Assembly (NCBI RefSeq): GCF_036250675.1
Contig: NZ_CP109592.1
Location: 4,588,001-4,652,000 of the forward strand
DNA length: 64,000 nt
Direction of reading: 5' to 3'
Source: Streptomyces sp. NBC_01689
Lineage (GTDB): Bacteria > Actinomycetota > Actinomycetes > Streptomycetales > Streptomycetaceae
The notes under the pieces are model-generated. The model saw nothing but the letters and a program-made list of their open reading frames with translations. It was not told the origin of the DNA and did no database searches. Both the position numbers and the translations under genes were made by a program. Positions 1 through 64,000 of this stretch are shown piece by piece; position 1 is the stretch's first letter, and each line of letters begins with the position of its first letter.

Positions 1-851
1 CAGCCTGCCTCCAGGGCGGCGAGCAGGGACCGCTCGGCGGTCACGGCGACCCGGGTGAACGGGTCGTCGAGCGCTCCGAGCGCGGCGGCGAGGTCCGCGT
101 CGTCCGCGGCGCACTCGATCGCCAGGGCCCCCTGGCCGGGGGCGGGCAAAACGGTGTCGACGGACAGGAAGTCCGTCACGTCCCTCAGCCGCCCCAGGCG
201 GCTGAGGCCGGCGGCGGCCAGCACGACGGCGTCGAGCTTCCCGTCGCGCACGTACCCGATGCGGGTGTCCACGTTCCCCCGGATCGCGACCGTCTCGATC
301 GTCATCCCGTGGTCACGTGCGTACGCGTTCAGCTGGGCCATCCGGCGCGGCGACCCCGTACCGACCCGTGCGCCCTCCGGCAGCCGCGGGAACGTCAGAC
401 CGTCGCGGGCGACGAGCACGTCACGCGCGTCCTCCCGCGCCGGCACGGCGGCCAGGACCAGCCCGTCGGGCTGCGTGGTCGGCAGGTCCTTGAGCGAGTG
501 CACGGCGAAGTCGACCTCGCCGCGCAGCAGCGCCTCGCGCAGCGCGGCGACGAACACACCGGTGCCGCCGATCTGCGCGAGGTCCTCACGGGAGACGTCG
601 CCGTACGTCGTGATCTCCACGAGTTCGACGGGCCGTCCGGTCACCTTGCTCACTGCGTCCGCCACCTGTGCGGACTGGGCCATGGCGAGTTTGCTGCGCC
701 TGGTCCCCAGCCTCAGTGCCCCTTGCTCCGGCTCAGCCCTTCGGGGCGATGCGTCCGGCGTCGGAAGTCCGGCGGTGCCGAGCCCATCGGGCCCGCGCAC
801 GTTCGTACTCTCGCCGCCGGTGCGCCCTTGAGGCTCACGCGGCTCACTCAT
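1..851 (-). CDS. hemC: Hydroxymethylbilane synthase (porphobilinogen deaminase), C-terminus cut by window
   Basis: Polymerises four porphobilinogens into hydroxymethylbilane in cytosolic tetrapyrrole synthesis. About 283 codons are present. After a Ser/Pro/Gly-rich N-terminal tail of about 45 residues the core begins ALRLGTRRSKLAMAQS, followed by HSLKDLP, GTGSPRR and APGQGALAIE, all family hallmarks. The sequence stops at AALEAG plus the first two bases (TG) of the next codon, which should be the dipyrromethane-binding Cys, so the C-terminal domain is outside the window. The ATG (851-849) overlaps the hemA stop as ATGA, implying translational coupling. hemD would be expected next. Identity is secure. 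Confidence 0.95.
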   Translation of the reverse strand, partial: MSEPREPQGRTGGESTNVRGPDGLGTAGLPTPDASPRRAEPEQGALRLGTRRSKLAMAQSAQVADAVSKVTGRPVELVEITTYGDVSREDLAQIGGTGVFVAALREALLRGEVDFAVHSLKDLPTTQPDGLVLAAVPAREDARDVLVARDGLTFPRLPEGARVGTGSPRRMAQLNAYARDHGMTIETVAIRGNVDTRIGYVRDGKLDAVVLAAAGLSRLGRLRDVTDFLSVDTVLPAPGQGALAIECAADDADLAAALGALDDPFTRVAVTAERSLLAALEAG

Positions 852-2617
852 GCTCGCCCTCGGTTCTTGGCGTTCTCGGTGTTGTTCTCGGCCCGCGAGA
901 CGGAGGCGACCGTCTCCGGGTCCAGGTCGAACAGGGTCCGCAGCGCGTCCGCGTACCCGGCGCCGCCGGGTTCGGCGGCCAGTTGCTTGACCCGTACGGT
1001 CGGCGCGTGCAGCAGCTTGTCGACGACACGCCGTACGGTCTGCGTGATCTCGCCCCGCTGCTTGTCGTCGAGGTCCGGCAGCCGTCCGTCGAGCCGCGCG
1101 ATCTCACTCGCGACGAGGTCGGCGGCCATGGTGCGCAGCGCCACGACGGTGGGGGTGATGTGGGCGGCCCGCTGGGCGGCGCTGAAGGCGGCCACCTCGT
1201 CGGCGACGATCCGCCGCACCTGGTCCACGTCGGCGGCCATCGGAGCGTCCGCGGACGCCTCGGCCAGCGACTCGATGTCGACCAGGCGCACGCCGAGCAG
1301 GCGGTGCACGGCCGCGTCGATGTCGCGGGGCATGGCGAGGTCGAGCAGGGCCAGCACGGGCGCGGGCCGGGGCGCCTCGGCGACCGGCTCGGGCCTGCGG
1401 CGCTCGGGGACCCGGCCGACGACCGCCACGGCCGCGGCGAGCGCCGCGATGGCCTCCGTGTCGGCCTCCGGGTCGAGGAGCCCCGCGGCCCGCGGGGCAC
1501 GGGCCGCCGCGTCGCCGTTGTCCACCCAGGCCGCGTGCTGTTCCAGCTCGGCGGCGGCCATGCCGGCCACGGCGGCCTCGCCGAGCACGGAGAACCCGGC
1601 CGTGCCCTGCACGGTGGAGACGTCGAGCGGGCAGCCGTCCTCGGTGCCGACGCTCGTGGGCGCGAGCGGGCCGGTGCCGTCCACGGGCGCGACCGGTGCC
1701 GGACGGGAGGAGTCCGCGTCGGGCGCGGTGCGCGCGGAGCCGACGCCCTGACCGGCGACGGCCCGCCCCGTGCGGCCCGCGACGGCCGCCGCGACCGACT
1801 CGCCCGTCAGGACGAGACCCGTCGCGCCGGTGCAGGAGACGGCGATGTCGGCACGTGTCAGCTCGACCGGCACCGAGTCCATCGGTACCGCGCGGGCCGT
1901 CACGTCCCAGGCGCCGCCCTCGTTCTCTTCGAGGATCTGGACGAGGCGCCGCGCGCGGTCCGGGGTGCGGTTGGCGATGACGATCTCGGCGACCCCGGCG
2001 CGCGCGAGCGTCGCCGCGGCCAGCGAGGACATGGAGCCGGCCCCGATGACGAGGGCGCGCTTGCCCTTGGCCCAGACGTCGACGGGCGCGCCCGAGGACA
2101 GCTGCTCCAGGCCGAAGGTGACCAGGGACTGCCCGGCCCGGTCGATCCCGGTCTCGGAGTGCGCGCGCTTGCCGACCCGCAGCGCCTGCTGGAACAGGTC
2201 GTTCAGGAGGCGGCCCGCGGTGTGCAGCTCCTGCGCGGCCGCCAGGGCGTCCTTGATCTGGCCGAGGATCTGGCCCTCGCCCACGACCATCGAGTCCAGC
2301 CCGCAGGCCACCGAGAAGAGGTGGTGGACGGCCCGGTCCTCGTAGTGCACGTAGAGGTGGGGGGTGAGCTCCTCGAGCCCGACCCCGCTGTGCTGCGCGA
2401 GCAGCGTGGACAGCTCGGCGACGCCCGCGTGGAACTTGTCCACGTCGGCGTACAGCTCGATGCGGTTGCAGGTCGCGAGCACCGCGGCTTCGGCGGCCGG
2501 CTCGGCGGCGACGGTGTCCTGGAGGAGCTTGACCTGCGTGTCCGCGGTCAGCGTGGCCCGTTCGAGGACGCTGACCGGGGCGCTGCGGTGGCTCAGCCCG
2601 ACGACGAGGAGACTCAT
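848..2617 (-). CDS. hemA: Glutamyl-tRNA reductase
   Basis: Reduces glutamyl-tRNA(Glu) to glutamate-1-semialdehyde, the first committed step of C5-pathway heme and cobalamin synthesis; uses NADPH. 589 residues. The N-terminal catalytic domain has the nucleophile Cys50 in LATCNRIELY, then GEGQILGQ (113-120), and the Rossmann domain has VIGAGSMSSLAA (190-201). The C-terminal dimerisation domain ends in ETVASVSRAE. Most homologues are about 430 residues; the excess is a low-complexity Ala/Gly/Pro-rich insertion at roughly residues 285-400, after the nucleotide-binding domain. The start ATG overlaps the rex stop (ATGA, 2617-2614). Confidence 0.97.
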   Translation of the reverse strand: MSLLVVGLSHRSAPVSVLERATLTADTQVKLLQDTVAAEPAAEAAVLATCNRIELYADVDKFHAGVAELSTLLAQHSGVGLEELTPHLYVHYEDRAVHHLFSVACGLDSMVVGEGQILGQIKDALAAAQELHTAGRLLNDLFQQALRVGKRAHSETGIDRAGQSLVTFGLEQLSSGAPVDVWAKGKRALVIGAGSMSSLAAATLARAGVAEIVIANRTPDRARRLVQILEENEGGAWDVTARAVPMDSVPVELTRADIAVSCTGATGLVLTGESVAAAVAGRTGRAVAGQGVGSARTAPDADSSRPAPVAPVDGTGPLAPTSVGTEDGCPLDVSTVQGTAGFSVLGEAAVAGMAAAELEQHAAWVDNGDAAARAPRAAGLLDPEADTEAIAALAAAVAVVGRVPERRRPEPVAEAPRPAPVLALLDLAMPRDIDAAVHRLLGVRLVDIESLAEASADAPMAADVDQVRRIVADEVAAFSAAQRAAHITPTVVALRTMAADLVASEIARLDGRLPDLDDKQRGEITQTVRRVVDKLLHAPTVRVKQLAAEPGGAGYADALRTLFDLDPETVASVSRAENNTENAKNRGRA

Positions 2618-3372
2618 GCCGGCATCACGGCGGGAACGTCCCCGTCGGGTCCTTTGCCGTTGTTCTCCTGGGCGGCCTGGGCGGCGGCACCGGCCTGTGC
2701 CTCGGCCTCCTCGCCGGCCTTGCGCTGCTCGTGGAAGGCGAGGATCTGGAGCTCGATCGAGAGGTCGACCTTGCGCACGTCGACGCCGTCCGGGACGGAC
2801 AGGACGGTCGGCGCGAAGTTCAGGATGGAGGTGACCCCGGCGGCGACCAGCCGGTCGCAGACCTGCTGGGCCACGCCCGGCGGGGTGGTGATGACGCCGA
2901 TGGAGACGCCGTTCTCGTCGATGATCTTCTCCAGGCCGTCGCTGTGCTGCACGGCGATGCCCGCGACCTGCTTTCCGGCCATCTCGGGGTCGGCGTCGAT
3001 CAGCGCGGCGACCCGGAAGCCGCGGGACGCGAACCCTCCGTAGTTGGCCAGCGCGGCGCCGAGGTTTCCGATGCCGACGATCACTACCGGCCAGTCCTGG
3101 GTCAGGCCCAGTTCGCGGGAGATCTGGTAGACGAGATACTCGACGTCGTACCCCACACCGCGCGTCCCGTAGGAGCCCAGGTAGGAGAAGTCCTTGCGCA
3201 GCTTCGCGGAGTTGACCCCCGCCGCGGCCGCGAGCTCCTCCGAGGAGACCGTGGGGACCGAGCGCTCCGACAGTGCGGTGAGGGCTCGGAGGTACAGCGG
3301 AAGACGGGCGACGGTGGCCTCGGGAATTCCTCGGCTGCGGGTCGCCGGTCGGTGAGTTCGGCCAGTTGCCAC
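2614..3372 (-). CDS. rex: Redox-sensing transcriptional repressor Rex
   Basis: Homodimeric repressor that leaves DNA when NADH/NAD+ rises, linking respiration genes to redox state. With the GTG at 3372 it has 252 residues: a winged helix (about 20-70, including NSAKLRKDFSYLGSYG), a Rossmann domain with VGIGNLGAAL (99-108), and the C-terminal swap helix LSIELQILAFHEQRKAGEE. The GTG is preferred over the upstream in-frame ATG (3585) because AGGAG lies a few bases upstream and the known family start is VATGR/MATGR. First gene of the rex-hemA-hemC operon, and likely autoregulated through the operator at 3450-3465. Confidence 0.97.
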   Translation of the reverse strand: MATGRTHRPATRSRGIPEATVARLPLYLRALTALSERSVPTVSSEELAAAAGVNSAKLRKDFSYLGSYGTRGVGYDVEYLVYQISRELGLTQDWPVVIVGIGNLGAALANYGGFASRGFRVAALIDADPEMAGKQVAGIAVQHSDGLEKIIDENGVSIGVITTPPGVAQQVCDRLVAAGVTSILNFAPTVLSVPDGVDVRKVDLSIELQILAFHEQRKAGEEAEAQAGAAAQAAQENNGKGPDGDVPAVMPA

Positions 3373-3449
3373 GGTGCTCCTGCGGGTAGAGCGGGGCTGC
3401 AGGCGGTCACACGTACCTAGACCGCCCCGTCGAATGCAGGCTATGTCTT

Positions 3450-3465
3450 TGTGAACGCGTGCACA
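3450..3465. promoter_or_regulatory. Rex operator (ROP) over the rex-hemA-hemC promoter
   Basis: The 16-mer TGTGAACGCGTGCACA matches the Rex operator type (TGTGAACGCGTTCACA-like) and sits in a larger inverted repeat, 3447-3468, with 7-bp perfect outer arms CTTTGTG/CACAAAG. On the minus strand a -35-like TTGTGC (3466-3461) and a -10-like TAGCCT (3443-3438) are 17 bp apart, so the operator covers the -35 and spacer. Consistent with autorepression. Confidence 0.9.
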
Positions 3466-3492
3466 AAGATGGTGTCCGATTTGCCCGGGCAA

Positions 3493-3508
3493 CGTGACGG
3501 GGGTCACG
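3493..3508. promoter_or_regulatory. Crp-like inverted repeat upstream of rex
   Basis: Perfect 6-bp inverted repeat CGTGAC-GGGG-GTCACG. It fits the Streptomyces Crp motif as I know it, GTG(N6)GNCAC. It lies about 25 bp upstream of the Rex operator, in a plausible activator position. Binding is inferred only. Confidence 0.4.
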
Positions 3509-3692
3509 CATGCCCGGCGCGCGGGTATGGAACCAGCGCGCGGACAGCTTCGTTCCGCACCTGAAGGGGGCAAAGCCGTACACACTCCTCAACGAATCCC
3601 GCCCCCGAGACCAATCGCCGTCGATCCTAGGCGACTTTCCGGACCACCTGGACTGCTCGGTCAGGACGGACTCGGGCCGCGTCCCGGCGTCG

Positions 3693-4028
3693 CTACGAGG
3701 CCAGGGCCTTGCGCAGACGCCCCTCGTCCACCTTCCAGAACGTGTGCTGCGCGCCGTCCACCAGCACAACGGGGATCTGCTCCCAGTACGCGCGGTGCAG
3801 TTCCTCGTCCTGCGTGATGTCCTTCCCCTCCCACGGCACGCCGAGGTCCCCACACACCTTCTCCACCACTTGTTGTGCGTCATCACACAGATGACAGCCG
3901 GGCTTCCTGATGAGGGTGACCGACCGCTCACCCGGAGCCACCGCCTCCGCCTTCTCGGCCTTCTCCGGCCTCCGCACCCGCTCGGCCTTCTCCGTACGGC
4001 GCTCACCGCGCCCGAACATGGGACTCAT
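3693..4028 (-). CDS. Glutaredoxin-family thiol-disulfide protein
   Basis: Thioredoxin-fold protein of 111 residues with a redox CxxC motif (RKPGCHLCDD, Cys45 and Cys48 counted from the ATG at 4028) and the cis-Pro region IPVVLVDG. About 35 N-terminal residues are charged and Lys/Glu/Arg-rich, a tail unusual for a glutaredoxin. An in-frame ATG at 4037 and a longer ORF to 4088 are alternatives; 4028 has GGGAGA about 10 nt upstream. It is directly upstream of rex, and the same order occurs in mycobacteria near hemA. The substrate is unknown. Confidence 0.85.
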   Translation of the reverse strand: MSPMFGRGERRTEKAERVRRPEKAEKAEAVAPGERSVTLIRKPGCHLCDDAQQVVEKVCGDLGVPWEGKDITQDEELHRAYWEQIPVVLVDGAQHTFWKVDEGRLRKALAS

Positions 4029-4225
4029 ACCGGCCATTCTCCCGCCGCGGGCGCCCCATGGGCCCCCCTTCGGCGCGCAAGGCGACAACCGGCCCCGGAC
4101 ACGGGCTCCGACGCGCCGATCGGAAACGCCGCGGACCCCTTCTTTAACGGCTCGGTCGCGGAGAGTTCACAGCCTCGAACCCTCGCGACTCCGGTACCAC
4201 CGAACAAACTGGCTATGCTCACGCC

Positions 4226-5170
4226 ATGGCCGCTCTCGGATGGCTCACTCCCCGTAGGCGCTCCGCCACCGCGCGGAGCGTGTTGGCAGGCGAGGCCTCG
4301 GCGGAGGCAGCGCGCAAATCCTCGCGGGAACTGGAGGAACTGGCCCACGACGCCGAACCGGACGTCCCCGAGCACGAACCGGACTTCCCGGTGCTCGGCG
4401 ACGACAAGGCCGCCGCCTTCTTCGACCTGGACAACACCGTCATGCAGGGCGCCGCGCTCTTCCACTTCGGACGGGGCCTGTACAAGCGGAAGTTCTTCGA
4501 GACCCGCGATCTCGCACGGTTCGCCTGGCAGCAGGCGTGGTTCCGGCTGGCCGGGGTCGAGGACCCCGAACACATGCAGGACGCCCGCGACTCGGCGCTG
4601 TCGATCGTCAAGGGCCACCGGGTCGCCGAGCTGATGTCCATCGGCGAGGAGATCTACGACGAGTACATGGCCGAGCGCATCTGGCCCGGCACGCGCGCCC
4701 TCGCCCAGGCCCACCTGGACGCGGGCCAGAAGGTGTGGCTGGTCACGGCCGCCCCGGTCGAGATCGCGACGGTGATCGCCCGCCGCCTGGGACTGACCGG
4801 CGCGCTGGGCACGGTCGCGGAGTCGGTGGACGGCGTCTACACCGGCCGGCTGGTCGGCGAGCCGCTGCACGGTCCGGCGAAGGCGGAGGCGGTCCGCGCG
4901 CTGGCCACGGCGGAGGGCCTGGACCTCACGCGGTGCGCGGCCTACAGCGACTCGCACAACGACATCCCCATGCTCTCCCTGGTCGGTCACCCCTACGCGA
5001 TCAACCCCGACGCCAAGCTGCGCAGGCACGCGCGTGCCTGCGAATGGCGGCTGCGGGACTACCGCACAGCGCGCAAGGCCGCGAAGGTCGGCATCCCGGC
5101 GGCGGCCGGGGTCGGCGCGGTGGCCGGCGGCACGGCGGCGGCCATCGCCCTCCACCGCCGCCGCCGCTGA
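4226..5170 (+). CDS. HAD-IB family hydrolase (SerB-like phosphatase)
   Basis: 314 residues. HAD motif I is FFDLDNTVM (nucleophile Asp67, acid/base Asp69), motif II is the Thr in LVTAAP, and motif IV is [12 protein letters not shown]. The cap region resembles the phosphoserine-phosphatase-like HAD-IB group. The C-terminus has an Ala/Gly-rich hydrophobic stretch followed by HRRRR, a possible membrane anchor. An N-terminal tail of about 60 acidic residues precedes the HAD core. The actinobacterial homologue beside hemA is often called serB1, but the substrate is not established, so a serine-synthesis role is not assumed. Confidence 0.88.
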
Positions 5171-5772
5171 CCCCGCAATCTCCGCTCACTCCCCGAAGAC
5201 ACGCGCCCGCACCGAGGACACCGGGCCCGCGCGGGGCTGATCCGCCGGGCGCGCCCGCCACTCCACCCGCGGGCGCGCCCGACGCTTTTCGCGCCCGACG
5301 CCTCTGAGCGGCGCGGGCAATCGCGGACCCAGCCCCCGCCGACCGGCACCCGGAACGCCCGAGACGGCCGGGGCTCAGCCCCACACCGTCGCCGAGGGGC
5401 CGCGCGCGACCGCGCGCCGGCCCCCGCTCGCCCGCACCCGGGAAGCCCCTCGGCCCCCGGCGCGCCGCCGCACATTCCCGCCGTCCTACCCCCACAACGC
5501 CCCAACCAGTCCCGCCACCCTCACCCGGCCACAACACGCCCCGCTCCGAGCCGAAAACCGACCTGATCCGATCAACAATCGGTCACCGAACGACACTTGA
5601 TCAGGCGTCAATAGGTTACAGAAGCGACGTAATCGATGATTTGAGCAACTGGGTGTAGCACTGCCTGTACGAAGCGTTATTCTCCTCAGACGCAAACCGG
5701 TACCCCTCCGTCGCTACGACGGGTGAATGGTCCCGCACTGAACGTGATGGAAGCTCTGCCTCTGGGAGTCCC
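5171..5772. other. Intergenic region upstream of bldN
   Basis: 602 bp without a convincing gene. 5171-5540 is extremely GC-rich with short inverted repeats; 5560-5720 is clearly more AT-rich and probably carries the bldN promoter and a long leader. I looked for a BldD-type TNAC-N5-GTNA box and found only poor partial matches. Confidence 0.6.
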
Positions 5773-6549
5773 GTGTACTCACACGTCGGGGTTGACGCCT
5801 CGGGCCTGGCTACGCTGCGCGCAACGGTCCTCGACCGCTTGCGCGGCTTCGTCCCCACCGCGTACGCCGTCCCCGCCTTCGCCTTCCCCGCGCCCGTCGG
5901 CCCGTGCTACGCACTGGCCGACGGCAGCGCGGCGGTAGGCAGGCGGGGCCGCTCCGGCTCGGCCGCCACGCCCACCGCACGCCGCCCGGCCGCAGACAGC
6001 GACAGCGCCCGGATGATGGACCTCGTCGAGCGCGCCCAGGCCGGCGAGGCCGATGCCTTCGGGCGGCTCTACGACCAGTACAGCGACACCGTGTACCGCT
6101 ACATCTACTACCGCGTCGGCGGGAAGGCGACCGCGGAAGACCTCACCAGCGAGACGTTCCTGCGCGCCCTCCGGCGCATCGGCACCTTCACCTGGCAGGG
6201 CCGCGACTTCGGCGCCTGGCTGGTGACCATCGCCCGCAACCTGGTCGCCGACCACTTCAAGTCGAGCCGCTTCCGCCTGGAGGTGACCACGGGCGAGATG
6301 CTCGACGCGAACGAGGTCGAGCGCAGCCCCGAGGACTCCGTCCTGGAGTCGCTGTCGAACGCGGCACTGCTCGACGCCGTACGACGTCTCAACCCCCAGC
6401 AGCAGGAATGTGTCACCCTGCGCTTCCTGCAGGGACTCTCGGTCGCCGAGACCGCCCGGGTGATGGGCAAGAACGAGGGCGCCATCAAGACCCTCCAGTA
6501 CCGAGCCGTCCGCACCCTCGCCCGGCTCCTGCCGGACGACGCCCGCTGA
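5773..6549 (+). CDS. bldN: Developmental ECF sigma factor BldN (pro-sigma)
   Basis: RNA polymerase sigma factor needed for aerial mycelium formation; it directs chaplin and rodlin transcription in Streptomyces. 258 residues from a GTG with GGGAG four bases upstream. Sigma region 2 spans about 83-165 (GEADAFGRLYDQYSDTVYRY, DLTSETFLRAL, WLVTIARN) and region 4 about 200-255 (LNPQQQECVTLRFLQGLS, IKTLQYRAVRTL). An N-terminal extension of about 80 residues precedes region 2 and matches the pro-sequence reported for BldN, which is removed proteolytically. The next gene encodes its anti-sigma factor. Confidence 0.95.
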   Translation: MYSHVGVDASGLATLRATVLDRLRGFVPTAYAVPAFAFPAPVGPCYALADGSAAVGRRGRSGSAATPTARRPAADSDSARMMDLVERAQAGEADAFGRLYDQYSDTVYRYIYYRVGGKATAEDLTSETFLRALRRIGTFTWQGRDFGAWLVTIARNLVADHFKSSRFRLEVTTGEMLDANEVERSPEDSVLESLSNAALLDAVRRLNPQQQECVTLRFLQGLSVAETARVMGKNEGAIKTLQYRAVRTLARLLPDDAR

Positions 6550-6653
6550 AACCCGTACCCCGTCCCCCCACCCGCACAGCCGCCTACGGTCCGCGACGCT
6601 CAACTCACCTTCTGTAAAAGTCTGTTGACTTCGTGGTCCGATCATCCGTCGTC

Positions 6654-6682
6654 CGTAACCCAAGTGCCGCGACGCTCGTTGT
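6654..6682 (+). promoter_or_regulatory. Putative sigma-BldN promoter of rsbN
   Basis: CGTAACC (6654-6660) and CGTTG (6677-6681) are 16 bp apart, close to the BldN promoter consensus as I recall it (CGTAAC then CGTTGA). It lies about 130 bp upstream of the rsbN GTG, which would make rsbN a BldN target and close a negative feedback loop. Confidence 0.65.
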
Positions 6683-6812
6683 GCGGGATACAGGCTCCCT
6701 GTGGTCACTCCCCGGCTCCCACCGGTCACCCGATCGTGTGGACACGCCCGGGGCGTGCAACCCTCAGGACCCCCTGGGGAGTCGACCGTCATGACGAGAG
6801 GAGGTGCCGCCA

Positions 6813-8045
6813 GTGATCGCGAACGTATCGGCACACCGGCGGGCGAACGCCTTCGCCCAGGCCCTGGACGAGCAGTCCGACCAGGGCACGGCGGCCGAGC
6901 AGCCCGATGGATCGGCACCGCCCCCGGCTGCTGCGGAACAGACCGAGCAGGGCCTGCTGATGGCCCTCGCCACCGGTCTCGGCGAGCTGCCCAAACCGGA
7001 GCTGGACCCCGAGGTCAAAGTCGTCCAGCGAGCCCAGCTCGTCGCGGCGATGGAGGCCATGCTGCTGCAAGGCACCGCCGCGGAGGGCGATGGCCCGGAC
7101 CGTTCCGTGCCCGGGCAGCGCTCGCACCGGGCACGAGGCGCGCACCGGGCGAGCGGACTGGGGAAGCTACGACCGCGTTCGCGCCTGTCCAAGGGGCTCG
7201 CCGCGGGCGGCCTCACCGTGGGCGTCGCCGCCGGAGCGTTCGGCGGAGTGGCCGCCGCCAGCTCCGACGCCCTGCCCGGAGACTCGCTCTACGGGCTCAA
7301 GCGAGGCATGGAGGACATCAAGCTGGGCCTGGCCCACGGCGACAGCGACCGGGGCGAGCTCTACCTCGACCAGGCCTCGACCCGGCTGAGCGAGGCGCGC
7401 CGCCTGATGGAGCGGGGCCGCTCCGGCAGCCTCGACCACGAATCCCTGGGCGAGGTCAGGCGCGCCCTGTCCGGCATGCAGCACGACGCGACCGAAGGCC
7501 ACCGCCTGCTGCACGAGGCGTACGAACGGGACGGCTCCCTCGGCCCGATCCAGGCCCTCTCCGCGTTCGCCCAGTCCCACCGCCAGGCCTGGGGCGCACT
7601 GCGCGACCGACTGCCCGTCCAGCTCGGCGACGTCAGTCAGCAGGTCTCGTCGGTCTTCGCCGCCATAGACCAGGAGGTCGACCCGCTGCGCTCGCTGCTC
7701 CCGAAGGCCCCCGTGCAGGAGGGCACGGGCCGGCACCGCGGTGCCAGCTCGGACGCCCCCGGCTCGACCGGCACGGACCGTCCGGCACCCAGTGCCAGCA
7801 GCGGCTCCAGCGCCGGCAGCCACAGCAGCACCAGCAAGCCGAAGCCGTCCGCCTCGGGCACCACCGGCGAGGGTCTCCTCGGCGGCAGCACGGGCGGCCT
7901 GCTGGACCCGCCCAAGGACACCACCAGCACCTCCCCGTCGGCGGGCAAGTCCAGCCCGGCCGGTGGCGCCCCCGACGTCACCCTGCCCCCGCTGCTCCCC
8001 GGTCTCCTTCCGGGGCTGGGCATCGACAGCGAGGACAGCCGGTAA
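6813..8045 (+). CDS. rsbN: Membrane anti-sigma factor of BldN
   Basis: Single-pass membrane protein that binds and inhibits BldN. 410 residues from the GTG at 6813, chosen because GAGGAGG ends 8 nt upstream; an in-frame GTG at 6804 lies inside that ribosome-binding site. Residues 1-125 are cytosolic, with a short sigma-binding region and repeated Gln/Ala stretches. 128-150 is one hydrophobic helix (GLTVGVAAGAFGGVAAA). 152-265 is a DUF5667-like extracellular domain (LPGDSLYGLKRGMEDIKL), followed by a Ser/Pro/Gly-rich tail. It sits directly downstream of bldN, with a strong hairpin after the stop. Confidence 0.93.
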   Translation: MIANVSAHRRANAFAQALDEQSDQGTAAEQPDGSAPPPAAAEQTEQGLLMALATGLGELPKPELDPEVKVVQRAQLVAAMEAMLLQGTAAEGDGPDRSVPGQRSHRARGAHRASGLGKLRPRSRLSKGLAAGGLTVGVAAGAFGGVAAASSDALPGDSLYGLKRGMEDIKLGLAHGDSDRGELYLDQASTRLSEARRLMERGRSGSLDHESLGEVRRALSGMQHDATEGHRLLHEAYERDGSLGPIQALSAFAQSHRQAWGALRDRLPVQLGDVSQQVSSVFAAIDQEVDPLRSLLPKAPVQEGTGRHRGASSDAPGSTGTDRPAPSASSGSSAGSHSSTSKPKPSASGTTGEGLLGGSTGGLLDPPKDTTSTSPSAGKSSPAGGAPDVTLPPLLPGLLPGLGIDSEDSR

Positions 8046-8058
8046 CCCCGCGGGCACC

Positions 8059-8103
8059 TACGACGGTGGGGCACCCTTCCTCGAAGGGTGCCCCACCGTC
8101 GTA
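8059..8103. terminator. Bidirectional terminator rsbN / acyltransferase
   Basis: Perfect 21-bp inverted repeat (8059-8079 and 8083-8103) with a 3-nt loop between convergent genes. There is no long U-run on either side. Confidence 0.85.
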
Positions 8104-8164
8104 TCCGCGTATCCGCGTACGTCAGGGGTCGCGGGACCCGGCGGCCCGGGACCGGCGACCGGCG

Positions 8165-9214
8165 TCAGAAGAAGACCGACCGGCGCTGCACCAGCAGCTT
8201 GTACAGCGTGTGCTGGATCTGCTCCCGCACCTGGTCCGTCAGGTTGAACATCAGCATCGGGTCCTCGGCGGCCTCCGGCGGATACCCGTCCGTGGGGATC
8301 GGCTCACCGAACTGGATCGTCCACTTCGTCGGCAGCGGCACGGCCCCGAGCGGCCCGAGCCACGGGAAGGTCGGCGTGATCGGGAAGTACGGGAATCCCA
8401 GGAGCCGCGCGAGCGTCTTCGCGTTCCCGATCATGGGGTAGATCTCCTCCGCGCCCACGATCGAGCACGGGATGATCGGGGTGCCCTGCCGCAGGGCCGT
8501 CGAAACGAACCCGCCGCGCCCGAAGCGCTGGAGCTTGTAGCGCTCGCTGAACGGCTTGCCGATGCCCTTGAAGCCCTCCGGCATCACCCCGACCAGCTCA
8601 CCGCGCTCCAGCAGCCGTTCGGCGTCCTCGGCACAGGCGAGCGTATGACCGGCCTTGCGGGCCAGCTCGTTGACGACCGGCAGCATGAAGACCAGGTCGG
8701 CCGCGAGCAGCCGCAGATGCCGGCCCGCCGGATGGTTGTCGTGGACCGCGACCTGCATCATCAGGCCGTCCAGCGGCAGCGTCCCGGAGTGGTTCGCGAC
8801 GATCAGCGCCCCGCCCTCGGAGGGGATGTTCTCGATGCCCTTGACCTCGACCCTGAAGTACTTCTCGTAGAGCGGGCGGATCATGGACATCAGGACCTGG
8901 TCGGTGAGCTCCTGGTCGTACCCGAAGTCGTCGACCTCGTAGTCACCGGTCAGACGCCGGCGCAGGAAGGCGAGGCCCCCGGCCACACGCCGTTCCAGCC
9001 CGCCACCGTTCCGGGGCTGCTGAACCGGCTTCTCCTCACGCGTCACAGGAACATCATCCTGCGGGTGGGGCCGGCCCGGCAGGGGCTGGACCTCACGGAC
9101 CACCGCGGGATCGCCCGTGCGCCGGCTCCCCGTGGTCCGCCGCCGCGCCGGGCGCTGCGCCGCACCCCCGCGCGAGCGGTCGTCGTCGAACGGAATGACC
9201 TTGGCGTCCGCCAT
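8165..9214 (-). CDS. Lysophospholipid acyltransferase-family protein (PlsC-like)
   Basis: 349 residues from the ATG at 9214 (MADAKVIPFDDD). The acyltransferase motif NHSGTLPLD (141-149; His/Asp catalytic pair) is followed by PEGFKGIGK and IIPCSIVGAEE, typical of the glycerol-phosphate acyltransferase superfamily. About 80 N-terminal residues are basic and disordered-looking. It begins 15 nt after the epimerase stop (9229), so the two are cotranscribed; the same pair occurs next to this locus in mycobacteria. Acyl acceptor unknown. Confidence 0.88.
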   Translation of the reverse strand: MADAKVIPFDDDRSRGGAAQRPARRRTTGSRRTGDPAVVREVQPLPGRPHPQDDVPVTREEKPVQQPRNGGGLERRVAGGLAFLRRRLTGDYEVDDFGYDQELTDQVLMSMIRPLYEKYFRVEVKGIENIPSEGGALIVANHSGTLPLDGLMMQVAVHDNHPAGRHLRLLAADLVFMLPVVNELARKAGHTLACAEDAERLLERGELVGVMPEGFKGIGKPFSERYKLQRFGRGGFVSTALRQGTPIIPCSIVGAEEIYPMIGNAKTLARLLGFPYFPITPTFPWLGPLGAVPLPTKWTIQFGEPIPTDGYPPEAAEDPMLMFNLTDQVREQIQHTLYKLLVQRRSVFF

Positions 9215-9228
9215 CGTCGATGCGCTCC

Positions 9229-10290
9229 TCAGTTGGCGCTCAGTGTCGGGGGCTGGCCGCCGCCCAGGACGGGCAGCGCGGCGATCCTGTCGACGGCCCC
9301 CGCGAGGGCCTCGGGGGGCAGGAGTCCCGGGCCCCGGCTGCGTGCGAAGTCCGCGAAGGTCTCGGCCGTCGAGTACTTCGGTTTGTACCCCAGCGTCTCG
9401 CGCATCTGATTCGTCGACACGACCCTGCCGTGCGTCAGCAGCCGCAACTGCTCCGGGGAGAAGTCCGTCACCCCCAGGGTACGCACCGCCGTGCCCACCC
9501 AGGTGAGCGCGGGCAACAGCAGCGGCACCGTGGGACGGCCCAGCCGTCGCGCGCACTGCGAGAGCAACAGGACGCCGTCTCCGGCGATGTTGAACGTGCC
9601 GCTGTTCAGCGTGCCCCGCTCCGGCTCGTCCGAGGCGATCCGCAGCACCTCGATGACGTCGTCCTCGTGCACGAACTGGAGCCGCGGGTCGTACCCGAAC
9701 ACCGTCGGCAGCACCGGCAGCGCGAAGTACGACGCGAGGGGCGAATCCGCGCTCGGGCCGAGGATGTTCGCGAAGCGCAGCACACACACGGCGACGTCGG
9801 GCCGGCGGCGCGCGAAGCCCCGTACGTACCCCTCGACCTCGACCGTGTCCTTCGCGAAGCCGCCGCTGGGCAGCGACTTGGGCGGGGTCGTCTCGGTGAA
9901 CACGGCCGGGTCGCGGGGCGCGGACCCGTAGACGTTCGTACTGGACTTCACGACGAGCCGCTTGACCGTCGGGGACTTCTGGCAGGCGCCGAGGAGCTGC
10001 ATGGTGCCGATGACGTTGGTCTCCTTGACCGTCGTCCGGCTGCCGCCGCTCAGCGCGGTGCCCGTCACGTCCATGTGCACGACCGTGTCGACGGAGTGCT
10101 CGGCGAGCACCCGGGCGATCGTGGGCTGGCGGATGTCGGCCCGGACGAAGTCCGCACCGCCCAGATGGTGCTCGGGCGTCACCGCGTCCACGGCGATCAC
10201 GCGGTCCACCTGCGGGTCACGCTGGATCCGTCGTACGTACCGGCCCCCCAACTGGCGGGCCACTCCGGTCACGAGCACGACCTTCCCCAA
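9229..10290 (-). CDS. NAD-dependent epimerase/dehydratase family protein
   Basis: Extended short-chain dehydrogenase fold. 353 residues from the TTG at 10290 (MGKVVLVTGVARQLGGR), chosen because it places the dinucleotide loop VTGVARQLGG at the very N-terminus and has an AGAGAGG-like site about 8 nt upstream; the open frame continues to 10476. Later motifs are VVKSSTNVYGSAP and VLRFANILGPSADSPL. GalE-like in architecture, but the substrate cannot be read from sequence. In an operon with the downstream acyltransferase. Confidence 0.85.
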   Translation of the reverse strand: MGKVVLVTGVARQLGGRYVRRIQRDPQVDRVIAVDAVTPEHHLGGADFVRADIRQPTIARVLAEHSVDTVVHMDVTGTALSGGSRTTVKETNVIGTMQLLGACQKSPTVKRLVVKSSTNVYGSAPRDPAVFTETTPPKSLPSGGFAKDTVEVEGYVRGFARRRPDVAVCVLRFANILGPSADSPLASYFALPVLPTVFGYDPRLQFVHEDDVIEVLRIASDEPERGTLNSGTFNIAGDGVLLLSQCARRLGRPTVPLLLPALTWVGTAVRTLGVTDFSPEQLRLLTHGRVVSTNQMRETLGYKPKYSTAETFADFARSRGPGLLPPEALAGAVDRIAALPVLGGGQPPTLSAN

Positions 10291-10535
10291 GATCAGCGCC
10301 TCTCTTCCCGTGCTGGACGTATCTGGACGTAGCTCTGCTCGTAGCCTGCCGTGTTCCCCGTGTGCCGCCAACCTAGCGGGTCGATGTTGCGCCGGGATGA
10401 CCGCCCGGCGCACGCGATGACGGTGAGCCGGGGGCCTACGACCGGACGGGACCGCGGGGCCCGCAGGCGTACGCACAGCATCCTCCCTGAGGGCACCGCG
10501 GGCGCAGACGCGCGGCCGCCCGCGGCCGGAAAACG

Positions 10536-10569
10536 CTGTGGCCCCCCACCGGCAGGTGGGGGGCCACAG
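10536..10569 (-). terminator. Rho-independent terminator after the bS22 gene
   Basis: 15-bp perfect stem (10536-10550 / 10555-10569) with a 4-nt loop; on the minus strand it is followed by GCGTTTTCC. It lies 62 bp downstream of the bS22 stop codon. Confidence 0.85.
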
Positions 10570-10631
10570 AGCGCGCTGTCGACAGCTGTCGCACCTCGCA
10601 AGGACGAGCCCCGCTCAGGCGGGGCACGGCC

Positions 10632-10730
10632 TTACTTCTTGTTGCGACGCTGAACGCGAGTGCGCTTGAGCAGCTTGCGGTGCTTCTTCTTGGCCATCCG
10701 CTTGCGCCGCTTCTTGATAACAGAGCCCAC
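10632..10730 (-). CDS. Small ribosomal protein bS22 (AURKAIC-type, 32 aa)
   Basis: A 32-residue, extremely basic peptide starting at [20 protein letters not shown] followed by [15 protein letters not shown]. It matches the conserved actinobacterial AURKAIC-like peptide that has been seen as bS22 in the mycobacterial 30S subunit. More than half its residues are Lys or Arg. It is followed by a strong terminator and preceded upstream by the small HTH gene, an order shared with mycobacteria. Confidence 0.92.
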
Positions 10731-10895
10731 GACTACCCTCGCTCACTTCTCTTTACTCGGTGCTGGGCTGCATGGGCCCACACGACCTATGAGGGGCCAG
10801 CCTACCCGTCCGAGCGCCAGGGTCGTAATCGAGGTGATCCGAGTGCATTCCCGGGGTGGCCACGAGGGCTTTCCGGGAACTCCACCCGGCCGCCG

Positions 10896-11108
10896 TCAGG
10901 CCGTCTCCACCCCCACATAGCTCTCGCGGAGGTACTCGTGAACCGCTTGCTCCGGCACCCGGAAGGACCTCCCCACCCGGATCGCCGGCAGATGACCGCT
11001 GTGCACCAAGCGGTACACGGTCATCTTCGACACTCGCATCACCGAGGCGACTTCCGCCACGGTAAGGAACTGAACCTCGTTCAGAGGCCTCTCGCCCGCT
11101 GCAGCCAT
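10896..11108 (-). CDS. Small MerR/excisionase-type helix-turn-helix DNA-binding protein
   Basis: 70 residues from the ATG at 11108. FLTVAEVASVMRVSKMTVYR is the helix-turn-helix and GHLPAIRVGRSFRVPEQAV the wing, the SinR/excisionase-like fold also seen in BldC. An in-frame start at 11189 would add 27 residues with no family resemblance. Located between bS22 and a putative phosphatase; conserved in position across actinobacteria. Targets unknown. It resembles BldC in fold, but I do not call it BldC. Confidence 0.85.
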   Translation of the reverse strand: MAAAGERPLNEVQFLTVAEVASVMRVSKMTVYRLVHSGHLPAIRVGRSFRVPEQAVHEYLRESYVGVETA

Positions 11109-11237
11109 GACACACCTGAACCTTCCGCACTCGACGGCCACCGGCTTCCCCTTCCGGTGACTCTTCGTCGTTGCGTGCTCACTCCCCAATGTAGGGGCGG
11201 GTGATGCGAGTGGGGAAGAGGGGATGCCATCGGCCGC

Positions 11238-12053
11238 CTACTGTGACAGACACGCTCGATTGAGTACATAGCGAGTAAGCGGTCGGTAGTAATCAGACCG
11301 CACAGCGTCATCAACCGGAACGACGACGGACACCCGCCCCTCTGCCTCTCCGACGAAGAGCGCGGGATCGTCCGTATCGGCCAGCCCCATGGCCTCGAAC
11401 CCCAGCTGACCTGCTCCGCAGACCCATCCGTGGTCACCGATCACCAGCTCCGGGAGCGGTCCCCCGGCCTCCGCCGCGGCGCCCAGAACGGTACGAACCG
11501 GGAGTGGCGAGTGGGAGTGCGCGCCGGTCGCACCACGGGGGGCACGCACCCCCGGTTCGCGCACCAACGCGACGCCCTGTACGTAGTCGAGGCTGTACGT
11601 GCGTAGACCGAACCGGGTCGTTATGTCGACAGAGCTACCCTGCGCGGGAGTGAGGACGGTACATCCCGCCGACGACAACGCGTCCGCGAGAGTGGCGTAG
11701 AAACCGAGCAGCCGGTGCGGGTGACCGGTTCCCAGCAGGACCGGTTCGCGGTTGCGGGCCGCCTGACCGAGCCGTCGGGCGAAGGCCTCCAGCGCGGCCA
11801 GGGTCCGCTCCGGGTCGATCACATCATGCCCGCTCGTGTGGGCCGGATCGGCCGAAACCCCGCACTTGTCCGCCATCAACTCGATCAGATCCCGTTGCCG
11901 CCAGGTCCATTCGGGATCAAGTCCGAGCAACACACGAGGATCACGGGCCGCGAAGAGCCGATAACTCCGCAGACTCTCCTCGCGCGAGGTGGCGACGGGC
12001 CCGGCCAGCCGGGCGGCCAGCAGATGCGCGCGCAATGCTCCGGTGCTCAACAC
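11238..12053 (-). CDS. Conserved actinobacterial protein, putative phosphatase
   Basis: 271 residues from a GTG with no clear ribosome-binding site. Contains VLLGTGHPHRLLGFYATLADAL, GCTVLTPAQG, ELVIGDHGWVCGAGQLGFEAMG and DDPALFVGEAEGRVSVVVPVDD. These blocks match a conserved actinobacterial family usually annotated phosphatase, but I see no standard HAD, PAP or tyrosine phosphatase motif, so the function rests on naming convention. Followed in the same direction by the HTH gene. Confidence 0.65.
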   Translation of the reverse strand: MLSTGALRAHLLAARLAGPVATSREESLRSYRLFAARDPRVLLGLDPEWTWRQRDLIELMADKCGVSADPAHTSGHDVIDPERTLAALEAFARRLGQAARNREPVLLGTGHPHRLLGFYATLADALSSAGCTVLTPAQGSSVDITTRFGLRTYSLDYVQGVALVREPGVRAPRGATGAHSHSPLPVRTVLGAAAEAGGPLPELVIGDHGWVCGAGQLGFEAMGLADTDDPALFVGEAEGRVSVVVPVDDAVRSDYYRPLTRYVLNRACLSQ

Positions 12054-12160
12054 GTCAGCGATGCTGGTACATGCGCCGGACGTTCACCCCGAAAATCCAG
12101 AAAACGCCCCACAGTTGGCGTAATGGACATCTCTCTCCGGCGGCACCCGGCGGAGCGGTC

Positions 12161-13333
12161 CTACGCGAGCAGTCCCCGCAGCGGGAAGACCGCCCGCCGG
12201 GTCGCCACGATCGCCTGGTCGAGCCGGTCCGCCGGGTCGTACCCCGACTCCCAGTCCTTCCACGGCACCGGCCAGCGCCCGTCCGTCATCCTCGCCGGCG
12301 CCAACTGCCGTGTACGGGCGAAGACTTCCTGACGCCAGCTCTCCGGGATCACCGTCTCGGGCGCGATCGGCCGCCCCGCCGCGACGGCCACCAGATGCGT
12401 CCACGACCGCGGTACGACCTCCACGACCGCGTACCCGCCGCCGCCCAGCGCGACCCACCGCCCGTCGGCGTACTCGTGCGCCAGGTCGTGACAGGCGACC
12501 TGTACCGCCCGCTGCGCGTCGAGGGAGACCGCGAGATGCGCGAGCGGGTCCTCGAAGTGGGTGTCGGCGCCGTGCTGGGTGACGAGCACCTGCGGCCGAA
12601 AGTCCGCGACCAGTTCGGGCACGACGGCGTGGAAGGCCCGCAGCCACCCCGCGTCCCCCGTCCCGGCCGGCAGCGCCACGTTCACCGCGCCGCCCTCAGC
12701 CCCCTCACCGCCGGTCTCCTCGGGCCATCCGGTCCCGGGGAACAGCGCCCGCGGGTGCTCGTGCAGCGAGATCGTCAGAACCCGCGGATCGTCCCAGAAG
12801 GCGGCCTGCACCCCGTCCCCGTGATGCACGTCGACGTCCACGTAGACGACCCGTTCGGCCCCGAGCTCCAGCAGGCGCGCGACCGCCAGCGCGGCGTCGT
12901 TGTAGACGCAGAACCCCGACGCGGCACCCGGCATCGCGTGATGCAGCCCGCCCGCGAAGTTCACCGCGTGCAGCGCGTCCCCGCGCCACACCGCCTCCGC
13001 CGCGCCGACCGACTGCCCCGCGATGAGCGCGGACACCTCGTGCATCCCCCCGAAGGCGGGATCGTCCAGGGTCCCCAGCCCGTACGAGACGTCCGCCGCC
13101 GCCGGATCGGCGGAGGCGGCCCTGACCGCCTCCACGTAGTCCTGCCGGTGCACCAGCCGCAGGGTGGACTCCCCGGCCGCCTTCGCCGCGACCACGTCCA
13201 CGTCCCGGTCGAGCCCGAAGGCACCGACCAGTCCCCGGGTCAGCGCCAGCCGGACCGGATCCATCGGATGGTCCGGACCGAAGTCATAGCCCGTTACTGC
13301 CTCGTCCCACATCAGCTGTGCGCGGCCGCTCAT
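12161..13333 (-). CDS. acuC: AcuC-type histone-deacetylase-family protein
   Basis: Zn-dependent amidohydrolase of the histone-deacetylase superfamily; in Bacillus AcuC deacetylates acetyl-CoA synthetase. 390 residues from the ATG at 13333 (a GTG at 13342 is alternative). Visible active-site blocks are GGLHHAMPGAASGFCVYND, DVDVHHGDGV (zinc ligands Asp/His), GADTHFEDPL and the catalytic-Tyr loop GGGGYAV. Its first 50 nt overlap the 3' end of the upstream MFS gene, and neither candidate start has a good ribosome-binding site, so coupled translation is likely. Confidence 0.88.
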   Translation of the reverse strand: MSGRAQLMWDEAVTGYDFGPDHPMDPVRLALTRGLVGAFGLDRDVDVVAAKAAGESTLRLVHRQDYVEAVRAASADPAAADVSYGLGTLDDPAFGGMHEVSALIAGQSVGAAEAVWRGDALHAVNFAGGLHHAMPGAASGFCVYNDAALAVARLLELGAERVVYVDVDVHHGDGVQAAFWDDPRVLTISLHEHPRALFPGTGWPEETGGEGAEGGAVNVALPAGTGDAGWLRAFHAVVPELVADFRPQVLVTQHGADTHFEDPLAHLAVSLDAQRAVQVACHDLAHEYADGRWVALGGGGYAVVEVVPRSWTHLVAVAAGRPIAPETVIPESWRQEVFARTRQLAPARMTDGRWPVPWKDWESGYDPADRLDQAIVATRRAVFPLRGLLA

Positions 13334-14516
13334 GCCCGTCACCGTATCGGTCCGGACCGGGCGCGAACGAGCGGGCGTACCCCAGCGTCACCAGGACCAA
13401 CACCATCGGCACCAGCATGGCGCCCCGGTAGTTCCACGCGTCGCCCAGCGCCCCCACCAACGGCGAACCGACCAGGAACCCCACGTAGTTGAAGATGTTC
13501 AGACGCGCGATGGCCGCGTCCGAAGCCCCCGGGAAGAGCCTCCCGGCCGCCGCGAAGGTCTGCGGAACCAGCACACACAGCCCCAGCCCCAGCAGGGTGA
13601 ACCCGAGCATCCCCACCCACGCCCCGGGCGCCGCCGCCACCACCCCGAACCCCAGCGCCGCCACCACGGCCCCCAGCCGCACCACCGCCACCGCGCCGAA
13701 CCGCCGCACCCCGACGTCCCCCACGGCCCGCCCCACCAGCGTCATCACCATGTAGACGTTGTACGGAACGGTCGCCAGCTGCTCCGAACTCCCCAGCACG
13801 TCCTGCAGATACTTGGCACTCCAGTTGGAGACCGTCGAGTCCCCGATGTACGCGAACGTCATCACCAGACACAGCGGCAGCAGCAGCTTGAACACGACCG
13901 GGCCGCCCTCCGCCTTCCCCTCCGGCCCGTCCCCCGCCTTCTGCGGCCCGGCCGCCGCGTCCCCGTCGACGTACCACCGGCTGCCCAGGAACGCGGCCGG
14001 CAGCAGCACCAGCACGACCGGCAGGTAGGACGTGAACAACGACAGGTGCCAGTGCGCCCCCGCCCACGCGAGCGAGGCGCCCACGATCCCGCCCAGGCTG
14101 TACGTGGCATGGAAGCCGAGCATGATGCTGCGCCCGTACGCCCGTTGCAGGCTCACCCCCAGCATGTTCATGGAGGCGTCGAGCGCGCCGACCGCGAGCC
14201 CGAAGGCACCGAGGGCCACCGCCATCTCCACGAGCCGGTCCCCCGTGCCCACCCCGAGCAGCGCCAGCAGCACCACGGGCTGGGACCAGCGCAGGAGCCG
14301 GCTGGGACGTATCCGCTTGACCAGGTGCTCGGTGGTCACGCTCCCCACACCGGCCAGGATCGGCACGGCCGCGAGGAAGACCGGCAGCAGCGCGTCGGAG
14401 ACCCCGTATCGGTCCTGGATGGCCGGGATGCGCGTCACCAGCAGCGCGAAGGTGGCGCCCTGGGCGAAGAAGCTGAACGCCAGCGAGGCCCTGCCGCGCC
14501 GCAGCACATCTGTCAT
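13284..14516 (-). CDS. MFS transporter
   Basis: 410 residues with about 12 hydrophobic segments and a central hydrophilic loop (about 185-210, Gly/Glu/Lys-rich). Resembles the sugar/multidrug MFS group: an early GATFALLVTRIPAIQDRYG, later GALDASMNMLGVSLQRAYGR and LFPGASDAAIARLNIFNYVG. The last 50 nt overlap the acuC start, linking the pair. Substrate unknown. Confidence 0.85.
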   Translation of the reverse strand: MTDVLRRGRASLAFSFFAQGATFALLVTRIPAIQDRYGVSDALLPVFLAAVPILAGVGSVTTEHLVKRIRPSRLLRWSQPVVLLALLGVGTGDRLVEMAVALGAFGLAVGALDASMNMLGVSLQRAYGRSIMLGFHATYSLGGIVGASLAWAGAHWHLSLFTSYLPVVLVLLPAAFLGSRWYVDGDAAAGPQKAGDGPEGKAEGGPVVFKLLLPLCLVMTFAYIGDSTVSNWSAKYLQDVLGSSEQLATVPYNVYMVMTLVGRAVGDVGVRRFGAVAVVRLGAVVAALGFGVVAAAPGAWVGMLGFTLLGLGLCVLVPQTFAAAGRLFPGASDAAIARLNIFNYVGFLVGSPLVGALGDAWNYRGAMLVPMVLVLVTLGYARSFAPGPDRYGDGHERPRTADVGRGSNGL

Positions 14517-14596
14517 GGCGGCGAGCGTAGGGCCCCGGCCTACCGGTGGGTAGATCCAGCCGAAGATGAATTCCGCTCAACTCTGCGGTGAAACGG

Positions 14597-15304
14597 TCAC
14601 AGCTCCCCGGTCCGGCCGGCCGCTTCCCCCCTGACCATCGCCTCCATCGGACCGGCGGCGAGACCACCACTGACCACCATGGCCAGCGCCATCGTGCCGA
14701 TCATGACGACCGTGCCGAGCCACACCATGGTGTCGACGGGCAGCGTGTACGCCCCCACGATCCGTACGACGCACTCGCCGAGCAGCGCCACGCCCCACAC
14801 GAGGGAGAAGGTCCGCTCGAACCTCCGGAACCGCTCGGACCCGCCGATCAGCCGCTCCCAGGCGGCGGTCCGCGCCGGGTCCCCCTTGGTCACGAACGGC
14901 TTCATCGCCGTCGTCATCATCGGCCGGCCCGCCATCACGGAGACCAGGACGCCGATCCCGATCACGCTGCTGACCCCGCTGTCCTTGGCGAGCATCAGCC
15001 GCGGGTCACCGGCGACCAGGCTCAGCAGCAGGCCCGCCACGTTGACGAACAGGATCAGCGCGGCCAGCGCGTTGACCCTCCGCTCCCGCACCACGCTCCA
15101 CACGGTCCGCACGGCGGGCACCACGCTGCTCCACCCGAGCGCCGCCATGGTGCTCATCCCGAAGCCGCTCTTGAGCAGGTAGTACGAGCCGATCGGCACC
15201 GCCACGTCGACGACCAGCGGCAGGAAGTGCCGCCGGGTGGCGGCCCTCGGTCCGCCGTCGGCGACAGCCGCCGCGATACCGCTCTCCGTGGCCGTGACGC
15301 TCAT
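14597..15304 (-). CDS. VC0807-like multi-pass membrane protein
   Basis: 235 residues with five to six membrane helices (for example LPLVVDVAVPIGSYYLL, ALILFVNVAGLLLSLVAG, TMVWLGTVVMIGTMALAMVV). The motif GDPRLMLAKDSGVSSVIG is typical of the VC0807 family of bacterial integral membrane proteins. GGAGGG precedes the ATG. No enzymatic motif is seen; the function is unknown. Same strand as the MFS gene with an 80-bp gap. Confidence 0.75.
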   Translation of the reverse strand: MSVTATESGIAAAVADGGPRAATRRHFLPLVVDVAVPIGSYYLLKSGFGMSTMAALGWSSVVPAVRTVWSVVRERRVNALAALILFVNVAGLLLSLVAGDPRLMLAKDSGVSSVIGIGVLVSVMAGRPMMTTAMKPFVTKGDPARTAAWERLIGGSERFRRFERTFSLVWGVALLGECVVRIVGAYTLPVDTMVWLGTVVMIGTMALAMVVSGGLAAGPMEAMVRGEAAGRTGEL

Positions 15305-15440
15305 GGTCGGGTCCCTCCGTCGTCGCCGTGTACGTGCCGCTCTTCGCTGTATTCAGCTTCGCGGCCGGACCCCGCTCGCCGACAGAAACGATCGTCCGGA
15401 GCTCGTCATGACAAATGTCAGCGGCGCCCGGTGGCGGGGG

Positions 15441-16085
15441 TCATACGAGCAGGTCGAGAAGGTCGGCCAGGTCGGAGAAGTGCCGGGTGGCCCCGGTGAG
15501 CCGTGCCGCGGGGGTCATGGCGGTGAACCCGTACACGTCCATGCCGGCCGCGTTCGCCGCCCGCACGCCGAGCGGGCTGTCCTCCACGACGACGCACCGC
15601 CGCGGTGGGACGCCCATCCGCTCGGCGGCGTGCAGGAACAGGTCGGGGGCCGGCTTGCCCTTCCCCACGTCCTGGGAGCTGAAGACCCGTCCTTCGTCGA
15701 ACCACCGGTCGAGGCCGGTGGTGCGGTGTCCCACCCGGATCCGCTCGTGGCTGCCGGAGGAGGCCACGCAGTACGGCACTCCGTCCGCGGTCAGTTTCTC
15801 CAGCACCTGCACCGCTCCGGCGACCGGCCGCAGTTCGCGTTCGAACGCGGCGAAGACCCGCGCGTGGAAGACGTCGTCGAAGTCGTCGGGCAGCCGCTGC
15901 CCGGTGCGCTCCTGGACCAGGTCGTGGACACGGTGCATCGCGGACCCCATGTAGTCCCGGACGGAGTCCTCGTACGAGGTGGGGTGTCCGAGTTCGGTCA
16001 GGTACGCGGCGAGGATGCCGTTGGAGATCGGTTCACTGTCCACGAGGACGCCGTCGTTGTCGAAGATGACCAGGTCATAGCGCAT
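15441..16085 (-). CDS. HAD-IA hydrolase (beta-phosphoglucomutase-like)
   Basis: 214 residues. Motif I is FDNDGVLVDSEP (Asp nucleophile; the usual DxDG is N-D-G here, with Asp at positions 1 and 3 of the motif), motif II the Ser in VASSGS, motif III the Lys in GKGKPAPDLF and motif IV VVEDSPLGV. This is the phosphatase/phosphoglucomutase subfamily I. Substrate not predictable. It is followed by the rRNA terminator region in the opposite order, so it is separately transcribed. Confidence 0.88.
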   Translation of the reverse strand: MRYDLVIFDNDGVLVDSEPISNGILAAYLTELGHPTSYEDSVRDYMGSAMHRVHDLVQERTGQRLPDDFDDVFHARVFAAFERELRPVAGAVQVLEKLTADGVPYCVASSGSHERIRVGHRTTGLDRWFDEGRVFSSQDVGKGKPAPDLFLHAAERMGVPPRRCVVVEDSPLGVRAANAAGMDVYGFTAMTPAARLTGATRHFSDLADLLDLLV

Positions 16086-16121
16086 GCGGCAACACTAGGA
16101 CGGAATGCCCCCTGAACGCAG

Positions 16122-16155
16122 AAAACCCCCGTACCGATTTCCCGGTACGGGGGTC
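16122..16155 (-). terminator. rRNA operon terminator
   Basis: Stem CCCCCGTACCG / CGGTACGGGGG-type inverted repeat just past the 5S gene, followed on the minus strand by TTTTCTG, a classic Rho-independent signal. Confidence 0.9.
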
Positions 16156-16169
16156 TCCTCAATATTTGT

Positions 16170-16286
16170 TCGGCGGCGTCCTACTCTCCCACAGGGTCCC
16201 CCCTGCAGTACCATCGGCGCTGTAAGGCTTAGCTTCCGGGTTCGGAATGTAACCGGGCGTTTCCCTCACGCTATGACCACCGAAAC
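16170..16286 (-). rRNA. rrf: 5S ribosomal RNA
   Basis: Minus-strand read begins GTTTCGGTGGTCATAGCG and includes the universal CCGAACCCGGAAGCTAAG segment and the terminal stem partner GAGTAGGACGCCGCCGAAC. About 117 nt. It is about 90 nt downstream of the 23S 3' end. Ends are approximate by a few bases. Confidence 0.95.
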
Positions 16287-16352
16287 ACTATGAAACACAA
16301 CCGGAGCCACAGCCAAAACGGCTACGACGGTTGTTCGTGGTTTCAGAACCAA

Positions 16353-16368
16353 CACAGTGGACGCGAGC
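16353..16368 (-). other. 3' strand of the pre-23S processing stem
   Basis: GCTCGCGTCCACTGTG on the minus strand is the perfect reverse complement of the 5' flank at 19500-19515. The two would form the RNase III-type stem enclosing 23S rRNA. Confidence 0.85.
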
Positions 16369-16371
16369 AAC

Positions 16372-21330
<4,959 letters not shown>

Positions 21331-21599
21331 TGCTTACCGGTAATCCGGCGAAACACACACGAGAGCGGAACCGAGGGAGGAATAATCCCCCGGTTCACAG
21401 CGTCCTCGCTGTGCGCCTGCCCCGAAAGGCAGGACTTTTTCAAAGGAACCTCGCCCCGACCGATCGGCCGGAGACGGGGTATCAACATATCTGGCGTTGA
21501 TTTTTGGCACGCTGTTGAGTTCTCAAGGAACGGACGCTTCCTTTGTACTCACCCTCTCGGGCTTTCCTCCGGGCGCTTCCCTTCGGTCTTGCGTTTCCG
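21331..21599 (-). other. rRNA leader with antitermination/processing element
   Basis: Leader between the promoters and 16S. It contains the conserved actinobacterial leader box (GTTCCTTGAGAACTCAACAG on the minus strand, within about 21504-21535) and two small hairpins, CACAGCG/CGCTGTG and CCTGCC/GGCAGG. The TTGAGAAC core recurs in the 16S-23S spacer. Confidence 0.75.
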
Positions 21600-21791
21600 A
21601 CTCTATCAGACCGTTTCCGTATCCGATTTCCTCGGCGCTTTCCAGGTTCCCGCTCTCGCGTTTCCCTTTCCGGCGAGTCCGACTCTATCAGATCCTTTCG
21701 GGCCTGATTCCCGGTCAGCGGGGGTTGTCTTCGCGGCCGTTGGGCCGTTCCGACGAGTGAGACTTTAGCGGATTCCTGCCCTCCGAGCTAA
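21600..21791 (-). promoter_or_regulatory. Tandem rRNA promoters (three -10 boxes)
   Basis: Minus-strand -10 hexamers TAGAGT at 21605-21600, TAGAGT at 21687-21682 (both within TCTGATAGAGTCGG, an 82-bp-spaced duplicated block) and TAAAGT at 21767-21762, the last with TTAGCT 18 bp upstream. The other -35 regions are non-canonical, as in known Streptomyces rrn promoters. Confidence 0.7.
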
Positions 21792-21940
21792 TCGAGGGCG
21801 TCCTTTCGAACGCGGATTCCTCATTTCGCAAACGCGCACGGAAACGAAACGACGACGAGTCGCCGTTCGCTGGAGGCTTGTTGCGGAATGGTTGTCCGGG
21901 GACCGACCGGAGTCGGCGCTCACGTCGGACAACTCGGAGA

Positions 21941-21969
21941 ACACTACGTACGCGGCAGGGGTGTGTCAA
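21941..21969 (-). promoter_or_regulatory. Consensus-like distal rRNA promoter
   Basis: TTGACA (21969-21964) and TAGTGT (21946-21941) on the minus strand with exactly 17 bp between them: the best vegetative promoter in the window. Its -35 lies only 40 bp from the divergent trpS leader ORF. Confidence 0.85.
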
Positions 21970-22009
21970 CTCCGCCCCGGACGCCCCTCGGGCGCGTACC
22001 CTCGGGGCC

Positions 22010-22051
22010 ATGACGACACATACGTGCACCCAGCAGTGGTGGGCCGCCTGA
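22010..22051 (+). CDS. trpS leader peptide with tandem Trp codons (13 aa)
   Basis: MTTHTCTQQWWAA then TGA. The two adjacent UGG codons (22037-22042) are the sensor: ribosomes stall there when charged tRNA-Trp is scarce, for example under indolmycin. The peptide overlaps strand 1 of the attenuator. A good Shine-Dalgarno is not obvious, so the mRNA may be leaderless. This matches the reported ribosome-mediated attenuation of the auxiliary Streptomyces trpRS1. Confidence 0.9.
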   Translation: MTTHTCTQQWWAA

Positions 22052-22110
22052 CGGCGGCCGTGCTCACGTATGTACCCAACGGCCGCCGCCCCGGCGGCCG
22101 TTTCTGTTTC
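22042..22110 (+). promoter_or_regulatory. Transcription attenuator of trpS
   Basis: Segment 1 GGCCGCC (22042-22048) pairs with segment 2 GGCGGCC (22053-22059). Segment 2 (22053-22060) can alternatively pair with segment 3 CGGCCGCC (22080-22087), the antiterminator. Segments 3 and 4 form the terminator AACGGCCGCC / GGCGGCCGTT (22078-22087 / 22093-22102) followed by TTTCTGTTTC. Classic mutually exclusive 1:2, 2:3, 3:4 design. Confidence 0.9.
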
Positions 22111-22166
22111 TCCCTCCTGGGGGCCGGCCGGCGGGCGCGGCGGCCTCGACCAGAGGGTGTGGAGAG

Positions 22167-23165
22167 ATGAAGCGGATCTTCAGCGGGGTCAAGCCGACCG
22201 GGCATCTGACGCTGGGGAACTACCTGGGGGCCGTACGCCGCTGGGCCGACGTCGATCAGCACCGGGCCGACGCCCTGTTCTGCATCGTCGATCTGCACGC
22301 GCTGACCGTGGACCACGATCCGGGACGGGTGCGCCGGCTCAGCAGGCAGGCGGCGACCCTGCTGCTGGCCGCGGGGCTCGATCCACAGCTGTGCACCGTC
22401 TTCGTGCAGAGCCATGTCGACGAGCACGCCCGGCTGTCGTACCTGCTGGAGTGCGTCGCCACCGACGGGGAGATGCGGCGGATGATCCAGTACAAGGAGA
22501 AGGCCGCGCGGGAACGGGAGCGGGGTGGGAGCGTACGGCTGTCGCTGCTGACCTATCCCGTGCTGATGGCGGCGGACATCCTGGCGTACGGGACCGACGA
22601 GGTGCCGGTCGGGGACGACCAGACACAGCATGTGGAACTGACCCGGGATCTCGCCGTGCGGTTCAACCAGCGCTACGGGCACACGTTCGCGGTGCCCCGG
22701 GCCACCCGCCCCGAGGTCGCCGCGCGGGTCATGAACCTCCAGGACCCGACGTCGAAGATGGGCAAGAGCGACGACGCGGGGCCGGGCGTCGTCTATCTGC
22801 TCGACGAGCCGGACGTCACGCGGAAGAAGATCATGCGTGCGGTGACGGACAGCGGGCAGGACGTCGTCCACGATCCGCGGGAGCGGCCGGGGGTCTCCAA
22901 CCTGCTGGAGATCCTCGCCGCCTGCGAGGGCACGGACCCGGAGACCCTGAGCGGTGCGTATCAGTCGTACGGAGCCCTGAAGAAGGACACCGCCGAGGCC
23001 GTGGTGGAACTCCTGCGGCCGCTGCGGGAACGGCACCGGCGGCTGTGCGTCGACCCCGGTTACGTGGAGGGTGTCCTGCGGGACGGCGCCGCCAGGGCCA
23101 GGGAGATGGCCAGACCCCGGGTGGACTCGGCGTACCGGGCGGTCGGGCTGCTGCCGGCGGGCTGA
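22167..23165 (+). CDS. trpS: Tryptophanyl-tRNA synthetase, auxiliary (indolmycin-resistant type)
   Basis: Class I synthetase that charges tRNA-Trp. 332 residues. The HIGH-type signature is TGHLTLGNY (11-19) and the KMSKS loop is KMGKS (197-201). Located behind a Trp-codon leader and attenuator, like the indolmycin-resistance synthetase trpRS1 of S. coelicolor, so expression should rise when Trp-tRNA charging is blocked. GGAG precedes the ATG. Resistance itself cannot be proven from sequence. A primary trpS is expected elsewhere. Confidence 0.93.
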   Translation: MKRIFSGVKPTGHLTLGNYLGAVRRWADVDQHRADALFCIVDLHALTVDHDPGRVRRLSRQAATLLLAAGLDPQLCTVFVQSHVDEHARLSYLLECVATDGEMRRMIQYKEKAARERERGGSVRLSLLTYPVLMAADILAYGTDEVPVGDDQTQHVELTRDLAVRFNQRYGHTFAVPRATRPEVAARVMNLQDPTSKMGKSDDAGPGVVYLLDEPDVTRKKIMRAVTDSGQDVVHDPRERPGVSNLLEILAACEGTDPETLSGAYQSYGALKKDTAEAVVELLRPLRERHRRLCVDPGYVEGVLRDGAARAREMARPRVDSAYRAVGLLPAG

Positions 23166-23171
23166 ACCGGC

Positions 23172-23197
23172 GGGGCCGGGCGGGTGTGCCCGGCCCC
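23172..23197. terminator. Terminator between trpS and proC
   Basis: GGGGCCGGG (23172-23180) / CCCGGCCCC (23189-23197) hairpin followed by TTC, between convergent genes. Confidence 0.7.
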
Positions 23198-23221
23198 TTC
23201 GCCGCTCGTGCCGCCGTGTCG

Positions 23222-24031
23222 CTAGCCGTTGCCGGAGGCCAGCTCGCGGCTGCGGTCGCGGGCGGCCTCCAGCGCGGCGATGAGGGCCGCGCGGACTCCG
23301 TGGTTCTCCAGTTCGCGGATCGCGTTGATCGTGGTGCCCGCGGGGGACGTCACGTTCTCGCGGAGCCGCACGGGGTGCTCCCCGCTGTCGCGGAGCATCA
23401 CGGCGGCGCCGATAGCGGACTGGACGATCAGGTCGTGGGCCTTGTCGCGGGGCAGCCCGAGCAGGATGCCGGCGTCCGTCATGGCCTCGACCAGGTAGAA
23501 GAAGTACGCGGGGCCCGAGCCGGAGAGGGCCGTGCACGCGTCCTGCTGGGACTCGGGGACCCGGAGCGTCTTGCCGACGGCGCCGAAGATCTCCTCGGTG
23601 TGGGTGAGGTGCTCCTCGGTGGCGTGGCTGCCGGCGGAGATGACGGACATGGCCTCGTCGACGAGGGCGGGGGTGTTCGTCATGACCCGCACCACCGGGG
23701 TGCCCGCGGTCAGCCGCTCCTCGAAGAACGAGGTGGGGATGCCGGCCGCGCCGCTGATGATCAGGCGGTCGGCGGGGAGGTGGGGGGCGAGTTCGTCGAG
23801 GAGGGTGCCCATGTCCTGCGGCTTGACCGTGAGGATCAGGATGTCGGCGTTCTTGGCGGCCTCGGCGTTGGTGACGGCCGTGACTCCGTGGCGCTCCTGG
23901 AGCTCCCTGGCGCGCTCGGGGCGGCGGGCCGTCACGAGGAGGTCGGCGGGGTCCCAGCCGGATCGGATCACTCCGCTCAGCAGGGCTTCGCCGATCTTTC
24001 CGGTACCGAGGACTGCGACTTTCTGGCTCAT
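23222..24031 (-). CDS. proC: Pyrroline-5-carboxylate reductase
   Basis: Last step of proline synthesis, NAD(P)H-dependent reduction of pyrroline-5-carboxylate. 269 residues. Rossmann motif VAVLGTGKIGEALLSG at the N-terminus; the family signature ALSGSGPAYFFYLVEAMTDAG is interrupted by no change; GLPRDKAHDL and the C-terminal VTSPAGTTINAIRELE are also present. Standard length. Convergent with trpS. Confidence 0.95.
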   Translation of the reverse strand: MSQKVAVLGTGKIGEALLSGVIRSGWDPADLLVTARRPERARELQERHGVTAVTNAEAAKNADILILTVKPQDMGTLLDELAPHLPADRLIISGAAGIPTSFFEERLTAGTPVVRVMTNTPALVDEAMSVISAGSHATEEHLTHTEEIFGAVGKTLRVPESQQDACTALSGSGPAYFFYLVEAMTDAGILLGLPRDKAHDLIVQSAIGAAVMLRDSGEHPVRLRENVTSPAGTTINAIRELENHGVRAALIAALEAARDRSRELASGNG

Positions 24032-24130
24032 GGTGCGGGTGCCCTCCAGGGGTGCGTCGTCCTGGGGTCATCCTCGCACCCGGGCGGTCGGGCGGGGCGG
24101 TCCGTCCGCTGGGCGGACGGACCCGGCCGG

Positions 24131-24967
24131 TCAGCGCGTGCGGCGCTTCAGGGTGGCGGCGCCGAGGAAGAGGACCAGGAGGGCGCAGCCCGCCACGATC
24201 AGGACGTCGCGGACGAAGCCGGCCGTCATGTCCGTATGCCTGAGGACCTCGTTCATCCCGTCGACGGCGTAGGACATGGGGAGCACGTCGGAGACCGCCT
24301 CCAGGGCCGGCTGCATGCTGGAGCGGGGTGCGAAGAGGCCGCACAGGAGCAGCTGGGGGAAGATCACCGCCGGCATGAACTGGACCGCCTGGAACTCGGA
24401 GGCCGCGAAGGCCGAGACGAAGAGGCCGAGGGCCGTGCCGAGGAGCGCGTCGAGCAGCGCGACGAGGAGCAGGAGCCACGGGGAGCCGGTGACGTCGAGG
24501 CCGAGGAACCAGACCGCGAGACCGGTGGCGAGGGCCGACTGGACGACGGCCAGGGCACCGAACGCGAGGGCGTAGCCGGCGATCAGGTCGCCCTTGCCGA
24601 GCGGCATGGCGAGGAGGCGTTCCAGCGTGCCGGAGGTGCGTTCGCGCAGGGTCGCGATGGAGGTGACCAGGAACATCGTGATCAGCGGGAAGATGCCGAG
24701 GAGCGAGGCGCCGATGGAGTCGAAGGTGCGCGGGCTGCCGTCGAAGACGTAGCGGAGCAGGACGAGCATCAGGCACGGGACGAGGATCATCAGCGCGATG
24801 GTGCGCGGGTCGTGGCGGAGCTGGCGCAGGACGCGTGCCGCGGTGGCCGTCGTGCGGGAAAGGCCGAGGGCGCTCGGCCGCGGGTCCCCTGTCGTGCTCC
24901 GGCTCGGGGCCGGGGCGGTGCCGTCGCCGGCGCTGGTGCCGGTGTCGGTGCTGGTGCCGGTGGTCAT
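24131..24967 (-). CDS. ABC-2 type exporter permease
   Basis: 278 residues from the ATG at 24967, which overlaps the ATPase stop as ATGA. About 45 N-terminal Thr/Gly/Ser-rich residues precede six membrane helices. RTSGTLERLLAMPLGKGDLIAGY is the ABC-2/DrrB hallmark loop. With the upstream ATPase it forms a DrrAB-like efflux exporter. Substrate unknown. Same strand and cotranscribed. Confidence 0.9.
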   Translation of the reverse strand: MTTGTSTDTGTSAGDGTAPAPSRSTTGDPRPSALGLSRTTATAARVLRQLRHDPRTIALMILVPCLMLVLLRYVFDGSPRTFDSIGASLLGIFPLITMFLVTSIATLRERTSGTLERLLAMPLGKGDLIAGYALAFGALAVVQSALATGLAVWFLGLDVTGSPWLLLLVALLDALLGTALGLFVSAFAASEFQAVQFMPAVIFPQLLLCGLFAPRSSMQPALEAVSDVLPMSYAVDGMNEVLRHTDMTAGFVRDVLIVAGCALLVLFLGAATLKRRTR

Positions 24968-25836
24968 CGGAGGGTCTCCTTGCGGGGCCTGTCCGCGGTC
25001 GCGTTCGCCTCGTCGACCAGGTGGAGGAAGGCGGCCTCGACGGTCTCGGAGCCCGTGCACTCGCGCAGGGCGTCGGGGGTGTCGTCGGCGAGGATCTCGC
25101 CGTCGCGCATCAGCAGGAGCCGGTGGCAGCGCTCGGCCTCGTCCATGACGTGGGAGGAGACGAGCAGGGTGGCGCCCCGGTCGGCGGCGATGGCGTCGAA
25201 GAGGGTCCACAGGTCGCGGCGCAGGACCGGGTCGAGGCCGACGGTGGGTTCGTCGAGGACGAGGAGTTCCGGGGTGCCGAGCAGGGCGACCGCGAGGGAG
25301 ACGCGGTTGCGCTGGCCGCCGGAGAGGTCCCCCGCGAGGGAGCCGGCGTGGGAGGTGAGGTCGACGTCGGAGATGGCGCGGGTGACGTGGTGGTCGCGGC
25401 GGTCGGCGGCCGCGCGTCCGGGGTCGAGGATCGCGGCGAAGTAGTCGAGGTTCTGGCGGACGGTCAGGTCGTCGTAGACGGAGGGGGCCTGGGTGACGTA
25501 GCCGATGCGGGAGCGGAGGGCCGCGTCGCCCGCCGGACGGCCGAGGACTTCGAGGGTGCCGGTCACGTGGGCCTGGGTGCCGACGGTGGACCGCATGAGC
25601 GTGGACTTGCCGCAGCCGGAGGGGCCGAGGAGTCCGGTGATCTGGCCGCGCGGTACGGAGAAGTCGAGGCCGCGCAGGACGGTGCGGGAGCCCCGTACGA
25701 CGGTGAGGCCCTCGGCGCGCACGGCCGGCTGGGGGTCGTGCGGGGCGTGGGCGGCGGTGGAAGGGGCGGAGGGGAGAGGAGAGGCAGAGGGGTCCGGGGG
25801 GTCGTCCGGGGAGGGCGCGTGCCGCGCAATATTCAT
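24964..25836 (-). CDS. ABC exporter ATP-binding protein (DrrA-like)
   Basis: 290 residues from the ATG at 25836. Walker A GPSGCGKST, Q-loop YVTQAPSVYD, signature LSGGQRNRVS, Walker B LLVLDEPTVGLDP and the switch His in SSHVMDEAE are all intact. The ATG lies inside a 32-bp palindrome and has no ribosome-binding site, so the transcript may be leaderless; a GTG at 25839 and a TTG at 25875 are alternatives. Partner permease overlaps downstream by 4 nt. Confidence 0.9.
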   Translation of the reverse strand: MNIARHAPSPDDPPDPSASPLPSAPSTAAHAPHDPQPAVRAEGLTVVRGSRTVLRGLDFSVPRGQITGLLGPSGCGKSTLMRSTVGTQAHVTGTLEVLGRPAGDAALRSRIGYVTQAPSVYDDLTVRQNLDYFAAILDPGRAAADRRDHHVTRAISDVDLTSHAGSLAGDLSGGQRNRVSLAVALLGTPELLVLDEPTVGLDPVLRRDLWTLFDAIAADRGATLLVSSHVMDEAERCHRLLLMRDGEILADDTPDALRECTGSETVEAAFLHLVDEANATADRPRKETLR

Positions 25837-25855
25837 CACGTGATGAATATTGCGC
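25824..25855. promoter_or_regulatory. 32-bp perfect palindrome over the ABC exporter start codon
   Basis: Each 16-bp half reads GCGCAATATTCATCAC, centred between 25839 and 25840. AT-rich against its surroundings and perfectly symmetric, as expected for a dimeric repressor (TetR, MarR or PadR type). No regulator gene lies next to it. Confidence 0.8.
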
Positions 25856-26134
25856 TCACGGGGCACGGCCGTCAAGCCCGGTCGCGTTCGACGGCGCAGG
25901 CGCGCGGGGGCGTGATCGGAAGAGGGCGTTCCGGCGTGTGGTGCGGGTGGTGCGCTTCCACGTTCACGCGCCGGTCACAGGGAGGGGCTGCGCGATCAAC
26001 TCCCGTTACCGACAATGGATTTCAGTGCGTGGTCATATGCCCACCGGCCGCTGGGCCGCGCCCGTACGTCGCCGTGCCCTCCCCCGGCGCGGCAGCCCAC
26101 GCGTCTGCCGCTCTCGACCGGAGGTGCTGTTGTG

Positions 26135-27556
26135 ATGCGCAAAGCCGATCTGTACGCGTCCCTCGTGGTGTTCCTCGTCGCGCTGCCCCTGTGTGTGGGG
26201 GTCGCCATAGCCTCCGGTGTGCCGGCCGAACTGGGCCTGGTGACCGGGATCGTCGGCGGGCTGGTCGCCGGGCTGCTGCCCGGCAGCAGCCTGCAGGTCA
26301 GCGGGCCGGCGGCCGGGCTGACCGTGCTGGTGTACGAGGCGGTGCAGACGTACGGACTGCCGGCCCTCGGCGTGCTGGTGCTCGGGGCCGGGCTGGTGCA
26401 GCTCGTGCTCGGCGCGTTACGGCTCGGGCGGTGGTTCCGGGCCGTGTCCGTGGCCGTGGTGCAGGGGATGCTCGCCGGGATCGGGCTCGTCCTGATCGCG
26501 GGCCAGGTGTACGCGCTGGGCGACACCGCCGCGCCCGCGAGCGGGCTCGGCAAGATCGCCGGGCTGCCCTCGCTGCCCGGGGCGGCCGATCCGGGGGCGC
26601 TCGCGGTCGGCGGCGCCACCGTGGCCGTGCTCCTGCTGTGGCCGCGGTGGCGGCGCGGGGCGCGGGTGGTGCCCGCGCCGCTGGTGGCGGTCGCGCTCGC
26701 GTCGGCGGCGACCGGCCTGTTGGACCTGCCCGTACGGCGGGTGACGGTGCACGGGCTGCTGGACTCCGTGCAGCCGCCGTCCCTGGCGGAGCTCGGACGG
26801 CTCACGGAAGTGGGCGTGCTGGGGACGGTGCTGGCCTTCGCGCTGATCGCTTCGGCCGAGTCGCTGTTCAGCGCGGCGGCCGTGGACCGGCTGCACCGGG
26901 GGCCGCGGACCGACTACGACCGCGAACTCATCGCGCAGGGCGCGGGGAACGCGGTGTGCGGGGTGCTCGGGGCGCTGCCGATGACCGCGGTGATCGTGCG
27001 GAGCGCGGCGAACGTGCGGGCGGGGGCGCGGACGAAGGCCTCCCGGGTGCTGCACGGCGTCTGGCTGCTGCTCTTCACCGCGGTGGTGCCCGGGGTCCTG
27101 GGGATCATTCCGGTGGCGGCGCTGGCGGGGCTGCTGGTGCACGCGGGCTGCAAGCTGGTGCCGGTGCGGGAGGTGCGGACGCTGTGGCGCGGGCACCGGG
27201 GCGAGGTCGTGGTGCTGGGGGTGACCGCGGTGGCGATCGTGGCCGGGAACCTCTTCGAGGGGGTGCTGATCGGGCTGGCGCTCGCCGTGGCCAAGACCGC
27301 GTGGGACATCAGTCATGTGCACGTGGAGACCGAGGACCGCGGGGACGCGGGGATGGTCGTACGGGTGATGGGGAACGCGACGTTCCTGCGGCTGCCGAAG
27401 CTGCTGGACGCCCTGGAGGCGCTGCCGCACGACCGTGACGTACGGCTGGAGCTGGGCGGCCTGCGGCACGTGGATCACGCGTGCGCGGCGGCCCTGGAGC
27501 GGTGGGCCGCCGCGCGGGATCACGAACGCGTCGCCACGATCACCAGCACGTCGTAG
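26135..27556 (+). CDS. SulP-family anion transporter
   Basis: 473 residues from the ATG at 26135 (GGAGG 10 nt upstream; a GTG at 26132 is equally possible). Starts MRKADLYASLVVFLVALPL, the SulP entry segment, with about 11-12 membrane helices and the conserved AESLFSAAAVDRLHRGPRTDYDRELIAQGAGN block. The C-terminal STAS domain is present but short (RLPKLLDALEALPHDRDVRLELGGLRHVDHACAAAL). Sulfate or bicarbonate are typical substrates; not resolved here. Its 3' end overlaps the convergent methyltransferase by 37 bp. Confidence 0.9.
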   Translation: MRKADLYASLVVFLVALPLCVGVAIASGVPAELGLVTGIVGGLVAGLLPGSSLQVSGPAAGLTVLVYEAVQTYGLPALGVLVLGAGLVQLVLGALRLGRWFRAVSVAVVQGMLAGIGLVLIAGQVYALGDTAAPASGLGKIAGLPSLPGAADPGALAVGGATVAVLLLWPRWRRGARVVPAPLVAVALASAATGLLDLPVRRVTVHGLLDSVQPPSLAELGRLTEVGVLGTVLAFALIASAESLFSAAAVDRLHRGPRTDYDRELIAQGAGNAVCGVLGALPMTAVIVRSAANVRAGARTKASRVLHGVWLLLFTAVVPGVLGIIPVAALAGLLVHAGCKLVPVREVRTLWRGHRGEVVVLGVTAVAIVAGNLFEGVLIGLALAVAKTAWDISHVHVETEDRGDAGMVVRVMGNATFLRLPKLLDALEALPHDRDVRLELGGLRHVDHACAAALERWAAARDHERVATITSTS

Positions 27557-28392
27557 ACCTCCTCGACCAGCCCGTCCGGGAACGCCTCCAGCAGGTGCGC
27601 CCGCTCCTCGGCGAGAAAGGCCCCCGTGCCCTCCTCGCCGAGGACAAGGAAGATCGAGTGGCTGGTGACGTTGGCGAGGTGGGTGTCGACGGGGACGCGG
27701 CGGCTCCAGCGCACGACGCGGTGGGCGTGGTCCGGGACGCGCGGAGCGCCCTCGAAGGCGAGCTCGACACGGGTGCCGGCCACGCCCTCCTTGCTGCCGG
27801 TGCCCCGCTTGCTGGCCTGCTCGTCCCCGAAGTACCGCTCGATACGGCGGGCCTGCGCCGCGATCCAGGGAACGTCGAGGGCGTCCGTGTTCCACCAGAG
27901 CGCGAGGGCGCCGCCGGGGCGCAGGACCCGGAGCGCCTCCGGCACGGAGCGGGCGGGGTCGGTCCAGTGCCAGGACTGGGCGTAGGTCAGGAAGTCGGCG
28001 CGGGCGTCCCCGAGCGGGAGGGCGTTGCCGTCGCCCCGGACGATCGGGGTGCCGGGGACGGCGCGGCGGAACTCGGCGGCCATGCCCGCGCCGGGCTCCA
28101 CGGCGAGGACGTGCGCGCCCCTCGCGCGCAGCAGCCTGGTGGCGATACCGGTGCCGGCCCCCACGTCGACCACCCGTGCGCCGGTGAGGGGGCGGCCGGC
28201 GAGCTCTTCGACCGTGTCGAAGAGGGCGGGCGGGTACGAGGGGCGGTTGGCGGCGTACTGGGCCGCGGCGGTGTTGAAGGAGTGGGCGCGGGTGGCGCGG
28301 GCGCGGATCCGGAATGCCGTGTCGGGATCGACGTCGGGGGTGGGATCTGCGTCGGGATGGGAGTCGGCGTCGGGGTGGGAGGAGGGGGTCAT
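27520..28392 (-). CDS. Class I SAM-dependent methyltransferase
   Basis: 290 residues from the ATG at 28392; a longer frame begins at 28428. SAM-binding motif I is VVDVGAGTGIATRLL, followed by the acidic VLAVEPGAGM and motif ALRVLRPGGALALWWN, the Methyltransf_11 type. The N-terminus has an Asp/Pro/His repeat (HPDADSHPDADPTPDVDPD). Methyl acceptor unknown. Convergent overlap with the SulP gene. Confidence 0.85.
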   Translation of the reverse strand: MTPSSHPDADSHPDADPTPDVDPDTAFRIRARATRAHSFNTAAAQYAANRPSYPPALFDTVEELAGRPLTGARVVDVGAGTGIATRLLRARGAHVLAVEPGAGMAAEFRRAVPGTPIVRGDGNALPLGDARADFLTYAQSWHWTDPARSVPEALRVLRPGGALALWWNTDALDVPWIAAQARRIERYFGDEQASKRGTGSKEGVAGTRVELAFEGAPRVPDHAHRVVRWSRRVPVDTHLANVTSHSIFLVLGEEGTGAFLAEERAHLLEAFPDGLVEEVYDVLVIVATRS

Positions 28393-28491
28393 GTGTTCAT
28401 GGTGGCGCGTGTCGCTGTGGGGGCACACGGGTTTTCGGCCCTGTCGCCAACACTGCGGAACGGGGGCTTCCGGTGCCGGGCGGGGGTGCCG

Positions 28492-28995
28492 TCAGGACCC
28501 TGGGGACCGGCGCTTCCTCGACGGGTTGCGGGTGCGGCCGCCGGACCGCCGGTCGTAACGCGCGCGGGCCGCCTCGTACTCCTCCCGGTGCAGTTTCTCG
28601 CCCGGGGCCTCGCTGAGGGAGCGGACGGAGTACGCGAGGAGGGTGCCGACGAAGCCGATGGCCAGCAGGCCCCGGAGGGAGGCCTGTCGGTCGGGGTCGG
28701 GGCGCTTGGAGAAGGCGTCCCAGGTGTGGCGGAAGGCGAGCGCGCTGCACACCGCGAACATGACGACCACCAGGATCGTCACCGGCCGGCCGACGTCCGC
28801 GATCGTCAGGCCCTGGTAGGCGAAGCGCAGCACGAAGCAGGCGGCCACCGCGGCGACGAGCGAGCCGACCGCCACACCGGCACGGCGGGCCGGGTAGCCG
28901 CCGTCGTGCTTCACCCAGGTCGTCCCGAAGAAGCGCAGGGGTTCGGGCTGGGGTCCCGCGGGGGTACCGGTGCCGTTCTCGGTCGTATCGCTCAC
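28492..28995 (-). CDS. Small membrane protein of unknown function
   Basis: 167 residues with three hydrophobic helices (about 40-62, 70-88, 108-125), an N-terminal soluble segment (LRFFGTTWVKHDGGYPARRAG) and a strongly basic C-terminus (GGRTRNPSRKRRSPGS). It has the look of a conserved Streptomyces hypothetical; no motif assigns a function. Confidence 0.65.
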   Translation of the reverse strand: MSDTTENGTGTPAGPQPEPLRFFGTTWVKHDGGYPARRAGVAVGSLVAAVAACFVLRFAYQGLTIADVGRPVTILVVVMFAVCSALAFRHTWDAFSKRPDPDRQASLRGLLAIGFVGTLLAYSVRSLSEAPGEKLHREEYEAARARYDRRSGGRTRNPSRKRRSPGS

Positions 28996-29070
28996 ACGTC
29001 GATTATCGCTCCGGTCACCGCGGGACCCGGCCTCGCCCGAACCGCTGCCGCTTCCCGGCCGGGATTCCGG

Positions 29071-29427
29071 TCAGGCGCAGGGTGCCGCGACGTAGCCGTC
29101 GCTGCCCGTCTTCACGTAGGCGTCGGAGACGAACTGGCCGTTGGCGATGTTGTCCCAGATGTTCGACGTCCCGTAGTACCCGCTGACGGTCTCGCCCGGG
29201 CACTGGCAGTAGATCGGTACGGACGAGCCCGCCGGCAGGGTGCGGACGATGGGATAGTGCGTGCCCGGGCCGCTGCGGACGTTCACGCTGGTGCCCGGTG
29301 CGATCGGATACGTCTTGAGCGTCGCAGTGCTCAGGGACTCCGCGTCCGCCACACCTCCCATCACCAGCGTGAAGGTGGCGGCGAGCCCTCCGGCCAGCAT
29401 GGCTCTCCTGCGTGTCAGAGTCTTCAT
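29071..29427 (-). CDS. Secreted SH3b-domain protein
   Basis: 118 residues. Tat/Sec-like signal peptide: MKTLTRRRAMLAGGLAATF, a hydrophobic core and a likely cleavage around ADA-ES (residues 28-30). The mature part is one SH3b domain: KTYPIAPGTSVNVRSGPGTH, a paired Cys at YCQCPGE, then NIWDNIANGQFVSDAYVKTG and a C-terminal Cys. Such domains bind peptidoglycan or serve as adhesion modules. A paralogue lies 22 bp upstream in the same direction. Confidence 0.85.
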   Translation of the reverse strand: MKTLTRRRAMLAGGLAATFTLVMGGVADAESLSTATLKTYPIAPGTSVNVRSGPGTHYPIVRTLPAGSSVPIYCQCPGETVSGYYGTSNIWDNIANGQFVSDAYVKTGSDGYVAAPCA

Positions 29428-29449
29428 TGCCTTGTTCGTCCCTTTCTGC

Positions 29450-29797
29450 TCAGGAACAGCGCGGCGCGATGTAGCCGTCGCTGCCGGTCTTCACGTACGC
29501 GTCCGAGACGTACTCGCCGTTGGCGATGTTGTCCCAGATGCTGGTGGTGCCGTACGGGCCGCTCACGGACTGGCCGGGGGTCTGACAGAAGATCGGTACA
29601 CGTGAGCCCTCGGACAGGACCCGCACGATGCGGTAGCCGGTGCCCGGGCCGCTGCGGACGTTCAGCACCGAGCCAGGTGCGATCGGGTAAGTAACCAGTC
29701 GGGCGACGTCGGTGTCGGCGGTCGCCGTCGCCGTTTCCCCGTTCCGGTTTTCCGTACTGGCGACGCTGTCCGTGCTTTCCATGCGCTCAACAGCCAT
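29450..29797 (-). CDS. SH3b-domain protein lacking a signal peptide
   Basis: 115 residues from the ATG at 29797. The C-terminal 75 residues are near-identical in plan to the neighbouring secreted paralogue (VLNVRSGPGTGYRIVRVLSE, SIWDNIANGEYVSDAYVKTG). Its N-terminus is polar and Thr/Glu-rich (MAVERMESTDSVASTENRN) with no hydrophobic stretch, so no classical export is seen. An upstream ATG at 29845 adds 16 polar residues and does not help. Probably a tandem duplicate that lost or replaced its signal. Confidence 0.8.
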   Translation of the reverse strand: MAVERMESTDSVASTENRNGETATATADTDVARLVTYPIAPGSVLNVRSGPGTGYRIVRVLSEGSRVPIFCQTPGQSVSGPYGTTSIWDNIANGEYVSDAYVKTGSDGYIAPRCS

Positions 29798-29977
29798 GAA
29801 GGCCTCCCCCGTCGAATGAGATGAATCAGATGGAGACAGGTGCATCAGGTGCGATCAGGAGAAGCACATGTGTGCGCCTGTCGCACGCGGAGGCTAGCAA
29901 GCCGCCTCGGGTTCGTACGAAGAATCGACTAGGCTCCGTGCGTCGCGCGCGCGGACGAACAGCACGGGGGTGGGTCC

Positions 29978-32095
29978 ATGGCGCCACAACGGAACACCGG
30001 AGTGGATCCGGAAGCGGGCCTTCCCGAATATTCAGGGCAGTACCGCCTTCAGGAGCGTCTCGGGTCCGGCGGCATGGGCGTGGTCCATCTGGCCCGCAGC
30101 GCCTCGGGGCTGCGGCTCGCCGTCAAGGTTGTGCACGCCGAGTTCGCTCAGAACCCTGAGTTCAGAGGGCGATTTCGACAGGAGGTCGCTGCCGCGCGCC
30201 GGGTGAGCGGGGCGTTCACGGCGCCCGTGGTCGATGCGGACCCGGAGGCCGGACGGCCCTGGATGGCGACCCTGTTCATACCGGGCCCGACCCTCGCGGA
30301 GCAGGTGAAACAGAACGGCCCGCTGTCCGCATCCCAGTTGCGTCGGCTCATGGCCGGACTGGCCGAGGCTCTGCGCGACATCCATCGAGTAGGCGTCGTA
30401 CACCGGGATCTGAAGCCCAGCAACGTCCTGCTCGCCAAAGACGGTCCCAAGGTCATCGACTTCGGTATCTCGCGCCCCTCCGACAGTGAACTGCGCACCG
30501 AGACGGGCAAGCTGATCGGAACGCCACCCTTCATGGCACCCGAGCAGTTCCGGCGCCCGCGCGACGTCGGGCCTGCCGCGGACATCTTCGCCCTGGGTTC
30601 GGTGATGGTGCACGCGGCGACCGGCCGCGGCCCCTTCGACTCCGACAGCCCCTATGTCGTCGCTTACCAAGTCGTGCACGACGAACCGGATCTGACCGAC
30701 GTACCGGAAAATCTCGCACCACTCGTCACCCGCTGCCTCGCCAAGGAACCCGAGGATCGTCCGACACCGGACGAACTGATGCGGGAACTACGCTCGGTGG
30801 CAGCCTCGTACGACACCCAGACGTTCATTCCGGCGCAGCGCTCCGCCTCCTCTGCCGGTGCCTCCGACGCCGCCGCGGCCGAGGAACCCGCGCCTCCCCG
30901 CACGCAGGGCCCCGGGAGGAGGACGTTCAAGCGCATGGCCCTCACTTTGGGTGCTCTCGCGCTCCTCTCGGGCGGGACACTGGGCACGACGCAGCTGCTC
31001 GGACACGACGACGGCACCGGTGTCCCTACGGACCGTCAGCAGAGCTCCGCATCCCCGGCTTTCACCGGATGGAGCACGAGCCCGGCGGGCCATGCCTCAG
31101 GGATGCCGGGATGCGGCTACGGCCGCGGCAAGTTGTTCTGCGCCCAGCGGGGGCTCACGTACGCTCTCGACCCGGTGGACGGGAAAGTGTTGTGGCGTCA
31201 TGCCTCACCCGACAGGAGTCTCCCGGACGGGGAACCCGTCGTGTCGGGCGGACTCGTACACGTGGTGACCCGGTCCGGACAGCTCCTGGAAGCCCTCGAT
31301 CCGGCATCCGGCACGGTGCGCTGGACGATGGACCTCTCGACGTACGATCGATGGCAGCACGTCGGCGGCATGGTGCTCCTCACCGGGGCCGACGGGACGT
31401 TCACCGGGTTGGACGGGGCCACCGGTGAGAAGCGCTGGAGCCGGAGCCTGCCGGGGCAGACCGCACCGAACATCGCCTCCTTCGCAGGGGACGGACTCGC
31501 CTACGCGACGAGCACGACGGACAACGGAACGCGTACGCGAGTGACCGCGGTGGATCCGAAGACCGGGAACGTGCGGTGGAGCACCCGTATGACCGGCACG
31601 TTGGATGCAGTCGGTACCTGGCGGGGCGCCGTCTACTTCACGTCCGTCACGAAGGACACCGAAACCGAAGCCCTGGTCCGCTACGACCCGGTGGACAAGA
31701 CGTCGCGCCGGGTGAAGATCGGCCTGTCACTGCCGCAGACCCAGGCCGGCGTCCGCGCCGGCACCGTCTACCTGATGAGCACCCTCGGTGCGCTTGTCGC
31801 CGTCGACGTGGACGCCGGGGTGCAGCGCTGGCGCCTGGAGACCTCGGTGAGCCAGGGCTCCGTACCGGCCATCGACGCCAGGCATGTGTACATCACCACC
31901 CCGGACGGACGGCTCCTCGCCGTGGACGCCGCCCGCGGGAAGCTCGTCGGCCAGACCCGGGCTCGGCCGGGAGCCGCGTCCGACCGGGTCGCGGGCTCGC
32001 TGCCCGTCCCCCTGATCGCCGACGGCCGTGTCTACACGGGTGCGCCGGACGGAACCGTGTTCGCGGTGGCGGGGAACGATCCGGCGGCCTGGTGA
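29978..32095 (+). CDS. Membrane Ser/Thr protein kinase with extracellular PQQ-like beta-propeller
   Basis: 705 residues. Cytosolic Hanks-type kinase, about 20-275: glycine loop LGSGGMGVV (29-37), Lys50, catalytic HRDLKPSN (142-149, Asp144), DFG (161-163) and GTPPFMAPEQ (181-190). One membrane helix is at about 320-341. The extracellular part has repeated PQQ-type blades (GKVLWRHASP, GEKRWSRSLP, GNVRWSTRM, GVQRWRLETS, DGRLLAVDAARG), a likely ligand sensor. All catalytic residues are intact. It stands alone, divergent from the SH3 genes. Confidence 0.93.
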   Translation: MAPQRNTGVDPEAGLPEYSGQYRLQERLGSGGMGVVHLARSASGLRLAVKVVHAEFAQNPEFRGRFRQEVAAARRVSGAFTAPVVDADPEAGRPWMATLFIPGPTLAEQVKQNGPLSASQLRRLMAGLAEALRDIHRVGVVHRDLKPSNVLLAKDGPKVIDFGISRPSDSELRTETGKLIGTPPFMAPEQFRRPRDVGPAADIFALGSVMVHAATGRGPFDSDSPYVVAYQVVHDEPDLTDVPENLAPLVTRCLAKEPEDRPTPDELMRELRSVAASYDTQTFIPAQRSASSAGASDAAAAEEPAPPRTQGPGRRTFKRMALTLGALALLSGGTLGTTQLLGHDDGTGVPTDRQQSSASPAFTGWSTSPAGHASGMPGCGYGRGKLFCAQRGLTYALDPVDGKVLWRHASPDRSLPDGEPVVSGGLVHVVTRSGQLLEALDPASGTVRWTMDLSTYDRWQHVGGMVLLTGADGTFTGLDGATGEKRWSRSLPGQTAPNIASFAGDGLAYATSTTDNGTRTRVTAVDPKTGNVRWSTRMTGTLDAVGTWRGAVYFTSVTKDTETEALVRYDPVDKTSRRVKIGLSLPQTQAGVRAGTVYLMSTLGALVAVDVDAGVQRWRLETSVSQGSVPAIDARHVYITTPDGRLLAVDAARGKLVGQTRARPGAASDRVAGSLPVPLIADGRVYTGAPDGTVFAVAGNDPAAW

Positions 32096-32120
32096 AGAGA
32101 CGTACCGGGGCTGGGCAGGC

Positions 32121-32179
32121 CCGCGGCACGATCGAGGGGCCGCCCCCGGTGGGGGGGCGGCCCCTCGATCGTGCCGCGG
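32121..32179. terminator. Long bidirectional terminator hairpin
   Basis: About 27-bp near-perfect inverted repeat (arms start CCGCGGCACGATCGAGGGGC) with a very short loop near 32148-32152, between the convergent kinase and ilvD genes. Confidence 0.9.
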
Positions 32180-32217
32180 TGGGTCGGGCTCGGACCGGCC
32201 CGGTGTGCCGTGGTGGG

Positions 32218-34071
32218 TCAGCCCAGCTTGGAGACGTCGCGCACCGCGCCCTTGTCCGCGCTCGTGGCCATCGCGGCGTACGCGCGGAGGGCGGCCGAGA
32301 CCTTGCGTTCGCGGTTCGCGGGGGCGTAGACGCCGTTCAGCGCGGAGCGGCGGGCGGCCAGCTCCTCGTCGGCGACCAGGAGCTCGATCGACCGGCCCGG
32401 GATGTCGATGCGGATACGGTCGCCGTCCCGGACCAGCGCGATGGTGCCGCCCGAGGCCGCCTCCGGGGAGGCGTGGCCGATCGACAGGCCCGAGGTCCCG
32501 CCGGAGAAGCGGCCGTCGGTGATCAGGGCACAGGTCTTGCCGAGGCCGCGGCCCTTGAGGAAGGAGGTCGGGTAGAGCATCTCCTGCATACCCGGGCCGC
32601 CCTTGGGGCCCTCGTAGCGGATGACCACGACGTCGCCGTGGGTGATCTCCTTCTTGAGGATCTTGTCGACGGCCTCCTCCTGCGACTCGCAGACCACCGC
32701 GGGGCCCTCGAAGGTCCAGATGGACTCGTCGACGCCCGCCGTCTTCACGACGCAGCCGTCCATCGCCAGGTTGCCCTTGAGGACCGCGAGGCCGCCGTCC
32801 TTGGAGTAGGCGTGCTCGGCCGAGCGGATGCAGCCGCCCTCGGCGTCCTCGTCGAGCGCCGCCCAGCGCTCGGACTGCGAGAAGGCCTCGGAGGAGCGGA
32901 CGCCGCCGGGGGCCGCGTACCACAGCTCGACCGCCTCGGGGGACGGGGAGCCCGCGCGCACGTCCCACGTCTTCAGCCAGTCCGAGAGGGACGGGCTGTG
33001 GACGGAGTGGACGTCCTCGTTGAGCAGGCCCGCACGGTGCAGCTCGCCGAGGAGGGCGGGGATGCCACCGGCCCGGTGCACGTCCTCCATGTAGTACGTG
33101 CGGTCCTTCGCGACGTTCGGGGCGACCTTGGCGAGGCACGGCACCCGGCGCGAGACCTCGTTGATCTCGTCGAGACCGAAGGGGACGCCCGCCTCCTGGG
33201 CGGCGGCCAGCAGGTGCAGGATCGTGTTGGTGGAGCCGCCCATGGCGATGTCGAGGGCCATGGCGTTCTCGAAGGCCGCGTGCGTGGCGATGTTGCGCGG
33301 CAGGACCGACTCGTCGTCCTCGTCGTAGTAGCGGCGCGTGATGTCGACCACGGTGCGGGCCGCGTCCTCGTACAGGCCCTTGCGGGCCGTGTGGGTCGCC
33401 AGCACCGAGCCGTTGCCGGGGAGGGAGAGGCCGATCGCCTCGGTCAGGCAGTTCATCGAGTTGGCGGTGAACATGCCGGAACAGGAACCGCAGGTCGGAC
33501 AGGCGTTCTCCTCGATACGGAGGATGTCCTCGTCCGAGATCTTGTCGTTCACCGCGTCGGAGATAGCGTCGACCAGGTCGAGCGTGCGGACCGTGCCGTC
33601 GACCAGGGTGGCGCGGCCGGACTCCATCGGGCCGCCGGAGACGAAGACCGTCGGGATGTTCAGGCGCAGGGCCGCCATCAGCATGCCGGGCGTGATCTTG
33701 TCGCAGTTCGAGATGCAGATCAGGGCGTCGGCGCAGTGGGCCTCCACCATGTACTCGACCGAGTCCGCGATCAGGTCGCGGGAGGGCAGCGAGTACAGCA
33801 TGCCGCCGTGGCCCATCGCGATGCCGTCGTCGACCGCGATGGTGTTGAACTCGCGCGCGATGCCCCCGGCGGCCGTGATGGCCTCGCTGACGATCCGGCC
33901 GACCGGCTGCAGGTGCGTGTGGCCCGGCACGAACTCCGTGAAGGAGTTGGCGACCGCGATGATCGGCTTCCGTCCGATGTCCGCGCCCGGTACACCGGAG
34001 GCGCGCATAAGGGCGCGTGCGCCCGCCATGTTGCGGCCGTGGGTGACTGTGCGGGACCTCAGTTCGGGCAT
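32218..34071 (-). CDS. ilvD: Dihydroxy-acid dehydratase
   Basis: Fe-S dehydratase of branched-chain amino-acid and pantothenate synthesis, making 2-keto acids from 2,3-dihydroxy acids. 617 residues. Cluster-ligand Cys motifs are [11 protein letters not shown] and [39 protein letters not shown] is the C-terminal signature. GAAGGAG lies 8 nt before the ATG. Transcribed alone: terminator downstream and a -10-like TAGGCT about 38 bp upstream (34114-34109). Confidence 0.97.
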
Positions 34072-34276
34072 CGTCGCTCGCTCCTTCGGAGAGTTGTGAC
34101 CGGTATCGAGCCTACGCCGCCGCGCCAGGATTCGGACGCGGCGTCCGGAATGCGGGATGCCTGTCTCGGTGCGCGGGTACCGGGGGCGCGGGAGGACGGA
34201 CGGGGACCACGGGCGGCCGGGCGCTGCCGCACGGAGGTCGGGCTCGGGCGCGGGGCGGTCGGGCGCGGGCGGCCGT

Positions 34277-34891
34277 TCACGGCAGGGTGAGGTGGCCCTG
34301 TACCACCGGCGCCACCCGCCTGATGATCGGCTCCAGGTCCGCCGAGGCCAGCGGCTCGACCTTGATCACGTACCGGAGCATCGCCACCCCCACCAGCTGG
34401 GCGGCGGCCAGCTCGGCGCGGATCTCGGCGTCGGGGAGGTCGACGCGCTGGGCGATGCGGCGCAGCAGCTGCGCGGCGATGAGCCGGCGGAAGACGGCCG
34501 CGGCGGTCTCGTTGTTCACGGCGGAACGGATGATCGCCAGGAGGGGCGCGCGAGTGGCCGGGTTCTCCCAGACGCCGAAGATGAAGCGGGTCAGGCGTTC
34601 CCCGATGCCGTCGAGGGGGCCGTCCTCGACGGCCGTGGGAGCCGCCAGGGCGGGGGCGAAGGCGACCTCGACGGCGGCCTCGAAGACCTGTTCCTTGGTG
34701 CCGAAGTAGTGGTGCACGAGGGCCGAGTCGACCCCGGCGGCCTTCGCGATGCCACGGACCGACGTCTTCTCGTAGCCACGCTCCGAGAACTCCTCGCGGG
34801 CCGCGTCGAGGATGCGGTCGCGGGTGGCGGGGGCCGCCTGCGTCTGCGTACGGGAGGGGCGCCCGCGGCGGCGGGGGGCCGCGTCCGTCAC
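34277..34891 (-). CDS. TetR-family regulator
   Basis: 204 residues from a GTG whose last bases overlap the isomerase stop (GTGA, 34891-34888). N-terminal helix-turn-helix: [40 protein letters not shown]. The C-terminal ligand domain fits the TetR_C_17-like type ([22 protein letters not shown]). Preceded by an Arg-rich leader ([12 protein letters not shown]). Coupled with the upstream isomerase-like gene, so it may control that operon. Confidence 0.9.
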
Positions 34892-35712
34892 CGGCGGGGC
34901 ACCTTGACGGCGGAGGCGAGGTGCAGGCGGGTGAAGGCGAGTGCCTCGGCGAGATCCGCCTCGCGTTCGGCGCTGGACATCGCGCGGCGGGTGTTGACCT
35001 CGATGACGACATGGCCGTCGAAACCGCCGAGCGCGAGGCGCTCCAGCAGCTCGGCGCAGGGCTGGGTGCCGCGGCCCGGGACCAGGTGCTCGTCCTTGTT
35101 GGAACCGTTTCCGTCGGCCAGGTGGACGTGGCCCAGGCGGTCGGCCATGCGGTCGATCATCTGCAGGGCGTCCGTGCGGGCGGTCGCGGTGTGGCTGAGA
35201 TCGATCGTGTAGTGGCGGTAGTCGTCCTTCGTGACGTCCCAGTCCGGGGCGTACGCGAGCATCTCCCGGTCGCGATAGCGCCAGGGGTACATGTTTTCGA
35301 CGGCGAAGCGTACGTCCGTCTCGTCGGCCATGCGCCAGACGCCGGAGACGAAGTCGCGCACGTACTGGCGCTGCCAGCGGAACGGGGGGTGCACGACGAC
35401 GGTGCTCGCGCCGAGCTTCTCGGCCGCCGCCTGGGCGCGCTGGAGTTTCGTCCACGGGTCGGTGGACCAGACGCGCTGGGTGATGAGCAGGCAGGGGGCA
35501 TGGACGGCGAGGATCGGGATCCGGTGGTGGTCGGAGAGCCGCCGCAGTGCGTCGACGTCCTGGCTGACGGGGTCGGTCCACACCATGACCTCGACACCGT
35601 CGTAACCGAGGCGCGCCGCGATCTCGAAGGCCGTCGCCGTCGACTCCGGATACACGGACGCCGTGGACAGCGCGACCTTCGCATCCGGGATGCGCACCAC
35701 TGGTTCTGCCAC
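34888..35712 (-). CDS. Sugar-phosphate isomerase/epimerase family TIM-barrel protein
   Basis: 274 residues from a GTG. AP-endonuclease-2/xylose-isomerase-like barrel: [88 protein letters not shown]. Metal-binding His/Glu/Asp positions look intact. The start is 7 nt from a -10-like TACTCT (35725-35720), so it is probably leaderless. Substrate unknown. The TetR gene overlaps its stop. Confidence 0.85.
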
Positions 35713-35990
35713 GAGGGACAGAGTACGGGGAGTGGCCTGAGCGCGGGGAGGCGGTGACCCGGGACCCCCTCGAATGGGCCGCGCGGGCTGCGGGGGGGGT
35801 GTCCCCGAGCCGGGGGAGGCCGCGCCCCGGCGGCACCCCGGGCGCCGTACGAAGGGCCCGTCCAGGGGCCGGACATCGCGTGGAGGGCCCGTCCCCGGAC
35901 GGCGGACGGCGCGGAGTGCCCACTACGGACACGTCGGGACGCGGTCCCGTACGGGACCGGGACCGGGACCGGCGGCAGCCGCGCCGGCGG

Positions 35991-36923
35991 CTACACCGTC
36001 TCCATCTGGTCCAGGCGGCGCAGGATGACGCCCTCCCGCAGCGCCCACGGACAGATCTCCAGTGTCTCCACCCCGAAGAGGTCCATCGCCCCCTCCGCGA
36101 CCATCGCCCCCGCGAGCAGCTGCCCCGCCCGCCCCGGGGAGACTCCGGGAAGCTCCGCCCGCTCGCCCACCGTCATCGAGGCGAGCCGCGGCACCCAGTC
36201 CTGCAGCGAGCGCCGCTTCAGCTCCCGCTGCACGTACAGCCCGTCCGTGGAGCGTGCCGCCCCGGCCAGCCGGGCGAGCTGCTTGAAGGTCTTGGAGGTG
36301 GCGACGACGTGGTCGGGGGCACCGAACCGGCTGAACTCCCCCACGGTACGGGCGATCTGGGCCCGGACATGGCGCCGCAGCGCCTTGATCTCGGCCGGGT
36401 CGGCGGGGTCGGTCGGCAGCCAGCCCGCGGTCAGCCGCCCCGCGCCCAGCGGCAGCGACACCGCGGCGTCCGGTTCCTCGTCCAGGCCGTACGCGATCTC
36501 CAGCGATCCCCCGCCGATGTCGAGGACCAGCAGCTTCCCGGCGGACCAGCCGAACCACCGGCGGGCGGCCAGGAACGTCAGCCGGGCCTCCTCCGCGCCG
36601 GTCAGCACCTGGAGCTCGACACCGGTCTCGGTCTGCACCCGGGCCAGGACCTCGTCCGCGTTGCTGGCCTCACGCACGGCGGAGGTCGCGAACGGCAGCA
36701 TCGCCTCGACCCCCTTGTCCTCGGCGGCCTCCAGCGCGTCCCGGACCGTCTCGATGAGTTTGTCGACACCGTCGGAGCCGATCGCCCCGCTCGCGTCGAG
36801 CAGTTGGGCGAGCCGCAATTCGGCCTTGTGCGAGTGCGCGGGCAGCGGGCGCGCGCCAGGGTGTGCATCCACCACCAGCAGGTGCACCGTGTTCGAACCC
36901 ACGTCGAGGACACCGAGTCTCAT
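35991..36923 (-). CDS. Ppx/GppA-family phosphatase
   Basis: 310 residues from the ATG at 36923. ASKHA fold with phosphate-1 motif [19 protein letters not shown] and phosphate-2 [14 protein letters not shown]. Exopolyphosphatase or pppGpp phosphohydrolase are the family activities; short single-domain actinobacterial members are often exopolyphosphatases, so the exact one is open. The ATG is 7 nt after a -10-like TAGCGT (36936-36931), suggesting a leaderless transcript divergent from the cysteine-rich gene. Confidence 0.88.
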
Positions 36924-36994
36924 GTACGGAACGCTACTGCGACCGGGGCCGCCCGCCGTCCCCGGAGCCGCCTCCGGCGACTTACCCTGGACGC
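36924..36994. promoter_or_regulatory. Divergent pair of leaderless-type promoters
   Basis: Only 71 bp separate the divergent starts at 36923 (ATG, minus) and 36995 (GTG, plus). TAGCGT (36936-36931, minus) is 7 nt from the ATG and TTACCCT (36982-36988, plus) is 6 nt from the GTG. Neither start has a ribosome-binding site. Confidence 0.6.
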
Positions 36995-37855
36995 GTGCCA
37001 AAGACGAAAAAGGCGAAGCCTGACAATTCGACCAAGGGTTCTTCGCAGGCGAAGGCCACGAAGTCCAAGAAGTCCCCGAAGGCGGCGCCGGCGACGGCCG
37101 CGGCGGCCGACGAGAAGGGGCTCGACTTCGCGCGGGCATGGGTGGAGTTTCCGGATCCCGCCGATGACGAGCAGGTCTTCCGGTGCGATCTGACATGGCT
37201 GACCTCTCGCTGGAACTGCATCTTCGGCAGCGGCTGCCAGGGCATCCAGGCCGGCCGCGCCGACGACGGCTGCTGCACGCTGGGGGCCCACTTCTCGGAC
37301 GAGGACGACGAGAAGCGGGTGGCCGGACACGTGGCGAGGCTCACGCCGGACATCTGGCAGCACCACGACATCGGCCTGGAGACGGGCTGGGTGTCGCAGG
37401 ACGAGGACGGCGAGCGCCAGACGCGCCCGTACCAGGGCTCGTGCATCTTCCAGAACCGGCCCGGATTCGCCGGCGGCGCGGGCTGCTCGCTGCACATCCT
37501 GGCGGTCAAGGAGGGCCGCGAGCCGCTGGAGACCAAGCCGGACGTGTGCTGGCAGCTGCCGGTGCGCCGCACGTACGAGTGGATCGACCGGCCCGACGAC
37601 ACCCGGGTGCTCCAGGTCTCGATCGGCGAGTACGACCGCCGCGGCTGGGGTCCGGGCGGCCATGACCTGCACTGGTGGTGCACGTCGGCGACCTCGGCGC
37701 ACGGAGCGGGCGACCCGGTGTACGTCTCGTACCGTCCGGAGCTCGTGGAGCTGATGGGCAAGGCCGGGTACGACCGGCTGGTGGAGCTCTGTGAGCAGCG
37801 GCTGGCCGCGCAGCTCCCCCTGCTCGCACCGCATCCCGCGGACCCGGTCGCCTGA
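36995..37855 (+). CDS. Conserved cysteine-rich protein of unknown function
   Basis: 286 residues from the GTG at 36995. The N-terminal 40 residues are Lys/Ser/Ala-rich ([20 protein letters not shown]) and look disordered. The body has Cys at 64, 75, 81, 93, 94 and more later ([36 protein letters not shown]), a layout suggesting bound metal or an Fe-S cluster, like DUF3109-type proteins. No experimentally known role comes to mind. Ends 3 bp from the convergent gene. Confidence 0.7.
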
Positions 37856-37858
37856 CCG

Positions 37859-39610
37859 TCAGGACGGGACCGGGTCGTCGGTGCCCGCGGGCGGCGGGGC
37901 CGACCCGCCGGGGTCCGACGGGTGCGAGTCCGTGGGGGTGGGTGTCGGGGACGGGCCGGTCGGTGTCGGCGACGGGTCGGGTGAGGGCGTCGCCGAGCCG
38001 GGGCCGGACGGCGTGGGGGCGCCCGTCCCCTGGCCGGACCCGGACCCCCCGGGCGCGGACGGGCGCGCGTTCCCGTATCCGCCGATGGTGACCACGGCGC
38101 CCGCGGGCGCGATCGCCACCCGCGCGCTCCAGGCACCCACCGGCTGGCGGAGCTGATCGACGTACACCTTGACCGTCACGGTCTCCCCGGGGGCGATCGT
38201 GCCCGACGACCGGCTCAGGTAGAGCCAGGGCGCTCCGGAGCGCGCGGACCAGTGGACGGGTGAACTCCCGGACGCGGTCAGGGTGATGAGGGTGGTGTCG
38301 CCGCTGCCCGTGGCCCGCACGGAGAGCTGTCCGGCGGCGCTGCCCGCGCCCGCGGCGCTGGTGACCTCCACCGACACGTCGGGCGTGCCGTCGCTCTTGG
38401 CGAAGCGGTGGCCGGGTCTGGTGCTGGCGTTGCCCGCGTTCTCGTAACCGCCCCCGCCCGTGCCGTCGATGCCGTCGTGGCCGTGCGCCTCGCTCGCGGT
38501 GGCCGGGCGCCCGTCCGCGCCCTCCCCGGTGAGGGGCGCGCCGCGGTAGGCCGCCCAGAGGGCGAGCACAGGCGCGGCGACGACGGTGGCGACGACGGTC
38601 GTGGTGACGGCGCGCGCCCGCAGCCGGTCCCGGCGGGCGGCCCGGTCCTTGGGGTCCATCGGGAAGCCGCGCCGGTCGAAGCGCGGCGCGGCGGCGCCCC
38701 GGGTCCGCGGGGCGTGCGCCAGCGCGACGTGCAGGGCGGCGCGCGGGGCCTGCAGGACGGGGAGCGCGGCGGGCGTGACGCTCGTGCCCGGCCAGGTACC
38801 GGGCGCGGCGCGCTCGGCCGTGCGGCGGCAGCGCGGGCAGTCGTCGACGTGCCGGACGAGCTCGCGGCGCAGCCCGGCGCTCAGGACCAGCCGGCTGTCG
38901 CCGGTGAGGCGGGCGACGCTCGGGCAGGTGCCGGTCTCGACGACGGCGAGCGCGGCGCGGGTGCGTTCGACCTCGCAGGCGGCGGAGGCGAGCAGCTCAC
39001 GCGCCTTCGTGGTGTCCATGCCGAGGACGGCGGCGACCTCGGGGGCGGCGAGCTGGTGGCGGACGGCGAGTTCGAGCGCCTCCCGCTGCTCGGGGGTGGT
39101 CCCGGCGGCCTCCGGCCAGGCCAGCAGGGCGAGTTCGCGCTGTCGCAGGGTCCGGACCTCGTCCGAGACGGGGACGGCGAGCGCCTCGGCCGCGCGCCGG
39201 TCGGCGGCCTCCTTCTCGCCCTTGGCGGTCGCGGGGCGCCCGGAGGCGTGGGTCGCCTGGTGTCTGCGCCGGGCCTCGGCGAGCCCCCGCAGGCAGGACC
39301 AGCGGGCGAGCGCGTACAGCCAGGCCCGGCGGTCGTCCGGGGAGTCCGGGCCGCGCTGGCCCCGGCGGTCGGCGAGGGCGAGGACGTCACCGAGCGCGAC
39401 GGTGGCCGCGTCGTGGTCGCACAGCACGGACAGGCAGTAGGTGAACAGGCCGTCCAGATAGGGCTCGTAGCGCGCGGGAGGGTGCTGGGCCATCGTGCGG
39501 GCCGCTGCGCCACGGGACAGTGCCACCCGCTTGCGCGCCGCGCCGTGCGCCCGGTGTGCGCCGGTGGTGTGCGTGGTGTGTGTCGAGGTCTCCGGACTGC
39601 TGCTCATCAC
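37859..39610 (-). CDS. Membrane protein fusing sigma-like, zinc anti-sigma-like and BACON domains
   Basis: 583 residues (a second Met lies one codon in). About 45-110 resembles sigma region 2 (YLDGLFTYCLSVL, RAWLYALARWSCLRGL), and about 174-212 resembles region 4 (EQREALELAVRHQL, EVAAVLGMDTTKARELL). At 254-261 HVDDCPRC fits the HxxxCxxC anti-sigma zinc motif. One membrane helix is at about 334-354, then a BACON domain (about 408-505, with VTSAAGAGSAAGQLSVRATG and WLYLSRSSGTIAPGETVTVK) and a Pro/Thr-rich tail. All of this is one unbroken frame. Function unknown. Confidence 0.8.
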   Translation of the reverse strand: MMSSSPETSTHTTHTTGAHRAHGAARKRVALSRGAAARTMAQHPPARYEPYLDGLFTYCLSVLCDHDAATVALGDVLALADRRGQRGPDSPDDRRAWLYALARWSCLRGLAEARRRHQATHASGRPATAKGEKEAADRRAAEALAVPVSDEVRTLRQRELALLAWPEAAGTTPEQREALELAVRHQLAAPEVAAVLGMDTTKARELLASAACEVERTRAALAVVETGTCPSVARLTGDSRLVLSAGLRRELVRHVDDCPRCRRTAERAAPGTWPGTSVTPAALPVLQAPRAALHVALAHAPRTRGAAAPRFDRRGFPMDPKDRAARRDRLRARAVTTTVVATVVAAPVLALWAAYRGAPLTGEGADGRPATASEAHGHDGIDGTGGGGYENAGNASTRPGHRFAKSDGTPDVSVEVTSAAGAGSAAGQLSVRATGSGDTTLITLTASGSSPVHWSARSGAPWLYLSRSSGTIAPGETVTVKVYVDQLRQPVGAWSARVAIAPAGAVVTIGGYGNARPSAPGGSGSGQGTGAPTPSGPGSATPSPDPSPTPTGPSPTPTPTDSHPSDPGGSAPPPAGTDDPVPS

Positions 39611-40038
39611 CCGTGCGACCGTAGGTGCCCGACGGCGACCCCTTCTTCCCCCTTGAGCATATTTAATCCGTACGGGTGAAACGATCCCTCATAAGGGGAC
39701 ACCGGCCTCCGATTCCGTGGCCTGGACCTCCACGGGCGGCGACGGACGGGGGGCGCGCGACGGTTCCCGCCCGGCGGACGCCCCCGGCGCGGCCGACGTG
39801 ACGGGGAGCGGGCCGGCACCGCCGCCCCCGCGGCCGGAAGGGGACCGGCGACGGCCTCGCGGCCCGGACCGAGACCGGACCGGACGCGGCACGGAGCCGC
39901 ACGGAGCGGGACCGGACCCCCGGCACGGAGCCGCACGGAGCCGCACTGGCACCGAAATGTCGGCGGACATGACAGCGGGGCAGGGCGGCGGACATGACGG
40001 CCGGCCGCGTTGTCGGTGGCCTCGGCTACGGTTCGGTC
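39611..40038. other. Divergent intergenic region with short GC-rich repeats
   Basis: 428 bp. No gene is supported. Contains a repeat GGCACGGAGCCGCACGGAG-like unit at about 39888-39906 and 39922-39940, plus several GGACC/CCGGACC runs. A TACGGT at 40027-40032 is 6 nt before the radA ATG, so radA may be leaderless. Confidence 0.5.
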
Positions 40039-41448
40039 ATGGCTGCCCGTACGAAAACCGCGAAGGACCGGCCGTCCTACCGCTGCACCGAGTGCGGCTG
40101 GCAGACGGCCAAGTGGCTCGGCCGCTGCCCCGAGTGCCAGGCGTGGGGGACGGTCGAGGAGTACGGCGCCCCCGCGGTGCGGACCACCACGCCCGGCCGG
40201 GTCACCACCTCCGCGGTCCCCATCGGCCAGGTCGACGGCCGTCAGGCCACCGCGCGCAGCACCGGCGTGCCCGAGCTGGACCGCGTCCTGGGCGGCGGTC
40301 TGGTGCCCGGCGCGGTCGTCCTGCTCGCGGGCGAGCCCGGCGTCGGGAAGTCCACCCTCCTCCTGGACGTGGCGGCGAAGGCGGCGAGCGACGAGCACCG
40401 CACGCTGTACGTGACGGGTGAGGAGTCCGCGAGCCAGGTCCGGCTGCGCGCCGACCGCATCAAGGCCATCGACGACCACCTCTATCTGGCCGCGGAGACC
40501 GACCTCGCCGCCGTCCTCGGCCACCTGGACGCCGTGAAGCCCTCCCTCCTCATCCTCGACTCGGTCCAGACCGTCGCCTCCCCGGAGATCGACGGCGCCC
40601 CGGGCGGCATGGCCCAGGTCCGCGAGGTCGCCGGGGCGCTCATCCGCGCCTCCAAGGAGCGCGGCATGTCGACGCTCCTGGTGGGCCATGTCACCAAGGA
40701 CGGCGCGATCGCCGGCCCCCGCCTGCTGGAACACCTCGTGGACGTGGTCCTGCACTTCGAGGGCGACCGTCACGCACGCCTCAGGCTGGTCCGGGGGGTC
40801 AAGAACCGTTACGGGACGACGGACGAGGTCGGCTGCTTCGAACTGCACGACGAGGGCATCACCGGGCTGACCGACCCCTCCGGCCTCTTCCTCACCCGCC
40901 GCGCCGAGCCGGTCCCGGGCACCTGTCTGACCGTGACCCTGGAAGGCCGCCGGCCGCTGGTGGCGGAGGTGCAGGCCCTCACGGTCGACTCGCAGATCCC
41001 GTCCCCCCGCCGGACGACTTCCGGCCTGGAGACCTCCCGCGTCTCCATGATGCTGGCCGTCCTGGAGCAGCGGGGCCGGATCAGCGCCCTCGGAAAGCGG
41101 GACATCTACTCGGCGACGGTCGGCGGCGTGAAGCTCTCCGAGCCGGCCGCGGACCTCGCGATCGCCCTCGCGCTCGCGTCCGCCGCGAGTGACACTCCTC
41201 TCCCCAAGAACCTCGTCGCGATCGGCGAGGTGGGCCTCGCCGGGGAGGTCAGACGGGTCACGGGGGTGCAGCGGAGACTGGCCGAGGCCCACCGACTGGG
41301 CTTCACCCACGCCCTCGTTCCGAGCGATCCGGGCAGGACTCCACCCGGTATGAAGGTCCTGGAAGTCGCCGACATGGGCGAGGCTCTGCGGGTCCTTCCG
41401 CGCTCCCGTCGTCGAGAGGCCCCACGGGAGGACGAGGAGCGCCGGTAG
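40039..41448 (+). CDS. radA: DNA repair protein RadA
   Basis: Branch-migration ATPase of homologous recombination. 469 residues from the ATG at 40039. N-terminal zinc finger [20 protein letters not shown] (20 residues), Walker [10 protein letters not shown], Walker [10 protein letters not shown], the RadA KNRYG motif, and a C-terminal Lon-like domain ending [15 protein letters not shown]. Same strand and 68 bp upstream of disA; the radA-disA pairing is also seen in Bacillus. Confidence 0.95.
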
Positions 41449-41516
41449 ACTTTGCCCTGGTCTCGCCCGTCCGTACGAACCCAGGGCGACCGGAAACCCG
41501 CGACCGGAGGAGTGCA

Positions 41517-42641
41517 GTGGCAGCCAACGACCGGGCAGCAGCTCCCGGAAAGTCCGGTGGGAGCTCCGGTGCCGATGGCCTGATGCGCGCCTCGTTGAGC
41601 GCTGTGGCACCCGGCACGGCCCTGCGCGACGGGCTCGAACGGATCCTCCGCGGCAACACCGGCGGACTCATCGTGCTCGGCTGGGACAAGACCGTCGAGT
41701 CGATGTGCACCGGCGGCTTCGTGCTGGACGTGGAGTTCACCGCGACCCGGCTGCGCGAGCTGTGCAAGCTCGACGGCGGCATCGTGATCGACAAGGACAT
41801 CACCAAGATCCTCCGGGCCGGCGTCCAGCTGGTGCCGGACCCGACGATCCCGACCGAGGAGACCGGTACGCGGCACCGCACCGCGGACCGGGTGAGCAAG
41901 CAGGTCGGCTTCCCCGTCGTCTCGGTCTCCCAGTCGATGCGGTTGATCGCCCTCTACGTCGACGGTCAGCGACGCGTCCTGGAGGACTCCGCCGCGATCC
42001 TCTCGCGCGCCAACCAGGCCCTCGCGACCCTGGAGCGCTACAAGCTCCGTCTCGACGAGGTCGCGGGCACGCTCTCCGCGCTGGAGATCGAGGACCTCGT
42101 CACCGTCCGGGACGTGTCGGCGGTGGCCCAGCGTCTGGAGATGGTGCGCCGCATCGCGACCGAGATCGCCGAGTACGTGGTGGAGTTGGGCACCGACGGA
42201 CGTCTGCTCGCCCTCCAGCTCGACGAACTGATCGCGGGCGTCGAACCCGAGCGTGAGCTGGTGGTCCGCGACTACGTGCCCGAGCCGACCGCGAAGCGCT
42301 CCCGCACGGTGGACGAGGCGCTCTCCGAGCTGAACGCCCTCGCCCACGCCGAGCTGCTCGAACTGCCCACCGTGGCAAGGGCGCTGGGCTACACCGGCTC
42401 CCCCGAGGCGCTCGACTCCGCGGTCTCGCCGCGTGGGTTCCGGCTCCTCGCGAAGGTCCCGCGCCTGCCCGGCGCGATCATCGACCGTCTCGTCGAGCAC
42501 TTCGGCGGCCTGCAGAAGCTCCTCGCCGCCAGCGTCGACGACCTCCAGGCGGTCGACGGCGTGGGCGAGGCGCGGGCGCGCAGCGTACGCGAGGGGCTCT
42601 CGCGGCTGGCGGAGTCGTCGATCCTGGAGCGGTACGTCTGA
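41517..42641 (+). CDS. disA: Diadenylate cyclase DisA
   Basis: Makes c-di-AMP from two ATP; in Streptomyces c-di-AMP controls osmotic and developmental processes. 374 residues from a GTG with GGAGGAG upstream. The DAC domain has LDGGIVID (Asp86-Gly-Gly) where the usual motif is DGA, and GTRHRTADR (RHR at 119-121). The linker helices and C-terminal helix-hairpin-helix ([20 protein letters not shown]) are intact. Downstream of radA, which interacts with DisA in Bacillus. Confidence 0.95.
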
Positions 42642-42694
42642 CCGGAGGGCGCGGGTTCCGGGCCGTCCCGCTCGGGGCTCCCGCGACCGAGGTC

Positions 42695-42720
42695 GGGGCC
42701 GCCGGGACTCCCGCGGCCCC
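42695..42720. terminator. Putative terminator after disA
   Basis: GGGGCCGC (42695-42702) / GCGGCCCC (42713-42720) hairpin between convergent genes. No U-run, so moderate support. Confidence 0.5.
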
Positions 42721-42789
42721 GGTCCGGATGGTCGGGACCGTCCCGGGAACCGGCTCACCCGGGCCCGGGGTCACGGGTCGCCGCGGGCG

Positions 42790-43626
42790 TCAGTCCTGCG
42801 ACAGCACGAACGAGGTCCGTGCCTTCGCCAGCCCCGGCGCCTTCGCCTCCACCAGGTAGGTGCCCGTGGGCGCCGAACCCGCCGGGGGCGTCGCGCACTC
42901 GGGGGCGCTGGCGGTGCGGTCCCAGTCCACCGTGTAGGTCGCCTGACCGCCGGCCGGAACACGGAAGAAGAGGCTGGAGGCGTCCTTGGGGCAGTCCGCG
43001 GAGGACCAGAAGCTCTTGTCCTTCCCGGCCTGAGTGACCGTCAGGACGGCCTTCTTCGGGCCGAGATCGACCTTGCAGTCGCCGCTGGAGGAGTTCTTCG
43101 CGATCAGCTGGATCGAGGGCTTGGCGCCCGGACCGTACGAGTTGTGGACGCTGCGGAGGGTCAACTTGACCGCGCCGGGTGTGCAGTTGGGGAGAGTGGA
43201 GCCGGCCGGGACCTGATCCGCGGAACCCGCGGAGCCCCCCGATCCGGCGCCTCCGCCGTTGGCGTCGTCGTCCGAGCCGCCGGTGCCGCCGCCGTCGGCG
43301 CCGCCGGAACCGTTCCCGTCACCGGACCCGCCGTCGCCGCCGGTGCCGCCGCCGTTGCCGCCGCCCGCGTTCGCGCTGCCGCTCGACTCGTCGCGTCCGC
43401 CCGGGTGTTGGCTTATCGCCGGGCCGGATCCCGAGGGGCCCGGGGTGATCGTCTCCACCGGGCTCTTCCCGTTGGAACCGTCCGCGCCCTTCTTCCCGCC
43501 GCCTCCGCCGCTGACGATCCAGACCGTCAGGAGCGCCAACAGCGCCACCAGAGACAGCAGAACGGCCCTCCGACGCCAGTAGATGGTGGAGGGTAGCGGC
43601 CCGACCGGATTGCGCAGAGATCCCAC
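42790..43626 (-). CDS. Membrane-anchored protein with Gly/Ser-rich linker and extracellular domain
   Basis: 278 residues from the GTG at 43626 (VGSLRNPVGPLPSTIYWRRR); the open frame runs to 43704 but those extra residues lack family character. One N-terminal membrane helix (about 19-39) precedes a Gly/Asp/Ser-rich linker of about 100 residues. The extracellular part contains two Cys pairs and a beta-rich fold (LTLRSVHNSYGPGAKPSIQL, SADCPKDASSLFFRVPAGG). Resembles Streptomyces DUF4232-like secreted proteins. Function unknown; convergent with disA. Confidence 0.7.
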   Translation of the reverse strand: MGSLRNPVGPLPSTIYWRRRAVLLSLVALLALLTVWIVSGGGGGKKGADGSNGKSPVETITPGPSGSGPAISQHPGGRDESSGSANAGGGNGGGTGGDGGSGDGNGSGGADGGGTGGSDDDANGGGAGSGGSAGSADQVPAGSTLPNCTPGAVKLTLRSVHNSYGPGAKPSIQLIAKNSSSGDCKVDLGPKKAVLTVTQAGKDKSFWSSADCPKDASSLFFRVPAGGQATYTVDWDRTASAPECATPPAGSAPTGTYLVEAKAPGLAKARTSFVLSQD

Positions 43627-43786
43627 GGCGCAAACTGTACGAGAGATCGGGGCCGGGGCTTGCCCCACCCGCCGCCCTGGGACCCAACTTTTCCGGATCA
43701 TCATCTCGGCAGCCCGGTTCCTGCCTGTTTTTCGCCCCCGCCGCCCCTACCCGACCCGTCCCCCGGAGCTCCGCCCCGGACCCCGC

Positions 43787-43855
43787 CAGGGGCGCTGCGC
43801 CCCCTGGACCCCCGCCTTCGCCCGAAGGGCTCGTCCTCGAACGCCGGACGGGCTG
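43787..43855 (-). repeat. Streptomyces intergenic repeat, inverted copy
   Basis: The minus strand reads CAGCCCGTCCGGCGTTCGAG then GACGAGCC and GGGGGTCCAGGGGGCGCAGC: a diverged inverted copy of the two plus-strand copies downstream. Confidence 0.75.
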
Positions 43856-43920
43856 GAGATGCGCGCCCACGCCCGAAAGACCACGTCGGCCACCAACCCT
43901 TCAGCACCGGCCGACACCAT

Positions 43921-43986
43921 CAGCCCGTCCGGCGCTTGAGGACGAGGCCGTCCAGGCCGACGCGGGGGTCCGGGGGCGGCCCCCAG
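43921..43986 (+). repeat. Streptomyces intergenic repeat, direct copy 1
   Basis: Begins CAGCCCGTCCGGCGCTTGAG, then GACGAGGCCGTCCAGGCCGA and a G-rich stem GGGGGTCCGGGGGCGGCCCC. The end could form a hairpin. Confidence 0.8.
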
Positions 43987-44032
43987 ACATCGCGCGGACC
44001 GACGCCCACCCTGCAAACACACGCCCACCACC

Positions 44033-44103
44033 CAGCCCGTCCGGCGCTTGAGGACGAGGCCGTCCAGGCCGAAGCGGGGGTCTGGGGGCGGCAGCCCCCA
44101 GGG
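44033..44103 (+). repeat. Streptomyces intergenic repeat, direct copy 2
   Basis: Same unit as 43921-43986, offset 112 bp, with the tail GGGGGCGGCAGCCCCCAGGG. Ends about 80 bp before mutY. Confidence 0.8.
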
Positions 44104-44183
44104 ATGGGCGCGGGATCACGCAACCCGCCCATGGACGCGGGAAGCACGCCCCGGCACCGACCCATGGCAGGATCGGAAGGGCC

Positions 44184-45104
44184 ATGACTGCACCCACCAT
44201 GCCCACACCCAGCCCCCAGCCCACCGCCCCCGGCGAGACCCTGCACGAACCGGTGATCGCCTGGTTCGACGAGCACGCCCGTGACCTTCCCTGGCGCCGC
44301 CCCGACGCAGGCCCGTGGGGTGTGATGGTCAGTGAGTTCATGTTGCAGCAGACCCCGGTGAGCCGCGTCCTGCCCGTGTACGAGCAGTGGGTGGCGCGCT
44401 GGCCCCGCCCGGCCGACCTGGCCAAGGAGGCGCCGGGCGAAGCGGTCCGCGCCTGGGGCCGGCTCGGCTACCCCCGCCGTGCCCTGCGCCTGCACGGCGC
44501 CGCGGTCGCCATAACGGAACGGCACGGCGGCGACGTACCCACGGAGCACGCGCAGCTGCTCGCGCTGCCCGGCATCGGCGAGTACACGGCCGCGGCGGTG
44601 GCGTCCTTCGCGTACGGCCAGCGGCACGCCGTGCTGGACACGAACGTGCGCCGGGTCTTCGCCCGGGCCGTGGCCGGCGTCCAGTACCCGCCGAACGCCA
44701 CCACGGCCGCCGAGCGCAAGCTCGCCCGCGCCCTGCTCCCCGAGAGCGAGCGGACCGCCTCCCGCTGGGCCGCCGCCTCGATGGAACTCGGCGCGCTGAT
44801 CTGCACGGCGAAGAACGAGAGCTGCCACCGCTGTCCGATCGCCGCCCAGTGCGCCTGGCGGCTGGCGGGCAAGCCGGAGCACGACGGTCCGCCGCGCCGC
44901 GGGCAGACGTACGCCGGTACGGACCGTCAGGTGCGCGGCAAGCTGCTCGCCGTGCTGAGGGAGGCCGTCACGCCCGTCCCGCAGTCCGCCCTGGACCGCG
45001 TGTGGGAGGAACCGGTGCAGCGCGCCCGGGCCCTGGACGGGCTCGTCGCCGACGGACTCGTCGAACCCCTCACGGGCGGTTTGTATCGGCTGCCCTTGAC
45101 GTAG
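44184..45104 (+). CDS. mutY: A/G-specific adenine glycosylase
   Basis: Excises adenine mispaired with 8-oxoguanine. 306 residues. The catalytic Glu is in VSEFMLQQTPVS (Glu51), the helix-hairpin-helix is LPGIGEYTAAAV, followed by the catalytic Asp in VLDTNVRR. The [4Fe-4S] ligands follow the C-x6-C-x2-C-x5-C pattern CTAKNESCHRCPIAAQC. The C-terminal NUDIX-like domain is short compared with E. coli MutY (about 350), as in several actinobacteria. GGAAGGG precedes the ATG. Confidence 0.93.
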   Translation: MTAPTMPTPSPQPTAPGETLHEPVIAWFDEHARDLPWRRPDAGPWGVMVSEFMLQQTPVSRVLPVYEQWVARWPRPADLAKEAPGEAVRAWGRLGYPRRALRLHGAAVAITERHGGDVPTEHAQLLALPGIGEYTAAAVASFAYGQRHAVLDTNVRRVFARAVAGVQYPPNATTAAERKLARALLPESERTASRWAAASMELGALICTAKNESCHRCPIAAQCAWRLAGKPEHDGPPRRGQTYAGTDRQVRGKLLAVLREAVTPVPQSALDRVWEEPVQRARALDGLVADGLVEPLTGGLYRLPLT

Positions 45105-45364
45105 AGACGGTCGCCCCGCGAACCGCACCTCACCAAAACATCCCCAACACGGACATGTGACCGCCGCGCGTCACCCGCCTCCTCCCTCCGTTACACAACC
45201 GACGTACAGCCGAGTGCTCCTCGCAGGCTGTCTCGGACAACCCCGTGACAACGCCTCCGTAGCTTCATTGCCGTACCGCACGCACAGCGGATCGACAGCG
45301 GTACGGAAGCGACGGACACAACCGGCAGCAGGCGGGTCGGAAACGGGGATGGAGGCGGTTGATC
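45105..45364 (+). promoter_or_regulatory. Upstream region of the sigE operon
   Basis: 260 bp between mutY and sigE. Here the operon promoter must lie; in S. coelicolor it is CseB-dependent. I see a pair of GACAACxCC repeats near 45236 and 45247 but no confident -35/-10 pair. Confidence 0.4.
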
Positions 45365-45916
45365 ATGGCGCACGGCGAGGTGCTCGAATTCGAGGAGTAC
45401 GTCCGCACCCGGCAGGACGCGCTGCTGCGCAGTGCCCGTCGCCTGGTCCCCGACCCCGTGGACGCCCAGGACCTGCTGCAGACCGCGCTCGTCCGCACCT
45501 ACGGCCGCTGGGACGGCATCGCCGACAAGCGGCTGGCCGACGCCTACCTGCGCCGCGTGATGATCAACACCCGGACCGAGTGGTGGCGCGCCCGGAAGCT
45601 CGACGAGGTCCCCACCGAGCAGCTCCCGGACGCCCGCGTCGAGGACTCCACCGAGCAGCACGCGGACCGCGCGCTCCTCATGGACATCATGAAGGTGCTC
45701 GCTCCGAAGCAGCGCAGTGTCGTGGTGCTGCGACACTGGGAGCAGATGTCCACGGAGGAGACGGCCGCCGCGCTCGGCATGTCGGCCGGAACGGTCAAGA
45801 GCACGCTGCACCGGGCGCTGGCCCGGCTCCGCGAGGAGCTGGAGAGCCGGGACCAGGAGGAGCGCGGTGCCCGCGCGCTCGAACCGGGTAAGGAGCGGGA
45901 GCGTTGCGCGGCCTAG
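45365..45916 (+). CDS. sigE: ECF sigma factor SigE (cell-envelope stress)
   Basis: Directs the envelope-stress regulon of Streptomyces. 183 residues from the ATG at 45365, which has GGAGG 9 nt upstream (a TTG six bases earlier is too close to it). Sigma-2: FEEYVRTRQDALLRSARRL, DLLQTALVRTYGRWD; sigma-4: LAPKQRSVVVLRHWEQMSTE, TVKSTLHRALARLREEL. First gene of the sigE-cseA-cseB-cseC operon; it overlaps cseA by 13 nt. No anti-sigma gene follows: control comes from the CseB/CseC two-component system. Confidence 0.96.
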   Translation: MAHGEVLEFEEYVRTRQDALLRSARRLVPDPVDAQDLLQTALVRTYGRWDGIADKRLADAYLRRVMINTRTEWWRARKLDEVPTEQLPDARVEDSTEQHADRALLMDIMKVLAPKQRSVVVLRHWEQMSTEETAAALGMSAGTVKSTLHRALARLREELESRDQEERGARALEPGKERERCAA

Positions 45917-46563
45917 GAATTCGGGCCAGGAGGGCCGGCCGGGTACTGAAGGCGGGGAGTGCGGCGACGGCCGCGCTCGCCGCCCTCGGCCTTTTCCTGA
46001 CCGCCTGCGCCACCGGGGGGACGGGCGCCCGTGACGAGGGCCCGGCGGGCAGCGAGGCGGTGGCCAAGGCCCCCACGACGCCCACCGCCTCCCCCTCGCC
46101 GACGAAGGCGGCCAAGCGGGTGGACGTGGTCAAGCTCGTCAAGGACGACCCCGAGGTCAGTGCGTCGGTCAAGAGCGCCCTCAAGCCGTGCGTGGCCGAC
46201 GAGTACCCGGTCGACGTGTCGTACGGGGAACTGACCGGCGGCCCCGCGGACGACGTCGTCGTCAACGTGATGACCTGCGGAGACGCGGTGGGCATCGGCT
46301 CGTACGTGTACCGCGAGGAGAAGGGCCGGTACGAGAACGTCTTCAGGACCGAGGAACCGCCGGTCTACGCGGAGATCGACCGGGGCGATCTGGTGGTCAC
46401 CCAGCAGCTGTACAAGAGGGGCGACCCGGTGTCGTACCCCTCCAGCGAAGAAGTGATCACCTACGGCTGGTCGGCGACCCGCTTCACCGAGAAGTCGCGC
46501 ACGCACAACGACTACAGCAACGCGGTGGGCGCCACCGCCACCCCCGCCCCCGCCGCGAACTGA
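45904..46563 (+). CDS. cseA: CseA lipoprotein, negative modulator of the sigE system
   Basis: 219 residues from the TTG at 45904, with AAGGAG 8 nt upstream. Lipoprotein signal ALAALGLFLTACATGG, Cys lipidated after LTA. The Ala/Thr-rich linker leads to a folded domain (LKPCVADEYPVDVSYGELTG). In S. coelicolor CseA lies outside the membrane and dampens the CseB/CseC response. Overlaps the sigE 3' end by 13 nt. Confidence 0.94.
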   Translation: MRGLGIRARRAGRVLKAGSAATAALAALGLFLTACATGGTGARDEGPAGSEAVAKAPTTPTASPSPTKAAKRVDVVKLVKDDPEVSASVKSALKPCVADEYPVDVSYGELTGGPADDVVVNVMTCGDAVGIGSYVYREEKGRYENVFRTEEPPVYAEIDRGDLVVTQQLYKRGDPVSYPSSEEVITYGWSATRFTEKSRTHNDYSNAVGATATPAPAAN

Positions 46564-46592
46564 CGAGCAGACGGAGCAAACGGAGCAGCCGG

Positions 46593-47303
46593 ATGGCAGA
46601 CCAGACCCACGTCCTCTTCGTGGAGGACGACGATGTGATCCGCGAGGCCACACAACTCGCGCTGGAGCGCGACGGCTTCGCGGTCACGGCCATGCCCGAC
46701 GGCCTGTCGGGGCTGGAGGCGTTCCGGGCGGACCGCCCCGACATCGCGCTGCTGGACGTCATGCTCCCCGGTCTGGACGGCGTCAGCCTCTGCCGTCGCA
46801 TCCGCGACGAGTCCACGGTCCCCGTGATCATGGTGTCGGCGCGGGCCGACTCCATCGACGTCGTCCTCGGCCTCGAGGCGGGCGCCGACGACTACGTGAC
46901 CAAACCCTTCGACGGGGCCGTACTGGTCGCCCGCATCCGCGCGGTGCTGCGGAGGTTCGGGCACGCGAGCGGCGCGAACGGGGGGACGGACGCGCCCTCG
47001 CCGGTCGACGGCGGCCTGCTCTCCTTCGGGGACGGTGAGCTGGAGATCGACACCGAGGGCATGGAGGTGCTCAAGGGCGGGGTGCCGGTCGCGCTGACCC
47101 CCACCGAGATGCGGCTGCTGCTGGAGTTCTCGTCCGCGCCGGGCACGGTGCTGAGCCGCGACAAGCTGCTCGAACGGGTGTGGGACTACGGCTGGGGCGG
47201 TGACACCCGCGTCGTCGACGTCCATGTCCAGCGGCTGCGGACGAAGATCGGCCAGGACCGGATCGAGACGGTCCGCGGTTTCGGCTACAAGTTGAAGGCC
47301 TGA
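46593..47303 (+). CDS. cseB: Response regulator CseB (OmpR/PhoB type)
   Basis: 236 residues from the ATG at 46593, 29 nt after cseA. The receiver domain has acidic pocket VEDDD, phospho-acceptor Asp55 in ALLDVMLPG, and Lys in VTKPFD. The C-terminal winged helix ends in the usual DTRVVDVHVQRLRTKIG and RIETVRGFGYKL. It activates the sigE promoter when phosphorylated by CseC. Confidence 0.95.
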   Translation: MADQTHVLFVEDDDVIREATQLALERDGFAVTAMPDGLSGLEAFRADRPDIALLDVMLPGLDGVSLCRRIRDESTVPVIMVSARADSIDVVLGLEAGADDYVTKPFDGAVLVARIRAVLRRFGHASGANGGTDAPSPVDGGLLSFGDGELEIDTEGMEVLKGGVPVALTPTEMRLLLEFSSAPGTVLSRDKLLERVWDYGWGGDTRVVDVHVQRLRTKIGQDRIETVRGFGYKLKA

Positions 47304-47310
47304 GCGGGAT

Positions 47311-48915
47311 ATGCGGGGGAAGTTCCAGCGCCGGGAGCCGGCGGGCGACGGCGGACCGGTCACCGGCTCCGGTGACCTCGGCCGACCGGGCGGCGCGCAC
47401 GTCCCGTGGGACGGCGGCCGGCCCGCCGGGCCGGGTGAGGTGTCCCTCCGCGGCGTCGGTGGCGGTGCCGGGCAGGGCGTGACCGGTGGCCGGACGGGGG
47501 CTGCCGGTCGTGGGTCCGGCGGGTTCACCGACGGTGCGCGCCGGGGCACGGAAACGGGTGCGGGTGCGGGTGCCGGGAGAGCCGGCCGCGGTGGCCGGTT
47601 CGCCGAGGCCGGGCTCACCGGTATGCGCACCGGGATCCGCTGGAAGCTGAGCGCCGCCATCGCCCTGGTCGGCGCCCTCGTCGCGGTCGCGCTGAGCCTC
47701 GTCGTGCACAACGCGGCACGCGTCTCGATGCTCGACAACTCGCGTGACCTGGCGGACGAGCGGATCCAGGTCGCCCAGCGCATGTACGAGTCCGGCCGCA
47801 CCCAGTCCTTCGGGGTCAAGGTCGACGACCCGACGATCCCGGGGGACCTGCTGGCCAAGGTAGAACAGGGCCGCCGGGCCACCTACGTGGCGGACCGCCC
47901 CAACGGCGTGCCGGACATATGGGCGGCCGTCCCTCTCAAGGACGGCCGCGTCCTCTCGCTCCACACCGGGTTCACGGACCGCAACACCGACGTCATGAAG
48001 GACCTCGACCAGGCACTGATCATCGGTTCGATCGCGGTCGTCTTCGGCGGCAGCGCCCTCGGCGTGCTGATCGGCGGTCAGTTGTCGCGCCGGCTGCGCA
48101 AGGCCGCGGCCGCCGCGAACCAGGTCGCCAAGGGTGACACCGACGTCCGGGTACGGGAGGCGATCGGCGGGGTCGTGCGCGACGAGACCGACGATCTGGC
48201 GCGGGCGGTGGACGCCATGGCGGACGCGCTCCAGCAGCGCATCGAGGCCGAGCGCCGGGTGACCGCCGACATCGCGCACGAGCTGCGCACACCGGTCACG
48301 GGACTGCTGACCGCGGCCGAACTGCTGCCCCCCGGCCGCCCCACGGAGCTCGTCCGGGACCGGGCGCAGGCCATGCGCACGCTCGTCGAGGACGTCCTGG
48401 AGGTGGCCCGGCTTGACGGTGCCTCCGAGCGGGCCGAGTTGCAGGACATCATGCTCGGCGAGTTCGTCGCGCGCCGGGTGGCCGCCAAGGACCCCGACAT
48501 CGACGTACGCGTGATCCACGAGTCGGAGGTCACCACCGATCCGCGGCGCCTGGAACGGGTTCTGTTCAACCTGCTGGCCAACGCGGCACGGCACGGCAAG
48601 CCGCCGATCGAGGTCTCCGTGGAGGGCCGCGTCATCCGTGTCCGCGACCACGGTCCCGGGTTCCCCGAGGAACTCCTCGCCGACGGCCCCAGCCGCTTCC
48701 GCACCGGCAGCAGCGACCGTTCGGGCCACGGCCACGGGCTGGGTCTGACCATCGCGGCGGGTCAGGCGCGGGTGCTCGGCGCGCGGCTGACCTTCCGCAA
48801 CATCCGGCCCGCCGGCGCCCCGGTGCACGTGGCCGCGGAGGGCGCGGTCGCGGTGCTGTGGCTGCCGGAGCACGCACCCACGAACACGGGCAGCTTCCCT
48901 CTGCTGCCGGCGTGA
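47311..48915 (+). CDS. cseC: Sensor histidine kinase CseC
   Basis: 534 residues, starting 7 nt after cseB. The first about 104 residues are Gly/Arg/Ala-rich and low complexity. Membrane helices are at about 112-133 and 235-256, with an extracytoplasmic sensor between, a HAMP region after (GQLSRRLRKAAAAANQVAKG), HisKA with His323 in IAHELRTPVTG and a catalytic domain (LLANAARHGKPP, VRDHGPGFP, GHGLGLTI). An in-frame ATG at 47623 would remove the tail and is an alternative start. Confidence 0.93.
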   Translation: MRGKFQRREPAGDGGPVTGSGDLGRPGGAHVPWDGGRPAGPGEVSLRGVGGGAGQGVTGGRTGAAGRGSGGFTDGARRGTETGAGAGAGRAGRGGRFAEAGLTGMRTGIRWKLSAAIALVGALVAVALSLVVHNAARVSMLDNSRDLADERIQVAQRMYESGRTQSFGVKVDDPTIPGDLLAKVEQGRRATYVADRPNGVPDIWAAVPLKDGRVLSLHTGFTDRNTDVMKDLDQALIIGSIAVVFGGSALGVLIGGQLSRRLRKAAAAANQVAKGDTDVRVREAIGGVVRDETDDLARAVDAMADALQQRIEAERRVTADIAHELRTPVTGLLTAAELLPPGRPTELVRDRAQAMRTLVEDVLEVARLDGASERAELQDIMLGEFVARRVAAKDPDIDVRVIHESEVTTDPRRLERVLFNLLANAARHGKPPIEVSVEGRVIRVRDHGPGFPEELLADGPSRFRTGSSDRSGHGHGLGLTIAAGQARVLGARLTFRNIRPAGAPVHVAAEGAVAVLWLPEHAPTNTGSFPLLPA

Positions 48916-49030
48916 GGAACGGGGTCGTGGGCCGGCGGGCGCGTGTGCGGGGGAACTTACGGGCCCACGGGCCCACGGACTGTGAACGACCTGCGTGACC
49001 TACGGGCCGTGAACGACCCGCGGCACAGGA

Positions 49031-49064
49031 GAAGGCCCCCGGGGCGGACACGCCGGGGGCCTTC
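49031..49064. terminator. Terminator between cseC and the MFS exporter
   Basis: Stem GAAGGCCCCCGG (49031-49042) / CCGGGGGCCTTC (49053-49064) between convergent genes; works on either strand. Confidence 0.85.
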
Positions 49065-49077
49065 GGAACGAGCGGGA

Positions 49078-50748
<1,671 letters not shown>

Positions 50749-50858
50749 CTACACTGAGGGAAAGTAGACCCCTAACTAGCCGGGCGTCAAGTAAGTTTTC
50801 CTGGATTTGCCCGCGGGGCGGCACGTACGTTTTCTCAAGGAGTGCGAGGAGTACGACG

Positions 50859-51458
50859 ATGGGCGGCGACACCATGGACGGCACCAAGCGACAGCGCCGC
50901 GGGGACACCCGCCAGCGCATCCAGGACGTGGCCCTCGAACTCTTCTCCGAGCACGGCTACGAGAAGACCTCGCTGCGCGAGATCGCGGAGCACCTGGACG
51001 TCACCAAGGCGGCGCTGTACTACCACTTCAAGACCAAGGAAGACATCCTCAAGAGCCTCTTCCAAGATCTGTCCAGGCCCATGGACGAGCTGATCGAGTG
51101 GGGGCGGCAGCAGCCGCGCACGCTGGCGACGAAGCAGGAGATCCTGCACCGCTACAGCAACGCCCTCGCGGACGCGGCCCCGCTCTTCCGCTTCATGCAG
51201 GAGAACCAGGCCGCCGTCCGTGAGCTGCGCACCGGCGAGGACTTCAAGGACCGCATGCTCCGCATGATCGATCTGCTCAAGGAGCCGGACGCGGACCTGA
51301 CGAACCAGGTCCGCTGCATCAGCGCGCTGTTCTCGATGCACGCGGGGATGTTCATGCTGAAGGACGTCGAAGGCGACCCCGAGGAGAAGCGCAAGGCCAT
51401 CCTGGAGGTCGCCGTCGATCTGGTGACGCAGGCGCACAGCGGGCCTGTCGCCCCGTGA
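50859..51458 (+). CDS. TetR-family repressor of the divergent exporter
   Basis: 199 residues from the ATG at 50859; the open frame to 50730 starts inside the operator and lacks family character. Helix-turn-helix: RIQDVALELFSEHGYEKTSL, REIAEHLDVTKAALYYHFKT. The C-terminal domain (PLFRFMQENQAAVRELRTG) is of the TetR_C type that binds hydrophobic drugs. GGAG is upstream. Probably represses itself and the MFS gene. Confidence 0.9.
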   Translation: MGGDTMDGTKRQRRGDTRQRIQDVALELFSEHGYEKTSLREIAEHLDVTKAALYYHFKTKEDILKSLFQDLSRPMDELIEWGRQQPRTLATKQEILHRYSNALADAAPLFRFMQENQAAVRELRTGEDFKDRMLRMIDLLKEPDADLTNQVRCISALFSMHAGMFMLKDVEGDPEEKRKAILEVAVDLVTQAHSGPVAP

Positions 51459-51492
51459 ACCGTCACGCCTTCGAGGTCACACCCGGGGGTGC

Positions 51493-52140
51493 TTAGACCG
51501 TCACACCCTTGGAGCGCAGGAACGCGACCGGGTCGACGGCCGAGCCGTAGTTCGGGGTCGTACGGATCTCGAAGTGCAGGTGCGGCCCGCTGGAGTTCCC
51601 GGTGTTGCCCGACAGCGCTATGTGCTGACCGGTGGCGACGACCTGGCCTATCCGTACGTCGATACGGGAGAGGTGGGCGTACTGCGAGTACACGCCGTTG
51701 GCGTGCTTGATGACGATGGCGTTGCCGTACGCGGGACCGTCACCGGCGCCGTTGCCGCCGGCCTTGACGACCGTGCCGCCGTGCGCGGCGGACACGTCGG
51801 TGCCCTGCGGGACCGCGAAGTCCTGGCCGGAGTGCTTGTGGGCCCACATGCCGCCGGCCTGGTTGAAGGTGGCGGACAGGGTGTACTTCTTCACCGGGTC
51901 GATCCAGGACGCGGCCTTCTTGGCGGCGGCGTGCTCGGTCTTCGCGGCGGCCTTGGCCTGGGCGGCGGCCTGGGTCTGCAGGACACCGGCCGTCGTGCTG
52001 GTCGCGGCGCTGTCCAGGGTGCTGGCGGACGCGATCCCGGCGCCCAGCACGACCGAGGCACCCACCGAGGCGGCGAGGACGGCCGTCCGGCTACGCAGCA
52101 GGGACGTACGGGACTGACGGGACGTGACACGCTTCGACAT
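51493..52140 (-). CDS. Secreted M23-family peptidoglycan endopeptidase
   Basis: 215 residues. Signal peptide with basic start (MSKRVTSRQSRTSLLRSR) and hydrophobic core (TAVLAASVGASVVLGAGIA), likely cleaved after ASA. An Ala/Lys-rich spacer follows, then the LytM domain: HKHSGQDFAVPQGT (zinc His and Asp), YAHLSRIDV, and GNSSGPHLHFEIR (HxH). All metal ligands are intact. Cuts peptide cross-bridges. Follows a long gene-free leader region; convergent with the TetR gene. Confidence 0.93.
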   Translation of the reverse strand: MSKRVTSRQSRTSLLRSRTAVLAASVGASVVLGAGIASASTLDSAATSTTAGVLQTQAAAQAKAAAKTEHAAAKKAASWIDPVKKYTLSATFNQAGGMWAHKHSGQDFAVPQGTDVSAAHGGTVVKAGGNGAGDGPAYGNAIVIKHANGVYSQYAHLSRIDVRIGQVVATGQHIALSGNTGNSSGPHLHFEIRTTPNYGSAVDPVAFLRSKGVTV

Positions 52141-52957
52141 CTGAACCTCGTGGAGACGGGGACGGGGGGCTTGAACCCATCCGGAGCACGGTCGCTGCCG
52201 GAGGGGGCCATCCCTTGGTAACCCGGACCCCGGCGAATCCCCAAAGCCCCCTTCTACGACGCTAGGTCGTACTTGACCCCGAAACGACCGACTCCTTGAC
52301 AGACGCTACGTCCTGGCATGATTCGTCCGTTTTCTACGGAAGAAGTGAGGTTTAACCCCACTTCCGGCCCCGTACGACACGGCGGGAGCGGCCTCCCGGC
52401 GCGCCGCCACACCCACCCCTCGGACCCCTGTGGGAGCCCAACCCGAAAAGTCCGTTTTGCCCCCATGGACTTCTCCACTAACCTCCCTAGTACGGGACAA
52501 ATCGCCTGTGCGTCATGTCACCGCGGAGGCACCTGCGGAGCCTTGCCCGCCCCCTCTCCCGACCTCCCGCGCACCTCCGTTCCGAGGCGGTCAGGGCACC
52601 CGGCGGGGGCGGTGGGGAGGGGTGTTTTCGCACGGGACGTGCACCGGGGCACACACTCCGCGCACGGTGCCCGCCTCGCGTGCGGGCCGTGGCCACGCGG
52701 GGCCGACGGGTCGCGCACGCTTCCGTGTGGGGCTCGCGCGGGCGCGGTTCCGCACACGAACCTGGCCGGGCGCCGCGCAGCCTCGCGCGCGGACGGCAGG
52801 GGCTCCGGCGGAGGCCGATCGTCGCCCGCACCGCCGCCGCGGTCGCCCGTCGAGGACATCGGCCCGCCACCGCCCGCGACCGCGCCGCTCACCGTGGAGC
52901 ACGGGGCGCCGAAGTACCCCGTCCGGCACCCGACCACCGGGTGCCGAACTCCCCTCT

Positions 52958-53063
52958 CGGCGCCTGGCCGCCGGCCGCCTGTTCCCGCGAGGAGACCGCC
53001 GCGGGCCAGGAGCACCCCGGAAAGTACGGCGCCCGCGCCCACGAGACGCTGCACGCGCGGGCC
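52958..53063. repeat. 106-bp repeat, copy 1
   Basis: Begins CGGCGCCTGGCCGCCGGCCG, ends GACGCTGCACGCGCGGGCC. Closely matching copies at 53076-53181 and 53231-53336, all exactly 106 bp. Confidence 0.85.
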
Positions 53064-53075
53064 CATGGACCCGCC

Positions 53076-53181
53076 CGGCGCCTGGCCGCCGGCCGCCTGT
53101 TCCGGCGAGGGGACCGCAGCGGTCGAGGAGCACCTCGGGGAGCGCGGCGCCCGCGCCGACGAGACGCTGCACGCGCGGGCC
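53076..53181. repeat. 106-bp repeat, copy 2
   Basis: Same ends and length as copy 1; offset 118 bp. Its 3' flank GTCGACCCGCCCCGCCC is shared with copy 3, so copies 2 and 3 match over at least 123 bp. Confidence 0.85.
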
Positions 53182-53230
53182 GTCGACCCGCCCCGCCCAG
53201 CACACGGCCGCCGCGTGCCGAAGGCCCGCC

Positions 53231-53336
53231 CGGCGCCTGGCCGCCGGCCGCCTGCTCCGGCGAGGGGACCGCCGCGGACCAGGAGCACCTCGGGGAGCGC
53301 GGCGCCCGCGCCGACGAGACGCTGCACGCGCGGGCC
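53231..53336. repeat. 106-bp repeat, copy 3
   Basis: Same unit; offset 155 bp from copy 2. Offsets of 118 and 155 are not multiples of three, so the copies cannot share a reading frame. Confidence 0.85.
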
Positions 53337-53576
53337 GTCGACCCGCCCCGCCCCGCCGCGCCGCCTCCCGCAGGGTCGCGCCCGGACGCGGGCACTCCAC
53401 CCAGCGGCGTGACGCATGCGCCATGCCTCGGCGTCGCGCCGCCTCGCACCACGTCACACACGGCCGCCCGCCGATCCGGGGCCGGGACACGGGCCCGAAC
53501 GGCACGCGAAAGGGGCTGCCCCGGGACCGAAGTCCCGGGGCAGCCCCTTCTCTTGTACCGCGGCGAGCCCGGAGGG

Positions 53577-56102
<2,526 letters not shown>

Positions 56103-56532
56103 CGTTAATCGCTCCTCAGAGCGGTCAGGCAGTAAGGGGACGCTCCCCTCCCTGTCCTTCCGCAGCTTAGTCCCGCAAGCGGGGACCGCTCATTCCAACT
56201 GCCGACACCGTCCTTGGCCTCCTGACCCCGAACGCCGACATCTGCTCCAACCTGATGGTGCGAGACGATGTTCCCGCAGGCCAGGCAGATACCCTCATGA
56301 GCTGTACGCCGATGGCGAACGTGAGGTGCCCAGGCTCTGCGTGTCGCCCCTCCCACTAGGGATGTCTTACCCGTACGCACTGACACTCCATGCGGCGCGC
56401 ACGGGTTCCCTCCGCTACGGGCGAACATCGTTGCGCCGCCGATCGTCCCCGCACGCCCCCCGGTTCGGCACTCTGCGCTCATCACGAAACACCCAGCGTA
56501 ACTCTGGAGCCCTTCCGTCGGTTGCTCCTGTC
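56103..56532. other. Divergent intergenic region clpC / clpC-lsr2 linked protein
   Basis: 430 bp holding the clpC promoter and leader. A ClgR-like box is at 56304-56320. No ORF of family character was seen. Confidence 0.6.
56304..56320. promoter_or_regulatory. ClgR-type operator upstream of clpC
   Basis: Minus-strand GTTCGCCATCGGCGTAC fits the ClgR pattern CGC-N5-GCG with GTTCGCY upstream. It is about 200 bp upstream of the clpC ATG, with a -10-like TATCTG about 20 bp downstream. ClgR activates clp genes in Streptomyces and relatives. Confidence 0.7.
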
Positions 56533-57276
56533 ATGGTTCCCACTGTCCCCCTTCCTCGCCGCCCGCTCGACCCGAGCGACCGGACGCGGCGGTGGTACGA
56601 GACCGAACTGGGCTGGACGACGGTGCCCGGCGCACCGGTGCGACTGGCCACCGGAATGCGCTTCGACGTGCTGGAAGTCCCTGCGGAGGCGGGATTCGCG
56701 GCGCTGCGGCACCTGGGCCCGACGTCTCCGGTGGCCTTGCACAGAAACCTGCCGGAACGGCGTGGTGGTCCAGGGGGTTCAGGGGTGTCCCAGGTATCCG
56801 GGGCGTCCGGGGTTTCCGGGTGGCGGGGTTCCGCGGATTCCGGCGGTTCCGGGGGCCGCCCGGGGGACGCGGCGGCCGGATCCGGGGGCCGGCCCGGGCG
56901 GCGCGGGGCACGGATGCGGCTGCTGGTGGCCGAGGGGAGCGCGGAGGAGCTGCCGGGGCTGCTCGACTGGCTGGAGTGGGGCACCGTCCCGCTGGATCTC
57001 ACGGCGATCGGCGCGGGCGGGAGCATCGGGGCTCCGCTGCCGCCGGGGATGCCCGAAGGACCGCTTCGAGCGGGAGCGCCCGGTCCGCAGGGGGCCGCCG
57101 TCTGGCTGCGGCCCCCTGAGCCGGGGTGCGAGGTGGAACCCTCGCTGCCGACCCTGTCGGCCATGGGGGGCGGTGGGGGCGCCCCCGATCTCGTACGGCT
57201 CGTGGAGACGATGGCGACCCACTGCCACCGCATCCGGCTGCGGCGCGCGTGCGCTCAGCCGTTGGCGTTCTCGTAG
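56533..57276 (+). CDS. Conserved protein linked to clpC and lsr2, primase/polymerase-like N-terminus
   Basis: 247 residues from the ATG at 56533. The N-terminal block (RFDVLEVPAEAGFAALRHLG, PTSPVALH) and the C-terminal block (LLVAEGSAEELPGLLDWLEW, VPLDLTAIGAGG) resemble part of the bifunctional primase/polymerase fold seen in Streptomyces proteins at this position, but catalytic residues are not evident. Residues about 75-127 are a Gly/Ser-rich insertion. Its end overlaps the convergent lsr2 end by 22 bp. Function unknown. Confidence 0.7.
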   Translation: MVPTVPLPRRPLDPSDRTRRWYETELGWTTVPGAPVRLATGMRFDVLEVPAEAGFAALRHLGPTSPVALHRNLPERRGGPGGSGVSQVSGASGVSGWRGSADSGGSGGRPGDAAAGSGGRPGRRGARMRLLVAEGSAEELPGLLDWLEWGTVPLDLTAIGAGGSIGAPLPPGMPEGPLRAGAPGPQGAAVWLRPPEPGCEVEPSLPTLSAMGGGGGAPDLVRLVETMATHCHRIRLRRACAQPLAFS

Positions 57277-57590
57277 GCCTCGCGAATTTGCGCGGGAACG
57301 CGGCCACGGTCGTTGACCTCGTAACCGTTCTCCTTCGCCCACGCGCGGATCTGCGCGGTGTCCTGGCTGCCACCGGAAGCGGCGCGGGTCTTTCCGCGTC
57401 CGCCCGAAGCGCGGCCACCGGTACGACGCCCGCCCTTCACGTAGGCGTCGAGAAGACCACGCAGCTTGTCCGCATTGGCGGTCGTGAGATCGATCTCGTA
57501 GGTCTTGCCGTCCAACGCGAACGTCACGGTCTCGTCCGCCTCGCCACCGTCGAGGTCGTCGACAAGAAGGACCTGAACCTTCTGTGCCAC
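57255..57590 (-). CDS. lsr2: Nucleoid-associated protein Lsr2
   Basis: H-NS-like silencer of AT-rich DNA. 111 residues from the GTG at 57590, with AAAGGAAAT upstream; the open frame upstream adds residues (MKGNP) absent from the family. N-terminal dimerisation region QKVQVLLVDDLDGGEADETV, basic linker (KGGRRTGGRASGGRGKTRAA), C-terminal DNA-binding domain with WAKENGYEVNDRGRVPAQI (the RGR minor-groove hook). Standard length. Confidence 0.97.
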   Translation of the reverse strand: MAQKVQVLLVDDLDGGEADETVTFALDGKTYEIDLTTANADKLRGLLDAYVKGGRRTGGRASGGRGKTRAASGGSQDTAQIRAWAKENGYEVNDRGRVPAQIREAYENANG

Positions 57591-57663
57591 CGGATTTCCT
57601 TTCATCGATAACGTGAGGGCCGAGGACCGCGGCGTCGGCCGCCGTTTCGCGTCCCCTGTTATA

Positions 57664-57679
57664 TGCAGTACTGCAGTAC
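57664..57679. promoter_or_regulatory. Overlapping palindromes upstream of lsr2
   Basis: TGCAGTACTGCA (57664-57675) and GTACTGCAGTAC (57668-57679), each a perfect 12-bp palindrome, overlap; they form a tandem TGCAGTAC. About 75 bp upstream of the lsr2 GTG. Possible operator. Confidence 0.55.
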
Positions 57680-57816
57680 GTCGGAAAGCAAACCGCTTTT
57701 GCTGGAAAAACACAAACCCCTGGCGGAGACTCGGGGGCCGCTGGAAGCCCGGAAACGTGCGCGTTTCGGACATAGGGAACGCGGGCAAGGCGGTCCGGCG
57801 GAATAGTGGCCGGCGA

Positions 57817-58374
57817 TCACAGATGCAGAAGCATCCGGCTGTTGCCCAAGGTGTTCGGTTTCACTCGTTCGAGGCCGAGGAACTCCGCGACGCCCTCGTC
57901 ATAGGAACGCAGCAGCTCGGCGTACACATCGGTGTCGACCGGCGTCTCACCGATCTCCACGAAGCCGTGCTTCGCGAAGAAGTCCACTTCGAAGGTGAGA
58001 CAGAAAACGCGGCGAACGCCGAGCCAGCGGGCGGTGTGCAGCAACTTCTCCAGCAACTGATGACCGACTCCCGCGCCCTTGACCGCGGGGTTCACCGCGA
58101 GAGTGCGCACTTCCGCGAGGTCTTCCCACATCACGTGCAGCGCTCCGCAGCCGACGACCTCGGCGTTGTCGTCGCGTTCGGCCACCCAGAACTCCTGGAT
58201 GTCCTCGTAAAGCGTCACCGTGGCTTTGTCGAGCAGGATGCGCTGTCGGACGTTCGCGTCGAGGAGGCGGCGCACCGCCGGGACATCGCCGGTCCTGGCC
58301 CGCCGGACGGTGATGGCTTTCGCGGTGTCTCCGGGATGCGGCGCGGGCCGCCGCGCCGGATGCTCTGCTGGCAT
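57817..58374 (-). CDS. GNAT acetyltransferase, amino-acid N-acetyltransferase-like
   Basis: 185 residues. Acetyl-CoA pyrophosphate loop AVNPAVKGAGVGHQLLEKLL, then RRVFCLTFEVDFFAKHGFVE. This is the short ArgA type also found in mycobacteria, which acetylates glutamate for arginine synthesis; the substrate is inferred from similarity. The gene is downstream of BlaI-like on the same strand. Confidence 0.8.
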   Translation of the reverse strand: MPAEHPARRPAPHPGDTAKAITVRRARTGDVPAVRRLLDANVRQRILLDKATVTLYEDIQEFWVAERDDNAEVVGCGALHVMWEDLAEVRTLAVNPAVKGAGVGHQLLEKLLHTARWLGVRRVFCLTFEVDFFAKHGFVEIGETPVDTDVYAELLRSYDEGVAEFLGLERVKPNTLGNSRMLLHL

Positions 58375-58383
58375 GAGCGGACG

Positions 58384-58947
58384 CTATCGCCCGGTGCCGT
58401 CGGGGTCCGCGGCGGGGTTCTCGCCGCCCGGCTTCTCACCCGCGTTCCCGGCCCGGTTCTCGCCGCCCGGCTTCTCCGCCGCGTTCTCGTCCGGCTTCGC
58501 GGGCGACTTCTCGTCGCGCTTCTCGTCGCGCTTCTCACCGGAAGCTTCCGGAGGCGCCGGTGTTTCGGCATCGGCCGGGCCTTCTTCGGGACCCTGCACG
58601 ATACGCATGGCGTCGCGCAGCGCATGACGCTGTTCCTGGCTCATCATGCCGAAGAAGGCGACGAGAGCCGCCGCGGGGTTGTCACTCTGGGACCATGCGT
58701 CGTTCATGAGGGCCGCGGAGTAGGCGGCACGCGTGGACACCGCCTCATATCGATAGGCCCGGCCTTCCGCCTCACGGCGCACCCAGCCCTTCTGATGGAG
58801 ATTGTCCAAAACGGTCATCACCGTGGTGTACGCGATGGACCGTTCCTGCTGAAGGTCTTCCAGGACTTCTCGAACGGTCACCGGGCGGTTCCACTTCCAC
58901 ACCCGCGTCATGACCGAGTCTTCGAGTTCTCCCAATGGGCGAGGCAC
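58384..58947 (-). CDS. BlaI/MecI-type transcriptional regulator
   Basis: 187 residues. N-terminal winged helix of the penicillinase-repressor family (MPRPLGELEDSVMTRVWKWN, VREVLEDLQQERSIAYTTVM, TVLDNLHQKGWVRREAEGRA). Its C-terminus (from about 118) is a long Glu/Lys/Pro/Asn-rich low-complexity tail (GEKRDEKRDEKSPAKPDENA) absent from BlaI itself. No BlaR/MecR sensor is adjacent. Nine bases separate it from the acetyltransferase. Confidence 0.88.
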   Translation of the reverse strand: MPRPLGELEDSVMTRVWKWNRPVTVREVLEDLQQERSIAYTTVMTVLDNLHQKGWVRREAEGRAYRYEAVSTRAAYSAALMNDAWSQSDNPAAALVAFFGMMSQEQRHALRDAMRIVQGPEEGPADAETPAPPEASGEKRDEKRDEKSPAKPDENAAEKPGGENRAGNAGEKPGGENPAADPDGTGR

Positions 58948-58975
58948 AGCTCAGAACAATAGTGGGAGATCGGCA

Positions 58976-59018
58976 ACAAAAAGGGCGTACGACTCGAAAA
59001 ACGTATGAGTCGTACGCC
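58976..59018 (-). terminator. Rho-independent terminator upstream of the BlaI-type gene
   Basis: 12-bp perfect stem GGCGTACGACTC / GAGTCGTACGCC (58984-58995 / 59007-59018) with an 11-nt loop, followed on the minus strand by CTTTTTGTTG. Ends the transcript of the small membrane gene at 59057. Confidence 0.95.
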
Positions 59019-59056
59019 GATCCGTCCGCGGACGGGGCCCAGGAGGGGCCGGTCGC

Positions 59057-59236
59057 TCAGGCCTCGGAGTCCCGGGAGGCCTGGCGGGCGCCGTCCGCGC
59101 GCGCGAGGGCGGCGTCGACGACCGCGTCCTCCTTGGACTTGTTGGCACCGCCCTGGGTCTTGACGATCGTCACGATCAGCCCGATGAAGAACACGGCCAT
59201 CACTACGGGGGGCACGAGCGCGGAGACATAGTCCAT
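59057..59236 (-). CDS. 59-residue membrane protein
   Basis: MDYVSALVPPVVMAVFFIGL, IVTIVKTQGGANKSKEDAVV, then DAALARADGARQASRDSEA. One N-terminal membrane helix (about 5-27) and a polar, charged C-terminal half. A small conserved actinobacterial gene with no assigned function. It ends just before a strong terminator; it lies 14 bp from the next gene on the same strand. Confidence 0.75.
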   Translation of the reverse strand: MDYVSALVPPVVMAVFFIGLIVTIVKTQGGANKSKEDAVVDAALARADGARQASRDSEA

Positions 59237-59249
59237 GCCTCCAGAGTAG

Positions 59250-59903
59250 CTAGCCCGCCGCGAGCTGCTGAGGGGGGTTCACCGGTGGCGGCACCGGCTT
59301 GCGCCGGGGCGGGAAGACCTCGCCCGGCGTGGGGATCGGCCGGTCGGGGCGCGGGCCCCTGCCCGGAGGGTTCGGTTTCGGGTCGGCGGCGGGCCGGTCC
59401 GCCGGTTTGCGGACCGGCTCGTCGGGGCCCCCGTGCGGCGCCAGGCCTCCCCGCAGCGCGGTCAGGCGGGTACGGGACGCCGGAACCGTGGGAGTGCCCG
59501 TGCGGCTCGCCAGGCGGGCCGCGACGTCCCGTTCGGCGAGGTCGCAGCAGCGCTCCAGGAGGGCGGCCGCGGCGGGGGTGCCGCGCAGGGCGCGCAGGGC
59601 GGCGAGATCGTCCGGATTCGGCCGGTAGCCGGTGGCCAGGGCTTCCTCCAGGAGGACGAGGTAGCCGGCGGCCGTGCCGGGCAGCGCGGCCCGGTAGCGG
59701 GAGAGGTCGGCCAGCAGGAAGGCCCGGAGCCTGGCTCCCTCGCGGGCGGCCTCGTCGACGGATTCGGCGAGCCGGAGGCAGTCCTGGACGTCTTCGGCCG
59801 AGGCGGGGGCGGGATGGAGGGCGAGGGCGAGAGCGCGACGGAGCACACGCAACTCCTGCGCACCGAACGCCATGCCGCCGCGGGATCCGTAGGGCGTGGG
59901 CAT
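59250..59903 (-). CDS. Hypothetical protein with a helical N-terminus and Pro-rich tail
   Basis: 217 residues. Residues 1-135 look all-helical (LRVLRRALALALHPAPASAE, DVQDCLRLAESVDEAAREGA); 150-217 is Pro/Arg/Gly-rich and probably disordered (ADPKPNPPGRGPRPDRPIPT). Codon pattern looks coding. No family recognised beyond a general Streptomyces hypothetical. Confidence 0.65.
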   Translation of the reverse strand: MPTPYGSRGGMAFGAQELRVLRRALALALHPAPASAEDVQDCLRLAESVDEAAREGARLRAFLLADLSRYRAALPGTAAGYLVLLEEALATGYRPNPDDLAALRALRGTPAAAALLERCCDLAERDVAARLASRTGTPTVPASRTRLTALRGGLAPHGGPDEPVRKPADRPAADPKPNPPGRGPRPDRPIPTPGEVFPPRRKPVPPPVNPPQQLAAG

Positions 59904-60129
59904 GCCGTGACGATACGCGCTAATCAGACAAAATCCGCCATATCCCCCTACGCGTGTCCTGGCCCCGGCCCATCTCCCGGTGGCTCCGCCTCCCGGGCCT
60001 CCCCGCCGCGGGCTGCCGCCTCCGACCCGCGCATCGCCGGAAGGGCTCGGACCGTTCGGCCGACGACCGCACCCGCCAAAGGCTGCCGCCCCCGGGAACG
60101 GGACAGGCAGGGGCGGCCGGAGTGCCTCC

Positions 60130-60927
60130 TCAGGTGCGGGAGACGTTGCGTTCGTAGACCAGGCGGAGACCGATCAGCGTGAGCCACGGCTCGTGTTCGT
60201 CGATGACCGAGGACTCGCCCAGGACCATCGGCGCGAGACCGCCGGTCGCGATGACGGTGACATCGTCCGGATCCACGGCGAGCTCCCGCACCATCCGGTT
60301 GACGACGCCGTCCACCTGTCCCGCGAACCCGTAGATGATCCCGGACTGCATCGCCTCGACGGTGTTCTTGCCGATCACCGCCCGCGGCCGGGCCACCTCG
60401 ATCTTGCGCAGCTGGGCCCCCTTGACCCCGAGCGCGTCGACGGAGATCTCGATGCCGGGCGCGATGACGCCGCCCACGTACTCGCCCCGGGCGCTGACCG
60501 CGTCGAACGTGGTCGCCGTGCCGAAGTCGACGACGATCGCCGGCCCCCCGTAGAGCTCGACGGCCGCGACCGCGTTGATGATGCGGTCCGCGCCGACCTC
60601 CTTCGGGTTGTCGGTGAGGATCGGCACGCCCGTCTTGACGCCGGGCTCGACCAGGACGGCCGGGACGTCGCCGTAGTAGCGGCGGGTGACCTCACGCAGT
60701 TCGTGCAGCACGGACGGGACGGTCGCGCAGATCGCGATGCCGTCGATGCCGTCGCCGAGTTCCTCGCCGAGCAGCGGGTGCATGCCCATCAGGCCCTGGA
60801 GGAGGACGGCGAGCTCGTCGGCGGTGCGGCGGGCGTCGGTGGAGATGCGCCAGTGCTCGACGATCTCCTCGCCGTCGAAGAGGCCGAGGACCGTGTGGGT
60901 GTTGCCGACGTCGATGGTGAGGAGCAT
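60130..60927 (-). CDS. coaX: Type III pantothenate kinase
   Basis: First step of CoA synthesis. 265 residues from the ATG at 60927. P-loop TIDVGNTHTVLGLF, adenosine motif DFGTATTFDAVS, and VIATGGLAPM; LITDNP-type PILTDNPKEVGADRI is also present. Downstream of nadC with a 5-bp gap, ending the panC-nadB-nadC-coaX operon. Confidence 0.95.
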   Translation of the reverse strand: MLLTIDVGNTHTVLGLFDGEEIVEHWRISTDARRTADELAVLLQGLMGMHPLLGEELGDGIDGIAICATVPSVLHELREVTRRYYGDVPAVLVEPGVKTGVPILTDNPKEVGADRIINAVAAVELYGGPAIVVDFGTATTFDAVSARGEYVGGVIAPGIEISVDALGVKGAQLRKIEVARPRAVIGKNTVEAMQSGIIYGFAGQVDGVVNRMVRELAVDPDDVTVIATGGLAPMVLGESSVIDEHEPWLTLIGLRLVYERNVSRT

Positions 60928-60932
60928 GGGTG

Positions 60933-61946
60933 CTACTCCGCCTCGTCCGTGGAGGCCTCGCCGGCCGGCGCGTCGCGCAGGTCCAGGCCGATGTCCAGGA
61001 TCGGCGAGGAGTGGGTCAGGGCGCCCACCGCGAGGAAGTCGACGCCGGTCTTCGCGTACTCCTCCGCGTTGCCGAGGGTGAGCCGGCCCGAGGCCTCCAG
61101 CAGCGCGCGGCCGGCGACCAGGGCCACCGCCTCCTCGCACTCGACGGGCGTGAAGTTGTCGAGGAGGATCAGGTCGGCGCCCGCGGCGAGGACCTCGCGC
61201 AGCTGGTGCAGCGTGTCGACCTCGACCTCGATCGCGACGTCCGGGAACGCCTCACGGACGGCCGTGAAGGCCTGCTCCACGCCGCCCGCGGCGACCACGT
61301 GGTTGTCCTTGACCAGCGCCGCGTCCGACAGCGACATGCGGTGGTTGACGCCACCGCCGCAGCGCACCGCGAACTTCTCCAGGGAGCGCAGGCCGGGGGT
61401 CGTCTTGCGGGTGTCGCGGACGCGGGTGCCGGTGCCCTCCAGGACGTCGGCCCACGCGCGCGTGGCGGTCGCGATGCCCGACAGGCGGCACAGCAGGTTC
61501 AGCGCGCTGCGCTCGGCCGTGAGCAGGTCGCGGGTGCGGGTGGTGACGCTGAGGAGCTTCTGTCCCGCCTCGACGCGGTCGCCGTCCTCGACGTGCCGCT
61601 CCACCTCGAACTCGTCGGTGCAGACGACGGAGACGACCGCCTCGGCGATCCGCAGGCCCGCGACGACGCCCGCGTCCCGGGCGGTGAAGTCCGCGGTGGA
61701 GACCGCGTCCTCGGGAATGGTCGCGACGGTCGTCACGTCCACGCCGTTGTCGAGATCCTCCTGGATCGCGACGTTCGCGATGTCCTCGACCTCCAGCGGG
61801 TCGAGCCCGGCGTCGGCGAGGAGCTGGGCGAGCGCGGGGTCGAGGCCGCACTCCATGTACGACTCGTCGCCGTCCATGTCGGCGCCGCCACAGCCGCAGC
61901 CGTCGCCGCAGCCGCCGCTCTGGGCGAGGGGAAGGTCGGGGGTGCT
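60933..61946 (-). CDS. nadC: Nicotinate-nucleotide pyrophosphorylase (quinolinate phosphoribosyltransferase)
   Basis: Makes nicotinate mononucleotide from quinolinate. 337 residues from the GTG at 61946, which is 8 nt after the nadB stop with AGGAG about 12 nt upstream; an in-frame GTG at 61958 overlaps the nadB stop as GTGA but its AGGAG is only 2 nt away. Signatures: RDTRKTTPGLRSLEKFAV, GGGVNHRMSLSDAALVKDNH, LLDNFTP. The N-terminus carries an extra Cys/Gly-rich segment (GGCGDGCGCGGADMDG), unlike the family core. Confidence 0.93.
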   Translation of the reverse strand, partial: STPDLPLAQSGGCGDGCGCGGADMDGDESYMECGLDPALAQLLADAGLDPLEVEDIANVAIQEDLDNGVDVTTVATIPEDAVSTADFTARDAGVVAGLRIAEAVVSVVCTDEFEVERHVEDGDRVEAGQKLLSVTTRTRDLLTAERSALNLLCRLSGIATATRAWADVLEGTGTRVRDTRKTTPGLRSLEKFAVRCGGGVNHRMSLSDAALVKDNHVVAAGGVEQAFTAVREAFPDVAIEVEVDTLHQLREVLAAGADLILLDNFTPVECEEAVALVAGRALLEASGRLTLGNAEEYAKTGVDFLAVGALTHSSPILDIGLDLRDAPAGEASTDEAE

Positions 61947-61954
61947 CACGTCGG

Positions 61955-63754
61955 TCACTGCTCCTGGTCGCGGGACGTCTGCTGGGACATGGGGATCTCC
62001 CCGCTCCGGGCGGGGCCGTCCGCCGGGGGGAGGGTCGGGGGGAAGTCTGCTGTGCCGGTGGTGTGCACGGCGAGCGTGCGGTCGGGATTCAGCCGTACGA
62101 CGATGTGCCGGCGCCAGTCGGTGTCGTCGCGGTCGGCGTGGTCCTCGCGCCAGTGGCAGCCGCGGGTCTCCTCGCGCCTGAGGGCCGCTTCGACCAGGAC
62201 CCGCGCCACGCACAGGAGGTTGGTGGCCTCCCAGGTGTCGACGCCGGGCTCGGAGGTCTTGCCGTTCTCGTCGAGGGCGTCCCGGGCGTCGGTGTGCAGC
62301 CGCTGGAGTCGGTCGGCCGCCTGGGCCAGGGACCGGGCGGAGCGCAGGACGCCGGCGCCGTCCGTCATGATCCGCTGGATGGCGAAGCGGGACTCGGGCG
62401 CGAGCAGCGGGTGGGCGGGCCGGTCGGGGTGCGGGACCGGCTCGGGCACGCGCGCGTGGAGGCCGTCCTCGGCACGGCGGTGCGCGATGTCGGCCGCGAT
62501 GCGCTCGGCGTAGACCAGTCCCTCCAGGAGGGAGTTGGAGGCGAGCCGGTTGGCGCCGTGCACGCCGGTGCACGCGACCTCGCCGCAGGCGTACAGGCCG
62601 GGCACCGTGGTGCGGCCCCGGGCGTCGGTGCGGACACCGCCGGAGGCGTAGTGGGCGGCCGGGGCGACCGGGACGGGCTCGGTCACCGGGTCGATGCCGT
62701 GCGCGCGGCAGGCGGCGAGGATGGTCGGGAAGCGGTGCTCCCACATCTCCGCGCCGAAGTGCCGGGCGTCGAGGTACATGTGCTCGGCGTCCTGCTCCTG
62801 CATGCGGCGCATGATGCCCTTGGCGACGATGTCCCGGGGCGCCAGCTCGGCCAGTTCGTGCCGGCCGAGCATGAAGCGCACGCCGTCCGCGTCGACCAGG
62901 TGGGCGCCCTCGCCGCGGACCGCCTCCGACACCAGGGGCTGCTGGCCCTCCGCGTCCGGGCCGAGGAACAGCACGGTCGGGTGGAACTGGACGAATTCGA
63001 GATCGGAGACCTCGGCGCCCGCCCGCAGCGCGAGGGCCACCCCGTCGCCGGTGGAGACGGAGGGGTTGGTGGTCGCGGAGAAGACCTGGCCCATGCCGCC
63101 GGTGGCGAGGACCACGGCGGGGGCGTGCACGGCTCCCACGCCGTCGTGCTGGCCCTCCCCCATGACGTGCAGGGTCACACCCGCGGTGCGGCCGGCGGCG
63201 TCCGTCAGGAGGTCCAGGACGAGCGCGTTCTCCACCGTGCGCAGGCCGCGCGCGCGGACCGCCTCGACGAGCGCCCGGGAGATCTCGGCGCCCGTCGCGT
63301 CGCCGCCCGCGTGCGCGATGCGGCGGCGGTGGTGGCCGCCCTCGCGGGTGAGTTCCAGGTCGCCCTCGGAGGACTCGTCGAAGTGCGCTCCGGTCGCGAT
63401 GAGGCGGCGTACGGCGTCGGGGCCCTCGGTGACGAGGATGCGTACCGCGTCCTCGTCGCACAGTCCCGCGCCCGCGACCAGGGTGTCGTCGAGGTGCTGC
63501 TCGGGGGTGTCGCCCTCGCCGAGGGCCGCGGCGATGCCGCCCTGGGCCCATCGGGTGGAGCCGTCGTCCAGGCGGGCCTTGGTGACGACGACGGTCGTCA
63601 GGCCGGCTGCCTCGCAGCGCAGGGCGGCGGTCAGGCCGGCGACGCCGGACCCGACGACGACCACGTCGGCGGTGAGGGCCCAGCCGGGGGCGGGCGCGTG
63701 CAGTCGTATGCCAGTACCTGTGCCTTTACCGGTACCTGTGCCTTTGCCGGTCAC
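61955..63754 (-). CDS. nadB: L-aspartate oxidase
   Basis: FAD enzyme that oxidises L-aspartate to iminoaspartate, first step of NAD synthesis. 599 residues. FAD loop VVVVGSGVAGLTAALRCEAA (20), STRWAQGGIAAALG, GGGMGQVF-like ATGGMGQVFS, HPTVLF, GLYACGEVACTGVHGANRLA, GCHWREDH. The N-terminus has repeated KGTGTG from an 18-bp DNA duplication. The GTG (63754) overlaps the panC stop. Confidence 0.95.
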   Translation of the reverse strand: MTGKGTGTGKGTGTGIRLHAPAPGWALTADVVVVGSGVAGLTAALRCEAAGLTTVVVTKARLDDGSTRWAQGGIAAALGEGDTPEQHLDDTLVAGAGLCDEDAVRILVTEGPDAVRRLIATGAHFDESSEGDLELTREGGHHRRRIAHAGGDATGAEISRALVEAVRARGLRTVENALVLDLLTDAAGRTAGVTLHVMGEGQHDGVGAVHAPAVVLATGGMGQVFSATTNPSVSTGDGVALALRAGAEVSDLEFVQFHPTVLFLGPDAEGQQPLVSEAVRGEGAHLVDADGVRFMLGRHELAELAPRDIVAKGIMRRMQEQDAEHMYLDARHFGAEMWEHRFPTILAACRAHGIDPVTEPVPVAPAAHYASGGVRTDARGRTTVPGLYACGEVACTGVHGANRLASNSLLEGLVYAERIAADIAHRRAEDGLHARVPEPVPHPDRPAHPLLAPESRFAIQRIMTDGAGVLRSARSLAQAADRLQRLHTDARDALDENGKTSEPGVDTWEATNLLCVARVLVEAALRREETRGCHWREDHADRDDTDWRRHIVVRLNPDRTLAVHTTGTADFPPTLPPADGPARSGEIPMSQQTSRDQEQ

Positions 63755-64000
63755 GAGGCGGCTCCGAAGGTGAGGGGGATGTTGTCGATCAGGCGGGTCG
63801 TCCCGACCCGGGCGGCGACGGCGAGGACCGCCTCGCCGGTGAAGTCGTCCTGGATCTCGGTGAAGTCGGACGGATCGACCAGTGCCAGGTAGTCCAGCGC
63901 CAGCGGCGGCCGGAGGCGGGCCGCCTCGTCCAGGACGAGGCGGGCGGCGGCGCGGACACCGGACGGGCCGCCGGGCGCGGCCTTGGCCACGGCGTGCGCG
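63751..64000 (-). CDS. panC: Pantothenate synthetase, C-terminal part only
   Basis: About 82 codons, the start is outside the window. LDYLALVDPSDFTEIQDDFT and VAARVGTTRLIDNIPLTF are the PanC C-terminal blocks. First (upstream) gene of the operon within view; overlaps nadB by 4 nt. Confidence 0.88.
   Translation of the reverse strand, partial: AHAVAKAAPGGPSGVRAAARLVLDEAARLRPPLALDYLALVDPSDFTEIQDDFTGEAVLAVAARVGTTRLIDNIPLTFGAAS

Follow-up and report, generated by a model that had tools for sequence, protein, structure and literature searches.

A Streptomyces membrane protein in which a worn-down ECF sigma factor is fused with a zinc inhibitor of its own and with a beta domain on the outside

PhyR, a soluble response regulator, carries a sigma-like domain that is derived from a sigma factor, has dropped transcription and acts as a sigma mimic. 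In three groups of actinobacterial sigma factors, ECF48, ECF52 and ECF53, a zinc finger and membrane helices belong to the same polypeptide, and release by proteolysis is expected; SCO4117, which is called the sole ECF52 member in S. coelicolor, influences both antibiotic production and sporulation (PMC8999054, PMC5826349). ECF52 is described there as a sigma part followed by a zinc finger, a membrane helix, a Pro-rich stretch and an outside carbohydrate-type domain, which is NPCBM. In ECF57, two cysteines possibly link sigma2 and sigma4 (PMC8999054), and WD40-like repeats are described for members of that group. As reported for IutY of Pseudomonas putida (ECF243), which serves iron-siderophore signalling, a sigma factor and a membrane anti-sigma form one protein, from which proteolysis frees the sigma part. 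Class I anti-sigma domains bind sigma4 by helix 1 and sigma2 by a linker-joined fourth helix, as coevolution work describes (PMC7406223).

The window, that is the whole 64,000-nucleotide stretch of DNA that was analysed, carries a gene whose product, a membrane protein, combines a worn-down sigma factor with its zinc inhibitor and with a beta domain on the outside (Table 1). The frame opens with GTG and has ATG as codon 2; in addition to the parts listed, the protein has a conserved juxtamembrane stretch before the membrane helix and a variable outside linker after it. The initial annotation had placed sigma-like, zinc anti-sigma, membrane and BACON parts in a single polypeptide, and both the frame and the domain evidence support this. 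Hydropathy analysis agreed with the one membrane helix that it had proposed, since just one segment rose above a Kyte-Doolittle value of 1.6 (windows of 19 residues beginning at 332-337), and its N-terminal flank is basic. BACON_2 was the sole Pfam model over its cut-off in the window protein (30.3 bits against 25) and was found in 26/26 members scanned (E up to 0.01). The structural model of residues 38-515 used 26 rows and had a mean pLDDT of 52; it was poor outside the BACON part (about 76-90 from residue 428), the best PDB matches of which were the GH115 enzymes 4zmh and 6nps; the extracellular BACON-type domain is thus borne out by a confident fold model as well. Thinning at 82% identity left 25 of the 80 orthologue loci in alignment A4.

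Table 1. Positions of the fusion gene, its parts and the upstream element in the window.
Feature	Coordinates	Strand	Evidence
Whole CDS	37859..39610	-	583 aa; single full-length match in own genome; 80 orthologous loci (best 80 of 391)
Degenerate sigma2-like region, residues 45-115	39266..39478	-	BLASTP to L108; profile-profile to ECF rows
Variable linker between sigma2-like and sigma4-like regions, residues 116-160	39131..39265	-	mean identity 56%, dN/dS 0.60
Sigma4-like region with net-negative recognition helix, residues 161-224	38939..39130	-	BLASTP to L108, profile-profile, charge count
Zinc anti-sigma (zf-HC2-like) domain, residues 228-264	38819..38929	-	invariant C229, H254, C258, C261
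Cys64 in sigma2-like region, Streptomyces-specific in sample	39419..39421	-	81/81 vs 0/15 non-Streptomyces fusions
Cys212 in sigma4 recognition helix, Streptomyces-specific in sample	38975..38977	-	81/81 vs 0/15 non-Streptomyces fusions
Candidate anti-sigma fourth helix, residues 290-298, low confidence	38717..38743	-	modelled helix, pLDDT ~40
Membrane helix, residues 334-354	38549..38611	-	hydropathy; dN/dS 0.043, lowest of the parts
Extracytoplasmic BACON-type beta domain, residues 409-515	38066..38386	-	BACON_2 E 4e-7; pLDDT ~76-90 (428-515); 4zmh
Pro/Ser/Thr/Gly-rich tail, residues 516-583	37862..38065	-	sequence; variable
Upstream element, 27 bases, nearly invariant in 81 Streptomyces sequences	39662..39688 (about -80 to -52)	-	conservation

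Searches with the window protein by itself gave weak sigma signals. None of the Pfam sigma models reached its cut-off, and the NCBIfam sigma matches over residues 36-216 ranged from E 1.5e-4 to 0.2, with PRK12513 (E 1.5e-4, residues 92-204) and PRK08241 (E 3.6e-4, residues 36-216) lying far below the curated cut-offs. The search of 40 genomes of the class yielded a match in 7, 3 of them Streptomyces, and among the matches was L108, which aligned with the window protein at 34% over 280 aa (BLASTP, E 2e-30) and passed the Pfam cut-offs for Sigma70_r2 (E 6.1e-11) and Sigma70_r4_2 (E 4.5e-7). When a six-sequence profile was run against 118 genomes, 72 were matched at E <=1e-8; scores of at least about 117 bits belonged to the Streptomyces family and to fusions from 11 genomes in 7 other families, the fusion G056:C9 scored 73 bits, and the other matches, all below 60 bits, were ECF-type proteins, including the other Streptomyces fusions L147 and L148. 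Profile-profile comparison (hhalign) of the Streptomyces family with 8 of the 12 ECF rows (L133, L135, L138 and L139 omitted) gave a probability of 97.4% and E 1.1e-11, and comparison with five fusions gave 99.3% and E 9.5e-21. The intermediate L108, the profile search and the profile-profile E of 1.1e-11 show at the sequence level that the protein goes back to an ECF-type sigma factor in fusion with a zinc anti-sigma, a membrane helix and a beta domain on the outside; the region-2-like and region-4-like segments noticed at the outset are weak in the window protein alone and firm by way of L108 and the profile-profile comparison. L148 (1477-4500, minus strand) is a Streptomyces sigma/zinc/membrane fusion whose C-terminal end resembles a CAP/SCP domain by eye.

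The HxxxCxxC motif that had been reported (His254, Cys258, Cys261) is present, and a fourth ligand, Cys229, completes the zinc set C-x24-H-x3-C-x2-C. All four residues were invariant in the 81 aligned Streptomyces sequences and in 15/15 non-Streptomyces fusions, so that the motif held across orthologues. Shuffling of the window protein produced HxxxCxxC in 39/20000 cases and the four-residue set in 3/20000. The zf-HC2 model remained below its cut-off in the window protein (E 0.041, 14.4 bits against 22.2) and 75 of the 81 members matched it at E up to 1 (best 0.011); the protein has the Hx3Cx2C motif with an upstream Cys that marks class I zinc anti-sigma domains. The model of residues 44-330, built from 81 rows, had a mean pLDDT of 64, with about 51-69 in sigma2, 75-82 at residues 174-233 and 61-84 in the remaining zinc domain. 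In this model the likeness of the sigma4 part to solved sigma4 domains was at noise level, and no sigma2 domain was among the PDB matches listed for the sigma2 part (pLDDT about 51-69).

Actinobacterial fusions (L108, L143, L151, L152, L153, L155 and others) are homologous to the window protein over the sigma, zinc and juxtamembrane parts, and those named here, unlike the Streptomyces form, have sigma2 over the cut-off. Among ten proteins scanned, the sigma2 cut-off was passed by L143, L147, L151, L152, L153 and L155 and not by L124, L144, L149 and L150, while BACON_2 was found in two, L152 and L153. Each of these two, which represent two other families, has Sigma70_r2 (2.3e-14 and 5.6e-13, respectively) and BACON_2 (7e-13 and 3.4e-7) over cut-off in a single frame, and the zinc motif and a membrane helix lie in between. 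The Streptomyces member L124, from genome G128, keeps the inside module and has no BACON match. Judging from these domain matches, the inside module of the fusions is constant and the outside part varies. In L143, from another family, two sigma/zinc/membrane fusion genes with Pro-rich outside parts lie in tandem (1267-2619 and 2878-4269, plus strand). L110 (1185-2622, plus strand) is a 479-aa frame that matches the sigma2 part only and has a Pro/Ser/Thr-rich C-terminal half; a zinc-type motif was searched for in it and not found, and it is possibly a further reduced relative.

The fusion layout, which the initial annotation regarded as undescribed, is not new, because ECF48, ECF52 (SCO4117) and ECF53 fusions are already in print (PMC8999054, PMC5826349). 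By these descriptions the window protein resembles ECF52 in the order of its parts and can be set beside ECF48 and ECF53, which have a similar sigma/zinc-finger/membrane layout; it may be likened to IutY in the same way. The outside domain differs from that of ECF52, being BACON with no NPCBM match. An ECF52-like protein is encoded in the same genome by a separate gene, L094 (Sigma70_r2 1.7e-11, zf-HC2 3.3e-5, NPCBM 9.8e-28), and it matched the window protein at E 5e-4 only. Assignment of the window protein to ECF52 was rejected since it has neither a Sigma70_r2 nor an NPCBM match and L094 has both. Assignment to PhyR was likewise rejected, the PhyR_sigma-like model giving 13 bits (E 0.091) against a cut-off of 27 and the receiver domain of PhyR having no Pfam match in the window protein.

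Analysis of the 81 Streptomyces members, cut to the sigma and zinc parts, revealed Sigma70_r2 in 0/81, Sigma70_r4_2 weakly in 40/81 and PhyR_sigma-like, always far below its cut-off, in 66/81, each at E up to 1. Signature residues were compared between 29 Streptomyces rows and 15 fusions of other genera. Position 74 was G in 27 and A in 2 of the Streptomyces rows and H (7), Q (4), R (3) or A (1) in the others; position 77 was L in 29/29 against F (8) or L (7); and position 104 was W in 29/29 against N in 7 and otherwise G, S, Q, T, A or F. The net charge of the recognition helix (199-214) was -1 to -3 in all 29 Streptomyces rows and +1 to +3 in 12 of the 15 others, the exceptions being L109 (0), L149 (0) and L150 (-2). 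Positions 74, 77 and 104, in regions 2.2 and 2.4, and the recognition helix are presumably those of RNA polymerase and promoter contacts. Region 2.3-2.4 (93-118) had a net charge of +5 to +10 in the Streptomyces rows and 0 to +6 in the others, and W97 and R103 were invariant in both. Seven cysteines were invariant in 81/81, namely three zinc ligands, C59 and C106, which are common to most relatives, and C64 and C212, which occur in 0/15. That sigma2 and sigma4 each hold a conserved cysteine is a possible parallel to ECF57 as described (PMC8999054). In the alignments the Streptomyces form has lost the residues that are typical of regions 2.2 and 2.4 as well as the positive charge of the recognition helix, and the remark that its sigma-like part seemed degenerate was well founded.

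The sigma2/sigma4 module is nevertheless under purifying selection and is plainly not drifting, because dN/dS was 0.18 in sigma2 and 0.117 in sigma4, as estimated by a rough counting method from 500 random pairs of the 81 sequences; the suggestion of a retired sigma factor is ill-matched with these values. Among the other parts dN/dS was 0.043 in the membrane helix, 0.24 in the juxtamembrane stretch, 0.25 in the zinc domain and the N-tail, 0.37 in BACON, 0.49 in the tail and 0.60-0.62 in the two linkers. In the phylogenetic tree of 37 rows the seven Streptomyces rows formed a starred clade on a stem of 1.18, with long-branch warnings, and this clade nested in a group of 25 rows (90/92, not starred) made up of 22 fusions plus three further ECF rows. 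Only the sigma-to-zinc part of L148 and L094 entered this tree, gen_L133 covered 27% of the columns that were kept, and a flag was set on several long branches. Little change was seen within the Streptomyces clade after the long stem, and the picture is one of a burst of change followed by freezing.

The genus sample of 41 genomes, among them that of the window, gave matches in 39, and several of these are partial; the two genomes with no match are fragmented assemblies (630 contigs at 79% completeness and 740 contigs at 98%). The species-genome scan gave 391 stretches encoding a relative, and because the best 80 of the 391 were taken, all 80 of them Streptomyces, the alignment leans to close orthologues. 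Among these best 80 of 391, all 62 loci of at least 9 kb carried radA, in divergent orientation, and the hypothetical gene found at 36863-37855 in the window. The latter (plus strand) is convergent with the fusion gene and was matched neither by Pfam at E up to 1e-3 nor by NCBIfam at E up to 1e-5. The order gene-radA-disA-mutY-sigE-cseB was observed in 6 of the 7 longer stretches read. Domain models label the neighbours as RadA and DisA equivalogs, a HhH-GPD base-excision protein, a response regulator and a histidine kinase, for which we assume the names MutY and Cse. For a further hypothetical gene between disA and the mutY-like gene (42790-43704, minus strand), NCBIfam gave no match at E up to 1e-5. 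About 6 kb from the fusion gene, at 45359-48915 (plus strand), a SigE-family ECF gene (SigE-fam_strep over cut-off), a response regulator and a histidine kinase form a sigE-cseABC-like cluster. In L164, from Streptomyces genome G128, radA, disA and mutY are present and neither sigE nor cseB was matched in the stretch read; the window query had no match in L164 at E 1e-10, and the profile search places a member (L124) in G128. The upstream element is, from its conservation, probably a promoter or operator, and no second copy was detected in the genome at up to 3 mismatches. RadA of S. coelicolor is given as SCO3351 (PMC3897704), and because of this the S. coelicolor orthologue of the fusion gene is probably SCO3350. 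The literature searched, which covered subscription journals in part, contained no paper on the fusion protein and no mention of SCO3350.

We give about an even chance (roughly 0.5) to the reading that the fusion protein is a membrane-held pseudo-sigma which signals by protein contact, as the sigma-like domain of PhyR does. The sigma2/sigma4-like module would have lost promoter reading and would instead clamp, by protein binding, the anti-sigma domain of the same polypeptide. A signal received by the outside domain, be it a wall polymer, a glycan or an envelope protein, would pass by way of the highly conserved membrane helix and open or cut the clamp, and the anti-sigma domain or sigma mimic thus freed would bind a partner sigma or anti-sigma; the linked SigE as that partner is a guess from position only. 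The sigma ancestry shown through intermediates, Sigma70_r2 in 0/81, PhyR_sigma-like in 66/81 (far below cut-off), the replaced signatures, the net-negative recognition helix, C64/C212, the low dN/dS, the invariant zinc ligands and the long stem argue for this reading. Against it count the variability of positions 74, 77 and 104 among the 15 relatives too, the report that ECF52 SCO4117, of like architecture, regulates development, the PhyR-model matches below cut-off and a sigma2 fold that lacks model support. Sigma2 may still contact DNA, because region 2.3-2.4 is basic and W97 and R103 are invariant.

It is possible, if rather unlikely, that the protein is instead a divergent ECF sigma factor that still works, akin to ECF48/52/53, with the fused zinc domain holding it back until regulated proteolysis frees it on an outside signal. 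It shares the architecture of ECF52, whose proteolytic release is proposed in the literature (PMC8999054, PMC5826349), its relatives L108, L143, L151, L152, L153 and L155 have sigma2 over the Pfam cut-off, the basic region 2.3-2.4 with W97 and R103 is kept, and the module is strongly conserved. The replaced signature positions, the recognition helix negative in 29/29 and the sigma2 model in 0/81 speak against it, and the single-copy upstream element gives no sign of a shared regulon, although this element need not be the protein's target. The self-inhibited sigma factor first suggested is made less likely by the loss of signature residues and by a recognition helix that is net negative. Quite improbable, in our estimate, is a membrane anti-sigma acting in trans, in which the sigma-like part caps a zinc domain that on signal captures another sigma factor, such as SigE about 6 kb off. 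The invariant zinc set and the gene order kept in 6/7 stretches fit such a role, as does the description of S. coelicolor sigma-E as having no anti-sigma; the same source describes sigma-E as controlled by transcription through CseBC (PMC6767563), linkage alone is weak with radA-disA-mutY in between, and the stretch read in L164 has no sigE/cseB, though its genome has a member. That the sigma module is a mere folded anchor and that the outside BACON and tail act at the cell wall is very unlikely, since, for all the degenerate sigma signatures and the BACON match in 26/26 members scanned, the sigma parts are more constrained than BACON (dN/dS 0.18 and 0.117 vs 0.37) and the Streptomyces member L124 retains the inside module with no BACON match.

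New here is a variant, present in most sampled Streptomyces, whose sigma part lacks presumed marks of promoter reading, bears an extra cysteine pair and is strongly conserved. A bolder version of the pseudo-sigma reading, which we hold to be doubtful, is that of a Streptomyces-wide class in which the C64/C212 pair, gained after the loss of promoter reading or along with it, would together with the zinc site lock or sense the state of sigma2/sigma4 and an envelope signal would be relayed by partner switching with other sigma or anti-sigma proteins. L152 and L153, with intact sigma2 and the same BACON layout, permit a direct comparison of before and after. If the pseudo-sigma reading is true, Streptomyces would possess a conserved regulator in the membrane that derives from a sigma factor and has ceased to read promoters, a membrane-bound counterpart of PhyR mimicry in which a sigma factor has been turned into a protein switch.
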